From Enorma massiliensis phI (GTDB lineage Bacteria; Actinomycetota; Coriobacteriia; Coriobacteriales; Coriobacteriaceae), in the NCBI RefSeq assembly GCF_000311845.1, contig NZ_HE978574.1, forward strand, positions 885,089-939,310: a stretch of DNA of 54,222 nucleotides. The letters are read 5' to 3'. The notes under the pieces were generated by a model. That model saw only the letters and a list, made by a program, of their open reading frames with translations, searched no databases and was not told the DNA's origin. Position 1 is the first letter of the stretch. Every line of letters begins with the position of its first letter. Positions 1-54,222 of this stretch are shown piece after piece. A program made the translations under genes and the position numbers.

Positions 1-1
1 G

Positions 2-598
2 CCCCTCGTGCGCGCGGCGGCGCGCGATGTGGCTCGCTGCGCGCGGCGCGCGGACCCGCTCGAGCTCGCCCGCGCCGCGTATCTCTTCGTGACGGAGCAC
101 GTCTCGTACCGGTACCAGCCGCCCTATATCCAGCTCGACGCCATCCCCGATTACGCCATCGCCTCGGGGTACGGTGACTGCGGCGTCATGGCGCTCACCT
201 TCATCGCGCTCTGCCGGTGCCTGGGCGTGCCGGCCCGCTGGCAGAGCGGCCTCTATGCCGCGCCCTCCGATATCGGCGCGCACGACTGGGCGATGTTCTA
301 CACGCCGGACACGGGCTGGCTCTGGGCGGATTGCTCCTTCGGGTCCGGTGCCCGCCGCGCCGGCGACGAGGAGCTTCGGCGCTTTTACTTCGGCAACCTC
401 GACCCCTGGCGCACGGTGTGCAACCGGGCGTTCTTCGCCCCGTTCAACCCGTCCTGCCCGGGCATGCGTCGCGACCCCTTCGACAACCAGATGGGCGAGG
501 CCGCGTGCAACGGCTGCGGCCTGCCCGCCGGTGCCATCGACCAATCGGTCGAACTCGTGGAGCTGGAGGAGCTTCCCTGGAAGGGACGGCCGGCATAG
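2..598 (+). CDS. Transglutaminase-like superfamily protein, C-terminal part (5' end outside window)
   Basis: The reading frame is open to the left edge, so the N-terminus is missing. Counting from the GTG at 8, the papain-like triad of the transglutaminase core is visible: Cys58 in GYGDCGVMA, His92 in GAHDWAMFY and Asp108 in WLWADCSFG. Bacterial members of this family are usually peptidases or amidases of peptides or the cell wall. The next gene, 62 bases downstream on the same strand, is a dipeptide epimerase, so a role in releasing or trimming murein peptides is plausible but inferred. The family call is firm. The substrate is unknown and the full length cannot be judged. Confidence 0.8.
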   Translation, partial: PLVRAAARDVARCARRADPLELARAAYLFVTEHVSYRYQPPYIQLDAIPDYAIASGYGDCGVMALTFIALCRCLGVPARWQSGLYAAPSDIGAHDWAMFYTPDTGWLWADCSFGSGARRAGDEELRRFYFGNLDPWRTVCNRAFFAPFNPSCPGMRRDPFDNQMGEAACNGCGLPAGAIDQSVELVELEELPWKGRPA

Positions 599-660
599 GC
601 GCCCGCCGACGCGTCCCCGGACCCCGTTCGTTCGATCGCCTCCAAGAGAAAGGCAGTGCC

Positions 661-1743
661 ATGGTCATCTCCTCGCTTCGCTTCCAGACGCTCCGCGTGC
701 CCCTGCTCGAGCCCTTCCGCATCGCTCTGCGCGAGGTCAACTACACCGAGGTCGTCGTCGTGCAGCTCACGACCGATGACGGCACGGTGGGCTATGGCGA
801 GGCCGCGCCCGAGCCCTGCGTGACGGGGGAGATCCTCGGTACCATCACGGCCGCCCTCGAGTACCTGTCGCCCGCCTTAAAGGGAATCGACCCGTTCTCG
901 ATCGAGCAGGTGCATCGCGTCATGGACCGGCTCGTCGTGGGCAATTCTTCCGCCAAGTGCGCGATCGACCTCGCCTGCTACGACATCATGGGCAAGGCGG
1001 TGGGACTGCCCGTGTGGCGCTTGCTGGGCGGTGCGGACCCGCGGGTGCAGAGCGATATCACCGTGAGCATCGACGAGCCCGAGCGCATGGCGGCGACTGC
1101 CCGCCGCCGCGTCGAGGAGGAGGGGTTCCGCATCATCAAGATGAAGGTCGGCATCGACCCGGCGTCCGATGCGCGCGCGGTCGCCGCGGTGGCGGAGGCC
1201 ATCGCGGGCCGCGCGGAGCTGCGCGTGGACGCGAATCAGGGCTACGACCGCGTGACCGCGGCGCGCATGCTGCCGTTCCTCGCCGAGCACGGCGTGCGCG
1301 AACTCGAGCAGCCCCTCCCGGTGGACGATGTCGAGGGCGCGGCATGGCTGCGCGGTCGCTCGGACGGCGTGGCGATCATGCTCGACGAGGCCATCCACAC
1401 GCCGGCCGATGCCGCGCGCGCCTGCCGCCTGGGCGCCGCCGACAAGATCAACATCAAGCTCATGAAGTGCGGCGGGCTCTATCCGGCGCTCGCAATCAAC
1501 GCCGTCTCGGAGGCCAACGGCGCCTCTTGCATGGTGGGCTGCATGCTCGAGACGCCGATCGCCATCAGCGCGGGGCTCTCGCTCGCAGCCGCCCGCGCGA
1601 ACATCCGCGACACCGACTGCGACAGCTATCGATACTATCCCGCCGACGGCATCCCCTTCGCGGGCAGCTTCACGGAGGAAGGCGATGTGGTCGTGCTCTC
1701 CGAGGAGCCCGGGCTCGGAGTGGACGCGGGCGCGCTGTTCTAG
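661..1743 (+). CDS. Dipeptide epimerase, L-Ala-D/L-Glu epimerase type (enolase superfamily)
   Basis: A 360-residue member of the muconate-lactonizing subgroup of the enolase superfamily. The N-terminal capping domain (about 1-125) precedes a TIM barrel. All active-site positions of characterised Ala-Glu epimerases are present at almost the expected numbers: the KxK pair Lys160/Lys162 (IIKMKVG), metal ligands Asp190, Glu216 and Asp242, the opposite base Lys266, and a DxD pair (Asp319, Asp321) that binds the substrate amino group in this specificity class. The frame is open well upstream, but the ATG at 661 has a clear AGAGAAAGG ribosome site and starts at the family-typical MVISSLRF. It would act on murein-derived L-Ala-D-Glu in the cytoplasm. 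The upstream transglutaminase-like gene fits murein peptide recycling. Exact dipeptide specificity is inferred. Confidence 0.85.
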   Translation: MVISSLRFQTLRVPLLEPFRIALREVNYTEVVVVQLTTDDGTVGYGEAAPEPCVTGEILGTITAALEYLSPALKGIDPFSIEQVHRVMDRLVVGNSSAKCAIDLACYDIMGKAVGLPVWRLLGGADPRVQSDITVSIDEPERMAATARRRVEEEGFRIIKMKVGIDPASDARAVAAVAEAIAGRAELRVDANQGYDRVTAARMLPFLAEHGVRELEQPLPVDDVEGAAWLRGRSDGVAIMLDEAIHTPADAARACRLGAADKINIKLMKCGGLYPALAINAVSEANGASCMVGCMLETPIAISAGLSLAAARANIRDTDCDSYRYYPADGIPFAGSFTEEGDVVVLSEEPGLGVDAGALF

Positions 1744-1785
1744 GGCGCGCATCGCTCGGCGCGGCGGGGGCGTTGGGCCCGATCA

Positions 1786-1816
1786 TTGCTCCCGCGTGCC
1801 TGCGATGCGGTAGAAT
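1786..1816 (+). promoter_or_regulatory. Candidate pgi promoter
   Basis: A TTGCTC box (1786-1791) and a TAGAAT box (1811-1816) are separated by 19 bases and lie about 50 bases before the pgi start. The spacing is slightly long for a housekeeping promoter, so this is a candidate only. Confidence 0.35.
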
Positions 1817-1867
1817 GGAGGCGTCCGCGTATGCGGTGGCATGCAGCTCAGCATCAAGGAGGAACCT

Positions 1868-3562
1868 ATGTCATCTGTCCCCTCGCCGATCGACGCCGTC
1901 CAGACCCCGGAATGGCAGGCGCTTCAAACGCACTACGATCAGCTCATGGAGGAGGGGATCAGTCTCAAGGATTGGTTCGCCTCGGACCCCGACCGCGTGA
2001 AGAAGCTCAGCTTCGAGGCCGGCGACCTGCACTTCGACCTTTCCAAGAACCTCATCACCGACGAGACCGTCAAGCTTCTAAGCGACCTCGGCCGCGCGGT
2101 GCACGTCGAGGAGCGCCGCGACGCCATGTTCTGCGGCGCGCACATCAACACCACTGAGGACCGCGCCGTGCTGCACACCGCGCTCCGCCGCCCGGCGAGC
2201 GAGAAGGGCGCGCTCATCGTCGACGGCCAGGATGTCGTGGCCGACGTGCACGAGGTGCTCGACCGCATGTACGCCTTTGCCGAGAAGGTTCGTTCCGGCG
2301 CATGGAAGGGCGTCTCGGGCAAGCGCATCGAGCACGTCGTGTCCGTGGGCATCGGCGGTTCCGACCTCGGTCCCGTCATGGTCTACGAGGCGCTCAAGCC
2401 CTATGCCGACGCTGGCATCGATTGCCGCTACATCTCGAACATCGACCCTAACGATGCGGCGGAGAAGCTCAGTGGTCTCGATCCCGAGACCACGCTGGTG
2501 ATCATCGTTTCCAAGACCTTCACGACGCTCGAGACGCTCACCAATGCGCGCGAGATCAAGGCATGGATGCTCGCCGCGCTCAAGGACGCCGGTGCCATCG
2601 ACGGCTCCGCTGAGCAGGACGCGGATGCCATCGAGAAGCACTTCGTGGCCGTGTCCACCGCACTCGACCTCGTGGCCGAGTTCGGTATTAACCCCGAGAA
2701 CGCCTTCGGCTTCTGGAGCTGGGTGGGCGGCCGTTATTCGGTCGACTCCGCCGTGGGCCTTTCGCTCATCATCGCGTTCGGTCCCGAGCGCTTCCAGCAG
2801 TTCCTCGAGGGCTTCCATGCCATCGATGAGTACTTCTGCTCCACGCCGCTCGAGGAGAACGTCGTCGCGCTCATGGGCCTCATGAACGTGTGGTACGTCA
2901 ACTTCTTTGGCGCGGCGAGCCATGCCGTGCTGCCCTACACGCAGTACCTGCACCGCTTCCCGGCGTATCTGCAGCAGCTCACCATGGAGTCCAACGGCAA
3001 GGGCGTCCGCTGGGACGGCACCGTGGTGACCTCCACGACGGGCGAGATCTTCTGGGGCGAGCCGGGCACGAACGGCCAGCATGCGTTCTACCAGCTCATC
3101 CATCAGGGAACGCAGATGATCCCCGCCGATTTCATCGCCTTCGCCAACACGGCGCACCCCGCCAAGGACGGCGACCAGGATGTTCATGAGCTCTTCCTGG
3201 GCAACTTCCTCGCGCAGACCAAGGCCCTCGCCTTCGGCAAGACGGCCGACGAGGTGCGCGCCGAGGGCACGCCGGAAGAGATCGTGCCGGCGCGCTGCTT
3301 CACGGGCAACCGTCCCACGACCTCGATCTTCGGCAGCGAGCTCACTCCGTTCGCGCTCGGCGAGCTCATCGCGCTCTACGAGCACATCACGTTCGTCGAG
3401 GGCACGGTCTGGGGCATTGACTCCTACGATCAGTGGGGCGTCGAGCTCGGCAAGCAGCTCGCCAAGCAGATTACGCCTGCATTCCATGACGACGAGGCCC
3501 TGGCTGCCCAGGACGCCTCCACGCAGGCGCTCATCCAGTTCTATCGCGCGCATCGCAAGTAG
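1868..3562 (+). CDS. pgi: Glucose-6-phosphate isomerase
   Basis: A 564-residue phosphoglucose isomerase interconverting glucose 6-phosphate and fructose 6-phosphate in the cytoplasm. Both family signatures are present: [14 protein letters not shown] in the middle and [16 protein letters not shown] near the C-terminus, plus the phosphate-binding [11 protein letters not shown] segment. Length matches the long bacterial/eukaryotic Pgi class. An in-frame ATG exists at 1841, but the ATG at 1868 follows an AAGGAGGA site at a normal distance and is preferred. The gene stands alone with its own candidate promoter and is followed by a large palindrome. Deglycation of fructosamine 6-phosphates in the island starting at 5673 would yield glucose 6-phosphate, the substrate of this enzyme. 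Confidence 0.97.
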
Positions 3563-3624
3563 CGCTGCTCGCAAGGTCAGGCGCGGGGCGGTCGCTTGCG
3601 GCCGCCCTGTCGCGTTTGGGGACA

Positions 3625-3665
3625 GACGATGAATCGTAGACACCGGGTGTCTACGATTCATCGTC
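3625..3665. repeat. 41-bp perfect palindrome, repeat family C copy 1
   Basis: Two 20-base arms flank a single central base (3645); the left arm reads GACGATGAATCGTAGACACC. It lies 62 bases after pgi and lacks a T-run, so it is not a classic terminator. A 32-base core (3630-3661) recurs twice, decayed, at 42331-42362 and 42372-42403. Confidence 0.9.
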
Positions 3666-3801
3666 CGCATCGGGCCCATCGGCCGGGTTGGAGGCTATCG
3701 AACATGATAGAATCCAGCCCGGCTGCTTTTATGGCGGCGGCGTTTCGACGCGGAATGACGTTATACGAGGATGGCGTTTTGTAGAGGAGGGGCGGGGGGA
3801 G

Positions 3802-4788
3802 ATGTCTGATCGGTTGAAGATGCTCGGCGGCGATGCGCCGGTAGCGCCCGAGGATCGTGCGCCCGGCTTCCTGCGCGGCGCTGGTGCCCGTTCGCCGCTG
3901 TTCTGGAAGCTCATGCTCGTGGTGATGGCCCTCATGTGGGGGTATTCATTCTTCATCATGAAGGATACCCTCGACAGCATCCCGACGTTTATGTTGCTCG
4001 CATGCCGGTTCCTCATCTCGGCTGTGGTCCTCTTCGTGCTCTTCATGAAGCGCATTCGCGTCCACTTCAACCGCCGGAACATCGTCGTGGGCTGCGCCAT
4101 GGGCGTCTTCTTGGGGCTCGCCTACGCCTTCCAGACGTTCGGCCTGGCCGAGACCACGGCGGGGAAGAACGCCTTTCTCACGGGTACCTACTGCATCCTC
4201 GTACCCTTCGTAAGCTATCTCATGGCGCGCGAGCCGCTCACGCGCTTTAACGTGGGCGCGGCGGCGCTCTGCGTGGCGGGCATCGCGCTCGTGGCGCTCG
4301 ACAGCTTCTCCATGCAGCGAGGCGATGCATTAACGCTTATCGGCGCAGTGTTTTTCGCTCTCCAGATCGCGACGGCGGCGAAGTACGGGCGCGAGCTCGA
4401 TGTGAACGTCATCACGTTCTGGATGTTTCTCACCGTAGGCGTCATGGATGCTGTCGCGTCGCTCGCCACCGAGCCCCCGGTCACGGCTGTCTCGTGGACG
4501 CCCGAGCTCGTGGGCACCATCCTGTTCCTGGCGCTTTGCTGCACGTGCCTCGGCATGCTCATGCAGAATCTGGGCCTTGCGCACGTTCCCTCGTCCACGG
4601 GGTCGCTGCTGCTTTCGCTCGAATCGCCGTCGGGAGTCCTCTTCTCGGTGCTCTTCGCCGGCGAGCAGCTGACGATGCGCCTCGTGGCCGGTTTCGCGCT
4701 CATCTTTACGTCGATCGTGCTTTCCGAGACGCATTTTTCGTTCCTGCTCAAACCCTACGCACACGTGCGGAAGCGGCGGGAACGATGA
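3802..4788 (+). CDS. EamA/DMT-family membrane transporter
   Basis: A 328-residue drug/metabolite transporter superfamily protein with about ten hydrophobic segments arranged as two EamA repeats; examples are LMLVVMALMWGYSFF near residue 40 and a second repeat beginning near LIGAVFFALQ. The open frame reaches further upstream, but the ATG at 3802 follows a strong GAGGAGGGGCGGGGGG stretch and starts MSDRLKML. The N-terminal 35 residues are hydrophilic and unusually long. It is followed after 43 bases by a HAD phosphatase on the same strand. Substrate is unknown; family members export amino acids, nucleosides or metabolites. Confidence 0.85.
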   Translation: MSDRLKMLGGDAPVAPEDRAPGFLRGAGARSPLFWKLMLVVMALMWGYSFFIMKDTLDSIPTFMLLACRFLISAVVLFVLFMKRIRVHFNRRNIVVGCAMGVFLGLAYAFQTFGLAETTAGKNAFLTGTYCILVPFVSYLMAREPLTRFNVGAAALCVAGIALVALDSFSMQRGDALTLIGAVFFALQIATAAKYGRELDVNVITFWMFLTVGVMDAVASLATEPPVTAVSWTPELVGTILFLALCCTCLGMLMQNLGLAHVPSSTGSLLLSLESPSGVLFSVLFAGEQLTMRLVAGFALIFTSIVLSETHFSFLLKPYAHVRKRRER

Positions 4789-4831
4789 AGAGCGCCATAG
4801 CGAAGGGGAGAGAAAGAAGGCGAGGGGCAAC

Positions 4832-5500
4832 GTGACCGAGGCATTTCCATTTTCTGCAGTCATTTTCGATATGGACGGCGTGCTGATCGATTCCGAGGCA
4901 GCATATGCCGAGGAGCTTATCGAGGTGTTCGGCGCCCGAGGGCTCGATATCACGAAGGCCGAGATTTTCGGCTTGGTGGGCTCGTCGCAAAAGACGTTCA
5001 CGACGTCGCTCGCGCGATGGTTCGAACGCAACGGCTTGGGGTCCTTCACGCCCGAAGACGCGGTGGCGCTCTTCAACCGCTGGACGGAGGGGACCGTATA
5101 CGATTACGCCGGGATGCTGAATCCTGGAGTGGCTGAGACGCTCGGGGCCCTGCGCGACCGCGGGGTGCGGCTGGCGCTCGCATCGTCATCTCCTATGGAT
5201 AACATCGTGGACGTGCTCGGCCAATGCGGCATCGCGGACGCATTTGAAGCTATCGTGAGCGGCGAGCAGTTTCACGAGAGCAAGCCTAATCCCGAGATTT
5301 ACCTGCACACCTTAGATGTGCTCGGCCTGCCCGCCTCGGCGTGCTGCTGCGTCGAGGATTCCGTGTACGGCATCGAGGCGGGGAAGCGCGCGGGCCTCAC
5401 CGTTGTCGCCAAGCGCGAGGAGCGCTTCGGGTTCTCGCAGGACGAGGCCGATGTCATCATCGATGCCATTCCCGACCTGCTGGGCGCGTTCGCCCGCTAG
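4832..5500 (+). CDS. HAD-superfamily phosphatase, beta-phosphoglucomutase-like
   Basis: A 222-residue subfamily IA HAD hydrolase. The nucleophile motif FDMDGVLIDSE (Asp13, Asp15), a helical cap, the SSSPMDN motif II region, the KPNPEIY lysine motif and the VEDSVYGIEAG motif III are all visible. The start is a GTG at 4832. It is clearly paralogous to the protein encoded at 15898-16569: both end with the same arrangement of a KREERFGF segment before a final helix. Such enzymes dephosphorylate sugar phosphates or isomerise hexose 1-phosphates. The neighbouring island suggests a sugar-phosphate substrate, but nothing in the sequence fixes it. Confidence 0.88.
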   Translation: MTEAFPFSAVIFDMDGVLIDSEAAYAEELIEVFGARGLDITKAEIFGLVGSSQKTFTTSLARWFERNGLGSFTPEDAVALFNRWTEGTVYDYAGMLNPGVAETLGALRDRGVRLALASSSPMDNIVDVLGQCGIADAFEAIVSGEQFHESKPNPEIYLHTLDVLGLPASACCCVEDSVYGIEAGKRAGLTVVAKREERFGFSQDEADVIIDAIPDLLGAFAR

Positions 5501-5567
5501 GCGGCCTGGTCGCCTGCCGGAGCGAGCCACGTCGTGCGTCCTCGTCTCTTGTGCGCATCTATAAGCT

Positions 5568-5591
5568 GTTATACTAATACAACCTATAACG
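5568..5591 (+). promoter_or_regulatory. Candidate GntR operator/promoter with GTTATA and TATAAC half-sites
   Basis: Inverted half-sites GTTATA (5568-5573) and TATAACG (5585-5591) lie about 85 bases before the GntR start, and a TATACT box overlaps the first. Similar half-sites occur at 6531-6605 and 14536-14545, which suggests autoregulation. This is inferred from motif sharing only. Confidence 0.4.
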
Positions 5592-5672
5592 AATGATACG
5601 TGTGTGGCGAACGCTTCCATGTCTTAGCTTCGGTGCGCCGTCTCTTCCGTTCGTCACAGAAAGCGTCGTCTT

Positions 5673-6410
5673 ATGCCATCTGAGCTCAACCCCCGGTCTT
5701 CGAGTCCGCTTTATCAGCAAGTTATGGACGATATCGTGCACGATATCGCTTCCGGGCTCTATCGCCCCGGTGAGAAGATTCCCTCGGAAGCGGACTTGGG
5801 GGATATCTACGACGTGAGCCGCATTACCGTGCGCCGTGCCGTAGAGGAGCTGGTGAAGCAGGGGAAGCTTACCAAGCGGCAGGGCAAGGGCACGTTCGTC
5901 AACGAGGCGGAGGAGGGACCGTCGTCGTTCCAAAACGATGACATCGTGCAGAGCTTCTCGGTTACCTGCGAGGCCAACGGCGTGGTCCCCGGCGCCGTTT
6001 TGGTGACGCGCGAGCTCGCGCCGCTTCCCGATGGTGGCGCGGCCTTTTTCGGCGGCGCGTGCGATGGCCGGGCGGTGCGCGTGAAGCGCGTTCGCACGGC
6101 AGACGGCAGGCCTCTCATGGTGGAGGACAATTTCTTTGATCCAGAACGGTATCAGTTCCTGCTTGAGAGCGACCTCGACGGCTGCTCCATCTTCCGCCTG
6201 ATTGAGGAGCGCTGCGGGCTTGTCCCACGCAACAGCGACTCCTGTGTGCTCAGCATGGAGCGCGCGGACATCGAGCTTGCGGGGTTGTTGCAGGTGCCGG
6301 AAAACGAACCGCTCTTCTCGGTGCGCGGCGAGTATCTCGACCAATACGGCAACCCGATGTTTTTAGGCATCCAGCATGTGGTGGGGAAGCATTACAGCTT
6401 CCGTCTGTAA
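5673..6410 (+). CDS. GntR-family regulator, HutC/UTRA type (first of three)
   Basis: A 245-residue repressor-type protein. The winged helix-turn-helix (about residues 10-75) contains the standard GEKIPSEADL and SRITVRRAVEEL segments and a GKGTFV wing. Residues about 90-240 form a UTRA ligand-binding domain, which in this subfamily senses phosphorylated sugars or amino acids. It precedes a SIS-domain deglycase-like gene, from which it is separated by a 107-bp inverted repeat beginning at its own stop codon and by TATAACG-type operator candidates. It probably controls that gene and perhaps the MFS gene at 14635. The ligand is likely a fructosamine phosphate, by inference. Confidence 0.92.
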   Translation: MPSELNPRSSSPLYQQVMDDIVHDIASGLYRPGEKIPSEADLGDIYDVSRITVRRAVEELVKQGKLTKRQGKGTFVNEAEEGPSSFQNDDIVQSFSVTCEANGVVPGAVLVTRELAPLPDGGAAFFGGACDGRAVRVKRVRTADGRPLMVEDNFFDPERYQFLLESDLDGCSIFRLIEERCGLVPRNSDSCVLSMERADIELAGLLQVPENEPLFSVRGEYLDQYGNPMFLGIQHVVGKHYSFRL

Positions 6411-6515
6411 AATGAGTCAAAACGGGACGGGGTTGTTTTGCACCATTTCGGGCCTACGCATTCGGGTCTTGTCCTTGATGGTGCAAAACAACCCCGTCCC
6501 GTTTTGACTCATTTT
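6409..6515. repeat. 107-bp inverted repeat with perfect 38-bp arms (repeat family A)
   Basis: Arms 6409-6446 and 6478-6515 are exact reverse complements around a 31-base loop. The left arm overlaps the TAA of the GntR gene. The core GGGACGGGGTTGTTTTG (6424-6440) recurs at 32898-32914. The transcript would form a very stable hairpin and could terminate GntR transcription, but there is no terminal U-run beyond the arm's own TTTT. Confidence 0.93.
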
Positions 6516-6530
6516 GACCGTAAAGAATAA

Positions 6531-6605
6531 TACGTTATATAACGTAATAACGCTCACCGACTGATTCCTACCGTTCACCCAGAATAGATATAACGTCTTA
6601 TAACG
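6531..6605 (+). promoter_or_regulatory. Operator candidates upstream of the first SIS gene
   Basis: A 16-bp perfect palindrome TACGTTATATAACGTA (6531-6546) is followed by two direct TATAACG units (6589-6595 and 6599-6605). They lie 85-160 bases upstream of the gene at 6691 and right after the GntR gene, the usual place for a GntR/HutC operator. The same ATAACG unit occurs before the GntR gene and before the MFS gene. Confidence 0.55.
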
Positions 6606-6690
6606 ATACTGCTATCTTCTAAGCAACGCGAACGACAGCCAACTGCCATCGCGTGGGCCAGACGCATCGAACAACGAGAAAGGAATGCTC

Positions 6691-7758
6691 ATGGCTGAGA
6701 CCGAGAAAGTTGAGATCATGAACTTCGACCAGGAGGGTTATCTCGAGGACGGCAAGGCGCTCGTCGAGACCGGCAAGAAGATGGCGGCCATGGCCGACCA
6801 GATCGCCGACGAGGGCTACGACGCGATCTTCCTCATGGGCGTCGGCGGCACCTGGGATGAGCTCATGCAGCTCGAGTACCTCATGAACAAGTTCGGCGAC
6901 AAGGACCTCGAGGTCTACCTCATCCACGCCGCCGAGTGGAACGTCTCCGGTCACAAGCGCATGACCGAGAAGTCCGTCGTCCTCACCGCCTCCGAGTCCG
7001 GCACCACGCCCGAGGTCCTCGAGGCCGTGAAGAAGATGAAGGAGATGGGCATCCGCGTCATCGCCATGACGAGCCCCGAGGGCCCCATCGGCCAGGCCGT
7101 GGGCGCCGAGGGCTGCGTCAAGATGGCGAGCGACCACGGCTCGGGCGGCTGCGAGAAGGGCTACTACCTCGCTGACTGCTTCGGCCTGCGCCTCCTCTAC
7201 CGTCGCGGCTGCTTCCCGAAGTACGATCTGTTCATCGAGCAGACCAAGGACATCTGGAAGGACCTGCTCGACATCCGCAAGAAGTTCGAGCCCAAGGCCG
7301 AGGAGCTCGCCAAGAAGTACGCCCTCGCTCCCTACACCATGTTCGTGGGCTCCGGCGCGCTCTGGGGTGAGACGATCCTCTTCGCCATGTGCATCCTCGA
7401 GGAGATGCAGTGGAAGCGCACCCGCTACATCACCTCGGCTGACTTCTTCCACGGCACCCTCGAGCTCGTCGAGAAGGACGTGCCCGTGTTCCTGTTCAAG
7501 GGCGAGGACGAGTGCCGCAAGCTCGACGAGCGCGTCGAGGCCTTCCTCACCAACTTCGCGGACCGCACCAAGGACGAGGACATCGTGGTGATCGACACCG
7601 CCGAGTACGCCATCCCCGGCCTCGACGACGACTTCCGCGTCATCGTCTCCCCGTGGATCCTCACGATCCTCACCACCGACCGCCTGGCCCGCTACTACGA
7701 GACGGTCACCAAGCACAACCTCAAGTATCGTCGTTACTATCACCAGTTCGACTACTAA
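6691..7758 (+). CDS. SIS-domain sugar-phosphate deglycase/isomerase (GfrE/GfrF/FrlB-like)
   Basis: A 355-residue protein with two SIS (phosphosugar-binding) domains and no glutaminase domain. The first contains MGVGGTWDE (49-57) and the phosphosugar loop SESGTTPE (101-108); the second contains FVGSGALWGE and SADFFHGTLELVE (His254, Glu258). This architecture is that of fructoselysine-6-phosphate and glucoselysine-6-phosphate deglycases, which split the phosphorylated Amadori product into glucose 6-phosphate and the free amine. The ATG at 6691 is chosen because the AAAGGA site sits six bases away; the ATG at 6685 abuts it. Codon usage is strikingly uniform and GC-ending, suggesting high expression. 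A hairpin terminator follows. Substrate is inferred from family and context. Confidence 0.8.
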   Translation: MAETEKVEIMNFDQEGYLEDGKALVETGKKMAAMADQIADEGYDAIFLMGVGGTWDELMQLEYLMNKFGDKDLEVYLIHAAEWNVSGHKRMTEKSVVLTASESGTTPEVLEAVKKMKEMGIRVIAMTSPEGPIGQAVGAEGCVKMASDHGSGGCEKGYYLADCFGLRLLYRRGCFPKYDLFIEQTKDIWKDLLDIRKKFEPKAEELAKKYALAPYTMFVGSGALWGETILFAMCILEEMQWKRTRYITSADFFHGTLELVEKDVPVFLFKGEDECRKLDERVEAFLTNFADRTKDEDIVVIDTAEYAIPGLDDDFRVIVSPWILTILTTDRLARYYETVTKHNLKYRRYYHQFDY

Positions 7759-7807
7759 GGGCTGCGCCTGGTTCCAGGCACGCATAGACCGAGGTCGATG
7801 AAGGGCT

Positions 7808-7836
7808 GCCGGGAGCTCGGCTCCCGGCCGCTTTTT
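7808..7836 (+). terminator. Rho-independent terminator after the SIS gene
   Basis: Stem GCCGGGAG (7808-7815) pairs with CTCCCGGC (7821-7828) across a five-base loop and is followed by a T-run (7832-7836). Confidence 0.85.
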
Positions 7837-7856
7837 GCCGAATGAGCGAGGTGCGC

Positions 7857-8726
7857 ATGAACACGGGATATCTATGGTTGCTGGGCACAGCGGTCGCATG
7901 GAGCTTTTCAGGTGTCTTCACGAAGCTCAACAGCCAGCCCGGCTTTCTCATAAGCGCGGTGTCCTCCGTGGTCGCCCTGCTGTTCTACTTCATCATCATC
8001 CGTCCCACGATTCGCGTCTCGAAGCTCGTGGTGGCTGCCGGCATCGCAGCCTACCTTATGGGCATCACCTTCACCTATGCAAATAAGCTTACGAGCGTGG
8101 GCAGCGCGATCGTGCTGCAGTACAGCTCCATGGCATTCGTGGCACTCTATGAAGCCATCGAGCAGCGCCGCGTGCCGCCCGCCCGCAAGGTGTTCGTGAT
8201 CGTGATGGCGCTGAGCGGCATGGTCGTGTTCTTCCTCGACAGCCTTTCATTCGAGCACGTGCTGGGGAACCTGCTCGCCATCATCTCGGGCGCGTTCTTT
8301 GGGCTCATGTTCTTCCTGAATGCCAAACGGGGCTCGTCGCCCGTCACCTCGGCGATGATCAGCTGCGCCATCTCCGTCCTCCCCGGCCTGCTCTTCTTAC
8401 CGCAGCTTCCTCACGTTGCGCCGCGCGAATGGGCGCTCATGGCGGCAGGCGGAATCGTATGCTCAGGGCTTGCGAACGTGTGCTTCGCGCGCGGCATCAA
8501 GCGCGCCCAGCCGCTCACGGCGAACCTCATCACCATGTTCGAGGTCGTCTTTGCGCCTACCTGGGCGTTCATCTTCTTCCATGAGAGCTTCGGCCGCTTT
8601 GCCCTCGTGGGCACCGTGCTCATCATCGGCAGCATCATCGTGAACCTCGTGCTCGAGCAGCGCGAAAAGAGCCCACGTGCGTTGCAGTCCGGCTCCGAGA
8701 ATGCCTGTCCGAAACGCGCCCTGTAG
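7857..8726 (+). CDS. EamA/DMT-family membrane transporter
   Basis: A 289-residue protein with about ten transmembrane helices in two EamA repeats, beginning MNTGYLWLLGTAVAWSF. In-frame starts also exist at 7842 and 7851. The ATG at 7857 is preferred because a GCGAGG site precedes it, whereas 7842 lies only five bases past the terminator T-run. The C-terminal 30 residues are hydrophilic. Lying directly after a deglycase gene, it could export a released amine such as lysine, or import substrate; this is inference. It resembles the transporter at 3802 only at fold level. Confidence 0.8.
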   Translation: MNTGYLWLLGTAVAWSFSGVFTKLNSQPGFLISAVSSVVALLFYFIIIRPTIRVSKLVVAAGIAAYLMGITFTYANKLTSVGSAIVLQYSSMAFVALYEAIEQRRVPPARKVFVIVMALSGMVVFFLDSLSFEHVLGNLLAIISGAFFGLMFFLNAKRGSSPVTSAMISCAISVLPGLLFLPQLPHVAPREWALMAAGGIVCSGLANVCFARGIKRAQPLTANLITMFEVVFAPTWAFIFFHESFGRFALVGTVLIIGSIIVNLVLEQREKSPRALQSGSENACPKRAL

Positions 8727-8812
8727 CGCTACGGTTTCGTGGACATTCGCCAACGAAGCCCCTCCCATCCTGCCGCTCGGGGGAGACCCGCTGCCATCTA
8801 CGGATTGGAATT

Positions 8813-8840
8813 GGTATCAAATTGCTTGAATAGGTATAGT
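8813..8840 (+). promoter_or_regulatory. Promoter/operator candidate with paired GGTAT motifs
   Basis: GGTAT occurs at 8813-8817 and 8833-8837, 20 bases apart, and a TATAGT box (8835-8840) overlaps the second. The region lies about 40 bases before the gene at 8877. A similar pair in the opposite orientation (ATACC at 10898-10902 and 10919-10923) precedes the epimerase gene at 11058. Confidence 0.35.
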
Positions 8841-8876
8841 TGAAGCAAGAGATGCCAAGAGGGAACGGAGACGAGC

Positions 8877-9347
8877 ATGATGGAGCCCCAGACGGACAAC
8901 GGCACGTTCGAGGCGACGCGCACCATACTCGCGCCCATGCCCGTGCTCGGCATCCCCGAAGTCCTTGTCGATGAAGCGCGCGGCCTGTGGAGCGTGCGCG
9001 CCGCGGGCGCGGAGCAGCCCTCCATCTATCGATGCTCCGATATCCGCTCCTGCGAGGTCTTTGAGGTCGAGGGCGACCAGCAGCCTGAGCCGGAGGGGTT
9101 TCGTGCGCTCGGTGACATCCTCGCTAATCCCATGGCCGTCTCGCGAGCCAACGCGGCGCGCCGCCGGGACCGCGTTTTCGGCGTCGGTGTGCTCGTCGAG
9201 ATGGCAGAGCCCGTTGCACCTGTTCGGATTGGCCTGTGGGCACGGCAGCTTAAGCGGGGGTCGCGCGCCTATCGTAACGTTGTAGACAGCGCGCAGGAGC
9301 TCAAGCGCACCTTCGATACCATGATAACGGGTGAGCTCCATGGCTAA
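8877..9347 (+). CDS. Unrecognised 156-residue protein coupled to a GntR regulator
   Basis: I do not recognise the function. The protein is soluble, with no signal peptide or membrane helix. Its centre (YRCSDIRSCEVFEVEG, then a basic AARRRDRVFGVGVLVEM stretch) and its end (SRAYRNVVDSAQELKRTF) loosely resemble the C-terminal part of DUF4428-type proteins, a weak match made by eye. ATG at 8877 and 8880 are adjacent; the first is used. Its stop overlaps the start of the following GntR gene, so the two are probably co-translated and it may act with that regulator. An upstream GGTAT-type operator candidate suggests shared control of the unit 8877-10856. Confidence 0.7.
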   Translation: MMEPQTDNGTFEATRTILAPMPVLGIPEVLVDEARGLWSVRAAGAEQPSIYRCSDIRSCEVFEVEGDQQPEPEGFRALGDILANPMAVSRANAARRRDRVFGVGVLVEMAEPVAPVRIGLWARQLKRGSRAYRNVVDSAQELKRTFDTMITGELHG

Positions 9348-10104
9348 ATGCGTCGAGGTCTCTCCGTTCGATCGGGCGTATGAGGGCATCATGGAATATA
9401 TCTCCGCCCACGGCCTCGTGGAGGGCGACCGCCTTCCTTCGGAGCGCGAGCTCTGCGTCCTGCTTGATGTGTCGCGCACGACACTGAGGAGTGCGCTCGC
9501 TCAGCTCGTCGCCGAGCATGTGGTGGAGAGCCGACCCGGTGCGGGTAGCTTCGTGTGTCCTTCCCGGCCCACCAACCACTTGGATGATCTTTCCGGGTTC
9601 AGCGAGATCGTGCGCAAGACCGGCGCTGAACCGCGTTCCCGTGTTATTGGCAGCAGCATCATCGCCTGCCCGGACGAGATCGCCGGGCGCCTCAACCTTG
9701 CAGCTGGCGACCACGTGTTCGAATTGCGCCGCGTGCGTGGCGTGGAGGACGTGGCGGTGTGCGTGGAGACGGCCTATGTGCCCGCTTCTGCATTCCCCGG
9801 TATCGAGGGCATCGATTTCGCACGCGAGTCGCTCACCGATGTGCTGGGGATTCGCTATGGACGGGATACCGTTCACACGCGTCTCACCGTCTCGGTGAGA
9901 CGTGCTAGCGCAGAGGAGGCGGCGCTTCTTTCCATTTCCGAGGGAGCTCTCGTGTTCTTCGAGTGCGGCGTGCGTGCTGACGCCTCGTACGCTCCCTTGG
10001 AATACGGTGAGACCGTCTACGTTCCCGAGCTTTTCGGCATGTCATACAACACGGTGTTTACGATGGACCGCAAGCGTCGGGTACGGAAGGAGGTGCCCGC
10101 ATGA
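9340..10104 (+). CDS. GntR-family regulator, UTRA type (second of three)
   Basis: A 254-residue regulator with an N-terminal winged helix (EGDRLPSERELCVLLDVSRTT and a GAGSFV wing) and a C-terminal UTRA-like effector domain. The ATG at 9340 overlaps the preceding stop and has a GGTGAG site; a GTG at 9331 is an alternative. It overlaps the next GntR gene by four bases (ATGA). Two GntR regulators in one coupled unit, with a third at 5673, suggests that different parts of the island respond to different phosphorylated substrates. Confidence 0.9.
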   Translation: MAKCVEVSPFDRAYEGIMEYISAHGLVEGDRLPSERELCVLLDVSRTTLRSALAQLVAEHVVESRPGAGSFVCPSRPTNHLDDLSGFSEIVRKTGAEPRSRVIGSSIIACPDEIAGRLNLAAGDHVFELRRVRGVEDVAVCVETAYVPASAFPGIEGIDFARESLTDVLGIRYGRDTVHTRLTVSVRRASAEEAALLSISEGALVFFECGVRADASYAPLEYGETVYVPELFGMSYNTVFTMDRKRRVRKEVPA

Positions 10105-10856
10105 CGAAGGGCTACAGCAGCGCACCATGGCTCAACGAAGACGCTGAACCGGCGCATCTTCCGCTGTACCTGCGTATTCGCCGAACTATCCGCAGTCAAA
10201 TCGACAGCGGTGCCTTTACACCGGGGGCGGCGATTCCCTCGGAATCGGATCTCGCCCAGCAATACGGCACCACGAAGCTCACCATACGCAACGCCATCGA
10301 CGGCCTCATCGATGAGGGGCTTCTGTTCCGCGTCCAGGGAAAGGGCACGTTCGTCACGCATGGTCTTCAGGCGAACAGTCCCTCCCGTGGTCCGCGCGGA
10401 TTTCGTGCCAGTCAGAGCGATTTACAGCATCATCCGAGCGTGCGCGTGCTCGAGACGTCGCTTCGCCCTGCGGGAGCTCACTACGCCCGGCTGTTCGAGG
10501 TATCGCCTGAAAGCAACCTATTTCAGGTGAGACGTTTGAACCGTGTGGATGGCGAGCCGTTTGCTATCGAGAGCGCTCTCGTGCCGTGCGAGCTCTTTCC
10601 GGGCATCGAGACCATAGACGTCTCGCTTTTCAGTTTGTATGAGTTCTATGCATTGCGCGGTCACGAGGTCGTCCGTGCACAGGAATGGCTCGAAGCCTGC
10701 AAGCTCAAACCGCGCGAGGCGCAGCTGTTGCGGGGGAGCGTCGATGATCCCGCGCTCGGAATCCGCTGCGTGAGCTACGACGCCAACGACCGTGCTCTCG
10801 AGTACGTCACTTCGGTGGCAATCGGGAAATACGCCTGCTATTCCGTGCTGCAGTGA
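10101..10856 (+). CDS. GntR-family regulator, UTRA type (third of three)
   Basis: A 251-residue protein: winged helix at about 20-90 (GAAIPSESDLAQQYG, KLTIRNAIDGL, GKGTFV) followed by a UTRA domain. The start codon lies inside the ATGA overlap with the preceding GntR gene, after a GGAAGGAGG site. It is separated from the epimerase-PTS operon (11058 onward) by a 200-base regulatory gap, so that operon is its most likely target. Sequence identity to the other two GntR proteins is modest by eye outside the helix-turn-helix, so they are not recent duplicates. Confidence 0.92.
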   Translation: MTKGYSSAPWLNEDAEPAHLPLYLRIRRTIRSQIDSGAFTPGAAIPSESDLAQQYGTTKLTIRNAIDGLIDEGLLFRVQGKGTFVTHGLQANSPSRGPRGFRASQSDLQHHPSVRVLETSLRPAGAHYARLFEVSPESNLFQVRRLNRVDGEPFAIESALVPCELFPGIETIDVSLFSLYEFYALRGHEVVRAQEWLEACKLKPREAQLLRGSVDDPALGIRCVSYDANDRALEYVTSVAIGKYACYSVLQ

Positions 10857-11057
10857 AGAAGGTCGCCTTGTCTCGTACACGGGTAGAGGATATATATATA
10901 CCGCTTATCGACTTTTTCATACCACTTAGCCAGTTTTCTAGTTACCAGGAGATAGGGGCGGTCGCAAGTGTCTATCCTGATTACTGTATTGGTCTGAAAA
11001 ACAGTCCACATATATAGATTCGCAGTTGACGGGTGAGGCAACGGAAAGGGGGACGCG
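10857..11057 (+). promoter_or_regulatory. Control region of the epimerase-PTS operon
   Basis: This AT-richer gap holds an alternating TATATATATA run (10891-10900), paired ATACC motifs (10898-10902, 10919-10923) and a dyad ACTGT (10983-10987)/ACAGT (11001-11005) before the GGAAAGGGGG ribosome site. It is the likely promoter/operator for the PTS operon; exact boxes are uncertain. Confidence 0.45.
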
Positions 11058-11909
11058 ATGGAAGAAACCTGGCAGATCGCGGCGATGAACTGCCATTACC
11101 GCTTCTACTCTCTCGAGAGTTTTTTCCGCGATGCGCGCGATGCCGGATATGCCGCTGCCGAGGTGTGGTGCGGCCCAATGCACGTCGCCGTCGACTGGGC
11201 GCGCCGCGATGATCCGCAGGAGCTTGTCGACCTTGCCGAGCACTACGGCATACGCATCATCGGCATCTGCCCTGAGCAGACGAACCCCAAGCCCGCGAAC
11301 ATGGCCGCTCGGGGCGAGGGGGCGCAGGCCCGCACGCTGGCGACCTTTAAGAACGTCATCGATCTGGCGCGCGACACGCGCGCGGGCAAGATCGTCGTTA
11401 CGAGCGGCTGGGGATTTCTCGATGAACCGCGAGAGGACGCCTGGGAGCGTAGCGTCGCGATGCTGCGCAATGTCGTCTCCTATGCGGCCGAGCAGGGCGT
11501 CGTGCCCACGATAGAGGCGCTCCAGCGCGATGAGACGAATCTCGTCCGCTCCGCCGAGGAGCTCGAGCGCCTGCTCGATGATGTCGCCGATGACCGTTTG
11601 GGCGTCTGCCTCGACCTTGGCGCCGCTTGGCGCGCCGGCGATACGATCCCCGGCTATTTCAAGCGTTTCGGCACGCGCATCAAGCATATGCATTTCTCCG
11701 ATATCGGGCAGGTGAGCCACCTTGCCTGGGGAGACGGTGCCCGTGATTTGCCGTCTGACCTTGCAGCGCTCGCGCGTTGCGGCTACACGGGCCCGCTCTC
11801 ATTCGAAATCGTCAATGCTCGCTATCACACCGATCCAGCTGCTGCACTCTCGCAGTCGGCTCGGCAGTACCGTGCGGCCCTCGATATGGTGAAGGAGGTG
11901 TACCAATGA
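11058..11909 (+). CDS. frlC: FrlC-like sugar epimerase (xylose isomerase-like TIM barrel)
   Basis: A 283-residue AP-endonuclease-2/xylose-isomerase-like barrel. Candidate metal ligands fall in the usual strands: Glu153 (PTIEALQ), Asp186 (CLDLGAAW), His212 (KHMHFSDIG) and Glu250 (LSFEIVN). FrlC of E. coli, close in length, interconverts fructoselysine and its C3 epimer psicoselysine. Placement as first gene of a PTS operon next to deglycase genes supports this or an analogous epimerase role on a glycated amine. Other sugar-phosphate isomerases/epimerases share the fold, so the assignment rests on context. It overlaps the PTS IIA start (ATGA). Confidence 0.65.
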   Translation: MEETWQIAAMNCHYRFYSLESFFRDARDAGYAAAEVWCGPMHVAVDWARRDDPQELVDLAEHYGIRIIGICPEQTNPKPANMAARGEGAQARTLATFKNVIDLARDTRAGKIVVTSGWGFLDEPREDAWERSVAMLRNVVSYAAEQGVVPTIEALQRDETNLVRSAEELERLLDDVADDRLGVCLDLGAAWRAGDTIPGYFKRFGTRIKHMHFSDIGQVSHLAWGDGARDLPSDLAALARCGYTGPLSFEIVNARYHTDPAAALSQSARQYRAALDMVKEVYQ

Positions 11910-12331
11910 GGCATATGGTAATTGCGTCGCATGCGCACTTCGCTGCCGGCATCTCCGAGGCGCTTTCCTTCTTGGGAGGCGGCGCGGGCGTCGACATCAA
12001 GGTCATCTGCGCGTTCGTCGATGGGAAGAACGATATCGCCCAGGCAGTCGCCGACACGCTTGCCGAGATTCCTGCGGAAGACGAGGTGCTCGTCTGCACC
12101 GACATCTTCGGTGGGAGCGTGAACAACGAGTTCACGAATGTCGTGCAGCAACGGGAGAACATTCATCTCGTGACGAATATGAACCTGCCGCTTTTGATCT
12201 CGCTTTTGTTCTCCATCAACGAGCCCGATCTGGCTGCAGCGATTCGCGCCGCCGTGTCGACCGATGAGGTTCGGCCGAAGTACTGCAACGACGAGCTGGC
12301 TGCGCTCAATGCGGACGACGAGGATTTTTAG
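11906..12331 (+). CDS. PTS mannose-family IIA component
   Basis: A 141-residue EIIA-Man domain protein. The phosphorylated histidine is His9 in VIASHAHFAAGI, and VLVCTDIFGGSVNNEF is the conserved nucleotide-like loop of this family. Start ATG overlaps the preceding stop. It receives phosphate from HPr and passes it to the IIB protein encoded next. Cytoplasmic. Confidence 0.93.
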   Translation: MRHMVIASHAHFAAGISEALSFLGGGAGVDIKVICAFVDGKNDIAQAVADTLAEIPAEDEVLVCTDIFGGSVNNEFTNVVQQRENIHLVTNMNLPLLISLLFSINEPDLAAAIRAAVSTDEVRPKYCNDELAALNADDEDF

Positions 12332-12352
12332 AAAAGGAAAAGGAGGGAAACG

Positions 12353-12823
12353 ATGATTCTTCTCACGCGCGTCGACCATCGATTGCTTCACGGGCAGGTT
12401 GCAACCTCATGGGTCGGAACCTTGGGAGCTGATTGCATCTTCTGCGTCGGCGACCATGTGGCGAACGACCCAGTGTGGAAGACCACGCTCAAGCTCGGCA
12501 AGCCCGCCGGCTGCAAGCTCGTGATCAAGGACATGGCCCATGCCATCGAGGCGATCAACAGCGGTGTGACCGACAAGTACAAGATGATCATCTGCGTGCA
12601 GACCATCGCCGAGGCAAAGCAGCTCATCGACGGATGCCCGCAGATTAAGAGCCTCAACCTTGGCAACACCAAGGAGTCTTCGACGACGAAGACCATCGCG
12701 CGCCAGGTGTTCCTGGAGCCTGAGGAGGAGGAGATCCTCCGCGAGCTCGGTGCCCGCGGTGTCGAGGTCGAAATTCGCGGGCTTGCAGAAGAGCCAAAGG
12801 TAGACGCCCTGAAGCTCATCTAG
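12353..12823 (+). CDS. PTS mannose-family IIB component
   Basis: A 156-residue EIIB of the mannose/fructose/sorbose family. Active His13 lies in RVDHRLLHGQVATSW, the family hallmark. IIB phosphorylates the sugar moiety as it is transported by IIC/IID. In gfr-type systems this yields the 6-phosphate of glucoselysine or fructoselysine, ready for deglycation. Preceded by an AAGGAGGG ribosome site, 21 bases after IIA. Confidence 0.94.
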   Translation: MILLTRVDHRLLHGQVATSWVGTLGADCIFCVGDHVANDPVWKTTLKLGKPAGCKLVIKDMAHAIEAINSGVTDKYKMIICVQTIAEAKQLIDGCPQIKSLNLGNTKESSTTKTIARQVFLEPEEEEILRELGARGVEVEIRGLAEEPKVDALKLI

Positions 12824-12860
12824 GGCATCACCGTGCTCCCAAGTGATTGGAGGTAGACGC

Positions 12861-13631
12861 ATGCTTTTCGAGAGCATACTCTGCGCAGTATTGTACGTGT
12901 TCTTCAAATGCTTCGATTATCAGCTCGGCACGCTCTACGCGTTCCGCCCCATCGTGGTGTGCCCCGTCGTGGGTGCATTCCTCGGTGACCTCAACACTGG
13001 CCTCGTCATGGGTGCCAGCATCGAGGCGCTCTTCATGGGCTCCGTTTCCATCGGCGCCTATATTCCGCCTGATGCCACCTCGGCCGGTCTGCTCTGCACC
13101 GCCTACGCCATCCTGCTCGGTCTCGACACCGAGGCGGCCGTCGGCCTCGCCATGCCCATCGGTACGCTCGTTCTCGGCGTGGCCAACCTTGGCCAGCTGG
13201 TGAGCAACTGGCTTACGAGCTTCATCCCCGGCATCGCGCTCAAGGGCGAGGGCTCGAAGCTCATGGCGCTCCACTGGCTGCTCGGCCTCTGGCTTGCTCC
13301 CGTGTGGTTCATCCTCATCTTCTGCGCCGTGTACTTCGGCTCCGGCGCTATCGACTGGCTTGTGAACGCCGTGCCCGCGTTCGTGCTCAGCGGCTTCGCC
13401 GCCGCCGCGAACATCCTGCCGGTCATGGGCTTCGCGATGCTCCTTCGCCTCATCTACCGCAAGGAGCTCCTGCCCTACCTGTTCCTGGGCTTCCTGCTCA
13501 CCTCGTACATGGGCGTCTCGACGCTCGGCGTGGCGCTTATCGCCGTCATCATCGCCGTCCTGACGCTCGGCTTCTTGGATAAGAACCAGACCGTGGCACA
13601 GATTGAGGGGGCTGACGACGATGACTTCTAA
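12861..13631 (+). CDS. PTS mannose-family IIC component (membrane)
   Basis: A 256-residue, strongly hydrophobic EIIC-Man/Sor-type permease with the conserved early segment RPIVVCPVVGAFLGDLNTG and the GASIEALFMGSVSIGAYIPPD motif. The ATG at 12861 follows GGAGGT; a GTG at 12843 in frame is less likely. It forms the membrane channel with IID and overlaps the IID gene by 11 bases. The acidic tail ends DDDDF. Confidence 0.93.
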   Translation: MLFESILCAVLYVFFKCFDYQLGTLYAFRPIVVCPVVGAFLGDLNTGLVMGASIEALFMGSVSIGAYIPPDATSAGLLCTAYAILLGLDTEAAVGLAMPIGTLVLGVANLGQLVSNWLTSFIPGIALKGEGSKLMALHWLLGLWLAPVWFILIFCAVYFGSGAIDWLVNAVPAFVLSGFAAAANILPVMGFAMLLRLIYRKELLPYLFLGFLLTSYMGVSTLGVALIAVIIAVLTLGFLDKNQTVAQIEGADDDDF

Positions 13632-14472
13632 TGAGACGGCGCAGGGCGCCTACAAGACCGGCGAATACGCCATCACCAAGCAAGACCTCACGAAGGCTGC
13701 CCTTTCCATCGGCGCGCTCGGCATGGAGTTCTCCTGGACCTATGCGAACCAGATGGGCCTCGCTTTCGGCATGATGGTCAAGAAGATGCTCAAAAAGATC
13801 TATCATGACGATCCGAGCGGCTACGCGGCCGCACTCGAGCGCCATACCGCGTTCTTCAACATCACGGTCTGCCTCGCTCCGTTCGTCGGCGGCATCGCGA
13901 TGTCCATGGAGGAGCGCATCGCCAAGGGCGAGATGCCTCCCGAGTCCGTAAACGATATCAAGGCCGCCCTCATGGGCCCGCTTTCGGGCATCGGCGACGC
14001 CGTCTTCCTGACCACCATCCGCGTGGTCGCCGCCGGCATCGCCATCTCGCTCGCGGCTCAGGGCAACGTGCTCGGTCCCATCATTTTCCTGCTCCTCTTC
14101 AACGTTCCGCAGTACTTCCTGCGCGTGTGGGGCATCCACAAGGGCTATGAGATCGGCGTGAGCCTGCTCGAGACTGCCGAGCAGTCCGGCATCATGGACA
14201 AGGTCATTAAGGCCGCGGGTATCATCGGTATGATGGTCGTCGGCTCCATGACCTGCGGTATGTTCTGGGCGACGCTTGCGGTTGAGTTCGGCTCTGGGGA
14301 TGAGGTCACCACGCTCCAGAGTGTGCTCGATGGCATCATGCCCGGCATGCTCGGCCTCGCCTTCATGGGCCTGTACTACTTCCTCCTCAAGAAGAAGGTC
14401 TCTCCCATGATTCTCATCCTGGGCACCATGGTGCTCGGTGTCGTGGGCGTGTACTTCGGCATTCTGGCCTAA
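13621..14472 (+). CDS. PTS mannose-family IID component (membrane)
   Basis: A 283-residue EIID-Man protein with typical segments: FSWTYANQMGLAFGMM near residue 35, RHTAFFNITVCLAPFVGG near 75, LMGPLSGIGDAVF near 120 and hydrophobic C-terminal helices. Together with IIC it forms the transporter. The start lies inside the end of IIC, indicating translational coupling. A hairpin terminator follows, closing the operon of epimerase, IIA, IIB, IIC and IID. Confidence 0.94.
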   Translation: MTSNETAQGAYKTGEYAITKQDLTKAALSIGALGMEFSWTYANQMGLAFGMMVKKMLKKIYHDDPSGYAAALERHTAFFNITVCLAPFVGGIAMSMEERIAKGEMPPESVNDIKAALMGPLSGIGDAVFLTTIRVVAAGIAISLAAQGNVLGPIIFLLLFNVPQYFLRVWGIHKGYEIGVSLLETAEQSGIMDKVIKAAGIIGMMVVGSMTCGMFWATLAVEFGSGDEVTTLQSVLDGIMPGMLGLAFMGLYYFLLKKKVSPMILILGTMVLGVVGVYFGILA

Positions 14473-14489
14473 ACCAACGGCCCGGTTTC

Positions 14490-14518
14490 GGGGCGGCGGC
14501 TTTGCTGTCGCCCCTTTT
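14490..14518 (+). terminator. Rho-independent terminator of the PTS operon
   Basis: GGGGCGGC (14490-14497) pairs with GTCGCCCC (14507-14514) with one G-T type mismatch, followed by TTTT. Confidence 0.75.
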
Positions 14519-14535
14519 CTCGTATCCGTCAAAGC

Positions 14536-14548
14536 ATAACGTTATAAT
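14536..14548 (+). promoter_or_regulatory. Promoter and ATAACGTTAT operator of the MFS gene
   Basis: The 10-bp palindrome ATAACGTTAT (14536-14545) overlaps a perfect TATAAT box (14543-14548). A repressor bound here would block the promoter. The half-site ATAACG is shared with 6531-6605 and 5585-5591. Confidence 0.5.
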
Positions 14549-14634
14549 ACGACCTATCAAAGTTCGGTGGAGTGTTCGAAAGGGTGGCAGTGCGTGGCTG
14601 CGATGCAGCGTGCACGGCAAAGGGAGTTGATAGC

Positions 14635-15891
14635 GTGGGCAAGCAAGCGAGCGACAACGGTCTGGGCGCGCTGACGGCAGGTGAGAAGCGCCTCATCGCG
14701 CTTGAATCACTCCAGTGGTGCGCGGTCAACGCCGTGTATTTTCTTGGGCTCATCGGCGCGGCGACCTACGAGCTCGGTGGAAACGCCTTTCTCGTGGCGG
14801 CCATCACGCTCGTGCGCAACCTCTGCAATTCGCTAGCGAACGCGGCTTCCGGTCCTGTGATCGACCGCATAGGGCCGCGCAAGACTGCTCTCGCGACGCT
14901 CTACGCCATGCTCGCCATGAGCGTTTTCATGGGAATCGTTCCACCTTCTGTTCCAACCCTTATGTTCGCCGCTGTCATGATGGGCTTGGGCGGCGGTTCC
15001 ATCAACACGTGTACGCGCACCTACCCGGTGTACCTCACGCGGGGAAAGGCGGGGCTCGCACGCCTGAACGGTCTCATGGTGTTCTACAGCAACATCGCCT
15101 ATGCGGCTGGACCCATCGCCGGCGGCGTTCTTGCCGGGTTCTTCCCCACGCGCGTGGTGTTTCTGTTCATGGCGGCGTGCCTGGTAGGCGCGATCCGCGT
15201 CACATGGGATTGTCGCGAGACCGTTACGCCGGAGCGCGAGGGCAGCGGTAAGCAGAAGGACGACAAGCTCGGCATGGTTTCCGGCGTGATCGAGGGCGCG
15301 CGCGTCACCATGCGCACCCACGACCTACGCCTCATCTTCGTGAGCGGCTTTTTGGGCTTCTTTGCGTTCGGTGCCTTCGATTCCCTCGAGTCGCTCTTCT
15401 ATCGCGACGTGCTTGCCGTCGATGTGGTGTGGATGGGAATCCTCTCAGCGATCTCGGGGTTCGGCATGGCGATCGGTTCATACATCTTTACCAAGATTCC
15501 CGCGCGCAAGATCGATATCCCGTTGCTGCTTGCCACGCTCATGTTCGTGGGCATCGGATCGATGATCTACGTGGGCACCAACATTCTTGTCGTCGCTATC
15601 GCAGGCCAGTTCATCAACGGGCTTGCTTGGGGATTTATGGAGCCTACCCAGGCGATTCTCGTGCAAGAGCGCACGCCCATGACTCATCTTGGGCGCGTGA
15701 TGGGCTTCGTGCGGCTGGGGCTCAACAGCGCGGGCGTGATTCCGCTCGCGGTGGCGCCGTTTCTGGCCGAGGCCTTCGGTGTGCAACGGGTGCTCTTCGG
15801 TGCCTCGTGTATCATCGCACTGGTGGGCGGTTTTTCAAGCATTATGCGGAGCGGGCGTCTGCGCGTTCGGCGTACCCAGGTAAAGGAGTGA
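14635..15891 (+). CDS. Major facilitator superfamily transporter
   Basis: A 418-residue MFS protein with about twelve transmembrane helices. The segment DRIGPRKTALATLYAM is the loop 2-3 signature, and a hydrophilic central loop (near EREGSGKQKDDK) divides the halves. The frame is open upstream to 14572, but the GTG at 14635 with an AAGGGAG site gives the expected N-terminus VGKQASDNGLGALTAGEK. It sits before kinase and deglycase genes, so it is the candidate non-phosphorylating importer of the glycated amine in the second route of the island. Substrate is inferred. Confidence 0.85.
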   Translation: MGKQASDNGLGALTAGEKRLIALESLQWCAVNAVYFLGLIGAATYELGGNAFLVAAITLVRNLCNSLANAASGPVIDRIGPRKTALATLYAMLAMSVFMGIVPPSVPTLMFAAVMMGLGGGSINTCTRTYPVYLTRGKAGLARLNGLMVFYSNIAYAAGPIAGGVLAGFFPTRVVFLFMAACLVGAIRVTWDCRETVTPEREGSGKQKDDKLGMVSGVIEGARVTMRTHDLRLIFVSGFLGFFAFGAFDSLESLFYRDVLAVDVVWMGILSAISGFGMAIGSYIFTKIPARKIDIPLLLATLMFVGIGSMIYVGTNILVVAIAGQFINGLAWGFMEPTQAILVQERTPMTHLGRVMGFVRLGLNSAGVIPLAVAPFLAEAFGVQRVLFGASCIIALVGGFSSIMRSGRLRVRRTQVKE

Positions 15892-15897
15892 TTGTTC

Positions 15898-16569
15898 GTG
15901 CAACAGCTTGAGGCGGTCATCTTTGACATGGATGGCGTGCTGGTAGATTCCGAGGCGGCCTACCGCCGCGTTCACGAGGCATTCTTCGAGGCGCAGGGCG
16001 TCGAGGTCTCCTCCGAGGAGTTCGACATGCTTGCCGGCTCGTCACGCAAGGTGGAGCGCCAGTTCTATGCTGCGTGGTGGGAGCGCTCCCGCGGCGAGAA
16101 GATGGACGGCGAGGCGATCGAGCGGCTTGAGGATGCGTTTTGGGACAGCCATCCCATCAGCTACCGCGAGATCATGAACCCTGGCGTGCCCGAAACCCTA
16201 GAGGAGCTCAAGCACCTGGGATACCGCTTGGCGGTCGCTTCGTCCTCGCCGCTCGATCATATCGAAAAGGTGCTCGAGGAATGCGGCATCGCAGGCTTCT
16301 TCGAGGTGGTGGAAAGCGGCGACGAGCTCACGCAGAGCAAGCCGAACCCCGAGATCTATCTGCTCACGTTGGGTAAACTCGGTCTTCCTGCCGAAGCGTG
16401 CTGCGCCGTCGAGGATTCCGATCCCGGCATCGAGGCCGCCCGCCGCGCCGGGCTCTACACGATTGCCAAGCGTGAGGAGCGCTTCGGGTTCACGCAGCGG
16501 GGAGCAGACGTTATGGTGAACGAGATACCGGGCGTTATTGGCGCCATCCTGGAGTACGTCCCCGCATAA
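15898..16569 (+). CDS. HAD-superfamily phosphatase, beta-phosphoglucomutase-like (paralogue)
   Basis: A 223-residue HAD subfamily IA protein: nucleophile motif IFDMDGVLVDSE (Asp10, Asp12), ASSSPLDHI, SKPNPEIYL and VEDSDPGIEAARRAGL. The GTG at 15898 is used because the AAAGGAG site (inside the end of the MFS gene) is nine bases away; TTG at 15892 is too close. It is a paralogue of the gene at 4832. Placement between MFS and aldolase genes suggests it dephosphorylates a dead-end or intermediate sugar phosphate of the pathway, by inference. Confidence 0.88.
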   Translation: MQQLEAVIFDMDGVLVDSEAAYRRVHEAFFEAQGVEVSSEEFDMLAGSSRKVERQFYAAWWERSRGEKMDGEAIERLEDAFWDSHPISYREIMNPGVPETLEELKHLGYRLAVASSSPLDHIEKVLEECGIAGFFEVVESGDELTQSKPNPEIYLLTLGKLGLPAEACCAVEDSDPGIEAARRAGLYTIAKREERFGFTQRGADVMVNEIPGVIGAILEYVPA

Positions 16570-16661
16570 GCGGATCCATTGTCCTTTCCGTTCGCGAGAC
16601 CCCGGTGCGCGGGAATGCGGGCAGAACTTGGCGTGTGCTTTTGAACATGCTGCGACTACGC

Positions 16662-16682
16662 GCCAGCTCCTGTCTGGATTTC
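16662..16682. repeat. Short intergenic repeat, family E copy 1
   Basis: A 21-base unit beginning GCCAGCTCCTG and ending GGATTTC. It matches 18 of 21 positions with 19348-19368, also an intergenic gap of the island. Confidence 0.55.
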
Positions 16683-16737
16683 GAGGCGCCGAGCAAGGGT
16701 TGCCCAGGCCTGATATGGTTCGAAAGGAGACCGCAAC

Positions 16738-17391
16738 ATGGGTATCAACTCATACATCGACTACATCGACGATCCGAACGACACGTTCGACGATTACCTT
16801 GAAAAAGCGCGCCGTTACGGCTTCCGCTGCGTCTTTGCCGATCCCGATACCTACGAACATGCCTGCGAGATGCTCGCGGGCACAGAGGTCATCGTCGCGG
16901 GCGCCATCGACTTTCCCGAGGGCGCGCTCACGCTCGAGGAGGAGCTGCCGGAATTCGAGCGCTATGCGCAGGCCGGGTTTACGGAGATCGACTACGTGCT
17001 GAATCAGCGCGCCGTGGATGAGCGCGACTTCGATGCCATCGAGCGCGAGATGCGCGGTGTGGCGGAGTTCTGCCGTGCGCACGGCATGCGCGACAAGGTC
17101 ATCGTCGAGATGCCGAAGCTCGAATCCGAGGCAGACAAGCGGCGCGTTTGCGAGATTGCGCTCAAGGCGCGCCCTGCGTTTCTCAAGACCTCGTCCGGTC
17201 GCCCGTACCAGGCGACGCTCGATGACGTGCGCCTTATGGCCGAGGTGCTCGGCGACAAGGTGCAGGTGAAGGCGGCGGGCGGAATTCGCACGTATGAGCA
17301 GGCGAAAGCGTTCATCGAGGCGGGGGCGAGCGCGCTCGGCGCGACGGCGGGCATCGCGATTGTCGAGGGGGAGCGCGCCGCCGGGGCATAA
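16738..17391 (+). CDS. DeoC/deoxyribose-phosphate aldolase-like class I aldolase
   Basis: A 217-residue TIM-barrel aldolase of the DeoC/LacD group. The Schiff-base lysine is Lys150 in FLKTSSGRPYQ, the second catalytic lysine is Lys178 in VKAAGGIRT, and Asp85 (TEIDYVLN) is the acid/base partner: the full DERA triad. It is shorter than typical DeoC, and the motif is KTSSG rather than KTSTG. No other nucleoside-catabolic gene is nearby. It lies between a HAD phosphatase and the FrlB-like gene, so it may cleave a sugar phosphate arising in fructosamine catabolism rather than deoxyribose 5-phosphate. The start follows AAAGGAG. Confidence 0.8.
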   Translation: MGINSYIDYIDDPNDTFDDYLEKARRYGFRCVFADPDTYEHACEMLAGTEVIVAGAIDFPEGALTLEEELPEFERYAQAGFTEIDYVLNQRAVDERDFDAIEREMRGVAEFCRAHGMRDKVIVEMPKLESEADKRRVCEIALKARPAFLKTSSGRPYQATLDDVRLMAEVLGDKVQVKAAGGIRTYEQAKAFIEAGASALGATAGIAIVEGERAAGA

Positions 17392-17422
17392 GGGGTCGAC
17401 GCGGCATGTGAAAGGGGACATC

Positions 17423-18391
17423 ATGAAGCCGTTCAATCTCATCAAGGACATCATCGAGAAGCGCGGGGCGATCGAGGAGGTGTATTGGGTCGCCTGCGGC
17501 GGCTCGCTCATCGATCTGCTGCCGGCCCATATGCTGCTCGAGCGCGAGGCGAGGCGCATCGTTTCGGGGGCCTACACGGCGCGCGAGTTCTGCATCGCCG
17601 CGCCGAAGCGCTTGGGCGAGCACAGCCTCGTGGTCGCGTGCAGCCATAGCGGCAACACGCCAGAGGTGCTCGATGCGTGCCATCTCGCTTGCGAGCGCGG
17701 TGCCGAGGTCGTCGCGCTCACCGACGGCGCGGAGTCCAAGATCGCGCAGGGTGCGTGGACGTGCTGGGTGTATCCGTGGGGAGCCGACGTCCCCGCGAGC
17801 GAGGTGCCCTCGGGTATCGCGCCGCTTCTTGCCGCCGAGCTGCTCGATCAGCAGGAGGGCTTCGCCGATCTTCCCGACCTCTACCGGGGTGTCGATACGA
17901 TGGATGAGGTGCTGCCCGCGGCGCGCGAGAAGGTGAACGCGGAGCTGGGGGAGCGCTTCGCGGCGCTTTGCCAGAATCATCCGTTCCTCTACATCTTGGG
18001 TTCCGGCCCCAACTTCTGCCAGACCTATGGCTTCGCCATCTGCTCGCTCATGGAGATGCAGTGGCAGAGCTGCAGCTATATCCATTCGGGCGAGTACTTC
18101 CACGGGCCTTTCGAGGTCACGGAACCCGGTGTGTTCTATTTTTTGCAGATGGGATCGAGCGAGTACCGCACCATGGACGAGCGCGCGCTCGCGTTCCTGA
18201 GCGACCATACCGACACGCTCATGGTGCTCGACGCCCTCGAGTACGGAATGGACAAGGTGCCGGCGAGCGTACGCGCCTATCTCGACCCCGTGCTCTTCTA
18301 TGCCATGAACGTCGAGCTGCGCGCCGCGCGCGGCAAGGTGTTCGACCATGATCCGGATTATCGCCGCTACATGGGAGTCGTTTCGTACTAG
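17423..18391 (+). CDS. frlB: SIS-domain deglycase, FrlB-like
   Basis: A 322-residue double-SIS protein without a glutaminase domain. The phosphosugar loop is CSHSGNTPE (His75 between Ser74 and Ser76), and the second domain carries ILGSGPNFCQ and the HSGEYFHGPFE segment (221-231) typical of FrlB-type deglycases. FrlB splits fructoselysine 6-phosphate to glucose 6-phosphate and lysine. The frame extends upstream, but the ATG at 17423 follows AAAGGGG. It is followed 12 bases later by an FrlD-like kinase, the classic frlB-frlD pairing. It is divergent from the SIS protein at 6691, so the two probably act on different glycated amines. Confidence 0.82.
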   Translation: MKPFNLIKDIIEKRGAIEEVYWVACGGSLIDLLPAHMLLEREARRIVSGAYTAREFCIAAPKRLGEHSLVVACSHSGNTPEVLDACHLACERGAEVVALTDGAESKIAQGAWTCWVYPWGADVPASEVPSGIAPLLAAELLDQQEGFADLPDLYRGVDTMDEVLPAAREKVNAELGERFAALCQNHPFLYILGSGPNFCQTYGFAICSLMEMQWQSCSYIHSGEYFHGPFEVTEPGVFYFLQMGSSEYRTMDERALAFLSDHTDTLMVLDALEYGMDKVPASVRAYLDPVLFYAMNVELRAARGKVFDHDPDYRRYMGVVSY

Positions 18392-18403
18392 GGGGGGGTC
18401 GTC

Positions 18404-19264
18404 ATGGGATTCGACGTCTCGATCCTGGGCTTTGGGGATAACGTCGTCGACCGCTATGAGCACCTGGGCATCATGTACCCCGGCGGCAACGCCGCGAACG
18501 TCGCGGTGTACGCGCGGCGTCTCGGGGCGGCGCGCTCCGCGTACATGGGCATCTTCGGCACGGACGAAGCTGCCGAGCACGTGATCGGGAGCCTTGTCGA
18601 TGAAGGTGTGGAGCTCGTGCGCTGCCGGCAGGAGCTTGGCGAGAACGGCGCGTCGAGCGTGACGGTGGAGGCGGGCGAGCGCGTGTTCCTCGGTTCGAAC
18701 CAAGGCGGGATCCGCGGGAGGTCGCGTTATGTGCTCGATCGCTTTGCCCTCGAATACGTGCGAGGTTTCGATGTGCTGCATACCGGCAGCTATTGCTTCA
18801 CAGAGCGCGAACTGCCGGTGGTGCGCGCAGCAGGCGTGCCGGTGAGCTTCGACTTCTCGGAGGACTCCGTCGATGCGTATGTGGAGGACGTGGCGCCGTT
18901 CGTGGACTTCGCCTTCTACTCCGCAGAAGACGAGGCGAGCGACGAGATGGTGGGCGAGCGCCTTCGCTGGCTCTGCAGCCTGGGACCTGGCATCGCTGTG
19001 GTGACACGGGGCGAACGTGGATCGGTCGCGTTCGATGGCGACCGCTTCTTCGAGCAGCCCATCAAGCCTGCCACGACGGTGCGCGACACGATGGGTGCCG
19101 GCGATTCGTTCATCGCGTCGTTTCTGCTAGGATATCTCGATGCTTGCAAGCGGAGAGAGGCGCGCGACGAGGCCATTGCCCGCGCGCTCGACGGGGCTGC
19201 CGCCTTTGCCGCCGAGGTATGCGGTATCGAGGGCGCGTGGGGTCATCCCAAGCGCTTCGCATAG
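18404..19264 (+). CDS. frlD: PfkB-family sugar kinase, FrlD-like fructosamine 6-kinase
   Basis: A 286-residue ribokinase-fold kinase. The N-terminal GDNVVDRY and PGGNAANVAVYARRLG segments are those of FrlD, and the anion hole/catalytic base motif DTMGAGDSF places the base at Asp234. FrlD phosphorylates fructoselysine at C6, producing the FrlB substrate. It needs an unphosphorylated substrate, so it pairs logically with the MFS importer rather than the PTS, which delivers an already phosphorylated sugar. The run of G residues before its ATG is the ribosome site. Confidence 0.82.
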   Translation: MGFDVSILGFGDNVVDRYEHLGIMYPGGNAANVAVYARRLGAARSAYMGIFGTDEAAEHVIGSLVDEGVELVRCRQELGENGASSVTVEAGERVFLGSNQGGIRGRSRYVLDRFALEYVRGFDVLHTGSYCFTERELPVVRAAGVPVSFDFSEDSVDAYVEDVAPFVDFAFYSAEDEASDEMVGERLRWLCSLGPGIAVVTRGERGSVAFDGDRFFEQPIKPATTVRDTMGAGDSFIASFLLGYLDACKRREARDEAIARALDGAAAFAAEVCGIEGAWGHPKRFA

Positions 19265-19295
19265 CGCGCGGCACCGTCTCGTTTCTTGCTCGCTT

Positions 19296-19368
19296 GGAAA
19301 ACCTGGCAGGAAATGAGGCGCTCATCGAGAAAGCGGTCGAGTAGCGTGCCAACTCCTGCCCGGATTTC
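19296..19368. repeat. Imperfect inverted repeat, family E copy 2
   Basis: The left arm around GAAAACCTGGCAGGA pairs 13 of 15 positions with the reverse complement of TCCTGCCCGGATTTC in 19348-19368. The right arm is the unit seen at 16662-16682. Confidence 0.5.
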
Positions 19369-19437
19369 AGGGGGCGGCACTCGAGGCGATCGCTCTTCTT
19401 CGCGACAACAGATTCGGAACGGAAAGGAAAGGCTCCC

Positions 19438-20274
19438 ATGTCCATCAAGGCCATCGCGCTCGATATCGACGGTACGCTTACCAACGACGAGAAGCGCATC
19501 ACGCCGCGCACGAAGGAGGCGTTGCTTGCCGCTGCGCGGGCGGGCATCACGCTCATCCTGGCTTCGGGGCGCCCTGCACACGGCTTGCGCGCACTTGCTC
19601 ATGAGCTCGAGCTCGACCGGTACCACGGGATGCTCGTGGCCTACAACGGATCGCAGGTACGCGATGCGACCTCGGGCGAGCTCCTGTTCAATCAGGCGAT
19701 TCCTGTGGAGGAGGCGCGCGCGGTGCTCGAGCACCTGCGGGGCTTCGACGTCATTCCCATGCTCGTCGATGCCGATCGCCTCTATATCGAGGATGCCTAT
19801 CGCTGCACCATCTACCACAAGGGCGCGCCGAAGAACATCGTCAAATACGAGCGCGATGCCTGCGACCTGCGCATCCACGAGGTGCATTCGCTTCTCGACT
19901 GGTGCATCACGCCGCAGAACAAGATTCTCACGGCGGGCACGGATACGTACTTGTCCGAGCATCACGAGGCGATGGCCGCCCCGTTCGTCGATAAGCTGAG
20001 TTGCATGTTCACCGCTGATTTCTACTTCGAGTTCACGGCTCAGGGCATCGATAAGGCGCGTGCCCTCTCCGTGGCGCTGCCCGAGCGCGGCATCGACCCG
20101 TCCGAGCTCGTGGCGTTCGGTGACGGCCAGAACGATATTCCCATGCTGCGGCTTGCGGGCGTGGGCGTTGCGATGGCGAATGCAACCGACGAGGTGAAGA
20201 GCGCGGCGGATATGGTCACGCTTTCGAACAACGAGGACGGCATCGCCGCCGCCCTCGAGGAGCTGGTGCGCTGA
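19438..20274 (+). CDS. Cof-type HAD-IIB phosphatase
   Basis: A 278-residue HAD subfamily IIB hydrolase: IALDIDGTLTNDEKRI (nucleophile Asp, general acid Asp), LILASGRPAHGL, and a C-terminal VAFGDGQNDIPML followed by GVAMANATDEVK. These proteins dephosphorylate sugar phosphates, pyridoxal phosphate or other small substrates. It closes the catabolic island, 173 bases after the kinase, behind an inverted repeat; whether it belongs to the pathway or is a general housecleaning phosphatase is unclear. A GGAAAGG site precedes the ATG. Confidence 0.88.
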   Translation: MSIKAIALDIDGTLTNDEKRITPRTKEALLAAARAGITLILASGRPAHGLRALAHELELDRYHGMLVAYNGSQVRDATSGELLFNQAIPVEEARAVLEHLRGFDVIPMLVDADRLYIEDAYRCTIYHKGAPKNIVKYERDACDLRIHEVHSLLDWCITPQNKILTAGTDTYLSEHHEAMAAPFVDKLSCMFTADFYFEFTAQGIDKARALSVALPERGIDPSELVAFGDGQNDIPMLRLAGVGVAMANATDEVKSAADMVTLSNNEDGIAAALEELVR

Positions 20275-20322
20275 GGGGCTGGTCGAAGCGGCGCGCGAGG
20301 CGTCTCTTGGCTGTGCGCGGCT

Positions 20323-21093
20323 TCAGCTCGCGAAGTCGAGCAGGCGCGTGCTGCGGTCGGCGATCTGGGCGCCGAGCGTTGCGGCATTGACCCTGCGAAT
20401 CTGCGCGAGCTGCTCGAGGGTCGAGGCGAGCGAGCGCTCGATGGCGTCCAGCCGGTAAGGATTTCCCAGCTGGGGCGGTGCGTCCGTTTCGAGCAGCAGG
20501 CGATCGCCGGGCAGGATGCGCGCGTACTCCCGGCCGCGCTTCGTGGCGAGCATATGCTCGTTTATTGAGAAGAGGCAGCCCAGGCGAACCGCGCGCCAAA
20601 GCTCGTCGCTGGTGCCACTGAACCAGTGCAGGACGCAGGTGGCGCTCCGGGCGGCGCCAGTGTGCTCGAGGATGTCGAGCACGCGGCTCGCGGACCTGAT
20701 GGCATGAATGGATATGACGCGCCTGGGAAGCGGGTGTTCGGAGACCGTGCGCATGGTTCGCTCAAAGGCGGCCGCCTGCGCCTCGATGCTCTCCGCTCCG
20801 CGCTTGCCGGCATCGAGCCCCACTTCGCCTATGTAGCGCGCCCGCGCCGCCAGCTCCTCCAGCAGCCCAACGTCGGCGTCGCCGCAGGTGCCGTCTGCGA
20901 GCCACCAGGGATGGAGGCCTGACCCCACGCGGACGTTCGGGTAGCACGAGAAGCGTTCGTGTGCAGCCACGGCATCATGCGGGGTGACGGTCGTGCAGAA
21001 AAACCCGATGCCCTCCGCATGGGCCGCGCGGGCGATTTCGACTCCGTTGGTCATGAGGTCGAGATGGCAGTGCATGTCGACAAAGCGCATCAT
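20323..21093 (-). CDS. tatD: TatD-family metal-dependent hydrolase
   Basis: A 256-residue TIM-barrel hydrolase with the N-terminal metal motif DMHCHLD (His8, His10), GEVGLDAGKR (metal Glu), histidines in ISIHAI and VLHWFSG, and ETDAPPQ near the end. TatD proteins are 3'-5' DNA/RNA exonucleases or D-aminoacyl-type deacylases. It is co-directional with and overlaps the upstream TcdA-like gene by four bases (ATGA); an ATG at 21090 is equally possible. Rather divergent from E. coli TatD. Confidence 0.82.
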   Translation of the reverse strand: MMRFVDMHCHLDLMTNGVEIARAAHAEGIGFFCTTVTPHDAVAAHERFSCYPNVRVGSGLHPWWLADGTCGDADVGLLEELAARARYIGEVGLDAGKRGAESIEAQAAAFERTMRTVSEHPLPRRVISIHAIRSASRVLDILEHTGAARSATCVLHWFSGTSDELWRAVRLGCLFSINEHMLATKRGREYARILPGDRLLLETDAPPQLGNPYRLDAIERSLASTLEQLAQIRRVNAATLGAQIADRSTRLLDFAS

Positions 21094-21893
21094 GCTCCGC
21101 CGCCCATGTTTTCACGTCCGCAGCCCGCCGCGCTCGCCCTGAGGGTATCCTCCACGCCTGCGATTCGGCGCAGGACAAAGCCGGCGAGCATCTGCCCCAT
21201 GATGGGTGGCAGGTAGGAGGTCGTACCGAGAGGCGGTCGGCCGCCGTCGCGCTCGGTACGTGCTGGGAGTTTGGGCGCGACGATGGGTGCTTCGGGGGAG
21301 TACAGCACGTCGAGGTGACGGATGCCGCGCTTGCGGCAGCCCTTGCGGATGACGCGCGCGAGGGCATCGCCGCTCGTCTCGTAGATGTCTGCGAAGCGGA
21401 GCCGCTCGGGGTAGAGTTTCATTGCGCCTCCCATGCTGCTCACGATGGGGATTTCCGCACGTTCGGCATAAGTGGCAAGCTCGAGTTTCGTTGAGATGGT
21501 ATCGATGGCGTCGATGAGGTAATCGATGTGCCCGCCCGCCTCCGTGCGCACGTCCTCGATGAGCGCGGCGACGTCGCCGGGCAGCACGAAGGACCCGCGT
21601 GTGATGACGCGGATGTCCGGATTGATGCGCTGGATGAGCAAGTGCGCCGCGTCGACTTTGCGCATGCCGATCGTTTCCGACCAAGCGAGCGCCTGCCGGT
21701 TAATGTTGCTCGGCGCGACCTCGTCGCCGTCGACGACGATAATCGTTCCTACAGCGCCGCGCGCGAGCGCCTCGATGCAGTTCGAGCCCACGCCGCCCGC
21801 GCCCACGACCATGACGGTCGCGGCCCGCTGACGCGCGAGTCCCGCGGTGCCCCAGAGGGCTTCGAGCCGAGATGTAGCCGTTTCTTCGTTCAT
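21090..21893 (-). CDS. tcdA: tRNA threonylcarbamoyladenosine dehydratase (TcdA/ThiF-like E1 enzyme)
   Basis: A 267-residue E1-like adenylating enzyme. The ATP-binding Rossmann motif VVGAGGVGSNCIEALARGAVG (start residue 29) is followed by DGDEVAPSNINRQ and DAIDTISTK, both hallmarks of TcdA, which cyclises t6A37 to ct6A in tRNAs. The frame continues upstream as low-quality Arg/Ala-rich sequence, so the ATG at 21893 (MNEETATSRLEALWG) is used. It overlaps the TatD gene downstream. Distinction from other ThiF/MoeB proteins rests on the NINRQ and DAIDTI pattern and the absence of sulfur-carrier neighbours. Confidence 0.88.
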   Translation of the reverse strand: MNEETATSRLEALWGTAGLARQRAATVMVVGAGGVGSNCIEALARGAVGTIIVVDGDEVAPSNINRQALAWSETIGMRKVDAAHLLIQRINPDIRVITRGSFVLPGDVAALIEDVRTEAGGHIDYLIDAIDTISTKLELATYAERAEIPIVSSMGGAMKLYPERLRFADIYETSGDALARVIRKGCRKRGIRHLDVLYSPEAPIVAPKLPARTERDGGRPPLGTTSYLPPIMGQMLAGFVLRRIAGVEDTLRASAAGCGRENMGGGA

Positions 21894-22104
21894 GCGTACA
21901 TTGTAGCAGGGCGCGCCCGCCGCCTGTTGCGCTGCGCGGCTACGGCCCGCCGTCCTGCGCGGCGCGGTCCGTCGTCCTGCTCGGCCGCGGCTCGCTGATG
22001 GTTTCGGAATGGAGAGCGCCCTTAGCCATTCCCGCGGCGATGCAGGTTTGAGACGATACCGAAGATACACCGATAAGATGCTTTGGATAGCAGGGAGTTT
22101 TTAT

Positions 22105-23784
22105 ATGGCAGAGTTCATCTACCAGATGTACCAGGCGCGCAAAGCGCATGGCGACAAGGTCATTCTCGACGACGTGACCCTCTCGTTCTACCCGGGCGCG
22201 AAGATCGGCGTTGTGGGACCCAACGGCATGGGCAAGTCGACCCTGCTCAAGATCATGGCAGGTAAGGAGGAGGTGTCCAACGGCGATGCCCGCCTCACGC
22301 CCGGCTACACTGTAGGGCTCCTGGAGCAGGAGCCGCCGCTCGACGACGATAAGACCGTTATCGAGAATGTGCGCATGGCCTTCGGCGACCTGCTCGCCAA
22401 GGTAGACCGCTTCAACAAGATCGGCGAGGAGATGGCCGAGCCCGATGCGGACTTCGACGCCCTCATGGCCGAGATGGGCAAGCTCCAGGACGAGATCGAT
22501 GCGGCCGATGGCTGGGACATCGATTCCAAGCTCGGTCAGGCGATGGACGCCCTCCAGCTGCCCGATTCCGACATGCCGGTGAAGGTGCTCTCCGGCGGCG
22601 AGCGCCGTCGCGTGGCCCTTTGCAAGCTCCTGCTCGAGGCGCCCGACCTGCTGCTCTTGGACGAGCCCACGAACCATCTGGACGCCGAGTCCGTGCTCTG
22701 GCTCGAGCATTTCCTCAAGAACTACCAGGGCGCCGTGCTCGCCGTCACGCACGACCGCTACTTCCTCGATAACGTGGCCGAGTGGATTTGCGAGGTCGAC
22801 CGCGGGCACCTCTATCCCTATAAGGGCAACTACTCCACCTATCTCGAGACCAAGGCGGCGCGCATCGCCGCGCAGGGCCAGCGCGACGCCAAGCTCGCTA
22901 AGCGCATGGCGTCTGAGCTCGAGTGGGTGCGCTCGAGCCCCAAGGCGCGCCAGGCCAAGAACAAGGCGCGTCTTGCCCGCTATGAGGAGATGGAGGCCGA
23001 GGCCCGCGCAAGCCAGAAGCTCGACTGGACGGACATCCGCATTCCCGTGGGGCCGCGCTTGGGCGCGAAGGTGCTCGAGGTCGAGCACCTGCACAAGGAG
23101 TTCGACGGCCGCGTGCTCATCGACGACCTCTCCTTTAGCCTGCCGCGCAACGGCATCGTGGGCGTGATCGGCCCCAACGGCGTGGGCAAGTCGACGCTCT
23201 TCAAGATGATTATCGGGGAAGAGAAGCCCACGTCTGGTGCGATCGAGCTGGGCGAGACCGTCAAGATCTCGTATGTTGACCAGGGGCGTGCGGGCATCGA
23301 TGCAGACAAGACGCTCTGGGAAGTCGTTTCGGGCGGCACCGACAAGATGATCGTCGGCGAGACCGAGGTGCCGAGCCGCGCGTACGTGGCGAGCTTTGGC
23401 TTCAAGGGGCAAGATCAGCAGAAGCGCGCCGGCGTGCTTTCCGGCGGCGAGCGCAACCGCCTGAACCTGGCGCTCACCTTGAAGCAGGGCGGTAATCTGC
23501 TGCTGCTCGACGAGCCCACGAACGACCTCGACGTGGAAACGCTCTCGTCACTCGAGGCGGCGCTGCTCGAATTCCCCGGCTGCTCCGTGGTCATTAGCCA
23601 CGACCGCATGTTCCTTGACCGTGTGGCTACGCATATCTTGGCATGGGAGGGTTCGGACGAGAACCCGGGCAACTGGTATTGGTTCGAGGGGAACTTCGCC
23701 GCGTACCAGGAAAACCGTGTGGCGCGCCTGGGCGAGGACGCCGCCAAGCCGCATCGCATCCATCGCAAGCTCACCCGCGATTAA
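22105..23784 (+). CDS. ettA: Energy-dependent translational throttle ABC-F protein EttA
   Basis: A 559-residue cytosolic ABC-F ATPase that binds the ribosomal E site. The N-terminus MAEFIYQMYQARKAHGDKVI is diagnostic of EttA. The first ABC domain has Walker A GPNGMGKST (38-46) and signature LSGGERRR; the linker and arm follow; the second domain has GPNGVGKST (about 356-364), LSGGERNR and LLLLDEPTNDLD. The open frame upstream to 22009 lacks a ribosome site and similarity; the ATG at 22105 follows AGGGAG. Stands alone on the plus strand. Confidence 0.95.
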   Translation: MAEFIYQMYQARKAHGDKVILDDVTLSFYPGAKIGVVGPNGMGKSTLLKIMAGKEEVSNGDARLTPGYTVGLLEQEPPLDDDKTVIENVRMAFGDLLAKVDRFNKIGEEMAEPDADFDALMAEMGKLQDEIDAADGWDIDSKLGQAMDALQLPDSDMPVKVLSGGERRRVALCKLLLEAPDLLLLDEPTNHLDAESVLWLEHFLKNYQGAVLAVTHDRYFLDNVAEWICEVDRGHLYPYKGNYSTYLETKAARIAAQGQRDAKLAKRMASELEWVRSSPKARQAKNKARLARYEEMEAEARASQKLDWTDIRIPVGPRLGAKVLEVEHLHKEFDGRVLIDDLSFSLPRNGIVGVIGPNGVGKSTLFKMIIGEEKPTSGAIELGETVKISYVDQGRAGIDADKTLWEVVSGGTDKMIVGETEVPSRAYVASFGFKGQDQQKRAGVLSGGERNRLNLALTLKQGGNLLLLDEPTNDLDVETLSSLEAALLEFPGCSVVISHDRMFLDRVATHILAWEGSDENPGNWYWFEGNFAAYQENRVARLGEDAAKPHRIHRKLTRD

Positions 23785-23898
23785 CGGGCGAGATCCGGAC
23801 AGCAGGCCCGTTGTCGGGCGAGATCCGGACAGTGAGCTCGTTATCGGGCGACATTTGGACAAAATGGGGGGCCTCAATGTCCGAATGTCGCCCGACAT
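23784..23898. repeat. Cluster of direct and inverted CGGGCGA repeats
   Basis: CGGGCGAGATCCGGACAG occurs twice just after ettA, followed by a third variant, CGGGCGACATTTGGACA. The last forms an inverted repeat with a reverse-complement copy (ending TGTCGCCCG at 23892) around a G-rich loop. The final dyad could end ettA transcription, though it lacks a T-run. Confidence 0.7.
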
Positions 23899-23923
23899 TC
23901 ATTTGAGCGTCCAAAAAGCGCCC

Positions 23924-24019
23924 GGCAACGAGCGGGTGGGCACTCGATGGTGCGCGCGGCAACTGTCGTGCTCGCGGCAACGCATCGCGCACGTGGCAAC
24001 GCGTTGTGCGATTGGCAAC
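23924..24019. repeat. Five GGCAAC units, mostly 18-19 bases apart
   Basis: GGCAAC starts at 23924, 23958, 23976, 23995 and 24014 (spacings 34, 18, 19, 19). Spacers differ in sequence but are mostly alternating purine-pyrimidine and C/G-rich. Purpose unknown. It lies downstream of the minus-strand gene that ends at 24040. Confidence 0.6.
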
Positions 24020-24039
24020 ACGCCGCGCCGGCGGGCCGA

Positions 24040-25419
24040 TTACCTATCGATCTCGACAGCGTCGATAGCCCACGCGAGGTTGCTCACCGCGCGCTTCTTC
24101 AGGCGTACCGTTGCCGCATGGCGCTCACCATCGTGTAGGTAGTAAAGGGGGAACGATGCCCCGCCGCGGCTCAGGTCGGCGGTGCCGCGCAGGCAGGCGA
24201 TGTAGAAGTACTCGCCGGCAATGCCGAGCGCATCGGCTCCATAGGGCAGCAGGGCGGCGAGTTCGGCCATGATTGAAGCGGGGCAGTACACCTCTGCGGC
24301 GAAGTCTTGAGGATACATGCTGAGGTCGACGGGGCGTGGCCCGGCGGTCGCGGCATTGGAATCCGCCGCTTTAGCCTCGGGCTCGTCGGCTGCGGCCTCG
24401 CTTGCTCCCGGCTTGCCGCCTGACGGGGCCTCCGCCGCGGTCTCGGCGGTTGACGCGTCGTTTGTGACCGGAGTCGATTCCAGCGTGGTCACGCCGGCAT
24501 CGGCGCGGTCCGGGTCGAAGGTGACCGTGAGCGAGAAGGCCGGTTCAGGGGCGCGCACCGTTGCCTCGGGCGCCTCGCCGCTTGTGGCTCCCGCGGTCTC
24601 TTGCACGGCGTTGTTCGTTGTCTCGGCACGCTCTTGCTGAACGTTGCTTGCGGGTTCAGGTGACCCTATCCCCGCATCGTCTGCCGTGGCAGATGGGTTC
24701 TCTTCGGAATCGGTTGCCGCCCCAGACGGTTCCAGCCCATCGCCTTTCGCGGACATTGACGGTCCTCGTTGCTCGGCACCATCGGTTTCGCTTGCCGCGT
24801 GCTTGGTAGGCTCCTCGGCGTCATGCGAGGCTGCTTCGCCTGAAGCATCTGCAGCGGCTTCGCGGGTTGCGGGCACGTCGGCCTCGGCGCTCCCCTCTGG
24901 GGCCACGAGGGCTTCTGGAGCGCGCGCGGGGGCTTCCTGCGAGGTTGCAGGAGTTTCCGACAAAGCCACAGGGGTTTCCTGCTCGGCGCTCGCGGATTCG
25001 GCGGTTTCCACATTGGCGGGCTCATCGGCCGTCTCGCGCGGAACGATGCGCGGCCGAACCGGCTTGAGGCCGCGTGCGCCCTTCTTGCGCTTCCAGGGCT
25101 TTCCCGCGGATTTGCCGCCGGCGGGTTTGGGGGAGTCGTCGGCGGATTCGAGCGCTTCGTCCCATTCCGGCTGGGCAACAAGCGTTGCGTAGACGCGGCC
25201 TCCCTTGAAGACAGTGAGCGTCACTATATCGCCCAGCGCCTCCATGAGGGCGCGCGCGTCGGCAAACCCCATGTCCTCGGCGGCGAGCCCGTCGGCGGCG
25301 AGTGCTTCTTCGATTTGCGTGATAAACGTTTGCCGTCCGGTTCCGATGGCGGCCTTCAGCATGCGATACAGGTACATGCGATTGCCTTGGCTAAGCTGCG
25401 GTTGTTGCTGCGATGACAT
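24040..25419 (-). CDS. Unrecognised protein with globular ends and a long disordered Ala/Glu/Thr linker
   Basis: A 459-residue protein. Residues about 1-90 look like a small helical/winged domain (NRMYLYRMLKAAIG, then FADARALMEALGDIVTLTVF, GRVYATL). Next is a basic patch (GKPWKRKKGARGLKPVRPR), then about 200 residues of Ala, Glu, Thr and Ser low complexity with repeated ETxAxSxE-like wording. The last 100 residues form a compact domain containing YPQDFAAEVYCPASI and GEYFYIACLRG. No signal peptide or membrane helix. The ATG at 25419 follows AAAGAGG; the extra upstream 20 codons are less likely. The ends resemble nucleic-acid-binding modules joined by a linker; this is a guess. Confidence 0.75.
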   Translation of the reverse strand: MSSQQQPQLSQGNRMYLYRMLKAAIGTGRQTFITQIEEALAADGLAAEDMGFADARALMEALGDIVTLTVFKGGRVYATLVAQPEWDEALESADDSPKPAGGKSAGKPWKRKKGARGLKPVRPRIVPRETADEPANVETAESASAEQETPVALSETPATSQEAPARAPEALVAPEGSAEADVPATREAAADASGEAASHDAEEPTKHAASETDGAEQRGPSMSAKGDGLEPSGAATDSEENPSATADDAGIGSPEPASNVQQERAETTNNAVQETAGATSGEAPEATVRAPEPAFSLTVTFDPDRADAGVTTLESTPVTNDASTAETAAEAPSGGKPGASEAAADEPEAKAADSNAATAGPRPVDLSMYPQDFAAEVYCPASIMAELAALLPYGADALGIAGEYFYIACLRGTADLSRGGASFPLYYLHDGERHAATVRLKKRAVSNLAWAIDAVEIDR

Positions 25420-25480
25420 GGGCGCCTCTTTCGTAGTATGTTCCCCTAGCATCTTAGCATCGGCGCTCGCCTTGGACACT

Positions 25481-25611
25481 CGGGCTCGCCGGGCACCTCT
25501 CGCCTCGGACGTTCAGGCACTCGGGCGCCTATTTTCGACGATGCAACAGGCACCGTGACGGATTCGGACGCTCGGGCTCGTGCGGGCACCTATTGCCTCG
25601 GACGCTCAGGC
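25481..25611. repeat. Imperfect 38-39 bp direct repeat pair
   Basis: Copies at 25481-25518 and 25573-25611 share GCCTCGGACG and flanking GGGCACCT and TCAGGC blocks; 25 of the last 28 positions match. They lie between two minus-strand genes. Confidence 0.6.
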
Positions 25612-25630
25612 GATCGGAGGCTCGCGGCGC

Positions 25631-26773
25631 CTATCGAGATGCGGCGGCGCCGGTCGTCGTCCCCGCCGCGGGCGTCTGTCCCGTGGCTCCGCTGCTCGTG
25701 CCGCCTCCGGTGCCGCCCGACGTGCCGGATTGCGAACCGCCGGTGCCGCCCGACGTGCCGTCGCCGCTTCCGGAGCTATCCGTACCGTCTTCCGGTGTTG
25801 CGTCCGATCCGCTTCCTTGCGTTCCATCTCCGGAGCCGCCGGTGGCAGGGTCGCTCGCGCTCGGAGTCGATGGCGAATCGGCCGAGGTGCCGTCGCTTGC
25901 CGTGCCCGGATTGGATTCTGATCCCGTTGCAGCTTGTGACTCTTCATCAGAGGAAGTGCCGTTCTCCAAGGTGTCTACGGTGGCATCGGCGGAGGTGTCA
26001 AGCTCTTCGGTTGCAGGGGTGAAGATGGGCGTGGTTCTCGTGCCCAGGCCCTCGCCAGCGGTGAGGACGAGTATCACCGCGGTGCAGGCGACGAGCGCCA
26101 CTACGGCCGAGATGATCGAGAACGCGACAACCTTGCGCTGGGTAGCCGAGCGCTCAGCCACGGCGCGTGCTTGGAGCCGCTTCGGTGCAATTCTCGTTCC
26201 CGAGCCCGCGCTCGCTGCGGCACCGTTCCGCGCGCCCTGTGAGGCGTAGGCGGTTGGAGTGCCTCCGGCTTCCCGCGCGTAGCCGCTCGCGCTTCCATAC
26301 GATGTCCAGGTGGTGGCCTGCCCGCTGGAGATATCGATCGGGTCGGGCGCTATCGGTTGGGTGACGCCTTGGTCGCCCGCATGGTATGAGGAGCCCGACC
26401 GCTTTCCCCGCGCCGAGTGCCGGTCGTCGCCGATTGCGGGCGCGACGACGTTCTTCTTGAGCTTCTCGGCGCTTGCCGTGAGAAAGCGACGGTATAGCTG
26501 GGATGAGACCACCGTCACGACGGAGCTTACTGCGGCGCCGATTACCGAGCCAGCGATGCCGATCCTCGATGCGAGCACCACCGAGGTGGCGGCTGCGGCC
26601 GCTCCCGCGATGATTTGGGCAATCGAGAGGTCGTCGAACAGACGCTCCTTATGCTTGGAAAACGATTGCGTGTTGCCAATAGATGCCTCGGTTGCGGCCT
26701 GGTCGTCGCTCTCGCGCCTGACCACGCGCGTCCGCTGCCGATCGGTGAACTCCTCATATGCATCGGGTGCCAT
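25631..26773 (-). CDS. Membrane-anchored protein with a long Ser/Thr/Gly/Asp-rich outer tail
   Basis: A 380-residue protein of unknown function. Hydrophobic segments lie at about 51-70 and 71-92 (small-residue rich, hairpin-like) and 215-239; a basic 93-130 region and a flexible 130-212 linker separate them. From about 241 the chain is a 140-residue tail rich in Ser, Thr, Gly and Asp with GSGDGT- and SGGTGG-like repeats, typical of a stalk outside the membrane. No sortase motif or enzymatic domain is visible. The start follows GGGAGG. Confidence 0.8.
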   Translation of the reverse strand: MAPDAYEEFTDRQRTRVVRRESDDQAATEASIGNTQSFSKHKERLFDDLSIAQIIAGAAAAATSVVLASRIGIAGSVIGAAVSSVVTVVSSQLYRRFLTASAEKLKKNVVAPAIGDDRHSARGKRSGSSYHAGDQGVTQPIAPDPIDISSGQATTWTSYGSASGYAREAGGTPTAYASQGARNGAAASAGSGTRIAPKRLQARAVAERSATQRKVVAFSIISAVVALVACTAVILVLTAGEGLGTRTTPIFTPATEELDTSADATVDTLENGTSSDEESQAATGSESNPGTASDGTSADSPSTPSASDPATGGSGDGTQGSGSDATPEDGTDSSGSGDGTSGGTGGSQSGTSGGTGGGTSSGATGQTPAAGTTTGAAASR

Positions 26774-27103
26774 GGTGCCTCCCGTTTGAATGTCTATAGA
26801 GCGCGATGCCGCCCCTCGGCCCGCGCGTGTTCGTTATACATCTCTCCTACCCGGCGTGCACGGCATTGTCCGCTCCATGTGGAAGTCAACAGAAAGACAG
26901 CGAACAGATGAAGGGGTTGTGAAGGGGGGCAGGCGCATGTCGCGAGCATGCATATTCAGGCGGTGCGCGCGGGGGTCGGCGCACGGGGGAGCGGTGCGCG
27001 CAGGGCCGGGTGCGCACGGGAGACCGCGGGGCGTTGATGCTCACTGGGGATGGGAAGCGGGCGCACGCAGGGAGAATCCGCGCGGTATCGGTGGTGGGGG
27101 ATG
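26774..27103. other. Gene-free stretch of about 330 bases
   Basis: It holds the ribosome site and presumably the promoter of the minus-strand gene starting at 26773 and, at its right end, the 3' end of the glycosyltransferase gene. It is G-rich on the plus strand (GCGCACGGG-type runs). I see no convincing gene or RNA in it. Confidence 0.6.
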
Positions 27104-28144
27104 CTACGCTTCGTCAAGCGGCGGCATGGGTGTCCAATCGCGATCGCGATAGATGCGTCGTGCCGCGCGCATACCGCGCACAAGCTGCGCAATGCCCGTC
27201 TTGAAGGTACGGTCGACTACGGCCAGGCGGATGAGCTCCTTCGAAAAGGTCGCGAACGTTCCCACGCCATAGAGCACGCGATGATAGTCGCCATGCTCGC
27301 GCAGATAGCGCGCTAGGAACCCGCGATTGCGCATGATGTAGAAGCGGTTGGTGTCGCTCGTGCTGTTGAGCTGCCGCTTTCCCGCGATATCCCAGTTTGA
27401 GACCACGCGGCTGCGCTTGAGGATAAGGTCGGCAACCACCACGCATTCGGTCACCTTCGATGCAAGGTAGCCGTAGCAGGCGTCGTCGCCGTAGATGAAG
27501 AAGCGGGCATCGGGAAAACCGATCTTTCGCACCACATCGCGCGAGAAGAGGCCTCCTTCGAAGCAAAGCGAGTTCATGCGCTTGTAGCCCTCCGGCCCAA
27601 GGTCTGCGGGAGCCAGCGGGTTGGGGATGCCAAGGCGCAGAAGCTGCTGGTACTGCCAATAGAAAGGACCGTCGTCGTAATCGAGACGCGATCCCTGCAC
27701 CACCTGGTAGCGCGCTCCCCAGCGGGCGAGGCGGTCGATGGCCTCGGGCATGACCTCCACGTCGTCGTCCATGACCCAGAACCACTGGGCACCGAGCTTC
27801 CAAGCGTGCTGCACGCCAGCTGAGAATCCGCCCGCGCCACCGGTGTTCTCATATTGAGGCACGCAGATCATGCGGTCCGTCCCACCGAGCGCATCGGCAT
27901 CTGCGGCGCCCCAGAGCTCGGCGAAGCGCTTGTTCGCGCTGTGCACGAGCGCTTCGGTTGCAGGGGATGCCTCGTTGTCGATGACGATGATGCGCCACGG
28001 CGCCTGCGTGAGGGTGGCGAAAGAATCGAAGAGGCGAGAGAGAAGCTCTTGCCGCTTATACGTGACCACGACGATGGCCAAGCGGTCGAGATGTTCCTGA
28101 GCGCCGCCGGCGGGCGCATTCGATGTGTTGGCTGCTGCGCTCAC
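27104..28144 (-). CDS. Family 2 glycosyltransferase, GlfT2/galactofuranosyltransferase-like
   Basis: About 346 residues with a GT-A fold: LAIVVVTYKRQELLSRLFDS at the start, IIVIDNEAS, ENTGGAGGFSAGVQHAWK and the metal-binding FWVMDDDVEV. The GGAGGFSAG segment is characteristic of galactofuranosyl/rhamnosyl transferases that use UDP-Galf or dTDP-Rha for cell-wall or capsule glycans. Start choice is uncertain: the GTG at 28144 follows AGGAAAGGGG and is preferred; an ATG at 28189 follows GGGGAGG but lies almost on top of a TATAAT box at about 28205. Divergent from the next two glycosyltransferase genes. Confidence 0.85.
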   Translation of the reverse strand: MSAAANTSNAPAGGAQEHLDRLAIVVVTYKRQELLSRLFDSFATLTQAPWRIIVIDNEASPATEALVHSANKRFAELWGAADADALGGTDRMICVPQYENTGGAGGFSAGVQHAWKLGAQWFWVMDDDVEVMPEAIDRLARWGARYQVVQGSRLDYDDGPFYWQYQQLLRLGIPNPLAPADLGPEGYKRMNSLCFEGGLFSRDVVRKIGFPDARFFIYGDDACYGYLASKVTECVVVADLILKRSRVVSNWDIAGKRQLNSTSDTNRFYIMRNRGFLARYLREHGDYHRVLYGVGTFATFSKELIRLAVVDRTFKTGIAQLVRGMRAARRIYRDRDWTPMPPLDEA

Positions 28145-28352
28145 CCGCGCCGCCCCTTTCCTCGTGCCGGAGCATGGTTCCCGGTCCATCCCGGGCCTCC
28201 CCATTATACGCGAGAGCGCTTTTCCGGGCCTCCGGCCCCGCATCCCCCGCCAAATTCCGCGAAACGTGCGCTCGTCAGTGTGACGCCTCGCTGCGGGCGC
28301 ACCGACGCGGTATCATGGGGCCGTGCTTAGCTATATGAAGAAGGAGGGGTTT

Positions 28353-29498
28353 GTGGGTATCTCGCCAGCCGATGCAGCCGCGGCAGGGGACAGGGCGTCC
28401 GGGAACGCTGCCGCGCCCGTGGCCTCGTTGCTCATGCCTATCTACAACGTCGAGCGCTATCTCGAGGAGAGCATCGCCTCGGCGCGCGCGCAGACGCTTC
28501 GAGACATCGAGATCATCTGCATCGACGACGGCTCGACCGACGGTTCGCCCCAGATCATTGCTCGCGCGGCTGCCGAAGACGAGCGCATCCGGGTCATCAC
28601 CAAGGCTAATTCAGGTTACGGGGATTCTATGAACCGAGGGCTCGATGCTGCGCGCGGTGCCTACATCGCCATCCTGGAGCCGGACGACATCATGTATCCC
28701 CGTGCGCTCGAGATGCTCGTTGCAGCCGCCGAGAATGCGGACGCCATGATTGCCAAGGGCAATTTCGACCTGTACTGGTCGACTCCGCAGGAGCGCCGTG
28801 AGTTCTTCGAGGTCGCGCGTGCGGAGCGCTGCGGTGTTCCGGTGCGCCCCCGCGAGGATCCGTTTATCTTCGGGCAAAAGCCCTCCATCTGGTCGGCCGT
28901 CTACCGGCGTGCGTTCCTTGCCGAGAACGGCATTCGCTTCCTGCCCACGCCAGGTGCGGCGTTCCAGGACACGTCGTTCTCGTTCAAGGCGTATGCCTGC
29001 GCGGAACGCGTGGTGTACGTGCACGATCCCGTGCTCGCATACCGGCAAGATAACGAAGGCTCTTCGGTCAACGCGTCCAACAAGGTGTATTGCGTGTGCG
29101 AGGAGTATGCCGAGATCGAGCGTTGGTTGAGCGCGGAAGCGCCCGCTCGCTTTGGGGCAGACGCGGCCGCGCGCCTTCTGCGTAGTGCGCTTGTTGCAAA
29201 ATACGATTCCTATATGTGGAGCTACGTGCGCTTGGCCCCGCAATTCCATGTTGAGTTTCTGGAGCGTATGGCGGCCGAGTACCGTCGGGCGCTCGACGCG
29301 GGGGAGGTCGCCCTCGACGACATGAAGCCGTGGAAGCGGGCAAACCTTAAGGGGATCTTGCGCGATCCCGAGGCGTGGGAGCGAGCGAATGCCTCGTATG
29401 CCACAGCGGGGCCGGCTGGCCGCGCACTCCATTATCTCAAGCTCGGCGGGCCGGGGCTTCTGCTTGCGTATGCCAGGAACAGGTTGGGCCATGAGTAG
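28353..29498 (+). CDS. Family 2 glycosyltransferase
   Basis: A 381-residue GT2 enzyme: VASLLMPIYNVERYLEE, ICIDDGSTDGS and EPDDIMYP carry the nucleotide-sugar site. The second half (about 220 residues) has a family-specific region with FQDTSFSFKAYA and repeated Tyr/Trp. The GTG at 28353 follows AAGGAGGGG; an ATG at 28335 is possible. It overlaps the next glycosyltransferase by eight bases, and both probably decorate the same surface polymer. Acceptor unknown. Confidence 0.88.
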   Translation: MGISPADAAAAGDRASGNAAAPVASLLMPIYNVERYLEESIASARAQTLRDIEIICIDDGSTDGSPQIIARAAAEDERIRVITKANSGYGDSMNRGLDAARGAYIAILEPDDIMYPRALEMLVAAAENADAMIAKGNFDLYWSTPQERREFFEVARAERCGVPVRPREDPFIFGQKPSIWSAVYRRAFLAENGIRFLPTPGAAFQDTSFSFKAYACAERVVYVHDPVLAYRQDNEGSSVNASNKVYCVCEEYAEIERWLSAEAPARFGADAAARLLRSALVAKYDSYMWSYVRLAPQFHVEFLERMAAEYRRALDAGEVALDDMKPWKRANLKGILRDPEAWERANASYATAGPAGRALHYLKLGGPGLLLAYARNRLGHE

Positions 29499-30558
29499 GC
29501 CTGCGGAAGGGCGCGCTCCAGCGGTATCGCTCGTCATGCCCGTGTACAACGCGTCGTCCACGGTGGGGGAGAGCGTCGAGTCGGTGCTTTCTCAGACCAT
29601 GGGCGACCTTGAGCTTATCTGCGTGGACGACGGCTCGACGGACGGCTCGCGAGCGGTGCTTGAGGGCATTGCTGGTCGCGATGCCCGCGTTCGCGTGATC
29701 GCGCAGGAGAACGCCGGTCCTTCCGCCGCGCGCAACACGGGGCTCGATGCGGCGCGGGGGCGCATCATCTGCACGATCGATGCCGACGATGCACTTGTGC
29801 CGGAGCACTGCGCCCGCTTGGTCGAGGTTTTTGAGCGCACCGGCGCCGAGGTCGTGGTGTTCGGCGCGGTGTGCGAGCCGGAGGACGCGGCGTCGGAGCG
29901 TATCCGTGAGCTTTTGAGCCCCAGGGCAGCGAGCTATGCATCTTTCGCGCCCGAGCTGCTGTTTTCCGCGCATGCCCAACCCTACGCGTGGCGGGCGGCG
30001 TGGACGCGATCGCTGGAAGAGCGCGAGCTCGTGCGGTTCCCTGAGGGCGTTCGCCTTGGCGAGGACGCCGCGTTTCTCTTCACGCTTTATCCGGTGGCGC
30101 ACGGTATCGAGCTGATTCCCGACAAGCTATACCGCTACCGCATGGTGGGCGGATCGCTCACACACGCGCTGGACGACCCGTCGGCTCTTGCACGGAAGGT
30201 TGCCCAGCACCTGGGCGCGTTCGAGGCGATTTTTGCGGAATGGTCGCGTCGCGGGCTCGAGTCGCTCTGCCCCGCGCAGATGGTGACGTGGTGTTTGGAT
30301 ATGACCGCCTTCGACCTCGTGCGCTTGCCTGCGAAGGAGGGGGCCGCCGCCGTCGCGCGTCTTGCGCAGACTTTGGCGGATGTTTATGGGGAAGCTTGGG
30401 CGGAGCTCCCCCGGCAGCAGGCCGTACGGCGTACGGCGCAGCAGGTTGCCGACGCTGCCGCCGCGGGCACGGGCCTCACGCTGGGTAAAATCGACATCGT
30501 GCGCTTTTTTCTCGCCACCCGTGGCCTGCGCGCGTGCGTACAGCGGGTGCTGCGGTAG
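29491..30558 (+). CDS. Family 2 glycosyltransferase
   Basis: A 355-residue GT2: VSLVMPVYNASSTVGES, ICVDDGSTDGS, NAGPSAARNTGLDAARG and TIDADDALVP. The middle carries RLGEDAAFLFTLYP, a conserved second acidic motif. The start overlaps the previous stop (ATGAGTAG). No membrane helix, so it is a cytoplasmic-face transferase. It ends before a 141-bp inverted-repeat element. Confidence 0.88.
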   Translation: MSRPAEGRAPAVSLVMPVYNASSTVGESVESVLSQTMGDLELICVDDGSTDGSRAVLEGIAGRDARVRVIAQENAGPSAARNTGLDAARGRIICTIDADDALVPEHCARLVEVFERTGAEVVVFGAVCEPEDAASERIRELLSPRAASYASFAPELLFSAHAQPYAWRAAWTRSLEERELVRFPEGVRLGEDAAFLFTLYPVAHGIELIPDKLYRYRMVGGSLTHALDDPSALARKVAQHLGAFEAIFAEWSRRGLESLCPAQMVTWCLDMTAFDLVRLPAKEGAAAVARLAQTLADVYGEAWAELPRQQAVRRTAQQVADAAAAGTGLTLGKIDIVRFFLATRGLRACVQRVLR

Positions 30559-30595
30559 AGCGGGGTGCCAAACTGCCGATCGCATCATTGCGCAT

Positions 30596-30736
30596 GTTCG
30601 TTCCACTTTTGGGAACTTCTTTTCCGGTGTCATGGGGTAACGCCTACAAAAACATGGAAACCGTGCAGGATATCGCTGGGCGTAAGGCTGTTATCTTATG
30701 CCGTGCGCAAAAGATATTCCCAAAAGTGGAACGAAC
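30596..30736. repeat. 141-bp element with 20-bp perfect terminal inverted repeats (family D)
   Basis: Terminal arms GTTCGTTCCACTTTTGGGAA (30596-30615) and its exact reverse complement (30717-30736); weaker pairing continues inward for about 10 bases. The 101-base interior has no open frame. It looks like a small non-autonomous mobile element, but no clear target duplication is seen. Confidence 0.85.
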
Positions 30737-30832
30737 GCGCGCGGACGGCGCCCTTCCTGTCCCCGACCCGCTGCAACAACCAATGCGGGTTAGAATACTG
30801 AGCAAAGAATGTCCGATGCAAAGGAGTTCGGC

Positions 30833-32881
30833 ATGGATGAGCTGATGTTCACGGGGGCCTGCGGCACGGGATCGCCCGATCCTGCTGCGCGCGACGGGTT
30901 CTTTCGCGTTGCGGCTGCGACGCCCAAGATTCGCGTGGCAGATGTGCAGGGCAACGCCGAGGCCGTCCTCGCGTGCGTGCGCGCGGCGGCCGAGGGCGGC
31001 GTGGGCGCGCTCGCATTGCCGGAGTTGTGCCTAACCGGCTATACCTGCGCGGATCTCTTTTTGGACCGCGCCTTGCTGCGCGAGGCGGAGGCTGCCCTCG
31101 TTTGGCTTCTCGAAGAGACGCGCACCCTCCCCATCATCTTTACCGTAGGCCTTCCCGTGGCGCATGCTGTGGCGCTCTATAACTGTGCTGCCGTGTGCTG
31201 CGCGGGCAAATTGCTCGGGCTTACCGCCAAGCAGCACATTCCCAACTACGGCGAATTCTATGAGTGCCGCTGGTTTACTCCAGCGCCGGCGGAGCCAAAG
31301 ATCGTCCCCTTGTTTGCGGGCCAGCGCGACGTGCCGCTCGGGGCGCGCATCGTCTATCGCTGCGAAGATGCGGGTGCCTCATCGGTGGCCATCGGTGTGG
31401 AGGTTTGCGAGGATCTTTGGGTTCCCGAGCCGCCTTCGACCGCTATGGCGACCGAGCTCGGCGCGACCGTCATCCTAAACGCCTCCGCTTCGGACGAGAT
31501 CATCGGCAAGGCATCCTACCGCCGCCAGCTCGTGAGCCAGCAGTCGGCGCGGCTGTACTGCGCCTACGCCTACGCCGATGCCGGGGAGGGCGAGTCTACG
31601 ACGGATCTGGTCTTCGCGGGTGAGAACCTCGTCGCCGAGAACGGATCGGTGCTCGCCAAGACGCCGCTCTTCAGCTGCGAGATGGCTGTGGCCGATGTCG
31701 ATCTCGACCGGCTCTGCGCCGAGCGCCGCCGCTCTACCACCTGGGCCCCCTCGCCGCTTTCGCACGGCTTGTCGCGCGAGGTGCCGTTCTCGTTTGCAGC
31801 CGCACGGGGTGAGGCGCGAGAAGGGGAGGGCGCTCCCGCCACGGCGCCCCTCATGCTCTCGGCGCTTGATATCAACCGCGTCTTTCCGCAGGCTCCGTTC
31901 GTGCCTGTTGATGCGGGCGACCTTGCCGAGCGCTGCGAGGAGATCTTGAGCCTGCAGGCCGCCGGCCTCAAGACGCGCCTCGCCCATACGGGCACCAAGC
32001 GCGCGGTCATCGGCCTCTCGGGCGGGCTCGACTCCACGCTCGCGCTGCTCGTGACCGTGCGCGCCTTCGATGCGCTCGGGCTTTCGCGCGATGGCATCAC
32101 GGCCGCGTCGATGCCGGGCTTCGGCACCACGGTGCGCACCAAGACGAATGCCCAGACGCTCGCCGAGGCGCTCGGGGTGAGTTTCCGTGAGATTCCCATT
32201 GGGGCGGCGGTCGAACAGCACTTTTCCGATATCGGCCACGATCCCGCGGTGCAAGACGTGACCTATGAGAACAGTCAGGCGCGCGAGCGCACGCAGGTGC
32301 TCATGGACCTCGCCAACCAGCAGGGCGGCTTCGTAATCGGCACGGGCGACCTTTCGGAACTGGCGCTCGGCTGGGCTACCTACAACGGCGATCACATGAG
32401 CATGTACGCCGTGAACGCGAGCGTGCCCAAGACGCTCGTGCGCCACCTCGTGCGCTACGCGGCCGGGGTTTTCGGCGGGCAGATTGAAGAAACGCTCCTC
32501 GACATTCTCGATACGCCCGTCTCGCCCGAGCTTCTGCCTCCTACGGGCGATGGCCAGATCGCGCAGAGGACCGAGGATTTGGTTGGCCCCTACGAGCTGC
32601 ACGATTTCTTCTTGTATTACCTGCTGCGCTTTGGATTCGCTCCGGGGAAGATCTTCCGAATGGCATGCCGCTCGTTCGAGGGCGTCTATGATCGCGAAAC
32701 CATTCACAGCTGGCTGCGCGTGTTCTACCGCCGGTTCTTCGCTCAGCAGTTCAAACGCAGCTGCCTGCCCGACGGTCCCAAGGTGGGTTCGGTGACGCTC
32801 AGCCCCCGCGGCGACTGGCGCATGCCGAGCGACGCCAGCGCGCGCCTCTGGCTCGCCGAGATCGATGGCCTCGAAAAATGA
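30833..32881 (+). CDS. nadE: Glutamine-dependent NAD+ synthetase
   Basis: A 682-residue two-domain enzyme that converts nicotinate adenine dinucleotide to NAD+. The N-terminal nitrilase-type glutaminase has its triad at Glu64 (ALPELCLTGY), Lys133 (TAKQHIPNYGEF) and Cys192 (VEVCEDLW). The C-terminal synthetase domain has the ATP PP-loop LSGGLDSTLAL (Ser396-Ser401) and GTGDLSELALGW. Length is typical of the long actinobacterial NadE. The ATG at 30833 follows AAAGGAG; the upstream ATG-like starts lack a site. Confidence 0.96.
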   Translation: MDELMFTGACGTGSPDPAARDGFFRVAAATPKIRVADVQGNAEAVLACVRAAAEGGVGALALPELCLTGYTCADLFLDRALLREAEAALVWLLEETRTLPIIFTVGLPVAHAVALYNCAAVCCAGKLLGLTAKQHIPNYGEFYECRWFTPAPAEPKIVPLFAGQRDVPLGARIVYRCEDAGASSVAIGVEVCEDLWVPEPPSTAMATELGATVILNASASDEIIGKASYRRQLVSQQSARLYCAYAYADAGEGESTTDLVFAGENLVAENGSVLAKTPLFSCEMAVADVDLDRLCAERRRSTTWAPSPLSHGLSREVPFSFAAARGEAREGEGAPATAPLMLSALDINRVFPQAPFVPVDAGDLAERCEEILSLQAAGLKTRLAHTGTKRAVIGLSGGLDSTLALLVTVRAFDALGLSRDGITAASMPGFGTTVRTKTNAQTLAEALGVSFREIPIGAAVEQHFSDIGHDPAVQDVTYENSQARERTQVLMDLANQQGGFVIGTGDLSELALGWATYNGDHMSMYAVNASVPKTLVRHLVRYAAGVFGGQIEETLLDILDTPVSPELLPPTGDGQIAQRTEDLVGPYELHDFFLYYLLRFGFAPGKIFRMACRSFEGVYDRETIHSWLRVFYRRFFAQQFKRSCLPDGPKVGSVTLSPRGDWRMPSDASARLWLAEIDGLEK

Positions 32882-32884
32882 TAA

Positions 32885-32971
32885 AACGGGTCAAAATGGG
32901 ACGGGGTTGTTTTGACCCATTCCGGCCTGCCCCGTCGCCTTGCCCCTTTTGGGACGGGGTCATTTGGGGCC
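32885..32971. repeat. Repeat family A, partial copy
   Basis: Starting four bases after nadE, GGGTCAAAA and TTTTGACCC form a hairpin around the core GGGACGGGGTTGTTTTG (32898-32914), the core of the 6409-6515 element. A second GGGACGGGGT occurs at 32951-32960. Likely also a transcription end for nadE. Confidence 0.7.
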
Positions 32972-33038
32972 ATTCGCGGCCTCCCGCGGCGCCCCTCCTT
33001 GGCTAGGTAACCAGTTGCTGTCAACGAAAGGATCTTCC

Positions 33039-34202
33039 ATGCAGTTTTCCCAGCGTCTTGATCGGTTTGGCGCGGAGGTTTTCAGCTCGCTCAACGCCAA
33101 GCGCTTGAAGCTTGAGGCCGAGGGCCGCACCATCTACAACCTGTCGGTCGGCACGCCGGATTTTGCTCCGTACGACCACGTGGTCCAAGCGCTGCGCGAT
33201 GCCGCTGCCGATCCTGCACAGTGGAAGTACAGCCTGGGCGACCTGCCCGAGCTCAAGCAAGCGGTCTGCGATTATTACGAGCGTCGCTTCGGCGTGGAGG
33301 GCATCACGCCCGATATGGTCGCGAGCTGCAACGGGACGCAGGAGGGCGTGGGGCATCTGGGCTTGGCACTGCTCGATCCCGGCGATACGGTGCTCGTGCC
33401 CGACCCATGCTATCCCGTATTCGAGGCCGGTGTGAAGATCGCCGACGGAGAGCTCGCATACTACCCGCTCAATGCCGAGCATGATTTCCTGCCGTACGTG
33501 GCGGGCATCGACCCCGAGGTCGCGGATCGCGCCAAGTACATGATCGTCTCTCTGCCGGCGAATCCGGTGGGTAGCGTTGGCACGCCTGAGCTCTACGAAG
33601 AAATCATTGCGTTCGCGCGTGAGCACGACCTCATCATCGTGCACGACAACGCCTATTCCGACATCGTGTTCGACGGGCCCCGCGGCGGCAGCTTCCTGAG
33701 CTATCCCGGCGCGCTCGAGGTGGGCGTGGAGTTCTTCTCGCTCTCCAAGTCGTTCAACGTCACGGGTGCCCGCATCGGCTTTCTCGTGGGCCGCGCGGAT
33801 GTGGTGGCGGCGTTCGCGAAGCTCCGCAGCCAAATCGACTTCGGCATGTTCTTTCCCATCCAGAAAGCCGCGATCGCCGCGCTCACCGGTCCGCTCGATG
33901 AGGTGGAGAACCAACGTCTTAAGTACCAGGAGCGCCGCGACGCGCTCTGCGACGGGCTCGAGGCCATCGGCTGGGAGCGCCCCAATGCGCATGGTTCGAT
34001 GTTCGTGTGGGTGAAGCTTCCCGGTGGCCGCACCGATTCCATGGCGTTCTGTGAGGAGCTCATGGAGCGGGCGGGCGTGGTGGTCACGCCGGGTGCGAGC
34101 TTTGGCCCGCACGGCGAAGGCTATGTGCGCATGGCGCTCGTGCTTCCGCCGGACGGCCTGCGTGCTGCCGTCGCCGCTATCGAGGCGGCGGGCATCCGCT
34201 GA
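33039..34202 (+). CDS. PLP-dependent class I/II aminotransferase
   Basis: A 387-residue fold-type I aminotransferase. The PLP lysine is Lys237 in FFSLSKSFNVTGARIGF; Asp203 and Tyr206 (VHDNAYSD) and the SLPANPVG turn complete the cofactor site. It resembles the aspartate/LL-diaminopimelate aminotransferase cluster. The lysine operon at 46660-50578 uses the acetylase route, which needs an N-acetyl-diaminopimelate aminotransferase, so that is one possible job; aspartate or other amino acids remain possible. The start at 33039 follows AAAGGA. Monocistronic. Confidence 0.85.
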   Translation: MQFSQRLDRFGAEVFSSLNAKRLKLEAEGRTIYNLSVGTPDFAPYDHVVQALRDAAADPAQWKYSLGDLPELKQAVCDYYERRFGVEGITPDMVASCNGTQEGVGHLGLALLDPGDTVLVPDPCYPVFEAGVKIADGELAYYPLNAEHDFLPYVAGIDPEVADRAKYMIVSLPANPVGSVGTPELYEEIIAFAREHDLIIVHDNAYSDIVFDGPRGGSFLSYPGALEVGVEFFSLSKSFNVTGARIGFLVGRADVVAAFAKLRSQIDFGMFFPIQKAAIAALTGPLDEVENQRLKYQERRDALCDGLEAIGWERPNAHGSMFVWVKLPGGRTDSMAFCEELMERAGVVVTPGASFGPHGEGYVRMALVLPPDGLRAAVAAIEAAGIR

Positions 34203-34280
34203 TGCGGGGCACCTCGGTGCGCATTGCGGTGCTTGCGGCGTGTTCGGCGCATACTGGGCATCTCGGCGTATGAAATGTTG

Positions 34281-34299
34281 CTGATTTGGTGATAATCAG
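34281..34299 (+). promoter_or_regulatory. Dyad and -10-like box before ldh
   Basis: CTGATT (34281-34286) and AATCAG (34294-34299) form a dyad with a seven-base centre, and GATAAT (34291-34296) overlaps it. This could be an operator overlapping the ldh promoter. It does not match the usual Rex site. Confidence 0.3.
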
Positions 34300-34350
34300 T
34301 AGCGATTGCATCGGGCGCCGTTGCGCCCGGCTGAGTGATAGGGGTTTCCT

Positions 34351-35301
34351 ATGATTAACGATCGCAAAGTCGCCGTCGTCGGTTGCGGGTTCGTTGGATC
34401 TTCCTCGGCGTTCGCCCTCATGCAGAGCGGGCTGTTCTCCGAGATGGTTCTCATCGATGTTGACACCAGGCGCGCCGAGGGTGAGGCGCTCGATATCGTG
34501 CACGGCGTGCCGTTCGCGAGCCCTATGAAGATTTACGCCGGAACGTACGACGATGTCGCGGACGCTGCCATTATCGTGGTCACTGCCGGCGCCGCTCAAA
34601 AGCCCGGCGAGACCCGGCTCGACCTGGTGAACAAGAACGTCGGGATCTTCAAGAGCATTATTCCGCAGATTCGCGAAAGCGGCTTCAAGGGCATCTTGCT
34701 CGTCGTCGCCAATCCGGTCGACGTTCTCACCTATGCCGCCATACGCATGTCTGGCCTGCCCGAGGGCCGCGTGATCGGCTCTGGCACGGTGCTCGATACC
34801 GCGCGGCTCAAGTACATGCTCGGCGAGCACCTCGACGTCGACCCGCGCGACGTCCACGCCTATATCATGGGCGAGCACGGCGATTCCGAGTTCGCGGCAT
34901 GGTCGAGCGCCATGGTCGCCGGCGTGCCGCTCAACACGTTTTGCGAGATGCGCGGGCATCGCGACCATAAGGCCGCCGAAGCGCGCATCGCCGAGAACGT
35001 CAAGAACAGCGCCTACGAGATTATCGAGAAGAAGCACGCCACCTACTATGGCATCGCCATGAGCGTGAAGCGCATCTGCACCGCCATCATGCGCGACGAG
35101 GACTGCGTGCTGCCTGTCTCGAGCTTGATGGTGGGAGAGTACGGGCTTAACGATATCGCCATCTCCATGCCGACTATCATCGGCAAGGACGGCGTGGTGT
35201 GCCGTGTGCCGGTGGCGCTTTCCGATGACGAGATGGCGCAGCTGCACGGCTCTGCCGATGCGCTCAAGGCCATCATCGACCAGGTTGATTTCGAGGCATA
35301 G
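34351..35301 (+). CDS. ldh: L-lactate dehydrogenase
   Basis: A 316-residue NAD-dependent L-LDH reducing pyruvate to lactate. The NAD-binding GCGFVGSS follows the first strand; GAAQKPGETRLDL has the Gln-Lys-Pro-Gly-Glu-Thr-Arg loop that marks lactate rather than malate dehydrogenase; the catalytic His176 lies in MGEHGDSE. The MSVKRICTAIMRDE region is the C-terminal helix. It stands alone behind a short dyad/promoter region and ends at a bidirectional hairpin. Confidence 0.95.
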   Translation: MINDRKVAVVGCGFVGSSSAFALMQSGLFSEMVLIDVDTRRAEGEALDIVHGVPFASPMKIYAGTYDDVADAAIIVVTAGAAQKPGETRLDLVNKNVGIFKSIIPQIRESGFKGILLVVANPVDVLTYAAIRMSGLPEGRVIGSGTVLDTARLKYMLGEHLDVDPRDVHAYIMGEHGDSEFAAWSSAMVAGVPLNTFCEMRGHRDHKAAEARIAENVKNSAYEIIEKKHATYYGIAMSVKRICTAIMRDEDCVLPVSSLMVGEYGLNDIAISMPTIIGKDGVVCRVPVALSDDEMAQLHGSADALKAIIDQVDFEA

Positions 35302-35354
35302 CTAAAGAAGGCCGTGCGTCGCCGGCTGGAAGAACATAGCGCAAGGCGAGCGAT

Positions 35355-35399
35355 TCACCGGGTGGGAGGGCGCGAGGAGCTCTTCCACCCGGTGATTTT
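35355..35399. terminator. Bidirectional terminator hairpin between ldh and the LuxR gene
   Basis: TCACCGGGTGG (35355-35365) pairs with CCACCCGGTGA (35385-35395); ATTTT follows on the plus strand. The hairpin overlaps the last codons and stop of the convergent minus-strand gene. Confidence 0.75.
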
Positions 35400-38120
35400 G
35401 TTCTGGGCCGTGGCAGCTTCTTCCCCGCCGTGTTGGCTCCTGCTTGCAATGGTTTGGAATGCTTCGAGAAACTCCTGGTAACTATGGACTCCAAGTTTTT
35501 GGTAGATATGCTTTCGATGCGTCCTGATGGTATGCGGCGAGACGACGAGCTGGCTCGCGAGGGCGCTCGCGCTGAGCCCGCGCGCGAGCCCGACGGCTAC
35601 GGTCTGCTCGGCATCGGTGAGATGCGCCTTTCGGGCAAGACGCCTGCGGAGCAGGTGCTCGGGGAGCGAGAAGAGCGAATAGCGGGTTCGAACGTCTTTC
35701 GGATAGCTCCATGCGAAGACAAGCCCAATTACCATCAGGGCACCCGTTGCGATGGATGGCGACACTGTGGCGTCGACCGATGCGGGAAGCCCGCCCGCGC
35801 AGCATGCGCCTGCTAAAACGCATGCATATGGGGGAAGCGCGGGAAGGATGCTTGGAATAGCGGTGTATCGGGCAAGGGAGAGTGCCAGTGCGCTTGATGC
35901 GGCCAGCAGCGCGGCGAAGACGACCGGAAGCGTTGCTGCGATCGGGGTGATGAGGTCTGTGGGCGAGAGCCGCGTGAGCGCAGCGGTGAGGGCGGCTCCT
36001 AGAAGCGCGAACCCAATAACCTGGAGCGGGCGCATACGGTAGATTTCTCTGTGCGCGTCGTTCGAGCGATGCTTACCGGCCGGGATGCCCAAGATGAAGC
36101 AGGCGGTGCCGAGCGTCAATAACGCGTGGGCTCCTATGATCAGCGTTGCTCCCGTGCTTGGAAACGCGTGAGAAAGCGTAAACAGCCCGCCCGCGGTGAC
36201 GCTTGCCAAAAGTAGCCTGAACGGCAGTCTGCGGGACGCGATGAGGTTGATAGAAAACATGCACTGGGCTGCAATTGGAATGATCGCGTAGGCGGCAAGC
36301 TCGCTGAAGAGGGCGGTTGCCCATGCGGGGCGAGGGACTGCAGGCGGGAACGCGAGCATCGCCGTGGCGACAAGGGATAGAAGGCTGACGAGGCAGGCAA
36401 TGGAAGGTGTGGGCTCCGAGATGCCATCATGGGTGCGGTGAAGGATGAGCGCGACGAGCGCCGCTCCCATCAAAAGGGGAATGGTGCTGCCTACGGCGAT
36501 GTTGCTGGCCTGCACTAACACGTGAAGCCTTAGCGAGAATGCGCTACCAACCGAGAACAGCAGGCAGCCCATCCAGAGCGAGGTGCCAATCCACGAGCGC
36601 GCCGTACCGGTCGCGATGGCGGCGCATCGCCGCATGAGCCATATCGAGATTGCCCCACCGCGTTGGGTGGAGGACACGTCGAACCGACGCATGGCATCGA
36701 GTGCATCGCGCTTGTTGGTGACCCCAAGCTTGCGGTAGCAACGCTCAGCATAGGTTGATGCCGTCGATCGACGGATCCCGAGTTCATGCGCCACCTCGCT
36801 GAAGGAGTTCCCCTTATAGAGGGCGTAGATAATCTGCTGCTCGCGACCGGCGATGCCGTAGCGATCGAAAAACGGGGAAAACCGTTCTGGAGGATTGACG
36901 AGCTTGTTGGATGGCGGGTGCGCAAGGGTTGCGGCTCCGATTGCCAATACGAGCACAATGGCAAGATAGTGCACCCCTGCGGTCGCCAGCGCTCCCTCGT
37001 CATAGATGGATGCAGCGTTGAACGAGGCGGCTCTGGCCATCAGCACGCAGAGGGCGGGGAATAGGGCGATAGGCTCTTCACAAGATGCTGCCCGAAGTCC
37101 CGCTCGAGGCGTGGGGCATGCAAAGGCTACGGATAGCATTGCAGGGAGTATCGCGGTGAGGGAGAAGGCGGTCGGTAGCGCGACGGGAGGGGTAGCTATA
37201 ACGGCGCCGGTTCCGATGGCGCCGCCGATTGCCGGAAGGAGCAGGGATCGCGCTTCGATCCGGTGTTGTCCAAGCGCGACGCTTCCTGTCAATCCGCAGG
37301 CGACGAGCACGAACATGATGCTGAGCCTGAGCCAGGTGCCCGCGTCGAGGGGCAGCCACACCGGCCAGCTCTCGAGGGCGGTGAGGCTGCCGTCGCTCGC
37401 GCACAGGCAGAAGGCGAGCGTTAGCGCCCCGATTAGGATGGCGTCGATGCGAAGTCGGGGAGGATGCGCCCACGGAGCGGCGTCGTCGATGCGCGGGACG
37501 CCTGTATCTTCGAATTCGCATCGATTGCCCCTGCGTTTTGAGCAGCTTATGGCAAGCACGCTGAAGCCAACGAGCATCACGACCGCGCTTGCGATGGCGG
37601 GGTGGAGCAAGGCAAGCAAGACGATTCCCGCGGCGAGCATGCTGGCTCCGGAAAGCATGCGGGCGGAACATCTGAACGCAGAGCGATAGAGGATGAGCGC
37701 GACAAGGGGGAGCGCGGTGAACCAGCAGGCGGAGGCGACGGGTTCAAACACGGCGTTCGCTTCACCTCGGCTCACCGTGTACACGAGGAGCAGGATTCCC
37801 GCCCCGGCAATCGTTCCCGCAGCGCTTGCGGGACGTGTTGCGCACGCCCTCATGGCGCGTCGCACGCGGGGGGAGCAGAGGTAGGCAACAGATACCACGA
37901 CCGTGATGAGGCTCATGCTCGGCAGGTTCGAGAGCGCCTGCGGATAGGGGAGCCTGCCGAGTGGAAACCGGCTATCCCAAAGGGCGGGCAGCGCTTCGCC
38001 GAGGGGTAGGCCTATGAGATTGAGGGTAAGGAGTGCAAGCGGAGCGGCTATGAGGGCTGTTTGCGCTCCCATTGCCAAGGCGCGCGACCGCCATGCGGGG
38101 CTGGGCAGGATAGGTGGCAT
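35355..38120 (-). CDS. Tandem membrane-embedded LuxR-type regulator (two membrane domain + HTH units)
   Basis: A 921-residue protein built as membrane domain, LuxR-type HTH, membrane domain, LuxR-type HTH. Residues about 20-400 contain roughly ten hydrophobic helices; the first HTH spans about 420-480 (GREQQIIYALYKG, RSTASTYAERCYRKLGV). Residues about 510-805 are again hydrophobic; the second HTH spans about 833-892 (LTDAEQTVAVGLARG, SPHTIRTHRKHIYQKLGV). Single-unit membrane LuxR regulators of 450-500 residues are common in Coriobacteriia; a head-to-tail double unit is not usual. The ATG at 38120 shares a base with the stop of the ABC ATPase gene (TGATG), so the regulator is translationally coupled to the exporter. 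It probably senses something in the membrane and controls this exporter, by inference. Confidence 0.85.
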   Translation of the reverse strand: MPPILPSPAWRSRALAMGAQTALIAAPLALLTLNLIGLPLGEALPALWDSRFPLGRLPYPQALSNLPSMSLITVVVSVAYLCSPRVRRAMRACATRPASAAGTIAGAGILLLVYTVSRGEANAVFEPVASACWFTALPLVALILYRSAFRCSARMLSGASMLAAGIVLLALLHPAIASAVVMLVGFSVLAISCSKRRGNRCEFEDTGVPRIDDAAPWAHPPRLRIDAILIGALTLAFCLCASDGSLTALESWPVWLPLDAGTWLRLSIMFVLVACGLTGSVALGQHRIEARSLLLPAIGGAIGTGAVIATPPVALPTAFSLTAILPAMLSVAFACPTPRAGLRAASCEEPIALFPALCVLMARAASFNAASIYDEGALATAGVHYLAIVLVLAIGAATLAHPPSNKLVNPPERFSPFFDRYGIAGREQQIIYALYKGNSFSEVAHELGIRRSTASTYAERCYRKLGVTNKRDALDAMRRFDVSSTQRGGAISIWLMRRCAAIATGTARSWIGTSLWMGCLLFSVGSAFSLRLHVLVQASNIAVGSTIPLLMGAALVALILHRTHDGISEPTPSIACLVSLLSLVATAMLAFPPAVPRPAWATALFSELAAYAIIPIAAQCMFSINLIASRRLPFRLLLASVTAGGLFTLSHAFPSTGATLIIGAHALLTLGTACFILGIPAGKHRSNDAHREIYRMRPLQVIGFALLGAALTAALTRLSPTDLITPIAATLPVVFAALLAASSALALSLARYTAIPSILPALPPYACVLAGACCAGGLPASVDATVSPSIATGALMVIGLVFAWSYPKDVRTRYSLFSLPEHLLRRRLARKAHLTDAEQTVAVGLARGLSASALASQLVVSPHTIRTHRKHIYQKLGVHSYQEFLEAFQTIASRSQHGGEEAATAQNKITGWKSSSRPPTR

Positions 38121-38863
38121 CAAGCTCGACGCCCCAACCGCTCAAGATACTCCATTTCGAGCCCCTTCTGCTCTATCGCCTCATGCGGAATGCTCTGCAC
38201 CCCGCGCTGCTCGATCCAGAAAACGCGTGTGCACAGGCGCTCTACCTCGTGAAGCAGATGGCTTGAAAAGACGATGGTCGCGCCCTTCCGCGCGCGGGCG
38301 AGCAGCTCCTCCCTCATCATATGTACCCCTTCCGGGTCCAGCCCGTTCATGGGCTCGTCGAGGAGCAAGAGCGGGGGATCTCCCAAAAGCGCTTGGGCAA
38401 AGCCTAGGCGTTTTCTCATACCTTGGGAATATGCTCTCACCGGGGTAGCGTCGCTTGGATCGAGGCCTACATGGCGCATGAGGGCGTTGAGGTCGTTCAC
38501 TGTGTTCTGCGAATACCGAGCTAGGAAGGAAAGGTTGTACCTTCCGGTTCCGGTGTCGATGAACGGGGGATTTTCGAACATGATGCCGCTCTCGGGAACA
38601 TGGCCGCTTCCAAGGTCGGTGCCGCAGACCGTTCCCGTGCCCGCGCTCGGCGCGATAAGCCCCGCGAGCGTTCTGATGAGCGTAGATTTCCCCTGCCCGT
38701 TCGGGCCGATAAGGCCCACGATCTCTCCGGTTTTGATTTCAAACGAGATGTTTTCGAGGACGCGTTTTGATCGAAACGTGACGGACAGGGCGTTCAGCTT
38801 GATTGACGTTGCCCGGGAACCGTGGCGTGGGGCCGTGGAGGATGATTCGAGCGTGGTCATCAT
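38120..38863 (-). CDS. ABC transporter ATP-binding protein
   Basis: A 247-residue ATPase of the ABC-2 exporter type: Walker A GLIGPNGQGKST (residues 50-61), signature YSQGMRKRLGFAQAL (QGM in place of SGG), Walker B LLLLDEPMNGLDPEG and the switch histidine in FSSHLLHE. Two consecutive ATGs (38863, 38860) overlap the stop of the upstream permease gene; AAAGGGG favours the first. It energises the two membrane proteins encoded just before it. The substrate is unknown; such cassettes export peptides, antimicrobials or lipids. Confidence 0.93.
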   Translation of the reverse strand: MMTTLESSSTAPRHGSRATSIKLNALSVTFRSKRVLENISFEIKTGEIVGLIGPNGQGKSTLIRTLAGLIAPSAGTGTVCGTDLGSGHVPESGIMFENPPFIDTGTGRYNLSFLARYSQNTVNDLNALMRHVGLDPSDATPVRAYSQGMRKRLGFAQALLGDPPLLLLDEPMNGLDPEGVHMMREELLARARKGATIVFSSHLLHEVERLCTRVFWIEQRGVQSIPHEAIEQKGLEMEYLERLGRRA

Positions 38864-39915
38864 GGGCGGGTTCCCCTTTCGGTCGTGGCGGCATGTTCCT
38901 GAACCTTGCGCGTTCTTCGTAGCGCGTACCGTTTGGCGATGCATGCAATAGAGATGATGAGGAGCGTAACGACCACTCCGATGAGCGTGGCAAAGCTGTT
39001 AACGCTGTATCCACGGAGAAGGCTCTCCACCTGCTGCGGGGCCATTTCATCGAGCGGGAGCTCGTTCGCTGCCCGTGCGAGCAGCGCCGGACCGCCGACG
39101 CCCGTTTGGAACAGGCCGGCTCCCCAGGCGTACGTTCCCAGGCAGAGCGCGTCGACCACGACGCCTCGAACCGGTACGCCCGCACGTTCCGCCGCCCCCG
39201 CCGGATCGAGGAGGAATGTGAGGTCGGCAAAGAGTTGGGGAAGTTGAAGCACGATGAATTGCCCGAGGAACCCGACGAGTACGGGTAGCGCGGGGAATGC
39301 CGAGCGGATGGTGATTCCCGTATAGAACAGGACAACGCTCGCGCAGATGATGCTTTCGACGAACCAGATAAACAAAATGAAGTACGTGTAATTCCAGGTT
39401 TCGGGGACAAGGGAATACGTTGGGAGGCCCGGCAACAGATACTCGTCCGTAATGCCAGAATAGGCAAGCCATTCGGGTACGCGGGAAGTGGGAAGTGGGG
39501 TTGCGTAGAGCGCCTGGTCGACGATTGCCAAGGTTATGGCAAGTATGGCGACGAAGGTTGCGCATCGCAGCGCGACGGCGATGGCCTTTGACAGCCAAAG
39601 CGTTTTCCGATCGGCGACTTTGGTGAGAAGCAGCTGGTCGAAGCCCGTGGCGGCGTCACTTGAAAAGACGCTCATGCACAACACGAGGCTCGTAATGGGG
39701 ATGAGGACAATGGCGCACCAGGTATCGTTAATGGCGATGTAGAACAAATCGATGGCCGTCGTTCCGTCGAGCGCGCCACCCAAGTCGTATTGGATGGTGT
39801 CGAGACATAGGTACGACCTGCCGATAATGGCTGCCAGCAGCAACGTGCAGGCGATGACCGTTCTGCTGGAGAGGGGGCGTTCGAACTCGAGTCGTGCCAG
39901 GTGCAAGATGTTCAC
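38860..39915 (-). CDS. ABC-2 type exporter permease
   Basis: A 351-residue membrane protein with about six helices: one near the N-terminus (VIACTLLLAAIIG), then CAIVLIPITSLVLCMSVF, ATFVAILAITLAIV, YFILFIWFVESIICASVV, ALPVLVGFLGQFIVL and a final FATLIGVVVTLLIISIACIA. The large loop before the last helix and the early SSDAATGFDQLLLTK segment are typical of ABC-2 permeases. The GTG start at 39915 overlaps the preceding stop (GTGA) and has an AAAGGAGG site; the longer upstream frame is rejected. Confidence 0.85.
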   Translation of the reverse strand: MNILHLARLEFERPLSSRTVIACTLLLAAIIGRSYLCLDTIQYDLGGALDGTTAIDLFYIAINDTWCAIVLIPITSLVLCMSVFSSDAATGFDQLLLTKVADRKTLWLSKAIAVALRCATFVAILAITLAIVDQALYATPLPTSRVPEWLAYSGITDEYLLPGLPTYSLVPETWNYTYFILFIWFVESIICASVVLFYTGITIRSAFPALPVLVGFLGQFIVLQLPQLFADLTFLLDPAGAAERAGVPVRGVVVDALCLGTYAWGAGLFQTGVGGPALLARAANELPLDEMAPQQVESLLRGYSVNSFATLIGVVVTLLIISIACIAKRYALRRTRKVQEHAATTERGTRP

Positions 39916-40751
39916 CAACGGCCTCCTTTCGTGCAGGCGCGTGGGGCACAGAGGCATGCAACAGCCAACGCGCCGCCCGCCGTCAGGCATGCCAGCGAGA
40001 ACGCCGCGGCATGCGAGAGCGTGGCGGAAAGTTCGTTGTAAGAGTCGGGTTCGAGTAGCCCGATGATCGACATTGCGGACTCTTGCAACGAAGCCGGGGC
40101 GAACGTGAGTGCAAGGGGTGCGACGACGTCGCGCGCGAGGACCATCGCAAGGAGCACAACGATAGGCGCGGCTCCGTTCGCCGAGATGATTCTGATGCCG
40201 GCTACAACGAGGGCAAGGCCAAGTGCCTCGATGAGGGTTTCGGCGCAGAGGACGAGGGAGATGAGCGCGGCATGGGGCAGGGGCGAGAGGTCCGCGCCCG
40301 CCTGCGCGAGCGTGTCAAGATAAGAAGGGTCGTAGCTTCCCGTGCAGCAGATGTGCATCGCGATGGCGACGATTCCTGTGGTTGCCAGCCAGAATAGCAG
40401 TGAATGCAAGACTGCTTCGCGCAAAAGGTCGCGTACCACGCGATGCGGGCTGCATCCATGGCAGGTCATGACCGGGAGGAATGCGAGGGGCAGGCGCTCT
40501 GCCATGCGCAGGCAGAGCGAGATCGGTATGCCGAGCACTAGGACATACGAGTTCGTTAGTGCGTAGGGCATGGCGAGTAGGGGAGGGAGGTCGCGAAGCC
40601 AGAACTCTCGGTCGCTTAGCACCGAATAGCCGAGCATGGTTGAGAAGGCGGATGGAAGGTCAAACAATATGACAACGGCGACTGCAGCGGTCAGCACAGC
40701 AGGATGGGGCAGAGCTATCCCGAGCCCTGCAGAACTCAACCTTGTTCTCAT
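39912..40751 (-). CDS. Membrane component of the same ABC exporter
   Basis: A 279-residue hydrophobic protein with about six helices and no recognised enzymatic motif. It is the first gene of the unit permease, permease, ATPase, LuxR, all joined by one- to four-base overlaps. Small size and paired placement suggest the second half of a heterodimeric channel. Start ATG follows AAGAAGG. The high share of Ala, Leu and Ser is like that of the LuxR protein's membrane domains. Confidence 0.75.
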   Translation of the reverse strand: MRTRLSSAGLGIALPHPAVLTAAVAVVILFDLPSAFSTMLGYSVLSDREFWLRDLPPLLAMPYALTNSYVLVLGIPISLCLRMAERLPLAFLPVMTCHGCSPHRVVRDLLREAVLHSLLFWLATTGIVAIAMHICCTGSYDPSYLDTLAQAGADLSPLPHAALISLVLCAETLIEALGLALVVAGIRIISANGAAPIVVLLAMVLARDVVAPLALTFAPASLQESAMSIIGLLEPDSYNELSATLSHAAAFSLACLTAGGALAVACLCAPRACTKGGRW

Positions 40752-41056
40752 GCTACCTTCTTTCTTAAGCTAGGTGGCTACCTTGATGTCGCCCATGCGG
40801 TCAGGCGCAAGCTTTAGGGGAAATGGTTGCCGATGTAAGTGCGTATGTCATGTCGTACACCTGTGGTAACCTGCAAAAACCGGTAAGTTAATGAATTTGC
40901 CCTATGGCTCATGCAAGCTTTTGGTGCTGGGGGATAACCGGCTTGGTTTGTACGTGGTAGTGTGGAACATCTTGCTCGTAGTGCTGGCTTTAGCGGAGGA
41001 GCCCACAGACGAGTTGGATTCACGTTCGATTTGCCTTAAGCATTAATGGAGGGCAC
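40752..41056. promoter_or_regulatory. Divergent control region, ABC/LuxR operon and Mbeg1-like gene
   Basis: This 305-base gap separates divergent genes and must hold promoters for both. It is less GC-rich than the genes around it. I see no clear dyad long enough to name as a LuxR site, no small gene and no RNA structure that I can support. Confidence 0.5.
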
Positions 41057-42325
41057 ATGGACAAAGAGAGCAAGGAACGACCTGCGTTTGCGAAGCGGCA
41101 GGCAGGTGGCACGTTCGTTACTTATGCGCAGACGAACTTCGACTCGCTCGACGAGCGACCCTTCGGCGCCGTCGATAGCCTCGTCCTCTCATGGCTCTCC
41201 TACTATCGCCTGCCCGGGCGACTGTTGCGCGAGGTGCCTGGCATCGCATCCTGGAAGGGGGCTCCTGTTGGGGAGCTTTTGAGGGCGGAGTATTTCGAGG
41301 AGATGCTCGGCGGTAGCTGGGATCCAGACGGCGGGCGCGACTTGCTCTTCGCCGTTTGCGCCAACCCTCGCTTCCGTGGGATGCGCATCGCCGGGTATCG
41401 CACGGCGTTTGACGACGCGACCGAGGAACAGTTCGCCGCAGCGACGTTTTTGCTCCCAGATGGCTCCTCCTACATCGCCTTTCGCGGAACGGACTCTACC
41501 CTCGTGGGCTGGAAGGAAGATTTCAACATGGCCTTCCAGAGCCCCGTGCCCTCGCAGGTGTCTGCCCAGGAGTACTTGGAGGAGGCCGCTGCGGCGCTCG
41601 ACGGCCCGCTCTACGTGGGAGGCCATTCCAAAGGGGGCAACCTTGCGGTGTACGCCGCCATCATGTGCCCGCATGCCCAGCAGGACCGCATCGTGCGCGC
41701 TTTCTCGCATGACGGTCCCGGCTTCAATGAGAACTTCTTGCGTGGCAAGGGGTTTGCCCGCATGCGCGACCGCATCGACAAGACGCTGCCCCGGTCTTCG
41801 GTTTTCGGCATGATCTTCGAGGACCAGGAGGACTATTCCATCGTGGACAGCACGAGCTTCGCGCTCATGCAGCACAATCCGTTCTCGTGGGTGGTCGACG
41901 GCACGGAGTTTCGCTGCGTGGAGCGCATCTCGGCGGGCGCGCGCTATGTGGATTCCACGCTCGCGAACTGGGTTGCCCAGGTGACCCCCGAGGAGCGTGA
42001 GCGTTTCATTGACGCGCTCTTCCAGGTGATCAACGCGACCGATGCGACGCGCTTTGCCGACATTCGCGATTCTTGGCAGGAGAGCGTGCCCAAGATGCTT
42101 GCTGCGGCAGGGGAGGTGGACCCCGAGACGCGCTCGCTTATAACCCGCACGCTGGGCATTCTTGCTCGGACTGCAACGGTGGGCAAGGTGTCCGACGCGG
42201 CGCAGCGGGCGAAGACCGCGGCTGCTAAGGCTGCGGGTGCGGCGTCGAGCGCCATGGCGAAGCTTCCCGCGCCGCCGCTTCCCCGTTTGCGCATGCCGCA
42301 CGAGGATGAAACGGCGGAATCGTAG
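41057..42325 (+). CDS. Mbeg1-like (DUF2974) alpha/beta hydrolase
   Basis: A 422-residue serine hydrolase-like protein. The strand-turn-helix nucleophile motif YVGGHSKGGNLAVY places the serine at 191; SYIAFRGTDSTLVGWKEDF is the preceding lipase-like oxyanion region, and HDGPGFNENF follows, as in the DUF2974/Mbeg1 family of lipase-class-3-like proteins. The C-terminal 60 residues are Ala-rich and basic. No signal peptide, so it acts inside the cell or at the inner membrane face. Substrate unknown. The start has a GGAGGG site. Confidence 0.88.
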   Translation: MDKESKERPAFAKRQAGGTFVTYAQTNFDSLDERPFGAVDSLVLSWLSYYRLPGRLLREVPGIASWKGAPVGELLRAEYFEEMLGGSWDPDGGRDLLFAVCANPRFRGMRIAGYRTAFDDATEEQFAAATFLLPDGSSYIAFRGTDSTLVGWKEDFNMAFQSPVPSQVSAQEYLEEAAAALDGPLYVGGHSKGGNLAVYAAIMCPHAQQDRIVRAFSHDGPGFNENFLRGKGFARMRDRIDKTLPRSSVFGMIFEDQEDYSIVDSTSFALMQHNPFSWVVDGTEFRCVERISAGARYVDSTLANWVAQVTPEERERFIDALFQVINATDATRFADIRDSWQESVPKMLAAAGEVDPETRSLITRTLGILARTATVGKVSDAAQRAKTAAAKAAGAASSAMAKLPAPPLPRLRMPHEDETAES

Positions 42326-42330
42326 CAGTT

Positions 42331-42403
42331 TGAATCGTGGACACCGGGTGTCTGCGTTTCATCGGCCGATATGAATCGTAGTCACCCGGTGCCTGCGTTT
42401 CAT
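42331..42403. repeat. Two decayed copies of repeat family C
   Basis: Copies at 42331-42362 and 42372-42403 each begin TGAATCGT and end TTTCAT around a CACCGGGTG/CACCCGGTG centre. The perfect version is at 3625-3665. They lie between two convergent genes, six bases after the hydrolase stop. Confidence 0.85.
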
Positions 42404-42410
42404 CCGCGGG

Positions 42411-43130
42411 CTACGCGCTTGCGGCGAGGTTGCGCAGTCGCGTGCGGTCGAGGACGGTCACCGAGCCGCGGCAAAGCTCGACGATGCCTTCCTGTTCGAA
42501 GTACTTGAGCATGCGCGAAACCACCTCGCGCGCCGTGCCGAGATGGCGGGCGATCTGGTCGTGCGTCATGGCGATGCGATCCTGCCCGCCGCGCGCGAGC
42601 TCGTCGGAAAGGAAGACGGCGAGGCGGCGGTCGAAGCTCATGAAGAGCACCTGCTGCATGACCCAGATGCAGTCGCTGAAGCGCTCAGTCGCCTGCCGGT
42701 ACGTGAATGCCTCGGCGTGCACGTTCGACTGCGCAACGCGCCCGAAGCTCGCGGCGTCGATTACGATGAGCTCGGCAGGTTCTGTGGCATCGAGCGCGAT
42801 ATCGAAGGTGATCATGGGCATGATGCACGAGGCGGCGAGGACGCAGCATTCTCGCGGTCCCACGCGGAAGAGCGTGACCTCCTTGCCGGATTCATCGAGA
42901 AGATAGGCACGGAGCGACCCCGAAAGCATGAAAATCACGCCGGCGCAGCCCGTGCCGGCGCCTTGCACGTGCTCGCCGGCAGCGAAGCGAGCCACTCGGG
43001 CGCTGCTCACAAGGTCCTGCTTCTCGGCGGCGATCAGGTTATGCCAAAAGGGGATGCGCTGCGCGAGCAGCTCTTCGATGGCGGGCATAGGGCACGTGGC
43101 TCCCATCTGGTCGAGGGGTGTTCGTTCCAT
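42411..43130 (-). CDS. Crp/Fnr-family transcription regulator
   Basis: A 239-residue regulator with a cyclic-nucleotide-binding-like beta barrel (about 20-140, GCAGVIFMLSGSLRAYL, RECCVLAASCIM) and a C-terminal winged helix (DQIARHLGTAREVVSRML). A Cys pair lies in the barrel (RECCVLAAS) and single Cys residues at 14, 62 and 103 by rough count, but there is no clear FNR iron-sulfur pattern. The family usually senses redox, NO or metabolic signals. It is 81 bases downstream of and co-directional with a CoA-disulfide-reductase/rhodanese pair, so it likely controls them. The first ATG sits in the loop of a perfect hairpin and has no ribosome site; ATGs at codons 9 or 15 are alternatives. Confidence 0.88.
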   Translation of the reverse strand: MERTPLDQMGATCPMPAIEELLAQRIPFWHNLIAAEKQDLVSSARVARFAAGEHVQGAGTGCAGVIFMLSGSLRAYLLDESGKEVTLFRVGPRECCVLAASCIMPMITFDIALDATEPAELIVIDAASFGRVAQSNVHAEAFTYRQATERFSDCIWVMQQVLFMSFDRRLAVFLSDELARGGQDRIAMTHDQIARHLGTAREVVSRMLKYFEQEGIVELCRGSVTVLDRTRLRNLAASA

Positions 43131-43149
43131 GGTAGACCAGATGGGAGCC
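43098..43149 (-). promoter_or_regulatory. Perfect 15-bp hairpin around the start of the Crp/Fnr gene
   Basis: GGCTCCCATCTGGTC (43098-43112) is the exact reverse complement of 43135-43149; a two-base bulge then allows about four further pairs. In the transcript the 22-base loop contains the AUG of codon 1. No Shine-Dalgarno sequence precedes it. It could be a translational switch or an operator dyad. Confidence 0.8.
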
Positions 43150-43211
43150 GTGCGTATGGCTTGTTGCGGCGCATGTGCGAGGAAGGGGTGGCTGCCGCTT
43201 GCGTCGGATTG

Positions 43212-44921
43212 CTACACCTGCCGCCCGCATGGGCCGGTGCCGCTCGGAGGAAGCGCACCGTCGCGGAGGGTCTGCTCAAGGAATCCGTAACCTCCGGAAA
43301 CGTTCGCGCAGGAGAAGCCGTGCTGCGTCAGGATGCGGCAGGCAACGTAGCTCCGAAGGCCGCTTTGGCAGAACACGAGGAGGCGGCGGCCGCTGGGAAG
43401 CTCATCAAGACGTTCGCGCAGCTCGTCGAGGGGGACGTGGAGCGCCCCTTCGACACTGCCGCGTGCAACCTCGTCGGCAGTGCGCGTGTCGAGGAGAACG
43501 GGGCTTGCCTCGCTGTCGTGCTCGCACGCCGCGAGTTCGAGCGCCTCGCTCCAGCCAACCTGTTCGACGCGCCCCTCAAGGATATTCTCGATGAGGTATC
43601 CCGCCATGTTTACCGGGTCCTTTGCCGAGGCGTAGGGAGGGGCATAGGCAAGGTCGAGCTCGGTGAGGTCGGTTGCGTCCATGCCCGCCCGGATCGCGGT
43701 TGCAATAACATCGATGCGCTTATCGGCCCCCGCTCCGCCCACGATCTGGGCGCCAAGGATGCGGCCGGTATTCTGCTCGAATACGACTTTCATGACCAGG
43801 CTCTCGGAACCGGGGTAGTAGGTGGCGTGGTTCGCCGGAGTGAGCACCACGGCATCGGCGGCAAGGCCCGCTGCCTGCGCCGCGCGCAGCGTAAGCCCGG
43901 TCGTGGCCACGGTGAGGTCGAACATCTTGAGGACTGATGAGCCCTGCGAACCCTTGAAGGTGCGGTCGATGCCGCAGATGTTATCGGCCGCGATGCGCCC
44001 TTGCTTGTTGGCGGGGCCGGCGAGCGCGATGAGCGCGGGCTTTCCGGTGACGGCGTGCTTCACCTCGATGGCGTCGCCCACGGCGTAGATGTCCGGATCG
44101 CTCGTTCGCAGGTGCTCATCCACCTTGATCGCACCGCGGAGCCCCAGTTCGAGCCCCGCTTCGCGCGCGAGCGTGCTTTCGGGTGCCACGCCCACCGCCA
44201 TGATCGCGAGGTCGGCGTCGAGCGGAGCGCCTTCGGCGAGTGCGGTGCGTATGCCCCCGTCCAAAGCGGAAAAGCCGGTCACGTTCGCATCGAGCAGCAC
44301 GCGGATGCCATGCTTACGCAGGTGGTTGTGGAGAATCGCCGCCATATCCTGGTCGAGCGTGGGCATGAGGTGGCTTCCGCGCTGCACCACGGTGACGTCG
44401 AGCCCCCGTTCGCGCAGGTTTTCGGCCATCTCGAGCCCGATGAAGCCGCCGCCTACGATGGTTGCCGCCTGCGGGTGCTCGCGCTCCACAAAGTCATGGA
44501 TGCGAAAGGTGTCCTCAACGGTACGCAGGGTGAAGAGGCGGTCGGAATCCGTGCCGGGCACGCCGGGATCAACGGGTCGCGCGCCGGGCGAGAGGATAAG
44601 CTTATCGTAGCGTTCAGCATAGACGCTGCCGTCGTCCAGACGCCGTATGCTCACGGTGCGGGCGCCGCGATCGATCGATACCGCTTCCTGGCGCACCCGC
44701 ACGTCGATGCGGAAGCGGTCCCAGAAGCTCTCGGGCGTCTGCAGGGTGAGCTTGGCCCGATCGGTGATGACGCCGCCGATGTAGTAGGGGAGCCCGCAGT
44801 TCGCGTAGCTTACGTATCCCGTGCGCTCGATGACGATGATCTCGGCTGCCTCGTTCAGCCGCCTCAGGCGCGCCGCGGCGGTGGCCCCGCCAGCCACGCC
44901 GCCGATGATGACTACCTTCAT
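43212..44921 (-). CDS. CoA-disulfide reductase/NADH oxidase-like flavoprotein with C-terminal rhodanese domain
   Basis: A 569-residue fusion. Residues 1-450 are a pyridine nucleotide-disulfide oxidoreductase with VVIIGGVAGG (FAD), the single redox Cys42 in SYANCGLPYYIGG (CoADR type), IVGGGFIGLEMAENL (NAD(P)H) and the ALAGPANKQGR loop. The last 100 residues are a rhodanese with active Cys518 in LLVFCQSGLRSY. CoADR-rhodanese fusions act in CoA/polysulfide or persulfide reduction. The open frame extends upstream, but ATG 44921 overlaps the stop of the free rhodanese gene (ATGA). It forms a unit with that gene and probably the Crp/Fnr gene. Confidence 0.92.
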   Translation of the reverse strand: MKVVIIGGVAGGATAAARLRRLNEAAEIIVIERTGYVSYANCGLPYYIGGVITDRAKLTLQTPESFWDRFRIDVRVRQEAVSIDRGARTVSIRRLDDGSVYAERYDKLILSPGARPVDPGVPGTDSDRLFTLRTVEDTFRIHDFVEREHPQAATIVGGGFIGLEMAENLRERGLDVTVVQRGSHLMPTLDQDMAAILHNHLRKHGIRVLLDANVTGFSALDGGIRTALAEGAPLDADLAIMAVGVAPESTLAREAGLELGLRGAIKVDEHLRTSDPDIYAVGDAIEVKHAVTGKPALIALAGPANKQGRIAADNICGIDRTFKGSQGSSVLKMFDLTVATTGLTLRAAQAAGLAADAVVLTPANHATYYPGSESLVMKVVFEQNTGRILGAQIVGGAGADKRIDVIATAIRAGMDATDLTELDLAYAPPYASAKDPVNMAGYLIENILEGRVEQVGWSEALELAACEHDSEASPVLLDTRTADEVARGSVEGALHVPLDELRERLDELPSGRRLLVFCQSGLRSYVACRILTQHGFSCANVSGGYGFLEQTLRDGALPPSGTGPCGRQV

Positions 44922-45247
44922 GCGTTGCCTCCCATCTCGAGCGGCCCTCTCCAGCGGTTGATGCCGCCCATATCGGTAACGTTGGTGTACCCCTGCGCCG
45001 CGAGCGAGCGGCATGCCAAGGCGCTTCGAGCGCCCGAAAGGCAGTACACGAAGAGCGAGCGGTTGCGGTTGGGCACGTGGTGCGGTGCCTCGCGGATGCG
45101 GTCAAGCGGCAGGTTCACCGCTCCCGGAAGATGGCCCTGGGCAAACTCCTCGGGCGATCGCACGTCGAGCACGGTCTTCTCTGCCACGGCATCTGCCTGC
45201 TGCATATGCTCGTTGATATTGGGTCCGAACAGTGCGTTAAGGAACAT
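44918..45247 (-). CDS. Small single-domain rhodanese
   Basis: A 109-residue rhodanese: VLDVRSPEEFAQGHLPGAVNLPL, active Cys69 in LFVYCLSGARS and a final GGINRWRG. It would transfer sulfane sulfur and may hand it to the CoADR-rhodanese encoded next, with which it overlaps by four bases. The first 15 residues (MFLNALFGPNINEHM) are hydrophobic but too short for a signal. ATG 45247 has a GAGGGGAG site; upstream codons are rejected. Confidence 0.92.
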   Translation of the reverse strand: MFLNALFGPNINEHMQQADAVAEKTVLDVRSPEEFAQGHLPGAVNLPLDRIREAPHHVPNRNRSLFVYCLSGARSALACRSLAAQGYTNVTDMGGINRWRGPLEMGGNA

Positions 45248-45312
45248 CGCGGCTCCCCTCGTAGGATGCGTTCGTACAAGGGGAGCATAGGACGGGGCGG
45301 TCCCGCTTGTCA

Positions 45313-45325
45313 GTGACGATGTCAC
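45313..45325 (-). promoter_or_regulatory. GTGAC-N3-GTCAC palindrome upstream of the rhodanese operon
   Basis: A five-three-five palindrome 66-78 bases before the rhodanese start. The half-site GTGA is that of Crp-type sites (spacing one base shorter than the Crp consensus), so it is a candidate operator for the Crp/Fnr regulator encoded in the same unit. Confidence 0.4.
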
Positions 45326-45343
45326 CAACGCATGAGACGGATG

Positions 45344-45415
45344 TGAGACAGATGTGCCGGGTCAATCTGTCTCGCTTTGTCTTATGAGACAGATTGACCC
45401 GGCACAACTGTCTCA
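45344..45415. repeat. Inverted repeat of the GAGACAG family (family B copies 1 and 2)
   Basis: Arms of 30 bases at 45344-45373 and 45386-45415 match 29 of 30 positions as reverse complements; core GTGCCGGGTCAATCTGTCTC. A third copy lies at 49241-49270. It sits in the gap between the rhodanese and nucleoid-protein genes. Confidence 0.9.
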
Positions 45416-45441
45416 ATCTGTCTCACTTTTGGTTAGGGGAG

Positions 45442-46449
45442 CTATCGGCTCTCAATGGCTCCGATGTTTCTCAGCTCGATCGAGATGAGGCCGTTCGGCT
45501 CGTTCTTGAACGTGATGTACTCGGGGTTCTTTCCCATTTCAACGGGAAAAGAGATTTCGATGCCCGTGTCGGTGCGAATCTTCTGGTTGCGCACGGCGGC
45601 ACGCTGCACCTGCGAACGCTCGACGGGAACGCGCTCGGGCAGGTGCTCTTCCTCGAGCGCTTCCTTCACGCGGTCGCGCAGCACGGGCTCGTCTTCAAAG
45701 GCCTCGTCCACGATATCCCAAGGTGGAAGCTCCTCGTCCTCCTCCACATGCTCGACCATCGCCGCTTTCGCCATGGCGAGCGCCACGCTCGTGTTCGCGC
45801 CGTGCTCCTCGGCCACCTCGGCGACCACGCGCGTTACGGTGTCGATGATCTCTTTGGTGGACACGCCCGCCTCGCATTGGAGCAGGCCGTCGGGGATGAG
45901 CATGGTGTCTTGGCCTGCGATGCTGCGCTTCTTGTCCTGGTAGAGCACCTCGAGCGTGCTCGCGCGCACGAGCGCGTAAGACGAGATCTTCTGTGACGGG
46001 TTGGGTAGGATGGCGTAATGCCGGGCGATGTCGTTGCGCACGGAGCCATTTTGATCGGCCACCTCGTGCATGAATGCCATGCGGCTCGTCATGAGCAAGA
46101 TAGCGAACCACCGGATGTCGTCTTCGTCTTCGAAATCCGCAACGAGAATGTCGGTGGATTCCGGTTTATCGGCGCGGGCGAGCTCGCCGCCAAGGAACTC
46201 GGCGATTTGCAGCGAGAGGTCGATGAAGTCGCGTTCGCCGAAGAAGTAGCGCTTGAGCTCCGTGGCGAATGCGCTCTCTTCCGCAAAGGTGCCGCGGCGG
46301 TTGTCGTCGGCGGTACGGGCGCGGCGCAGGTGCTTGGCCACGAAATTGCGCGTCGAGCGCGTCTCGAGTTCAAGCTCTTGCTGGGAAAACACGTTGACTG
46401 CAGAGTCGAGGTCGATGACGTGCAAGATCGCGTGGTTGATTTTGAACAT
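45442..46449 (-). CDS. Nucleoid-associated protein (NdpA/YejK family)
   Basis: A 335-residue protein whose N-terminus (MFKINHAILHVIDLDSAVNVFSQQEL) and late segments (SFPVEMGKNPEYITFKNEPNG) match the 37-kDa nucleoid-associated NdpA family by eye. The centre is acidic (EHVEEDEELPPWD). Family members bind DNA; their exact role is poorly known. Own ribosome site GGAAGG. It reads away from the terminator of the lysine operon and is monocistronic. Confidence 0.82.
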   Translation of the reverse strand: MFKINHAILHVIDLDSAVNVFSQQELELETRSTRNFVAKHLRRARTADDNRRGTFAEESAFATELKRYFFGERDFIDLSLQIAEFLGGELARADKPESTDILVADFEDEDDIRWFAILLMTSRMAFMHEVADQNGSVRNDIARHYAILPNPSQKISSYALVRASTLEVLYQDKKRSIAGQDTMLIPDGLLQCEAGVSTKEIIDTVTRVVAEVAEEHGANTSVALAMAKAAMVEHVEEDEELPPWDIVDEAFEDEPVLRDRVKEALEEEHLPERVPVERSQVQRAAVRNQKIRTDTGIEISFPVEMGKNPEYITFKNEPNGLISIELRNIGAIESR

Positions 46450-46582
46450 GGACGAGGCCTTCCGATGGTGATGGTCTGCGCGGGCGTAAGCGGGCCGCGC
46501 AAAGAGCCTCTATTGTCGCATGAATCCACGCGGTGGGAAGGTTCGAGCCTCGAACTTGCGCGAGAACGGGAAAAGGTCCGGA

Positions 46583-46629
46583 AGAGGCCGGCTGCGCATT
46601 CCAGCCTGGCTGGAGCGCAGTCGGCCTCT
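46583..46629 (-). terminator. Strong hairpin terminator of the lysine operon
   Basis: Arms 46583-46597 and 46615-46629 match 14 of 15 positions, and the 17-base centre itself pairs CCAGC with GCTGG. On the minus strand it is followed after a few bases by CCTTTT. Confidence 0.75.
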
Positions 46630-46659
46630 CCCGCGCTTGCTCGATTTTGCATACTCGTC

Positions 46660-47382
46660 CTAGAGCTGACGCAGCCCCTCCTCGAGGCCGGTTTTGCTGT
46701 CGGTCTTGTCGTCGCGTTGCTTGATGACGCGCGCGGGAACGCCGGCCACTACAGCGCCGGCTGGAACGTCCTCAACGACCACGGCGCCAGCGGCAACCAC
46801 GGCGCGCTCGGCTACGCGGACGCCCTCGAGCACCACGGCGTTCGCACCGATCATCACGTTGTCTTCGATGATGACGGGCGTAGCGCTTGCGGGTTCAACA
46901 ACGCCGGCGAGCACGGTCCCGGCGCCGATGTGGCAGTTCTTTCCTACCGTGGCGCGCCCGCCCAGGACGGCGCCCATATCGATCATGGTGCCCTCGCCGA
47001 TGACGGCGCCGATGTTCACGATCGCGCCCATCATGATGACTGCGTTGTCGCCGATGGACACGCGGTCGCGGATGATCGCGCCGGGCTCGATGCGCGCGTT
47101 CACGCCCTTGAGGTCCAAAAGCGGAACGGCGGAGTTGCGGCAGTCGTTCTCGATGTCGAAGTGCTCGATCGCGTCGGCGTTAGCTTCCAGCAGGGCAGAG
47201 ACTTCGGACCAATCGCCAAAGACCACGCGCCCTTCCGGAGAACCATACACACGCAACGATCCCCACTCAATCGTCGCTCCCGGCTTTTCCCGAATGTATG
47301 CCTTTACCGGCGTCTTCTTAGGAGCCGAAGCGATGAAGTCGATGATTTCCTGAGCATTCATGTTGGTGCCGTTATCAGCCAT
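46660..47382 (-). CDS. dapH: Tetrahydrodipicolinate N-acetyltransferase
   Basis: A 240-residue left-handed beta-helix acyltransferase: after an alpha/beta N-terminal domain (about 1-90), hexapeptide repeats run from [28 protein letters not shown] to [10 protein letters not shown], with [19 protein letters not shown] typical of DapH. It acetylates tetrahydrodipicolinate with acetyl-CoA in diaminopimelate/lysine synthesis. The ATG at 47382 follows AAAGGG. It is the last gene of lysA-dapA-dapB-dapH, after a 204-base gap containing a nested hairpin. Confidence 0.93.
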
Positions 47383-47488
47383 CAATAACCCTTTCTATGA
47401 CAAATTCTTTCAGCGAGCGCGGCGCAGAAGCCCATGCCTGCATAGACAATAGCGTCTGCGCTAGACGATTGGGCGGCCGTTGCGCAGA

Positions 47489-47573
47489 GGCGGCGCGGAA
47501 GGTTTATCGCGAGTTCCGCAGCCGGCGCGAGCGCCGGCGAGGACTGCTCGAGCAGGAAACCTTCCGTGCCGCC
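47489..47573. repeat. Nested inverted repeats between dapB and dapH
   Basis: Outer arms 47489-47505 and 47557-47573 match 16 of 17 positions (ending GGAAGGTTT/AAACCTTCC). Inside, GCCGGCGC-GA-GCGCCGGC (47521-47538) forms a perfect hairpin. It could limit read-through from dapB into dapH. Confidence 0.8.
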
Positions 47574-47586
47574 CCGTTCGTTACCC

Positions 47587-48336
47587 TTACCCGAACATCA
47601 CCTCGTCGAAGGTAAAGAACCCCTTGTCGCGAACGACGAGCTTCTGCGCCGCCGCGAGCGCCCCGTTCACGAAGATCTCCCTGCTTTCGGCGCGATGCGT
47701 AAGCGAAACCTCCTCGCTCGGTCCGAAGAACGATACCGTGTGCACGCCCGCCACCGTGCCGCCGCGCAGGGCGTGGATGCCTACTTCCTGCGTATCGCGC
47801 GCGCCGCAGAGGCCCTCGCGTCCGTACACGGGCTTCACGCTGCCGGCGCCCAACTCAGCCTTTGCTGCACGCACCTCGTCAAGCAGCATCGTTGCCGTGC
47901 CGCTCGGCGCATCGGCCTTCTGGTTGTGGTGCGTCTCCACGATCTCGATGTCGAAACCAGGGAGTTCGCGCGTCGCCTGGGCTACAAGGTGCCTGAGCGC
48001 CGCGATGCCGATGGAGTAGTTGCCCGACCACACGACGGGGGCGATGCTGCCCAGTTCGCGCAAGACCGCGAGCTGCTCATCCGAATGGCCTGTGGTCCCG
48101 CTTACCAAGGCGGCGCCGGTCCTGCGCACGTAGCCGGCGACAGCGTCGAGTGCGGCCACGTTCGAGAAATCGATGATGATCTCCGCAGCAGGGGCGGTCT
48201 CAAGCTCTTTCACCTCAAAGCCGACCTGCGCCACCACCTCGAACAGCGGTTCGCCCGCGCCGTCGCGCATTTCACGGGCGGTGCGGTCGATGAGGGTTCC
48301 CATGCGGCCCGTGCCGCAGATAACGATGCTAAGCAA
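47587..48336 (-). CDS. dapB: 4-hydroxy-tetrahydrodipicolinate reductase
   Basis: A 249-residue DapB: NAD(P)H motif ICGTGRMG at the start, IDFSNV, SGTTGHSDEQL, GNYSIGIAALR, and the substrate motif EIVETHHNQKADAPSGTA containing the catalytic His and Lys. The start is an unusual TTG at 48336, supported by an AAGGAGG site nine bases upstream and the overlap with the end of dapA. It reduces HTPA to tetrahydrodipicolinate. Confidence 0.95.
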   Translation of the reverse strand: MLSIVICGTGRMGTLIDRTAREMRDGAGEPLFEVVAQVGFEVKELETAPAAEIIIDFSNVAALDAVAGYVRRTGAALVSGTTGHSDEQLAVLRELGSIAPVVWSGNYSIGIAALRHLVAQATRELPGFDIEIVETHHNQKADAPSGTATMLLDEVRAAKAELGAGSVKPVYGREGLCGARDTQEVGIHALRGGTVAGVHTVSFFGPSEEVSLTHRAESREIFVNGALAAAQKLVVRDKGFFTFDEVMFG

Positions 48337-49219
48337 GAAGACCAGCCTCCTTCATAGCCTGGGTAAGCCCGCTGCGCGCACCCTCCGACATCGGGCAGAG
48401 CGGCAGGCGGTAGTTCGCCTTGATGAGCCCCATCTGGGCGAGCGCCTCCTTGACGGGGATGGGGTTGACCTCGCTGAAGAGCGCGTGCACGAGCGGCTGC
48501 CCGGCAATTTGAATCTCGCGTGCGCGCTGGGTGTCGCCGTCCAGGTAGGCGCGGCACATTTCATGCACGAGCGCGGGTTGCACATTCGCCCAAACCGAGA
48601 TGACTCCGCTCGCGCCGAGCGACATGAGCGGCACCGCGATGCCGTCCTCGCCCGAGAACATGCGGAACTCGGGCCCAATGAGATGCGCGATACTCGCGGC
48701 AAATGCGACGTTTGCACTCGCTTCTTTCACGCCCATGATGTTGGGGTGCTGGGCAAGCCGCTCCATGTTCGCGGCCGAGATGGAGCACCCGCAGCGCCCG
48801 GGGATGTTATAGAGGATGCAGGGGATGTCGACTCCGTCTGCGACGGTCGCGAGGTGGCGATAGATGCCCTCTTCGTTCGCCTTGTTGTAGTACGGCGTGA
48901 TGATAAGCAGTCCATCCACGCCGAGCTTCTGGTAGGCGAGGCTCTTTTCCAGCATGGTCTCGGTACTGTTGGATCCCGAGCCTGCGATGACCGGTACGCG
49001 GCCGCCAACGTGCTCGACCACGAAGCGGCAAACCTCGTTGTCCTCTTCATGCGACATCGTGGAGCTCTCGCCGGTGGTGCCGAGTGTGAGGATGCCGTCG
49101 GTGCCGTTTTCGATCTGGAATTCGATGAGGCGGTCGAGCGCTTCGAAGTCGACGCTTCCGTCGTCGTTGAATGGCGTTACGAGCGCGACGATCGACCCTT
49201 CAAGATGCCGCACGTCCAT
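48329..49219 (-). CDS. dapA: 4-hydroxy-tetrahydrodipicolinate synthase
   Basis: A 296-residue class I aldolase-fold enzyme condensing pyruvate with aspartate semialdehyde. Schiff-base Lys165 in IMGVKEASANV, Tyr137 in ILYNIPGRCG, and the TLGTTGESSTM pyruvate loop are all present. It starts 39 bases after lysA, from which it is separated by a GAGACAG-family repeat, and overlaps dapB by eight bases. Regulated by the lysine riboswitch in front of lysA through co-transcription. Confidence 0.97.
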   Translation of the reverse strand: MDVRHLEGSIVALVTPFNDDGSVDFEALDRLIEFQIENGTDGILTLGTTGESSTMSHEEDNEVCRFVVEHVGGRVPVIAGSGSNSTETMLEKSLAYQKLGVDGLLIITPYYNKANEEGIYRHLATVADGVDIPCILYNIPGRCGCSISAANMERLAQHPNIMGVKEASANVAFAASIAHLIGPEFRMFSGEDGIAVPLMSLGASGVISVWANVQPALVHEMCRAYLDGDTQRAREIQIAGQPLVHALFSEVNPIPVKEALAQMGLIKANYRLPLCPMSEGARSGLTQAMKEAGLLA

Positions 49220-49240
49220 CGTTGCTCCTTCCTGTTGATA

Positions 49241-49270
49241 TGAGACAGTTGTGCCGGGTTAATCTGTCTC
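49241..49270. repeat. GAGACAG-family repeat (family B copy 3) overlapping the end of lysA
   Basis: TGAGACAGTTGTGCCGGGT and the following 11 bases match the consensus arm at 45344-45415 with one difference; a further TCTGTCTCG follows to 49280. On the minus strand it supplies the last codons and TAA stop of lysA. Confidence 0.85.
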
Positions 49271-50578
49271 ATCTGTCTCGTGTATGGCGACGTGCTCGAG
49301 CAGCGCGCGCCCTTGGGGCAGCACGTCGAGCGTGGCGAAGTAGTCGGCGGGGGTTTCTGCCCGGCGGATAAGCTCCGTCGACCCATCGGTGCGAAGCAGC
49401 ACTTCTGCCGAGCGAAGCCGACCGTTGTAGTTGTAGCCCATCGAGTGCCCGTGCGCGCCGGTGTCGTGGATGATGAGCAGGTCGCCGATTTCAATCTCGG
49501 GGAGCTTGCGGTCGATGGCGAACTTGTCGTTGTTCTCGCAGAGCCCTCCCGTGACGTCGTAGGTGCGCGTGGCCGCCTCCTGCGATTTGTCCGGGCCGTC
49601 TGCCTGCCCCATCACGGTGATGTGGTGGTACGCGCCGTACATCGCGGGACGCATGAGGTCGGCAGAGCAGGCGTCGACGCCGATATAGTCTTTGTAGATG
49701 CGCTTCTCGTGGATAGCGCGTGTGACCACGCAGCCGTACGGCCCCAGCATGAAGCGTCCCATCTCGGTGTAGATGGCGACGTCCCCCATGCCCGCCGGCA
49801 CGAGAATCTCCTCGAAGGCGCGTCGCACGCCCTCGCCGATGGCGCGGATGTCGTTGGCGGGCTCATCGGGCCGGTAAGGGATGCCCACGCCGCCGGAGAG
49901 GTTCACGAACCCAACGTGCGCCCCCGTCTCGCGCTGCAGGCGCACAGCAAGCTCGAAGAGAATGCGCGCGAGCGCGGGGTAGTAGTCGTTCGTGACGGTG
50001 TTCGAGGCGAGGAAGGCGTGGATGCCGAAGGTCTTGGCACCGCGTTCGCGAAGCATCCGAAATGCTTCGAAAAGCTGTTCCTCGGTCATGCCGTATTTCG
50101 AATCTCCCGGGTTGTCCATGATGTCGTTGGCAAGACGGAAGAGTCCGCCGGGGTTGAACCGGCAGCTCACGGTTTCGGGAATGGGGCCCGCGACGCGTTC
50201 GAAAAACGGGATATGGCTGATGTCGTCAAAGTTCACGATGGCGTCGAGCTCGCGTGCAAGGCGAAAATCCGCAGCGGGCGTGTCGTTCGACGAGAACATG
50301 ATTTCCGGGCCGGGCACATTGAGGGCACGGGCGATCATGAGCTCCGTCGAGCTCGAGCAGTCGCATCCACAGCCGTATTCCCGTAGGATCGAGATGAGCG
50401 CTGGGTTGGGATTGGCCTTGACGGCAAAATACTCGCGGAAGCCGGGGTTCCAGGAAAAGGCTTCGCGCACGGCTTCCATGTTGGCGCGAATTCCCGCCTC
50501 GTCGTAGAGGTGGAATGGGGTAGGGTAGCGGCCGGCGATGTCGACCAGCTGGTGCTTCGTGACAAACGTTCGCTTCAT
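49259..50578 (-). CDS. lysA: Diaminopimelate decarboxylase
   Basis: A 439-residue fold-type III PLP enzyme converting meso-diaminopimelate to lysine. PLP Lys54 in YFAVKANPNP; NLSGGVGIPY and EMGRFMLGPYGCVV (phosphate and dimer-interface motifs); DACSADLMRPAMYGAYHH and GGLCENNDKFA carry the substrate residues. This is the long, anaerobe-type variant with SSTELMIAR. The last six residues, ETDETD, and the stop codon are encoded by a GAGACAG-family repeat. First gene of the lysine operon, behind a lysine riboswitch. Confidence 0.95.
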   Translation of the reverse strand: MKRTFVTKHQLVDIAGRYPTPFHLYDEAGIRANMEAVREAFSWNPGFREYFAVKANPNPALISILREYGCGCDCSSSTELMIARALNVPGPEIMFSSNDTPAADFRLARELDAIVNFDDISHIPFFERVAGPIPETVSCRFNPGGLFRLANDIMDNPGDSKYGMTEEQLFEAFRMLRERGAKTFGIHAFLASNTVTNDYYPALARILFELAVRLQRETGAHVGFVNLSGGVGIPYRPDEPANDIRAIGEGVRRAFEEILVPAGMGDVAIYTEMGRFMLGPYGCVVTRAIHEKRIYKDYIGVDACSADLMRPAMYGAYHHITVMGQADGPDKSQEAATRTYDVTGGLCENNDKFAIDRKLPEIEIGDLLIIHDTGAHGHSMGYNYNGRLRSAEVLLRTDGSTELIRRAETPADYFATLDVLPQGRALLEHVAIHETDETD

Positions 50579-50592
50579 GGCAAACTCCTTGG

Positions 50593-50750
50593 CTGATAGC
50601 GCTCCTGCATGCTTGCAGACAGTCTTACGAGTGTTCCCCGCAAGCCCACACGGCGCCCGCGCCCGGTTGCCGTGTTCGGCGGGTCCGCCTTGCTGCGGGG
50701 TCGCTGCCTGCCGGCTCGCCCGCGCTCAATCTCGCCCGCGCCTCTATCAA
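50593..50750 (-). promoter_or_regulatory. Lysine riboswitch (L box) in the lysA leader
   Basis: Read on the minus strand, the leader begins TTGATAGAGGCGCG, has CCCGCCGAACACGG in the middle, a GCCGTG closing strand, and ends CTGCAAGCATGCAGGAGCGC then TATCAG. The P1 strands TGATAG...GCGC and GCGC...CTATCA pair, and the AGAGGCGCG and CGCCGAA blocks are the L-box conserved cores. The AAGGAG ribosome site of lysA lies within ten bases of the 3' strand of P1 and no terminator hairpin with U-run is evident, so control of translation start is likely. An extended -10 (TGGTACAGT) lies just upstream. Confidence 0.85.
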
Positions 50751-50921
50751 GTGCGTCAACTGTACCATAGGCCTGCGCGAAGCCGGCCCGTTTCGTTCGT
50801 TTTGCCGTTAGGTTTCCGGTTGGTTACACGCGGTGCGCCACGCGGCCACAGGCGAGCCACCGCCTCGCGCGCGTTGACGAGACGCTACAATGTCGTGGTC
50901 GTTATGTAGGGAGTGATCGCC
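50751..50921. promoter_or_regulatory. Divergent promoter region, lysA leader and M20 gene
   Basis: The minus strand carries TGGTACAGT just before the riboswitch. On the plus strand TTGACG (50874-50879) and TACAAT (50886-50891) occur but are only six bases apart, so they cannot be one promoter pair. No gene is seen here. Confidence 0.4.
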
Positions 50922-52124
50922 ATGCCGCACGCGTGCCCGCCTTTCAACGCCTCCGCCACCGATGGCGAGGGCCTTCTCAGCTCCGTCGAGGGCCAGGAGC
51001 TCCTCGACGAGCTCACGCGCTACCGCCGCGACCTCCACCGCATTCCCGAACTTGACGATGACCTGCCTCGGACCATCGCCTACGTGCGCAGCGTGCTCAG
51101 CGGGCTTTCGTGCGATGTCCTCGAGCCGTGCAAGGGGGCGGTATGCGCGTTTTTCGACCTCGGTCGCGCCGAGACGGTGGCGATCCGGGCGGATATGGAT
51201 GCGCTTCCCATCGACGAGGCGAGCGGAGCGGCGTTCTCGAGCGAGCACCCCGGTCGCATGCATGCCTGCGGCCACGATGGCCACATGGCCATGGCGCTTG
51301 CGGCGGCCACATGGGTCGATCGCGTGGCGCGGGGTGCAGGCGGCGCCGGTGAGGCCGAGCAGCTCCCCAGAAACGTTCTCTTCGTGTTCCAGCCGGCGGA
51401 GGAGACCACGGGCGGCGCGAAGCGCGTGTGCGAGAGCGGCGTTTTCGAGCGCTACCACGTTACGCGCATCTTTGGCATGCACCTCTGGCCCGATTTGCCC
51501 GCGGGCAGCCTCGCATCGCGGCCTGGCCCGCTGCTCGCGCGTTCGAGCGAGACGACCATCACGTTCCACGGCGTGTCGAGCCATATCGCGAAGTGGAGGG
51601 ATGGTCGGGACGCCCTGGGGGCCGCGGCGCGATTCGTGGTGGGATCGAAGTGGCTTTCGCGAAAACTGGAGCAGGACGAGCCGTTTCTGCTGCGCTTTGG
51701 CCATATGACGGCAGGTACGGTGCGAAACGCCGTTGCCGGGCAGGCGCGCGTGGAGGGCAGCCTCCGGGTGTTCTCGGACGATATGTTCGCACGCGCGCAG
51801 GACGAGGTCCGTGCGTTGGCGCAAACTGCTGCCGATGAGGAGGGGTGCACCTTCGACCTCCACTTTTCGGAGGGGTATCCACCCGTGGTAAACGACGGGA
51901 CGCTTTTCGGGGAGGCCGCGCAGGCGCTACCGGAGCTCGAGCGCGTGCCCGAACCGCTCCTCATAGCCGAAGACTTCGCGTTTTATCAACGCTATCTGCC
52001 GGGTGTGTTCTTCCTGCTGGGGACGGGAACCGGCATCCCGCTCCATGCCGATACCTTCAACTTCGACGAGCGCGTGCTGCTGCGCGGCGTCCGGGCGTAC
52101 CAGCAGCTTCTTTTCGGCGTATAG
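50922..52124 (+). CDS. M20D-family amidohydrolase, possible N-acetyldiaminopimelate deacetylase
   Basis: A 400-residue metallopeptidase-fold amidohydrolase: RDLHRIPEL, IRADMDALPI, metal motif HACGHDGHMA (Cys116, His118), QPAEETTGGA (catalytic/metal Glu160-161), and the dimerisation lid with FHGVSSHIAKW. The acetylase branch of lysine synthesis needs an N-acetyl-LL-diaminopimelate deacetylase of just this family, and this gene is divergent from the lysine operon, so that is its likely job; hippurate- or indole-acetyl-amino-acid hydrolases are alternatives. ATG 50922 (site GGGAG) is used rather than GTG 50913. About 20 extra N-terminal residues compared with the usual start. Confidence 0.75.
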   Translation: MPHACPPFNASATDGEGLLSSVEGQELLDELTRYRRDLHRIPELDDDLPRTIAYVRSVLSGLSCDVLEPCKGAVCAFFDLGRAETVAIRADMDALPIDEASGAAFSSEHPGRMHACGHDGHMAMALAAATWVDRVARGAGGAGEAEQLPRNVLFVFQPAEETTGGAKRVCESGVFERYHVTRIFGMHLWPDLPAGSLASRPGPLLARSSETTITFHGVSSHIAKWRDGRDALGAAARFVVGSKWLSRKLEQDEPFLLRFGHMTAGTVRNAVAGQARVEGSLRVFSDDMFARAQDEVRALAQTAADEEGCTFDLHFSEGYPPVVNDGTLFGEAAQALPELERVPEPLLIAEDFAFYQRYLPGVFFLLGTGTGIPLHADTFNFDERVLLRGVRAYQQLLFGV

Positions 52125-52241
52125 CGAAGCTGCCTTCCCCCAACTCTTTGGAGGCTTGTTCTCGAGCTCAGCCGAACATGTTGCGCTGAGTCTGGGGTCG
52201 TCTCGATGGGGCTCAGGCTAGGGATATGTGGAACGAAAAAC

Positions 52242-52287
52242 CGAGTATACCCTGCGGCGAACGGGGGCGCCGTTTGGGGTATACTCG
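52242..52287. promoter_or_regulatory. Inverted TATACT-containing dyad
   Basis: CGAGTATACCC (52242-52252) and GGGTATACTCG (52277-52287) are exact reverse complements 24 bases apart. Each carries a TATACT box, on opposite strands. It may be a promoter for the small RNA candidate that follows, or a protein-binding site. Confidence 0.45.
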
Positions 52288-52290
52288 TGT

Positions 52291-52384
52291 CGAGCAGAAG
52301 GTTTTAAGCCCTCCTGTGGATAACTTTCTTGTGGGTGATGCCCACGCTGAACAGCCGTCTCCACCAAGGCGGCTGTTCCCTTTT
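52291..52384 (+). ncRNA. Candidate small RNA converging on the minipeptide gene
   Basis: A transcript from the TATACT box at 52280-52285 to the terminator at 52349-52384 would be about 95 bases and untranslated. It contains CCCTCC, which could pair with the GGAGGG ribosome site of the 26-residue peptide gene, and a GTGGGTGATGCCCAC hairpin that competes with a larger outer dyad. No convincing -35 box. Existence and role are inferred. Confidence 0.35.
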
Positions 52385-52400
52385 GCGTCAAGCATCACCC
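52333..52400. terminator. Nested terminator dyad between the M20 gene and the minipeptide gene
   Basis: Inner stem GAACAGCCG (52349-52357)/CGGCTGTTC (52370-52378) is followed by CCTTTT on the plus strand. An outer stem GGGTGATGC (52333-52341)/GCATCACCC (52392-52400) encloses it and would also form in the convergent minus-strand transcript. Confidence 0.75.
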
Positions 52401-52410
52401 TAGGCTCGGA

Positions 52411-52491
52411 TTAGACGAGCATCTCGTAGGCCAATAAGACCAGAGCAAGAAGCACTGCCGCCGAAAGCAGCAGCTGGGTGAGCTTCTGCAT
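52411..52491 (-). CDS. 26-residue single-helix membrane peptide behind a LexA-box promoter
   Basis: A very short gene: MQKLTQLL, then an uninterrupted hydrophobic helix of about 18 residues (Leu, Ala, Val), ending AYEMLV and TAA. It has a textbook GGAGGG ribosome site five bases before the ATG (52497-52502), an extended -10 box and a LexA-type box overlapping the -35, so it is very likely expressed. Size and shape recall SOS-induced or type I toxin peptides such as TisB, Fst or Ldr, but I see no sequence match and make no identity claim; small membrane regulators of the KdpF or CydX kind are alternatives without support here. The downstream dyad would end the mRNA. Confidence 0.7.
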   Translation of the reverse strand: MQKLTQLLLSAAVLLALVLLAYEMLV

Positions 52492-52548
52492 GGGATCCCT
52501 CCATCTACCCCGCTGGACTCGGAGGGCACCGCCCGCTCGCTTAGTTAA

Positions 52549-52587
52549 ATAATATCACCTTTTTAGCAGAAAAAGAACATATGTTCG
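52549..52587 (-). promoter_or_regulatory. SOS (LexA) box and extended -10 promoter of the minipeptide gene
   Basis: Read on the minus strand, CGAACATATGTTCT (52587-52574) matches the Gram-positive LexA consensus CGAAC-N4-GTTCG at all but the last base. It overlaps a weak -35 (TTCTTT, 52577-52572), which is 17 bases from TG-A-TATTAT (52557-52549), an extended -10. LexA bound here would block transcription until DNA damage. Confidence 0.7.
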
Positions 52588-52881
52588 ATATTAGTTGCGG
52601 CAAAACTACTGCTGAGAATGATCGTAGCTATGCCTGTTCTTTATGCCGATGCATGCATCGCCTGCTCACGCTCACCAACGCTGCTCACCTGTGATACACT
52701 GCAACCATGCCGAACGCATAAGCAGCATATTCCGCTCAAAATCATAGCCATATACGCATGTCATTCGCTTTTCGCATGTTTCGCAGGCATATCGGTTGCC
52801 AGGAATATCGGCTCGGGCAGACTGCCAGGCCGCATTGTCGCTGCGACCTGGGATCATAATGCCAAGACTAGGAGGTCGAAG
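52588..52881. other. Gene-free leader of the transaldolase gene, about 290 bases
   Basis: The transaldolase reading frame is open through this stretch, but it has no ribosome site or similarity, so it is treated as leader. TGTGATACACT (52690-52700) is a possible -10. Nothing else supported. Confidence 0.5.
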
Positions 52882-53547
52882 ATGAAATTCTTCCTCGACA
52901 CCGCGAATCTCGACGAGATTCGCGAGGCGGTGAGCTGGGGCGTCATCTCGGGCGTTACCACGAATCCGTCGCTGTACGCCAAGACGGGAGGTACGCTTGC
53001 TGGGTATGAGGACCACATGCGCGCCATCTGCGCCGTATGCGACGGCCTGCCGGTCTCGGCTGAGTCTTGTGCCGATACCACGGAGGGTATGATTGAGGAC
53101 GGTCGCCGGTTCGCGCGCATCGCTCCGAATATCGTCGTCAAGCTTCCGGTGTGCACGGAGGCCCTGGCAGCGACGCATGCGCTGGCGCAGGAGGGCATCT
53201 CGGTGAATATGACGCTCGTGTTCACCGTTCCCCAGGCATTGCTCGCCGCCCGTGCGGGCGCGCGCTACATCTCGCCTTTCGTTGGGCGCTTTGACGACAT
53301 CGCCGAGGATGGCGTCGAGCAGCTTTCGAACGTGTGCGCCGCCATCCACAACTATGATTTCGGCCACGAGGTCGAAATCATCGGCGCCTCGATTCGCACG
53401 CCGAATCACATCACCCAAGCCGCCCTCATGGGCTGCGATATCGCGACGGTTCCGTTCGCCGCGTTGAAGAAGGCCGTCAAGCATCCGCTCACCGACCGCG
53501 GCCTTGCATCGTTTTTGGAAGACTGGAAGAAGGTTGAACAGGCATAG
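52882..53547 (+). CDS. fsa: Transaldolase-family protein (TalC/fructose-6-phosphate aldolase type)
   Basis: A 221-residue member of the small transaldolase family: MKFFLDTANLDEIRE, SGVTTNPSLYAK, Schiff-base Lys87 in IVVKLPVC, ISVNMTLVFT and YISPFVGRFDD. It either transfers dihydroxyacetone between sugar phosphates (transaldolase) or cleaves fructose 6-phosphate; the two cannot be told apart with certainty here. ATG 52882 follows AGGAGG. It overlaps the next gene, a probable rho. A transaldolase gene near rho is a known order in several Gram-positive genomes. Confidence 0.92.
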   Translation: MKFFLDTANLDEIREAVSWGVISGVTTNPSLYAKTGGTLAGYEDHMRAICAVCDGLPVSAESCADTTEGMIEDGRRFARIAPNIVVKLPVCTEALAATHALAQEGISVNMTLVFTVPQALLAARAGARYISPFVGRFDDIAEDGVEQLSNVCAAIHNYDFGHEVEIIGASIRTPNHITQAALMGCDIATVPFAALKKAVKHPLTDRGLASFLEDWKKVEQA

Positions 53548-54222
53548 TGGCAGAGGATACGAACACCACCACCGGCTCCGGCACAGGAGCTTCCGAGGCG
53601 CAGGAGAAGCCGCGCCGCACCACCCGTGCCCGTCGTACGACGAAGAAGGCAGAGGAGGCCAAGCCTGCCGCCAAGAAGGCGCCGGCATCCGCTTCGAGCG
53701 AGCCTGACGCGCCGAGCGCATCGAAGGCGGCGGCCGGTGAAGTGACGGCCGAGGTCGCGCAGGCGCGCGCCCTGGCGCAGATCTCGCAGGCGTCGATCGT
53801 TCGCAAGCAGCGCCGCGCCGCCGCTCGCGCGGAGGAAGCGCTGACGGCCCCCGCTAAGGCCACGCGGACGCGCCGCACCAAGAAGGCGGCGGATGCGGCC
53901 GATGCTGCTACGGCTGCCTCTGGCGAGGCGGCGCTTCCGGGCGATGCCGTGCAGGCGAGCGAGCCCGCAAAGGCTTCTGCCAAGCCGCGCAGCACCTCGA
54001 AGAGGACCAAGAAGGCCGCCGGTGACGCAGACAAGGCTGCTGCAGATGCAGCGACGGCTCCCGTTGCAGATGATGCTGCCGTGTCTGCAGCCCCTGCCGT
54101 CGACCCGGCGCTTCGCCCGCATCGCCGCGGCCGGAAGCCCAAGGCCTACGTCGAGGCGGAGCGCGCCGCAGCCGCAGCGCTTGCGGCGGCGCAGGCGGCT
54201 TCTGCTGCGGGGGACGAGCGGG
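53547..54222 (+). CDS. rho: Probable transcription termination factor Rho, N-terminal extension only (3' end outside window)
   Basis: The GTG at 53547 shares its first base with the transaldolase stop, and the frame stays open for 225 codons to the window edge. The visible part is low complexity: Ala, Lys, Arg, Thr, Glu and Asp with repeated TRTRRTKKAA- and SKRTKKAAG-like motifs, as in the disordered, nucleic-acid-binding N-terminal insertions of actinobacterial Rho. No Rho core domain is visible yet, so the call rests on composition and on the transaldolase-rho gene order. Other Lys/Ala-rich DNA-binding proteins are possible. Confidence 0.5.
   Translation, partial: MAEDTNTTTGSGTGASEAQEKPRRTTRARRTTKKAEEAKPAAKKAPASASSEPDAPSASKAAAGEVTAEVAQARALAQISQASIVRKQRRAAARAEEALTAPAKATRTRRTKKAADAADAATAASGEAALPGDAVQASEPAKASAKPRSTSKRTKKAAGDADKAAADAATAPVADDAAVSAAPAVDPALRPHRRGRKPKAYVEAERAAAAALAAAQAASAAGDER

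What the first reader, a model, noticed from the sequence alone, without database searches (positions are those of the whole stretch)
52411..52587. SOS-box-controlled 26-residue membrane peptide: a TisB-like candidate in Actinobacteria
A strong ribosome site, a single hydrophobic helix, an extended -10 and a nearly perfect Gram-positive LexA box overlapping the -35 define a compact DNA-damage-inducible minigene. TisB of E. coli, a LexA-regulated membrane toxin causing persistence, has this logic but an unrelated sequence. I know of no described counterpart in Coriobacteriia.
Basis: partly seen in the sequence, partly recalled or inferred. Interest (0 to 1): 0.85.

Follow-up and report, generated by a model that had tools for sequence, protein, structure and literature searches.

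The report
SOS-controlled toxin peptide with antisense brake
A gut bacterium of the Collinsella family carries a 26-residue membrane peptide, switched on by DNA damage and paired with a convergent antisense RNA that very probably keeps it silent; [quoted passage not shown]

Summary
The peptide ORF (52491-52411, minus strand) and LexA box (52587-52574) are one side of a ~350-bp two-gene module. The other side is an unreported antisense RNA gene on the plus strand (about 52292-52385). It runs convergently into the toxin mRNA's 3' UTR, and its CCCUCC is complementary to the peptide's Shine-Dalgarno sequence.

I found 67 copies in two families of the order: 41 full, 4 with an intact ORF but no box, 22 without a toxin. 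Full copies lie in about 28 genomic contexts; the window's genome has three. The box core is invariant in all 41 full copies, while its flanks are random. The peptide is under purifying selection (dN/dS 0.31, p = 1.6e-9). Hairpins covary. In three syntenic comparisons the toxin or its promoter is deleted while the antisense RNA remains; no toxin without its antisense RNA was found. That asymmetry is what a toxin and its antitoxin predict.

Best reading: a new LexA-regulated type I toxin-antitoxin family. It works like TisB/IstR in control logic and like Fst/RNAII or TxpA/RatA in layout, but matches none by the tests run. Toxicity, LexA binding and RNA expression are inferred, not shown.

The parts
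52574..52587 (-). LexA (SOS) box CGAACATATGTTCT overlapping the toxin -35
   Evidence: invariant core in 41/41 full copies, flanks near 0 bits; same motif before lexA of this genome
52549..52557 (-). extended -10 of the toxin promoter, TG-A-TATTAT
   Evidence: sequence; TA...T columns invariant in 30 aligned copies
52492..52542 (-). toxin mRNA 5' leader (predicted start about 52542), highly conserved CGAGCGGGCGGTGCCCTCCGAGTCC...
   Evidence: core columns at least 90% identical in 30 copies
52521..52526 (-). CCCUCC in the leader, pairs with the Shine-Dalgarno sequence (sequestering hairpin)
   Evidence: standard pair kept in 29-30 of 30 copies at each of the six positions; window fold; nearly invariant, so no covariation test possible
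52497..52502 (-). Shine-Dalgarno GGAGGG
52411..52491 (-). toxin ORF, 26 aa, one hydrophobic helix
   Evidence: dN/dS 0.31, p 1.6e-9
52333..52400 (-). large hairpin in the toxin mRNA 3' UTR; its inner stem (52349-52378) is the antisense RNA's terminator on the + strand
   Evidence: z -4.2; covariation above shuffles and slides; terminator scan + strand 52349-52378
52292..52385 (+). antisense RNA (predicted antitoxin), about 94 nt, fully complementary to the toxin mRNA 3' UTR
   Evidence: CM R1, 134.7 bits here; 67 copies in 44 contexts; retained where the toxin is deleted
52280..52285 (+). -10 TATACT of the antisense promoter (no SOS box)
   Evidence: AGTATACCC nearly invariant in 30 copies
52309..52314 (+). 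CCCUCC in the antisense RNA 5' hairpin, complementary to the toxin Shine-Dalgarno sequence (direct repeat GGAGGG on the toxin strand)
   Evidence: 6-9 nt perfect complement to the SD region in 34/41 copies
52236..52287 (-). second hairpin CGAGTATACCC...GGGTATACTCG + U5, likely end of the toxin mRNA, spanning the antisense promoter
   Evidence: -26.5 kcal/mol, z -5.45; repeat visible by eye in many copies, but no consensus fold by RNAalifold

Best explanation
A LexA-regulated type I toxin-antitoxin module. In undamaged cells LexA sits on the box and a constitutive antisense RNA mops up leaky toxin mRNA. It pairs with the mRNA 3' UTR (probably starting at the shared hairpin) and blocks the Shine-Dalgarno sequence with its CCCUCC; the mRNA leader also hides its own SD behind an internal CCCUCC. 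DNA damage removes LexA, the toxin mRNA outnumbers the antisense RNA, and the 26-residue helix enters the membrane, slowing or stopping growth. Shown by sequence and comparison: the two-gene layout, box, frame selection, hairpin covariation, complementarity, and one-sided loss of the toxin. Inferred: LexA binding, transcription of both RNAs, translational block, toxicity.
For: Box, leader, ORF, hairpin and antisense promoter recur as one block at unrelated sites; flanking genes place 41 full copies in about 28 contexts. The box core is invariant against random flanks, and lexA has the same box. dN/dS is 0.31, frame-specific. Covariation: 8 pairs changed on both sides, covariation score 0.222 against 0.148 in shuffles (0/500 reach it) and at most 0.098 when slid. 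Antisense complement to the SD region is 6-9 nt in 34/41 copies. Directional decay: G307 matches full copy G168 at 89% on both sides but lacks precisely G168 1320-1514, which is box, promoter, leader and ORF to the stop codon; G027 lost the toxin, and G025 (second copy) lost box, promoter and leader, relative to syntenic full copies. 22 copies have no toxin, and 20 of them keep the CAGGAGGG motif. The independent toxin-profile search gave 35 hits at E<0.01, all beside the antisense RNA. The antisense promoter has no SOS box.
Against: No expression, binding or toxicity data. The antisense-SD complement is short and invariant (no covariation), and the overall 5'-segment duplex energy is not better than that of shuffled antisense (mean z -0.5). 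Neither promoter has a good -35 hexamer. Only 10 of the 22 toxin-less copies keep an exact TATAC -10, so many may be decaying too. Toxin-less copies might also be kept as ordinary terminators.
Confidence: 0.83

Rival explanations
1. SOS-induced, non-lethal regulator of division (works like Caulobacter SidA or B. subtilis YneA): the peptide binds a membrane division protein to delay septation, and the antisense RNA only sharpens timing.
For: SOS box, short single-helix peptide and purifying selection fit equally well. A conserved KLTxLLLAAA N-terminus could be a binding face.
Against: This genome already has a lexA-divergent LysM/TM SOS protein of the YneA/ChiZ kind. Patchy, multicopy spread (30 of 67 family genomes with antisense-model hits, up to 7 per genome) and loss of toxin with retention of antisense fit an addictive module better than a housekeeping regulator.
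Confidence: 0.12
2. A dispersed repeat or mobile element whose promoter, leader and hairpins matter; the ORF is incidental (dual-function or structural RNA).
For: The leader and hairpin are more conserved than the ORF; copies are scattered; no known protein or RNA family matches.
Against: Frame-specific purifying selection; an SOS box kept over about 28 contexts. Similarity and pattern searches of the phage, plasmid and viral collections found no copy.
Confidence: 0.04
3. TisB family member or direct TisB counterpart.
For: LexA control, 26-aa hydrophobic peptide, RNA antitoxin.
Against: No match to TisB, Fst, Ldr, Hok or Ibs models among the Pfam hits at E<=1 for 42 members; antitoxin convergent and 3'-overlapping and not divergent; SD-proximal and not standby-site pairing.
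Confidence: 0.01

Closest known systems
tisB/IstR-1 (E. coli)
   Same: LexA-controlled promoter on the toxin only, constitutive RNA antitoxin, 26-29 aa hydrophobic peptide, structured 5' UTR
   Different: IstR-1 is divergent and binds a standby site; here the antisense RNA is convergent, in the 3' UTR, with an anti-SD motif; peptide unrelated; phylum different
par/Fst-RNAII (Enterococcus pAD1) and the Fst/Ldr superfamily
   Same: Convergent genes, shared hairpin/terminator, direct repeat complementary to the SD region, leader stem that hides the SD (PMC7472228)
   Different: No SOS control is mentioned in that review; antisense RNA here about 94 nt and apparently inside the mRNA; peptides lack the PXXXG motif, the conserved W and the charged C-terminal tail
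txpA/RatA and bsrG/SR4 (B. subtilis)
   Different: Prophage-borne, no LexA box known to me, longer toxins (own knowledge); not compared by sequence here
dinQ/AgrB and symE/SymR (E. coli)
   Same: SOS-regulated type I systems; DinQ is a 27-aa inner-membrane peptide (PMC8309996)
   Different: Other layouts, other sequences; SymE is a cytosolic nuclease
SidA (Caulobacter, 29 aa SOS division inhibitor)
   Same: Tiny SOS-induced inner-membrane peptide (own knowledge)
   Different: No antisense RNA known to me; sequence not compared

Membership tests
type I toxin-antitoxin (general) | small hydrophobic peptide ORF under selection | tested here: met
   42 distinct peptides, maximum 15-residue mean hydropathy 2.3-3.7; dN/dS 0.31
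type I toxin-antitoxin (general) | antisense RNA gene complementary to the toxin mRNA | tested here: met
   Conserved convergent gene with -10, 5' hairpin and intrinsic terminator; transcription itself not tested
type I toxin-antitoxin (general) | antitoxin kept when toxin is lost, not the reverse (expected, not strictly defining) | tested here: met
   3 syntenic deletions; 22 toxin-less copies against 0 antitoxin-less copies
type I toxin-antitoxin (general) | peptide toxic, antisense RNA neutralises it | not testable with these tools
   needs expression
LexA regulon | box matching that of lexA in the same genome, at the promoter | tested here: met
LexA regulon | LexA binding and damage induction | not testable with these tools
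   needs gel shift and RT-qPCR
TisB family | sequence match to a TisB model | tested here: not met
   no such match at E<=1 in 42 members; the test is weak for 26-residue peptides
TisB/IstR arrangement | divergent antitoxin binding an upstream standby site | tested here: not met
   antisense RNA convergent, 3'
Fst/Ldr superfamily | PXXXG motif, W before a charged C-terminal tail; Pfam match | tested here: not met
   motif absent from the 42 peptides; no Fst or Ldr Pfam match
par-type layout | convergent RNAs, shared hairpin, SD-proximal direct repeat, SD-hiding leader stem | tested here: met
   the pairings themselves are predictions
Rfam families | match to a curated RNA family | tested here: not met
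   none credible

The most novel reading that the evidence does not exclude
A previously undescribed type I toxin-antitoxin family, the first in Actinomycetota, that joins TisB-type LexA control to a par-type convergent antisense RNA. Its orphan antisense RNAs, left after toxin deletion, may silence the remaining copies in trans because the copies share the same SD and hairpin pairing sites.
Probability: 0.6. Interest if true: 0.85.

Novelty: new variant of a known kind. Interest (0 to 1): 0.78.

Why it matters
A 2025 paper states that type I systems were known only from Proteobacteria, Firmicutes and Tenericutes, and reports a first cyanobacterial case (PMC12390103). A dispersed, selected family in Collinsella relatives would add Actinomycetota, and would show that coupling SOS to a membrane peptide through an antisense brake exists in an unrelated lineage with a different RNA layout. 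It offers ready natural experiments (syntenic full and toxin-deleted loci) and a candidate mechanism for tolerance to DNA-damaging drugs in common gut bacteria. The covariance model built here finds a family that Rfam release 15 does not hold.

Tried and rejected
Rfam: nothing credible. Pfam, NCBIfam, PHROGs with 42 peptides: no credible match. Phages, plasmids, viral contigs: no copy. Two viral contigs hold the leader word and have no antisense hit, so taken as chance. The leader word in a Kiloniellaceae and an Actinomadura contig is likewise taken as chance. My first census script mis-assigned some starts and was redone. RNAalifold gave no consensus for the distal hairpin, so that feature rests on the window copy and on inspection. 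Duplex energy as proof of antisense action was rejected: no better than shuffles. Structure prediction was not run: the peptide is below the tool's minimum length. A domain search of one copy cluster failed on coordinates and was dropped.

Full report
CHECK. Genome-wide, CGAAC-N4-GTTC is rare. One instance lies before lexA (Pfam LexA_DNA_bind and Peptidase_S24), with another before a divergent LysM/TM protein, so the motif is very probably this organism's LexA box.

RELATIVES. A search with the peptide found a second copy in the same genome and others in the family. Aligning their surroundings showed that the conserved unit is much larger than the peptide. In order it holds: LexA box, -10, a leader core of nearly invariant sequence, the peptide, a large hairpin, then (on the opposite strand) a hairpin with CCCTCC and a TATACT promoter. 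A covariance model of the distal part found copies in 30 of 67 family genomes and in two genera of a second family of the order. Nothing turned up elsewhere in samples of 398 genomes of the class and 396 of the phylum. The window genome has three copies, the third at G000:C1:1340668.

CENSUS. Of 67 copies, 41 have box, leader and intact ORF; 4 have an intact ORF but no box; 22 have no intact toxin. The last group includes one copy (G007:C4:293081) with box and leader but a deleted ORF start. Flanking genes place the full copies in about 28 contexts. The window copy is syntenic with one in G002 (beside the transaldolase gene) and was not found beside that gene in G003 and G001.

SELECTION. Twelve independent pairs give dN/dS 0.31; the other frames give pN/pS 1.1 and 1.9. 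Differences by codon position are 44, 23, 73. The box core (AAC...GT) is invariant in 41 of 41, with outer flanks near zero information. Its distance to the leader falls in two classes about one helical turn apart, mostly 40-43 and 52. Hairpin pairs covary beyond both controls.

ANTITOXIN. The plus-strand RNA (about 52292-52385) has a conserved -10 and an intrinsic terminator, and no SOS box. It is complementary to the toxin mRNA 3' UTR along its length if the mRNA ends at the strong distal hairpin plus U5 (52287-52236), which is an inference. Its CCCUCC matches the toxin SD by 6-9 nt in 34 of 41 copies. The same hexamer in the mRNA leader pairs with the SD internally in nearly all copies. The strongest functional argument is one-sided decay. 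In G307 a deletion removes exactly box to stop codon at a locus otherwise 89% identical to full copies, and the antisense gene survives. G027 and the second G025 copy show further toxin-side losses. The independent toxin-profile search found no toxin without the antisense gene.

COMPARISON. Control logic matches tisB/IstR-1 (PMC4147584, PMC8309996). Layout matches par/Fst-RNAII, with convergent genes, a shared hairpin, an SD-directed repeat and an SD-hiding leader stem (PMC7472228, PMC8167048), and also 3'-overlapping systems such as txpA/RatA. Homology to TisB, Fst/Ldr, Hok or Ibs was tested with Pfam and not found; such tests are weak for 26-residue peptides. Type I systems were stated in 2025 to be known only from Proteobacteria, Firmicutes and Tenericutes before a first cyanobacterial case (PMC12390103), and literature searches found none in Actinobacteria. 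The library holds open-licence papers only, and the type I database paper could not be read, so priority is not certain.

LIMITS. Everything functional is inferred. Transcript ends are predictions. Many toxin-less copies appear to be degrading as well. The mechanism of repression (SD block against mRNA cleavage) cannot be decided here.

Noticed in passing
G000:C1:1176100-1176139 (L011): lexA and a divergent LysM/TM protein (YneA/ChiZ kind) each have their own LexA box in the window's genome.
   Followed up: yes
G000:C2:182762-182789 (L012): Two tandem LexA boxes 15 bp apart before an unannotated 119-aa protein; also boxes upstream of a DUF1848 protein and of a gene that looks like D-Ala-D-Ala ligase.
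   Followed up: partly
L123 3087-3234 (G002:C27): An orphan antisense copy lies just upstream of what looks like a Phd/YefM-type antitoxin gene, and near a gene that looks like an AlbA_2-domain protein (both read by eye); the region beside transaldolase may be a hotspot for such cargo.
   Followed up: partly
window 52242-52287: A perfect 11-bp inverted repeat contains the antisense -10; its other arm could also be a regulator site.
   Followed up: partly
L107 (G065:C10:30800-36650) and L108 (G007:C4:288000-294500): Clusters of three or more full and orphan copies within a few kilobases.
   Followed up: no
41 full copies: LexA-box distance to the leader is bimodal (mostly 40-43 or 49-53 bp), about one helical turn apart, suggesting two promoter architectures.
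   Followed up: partly
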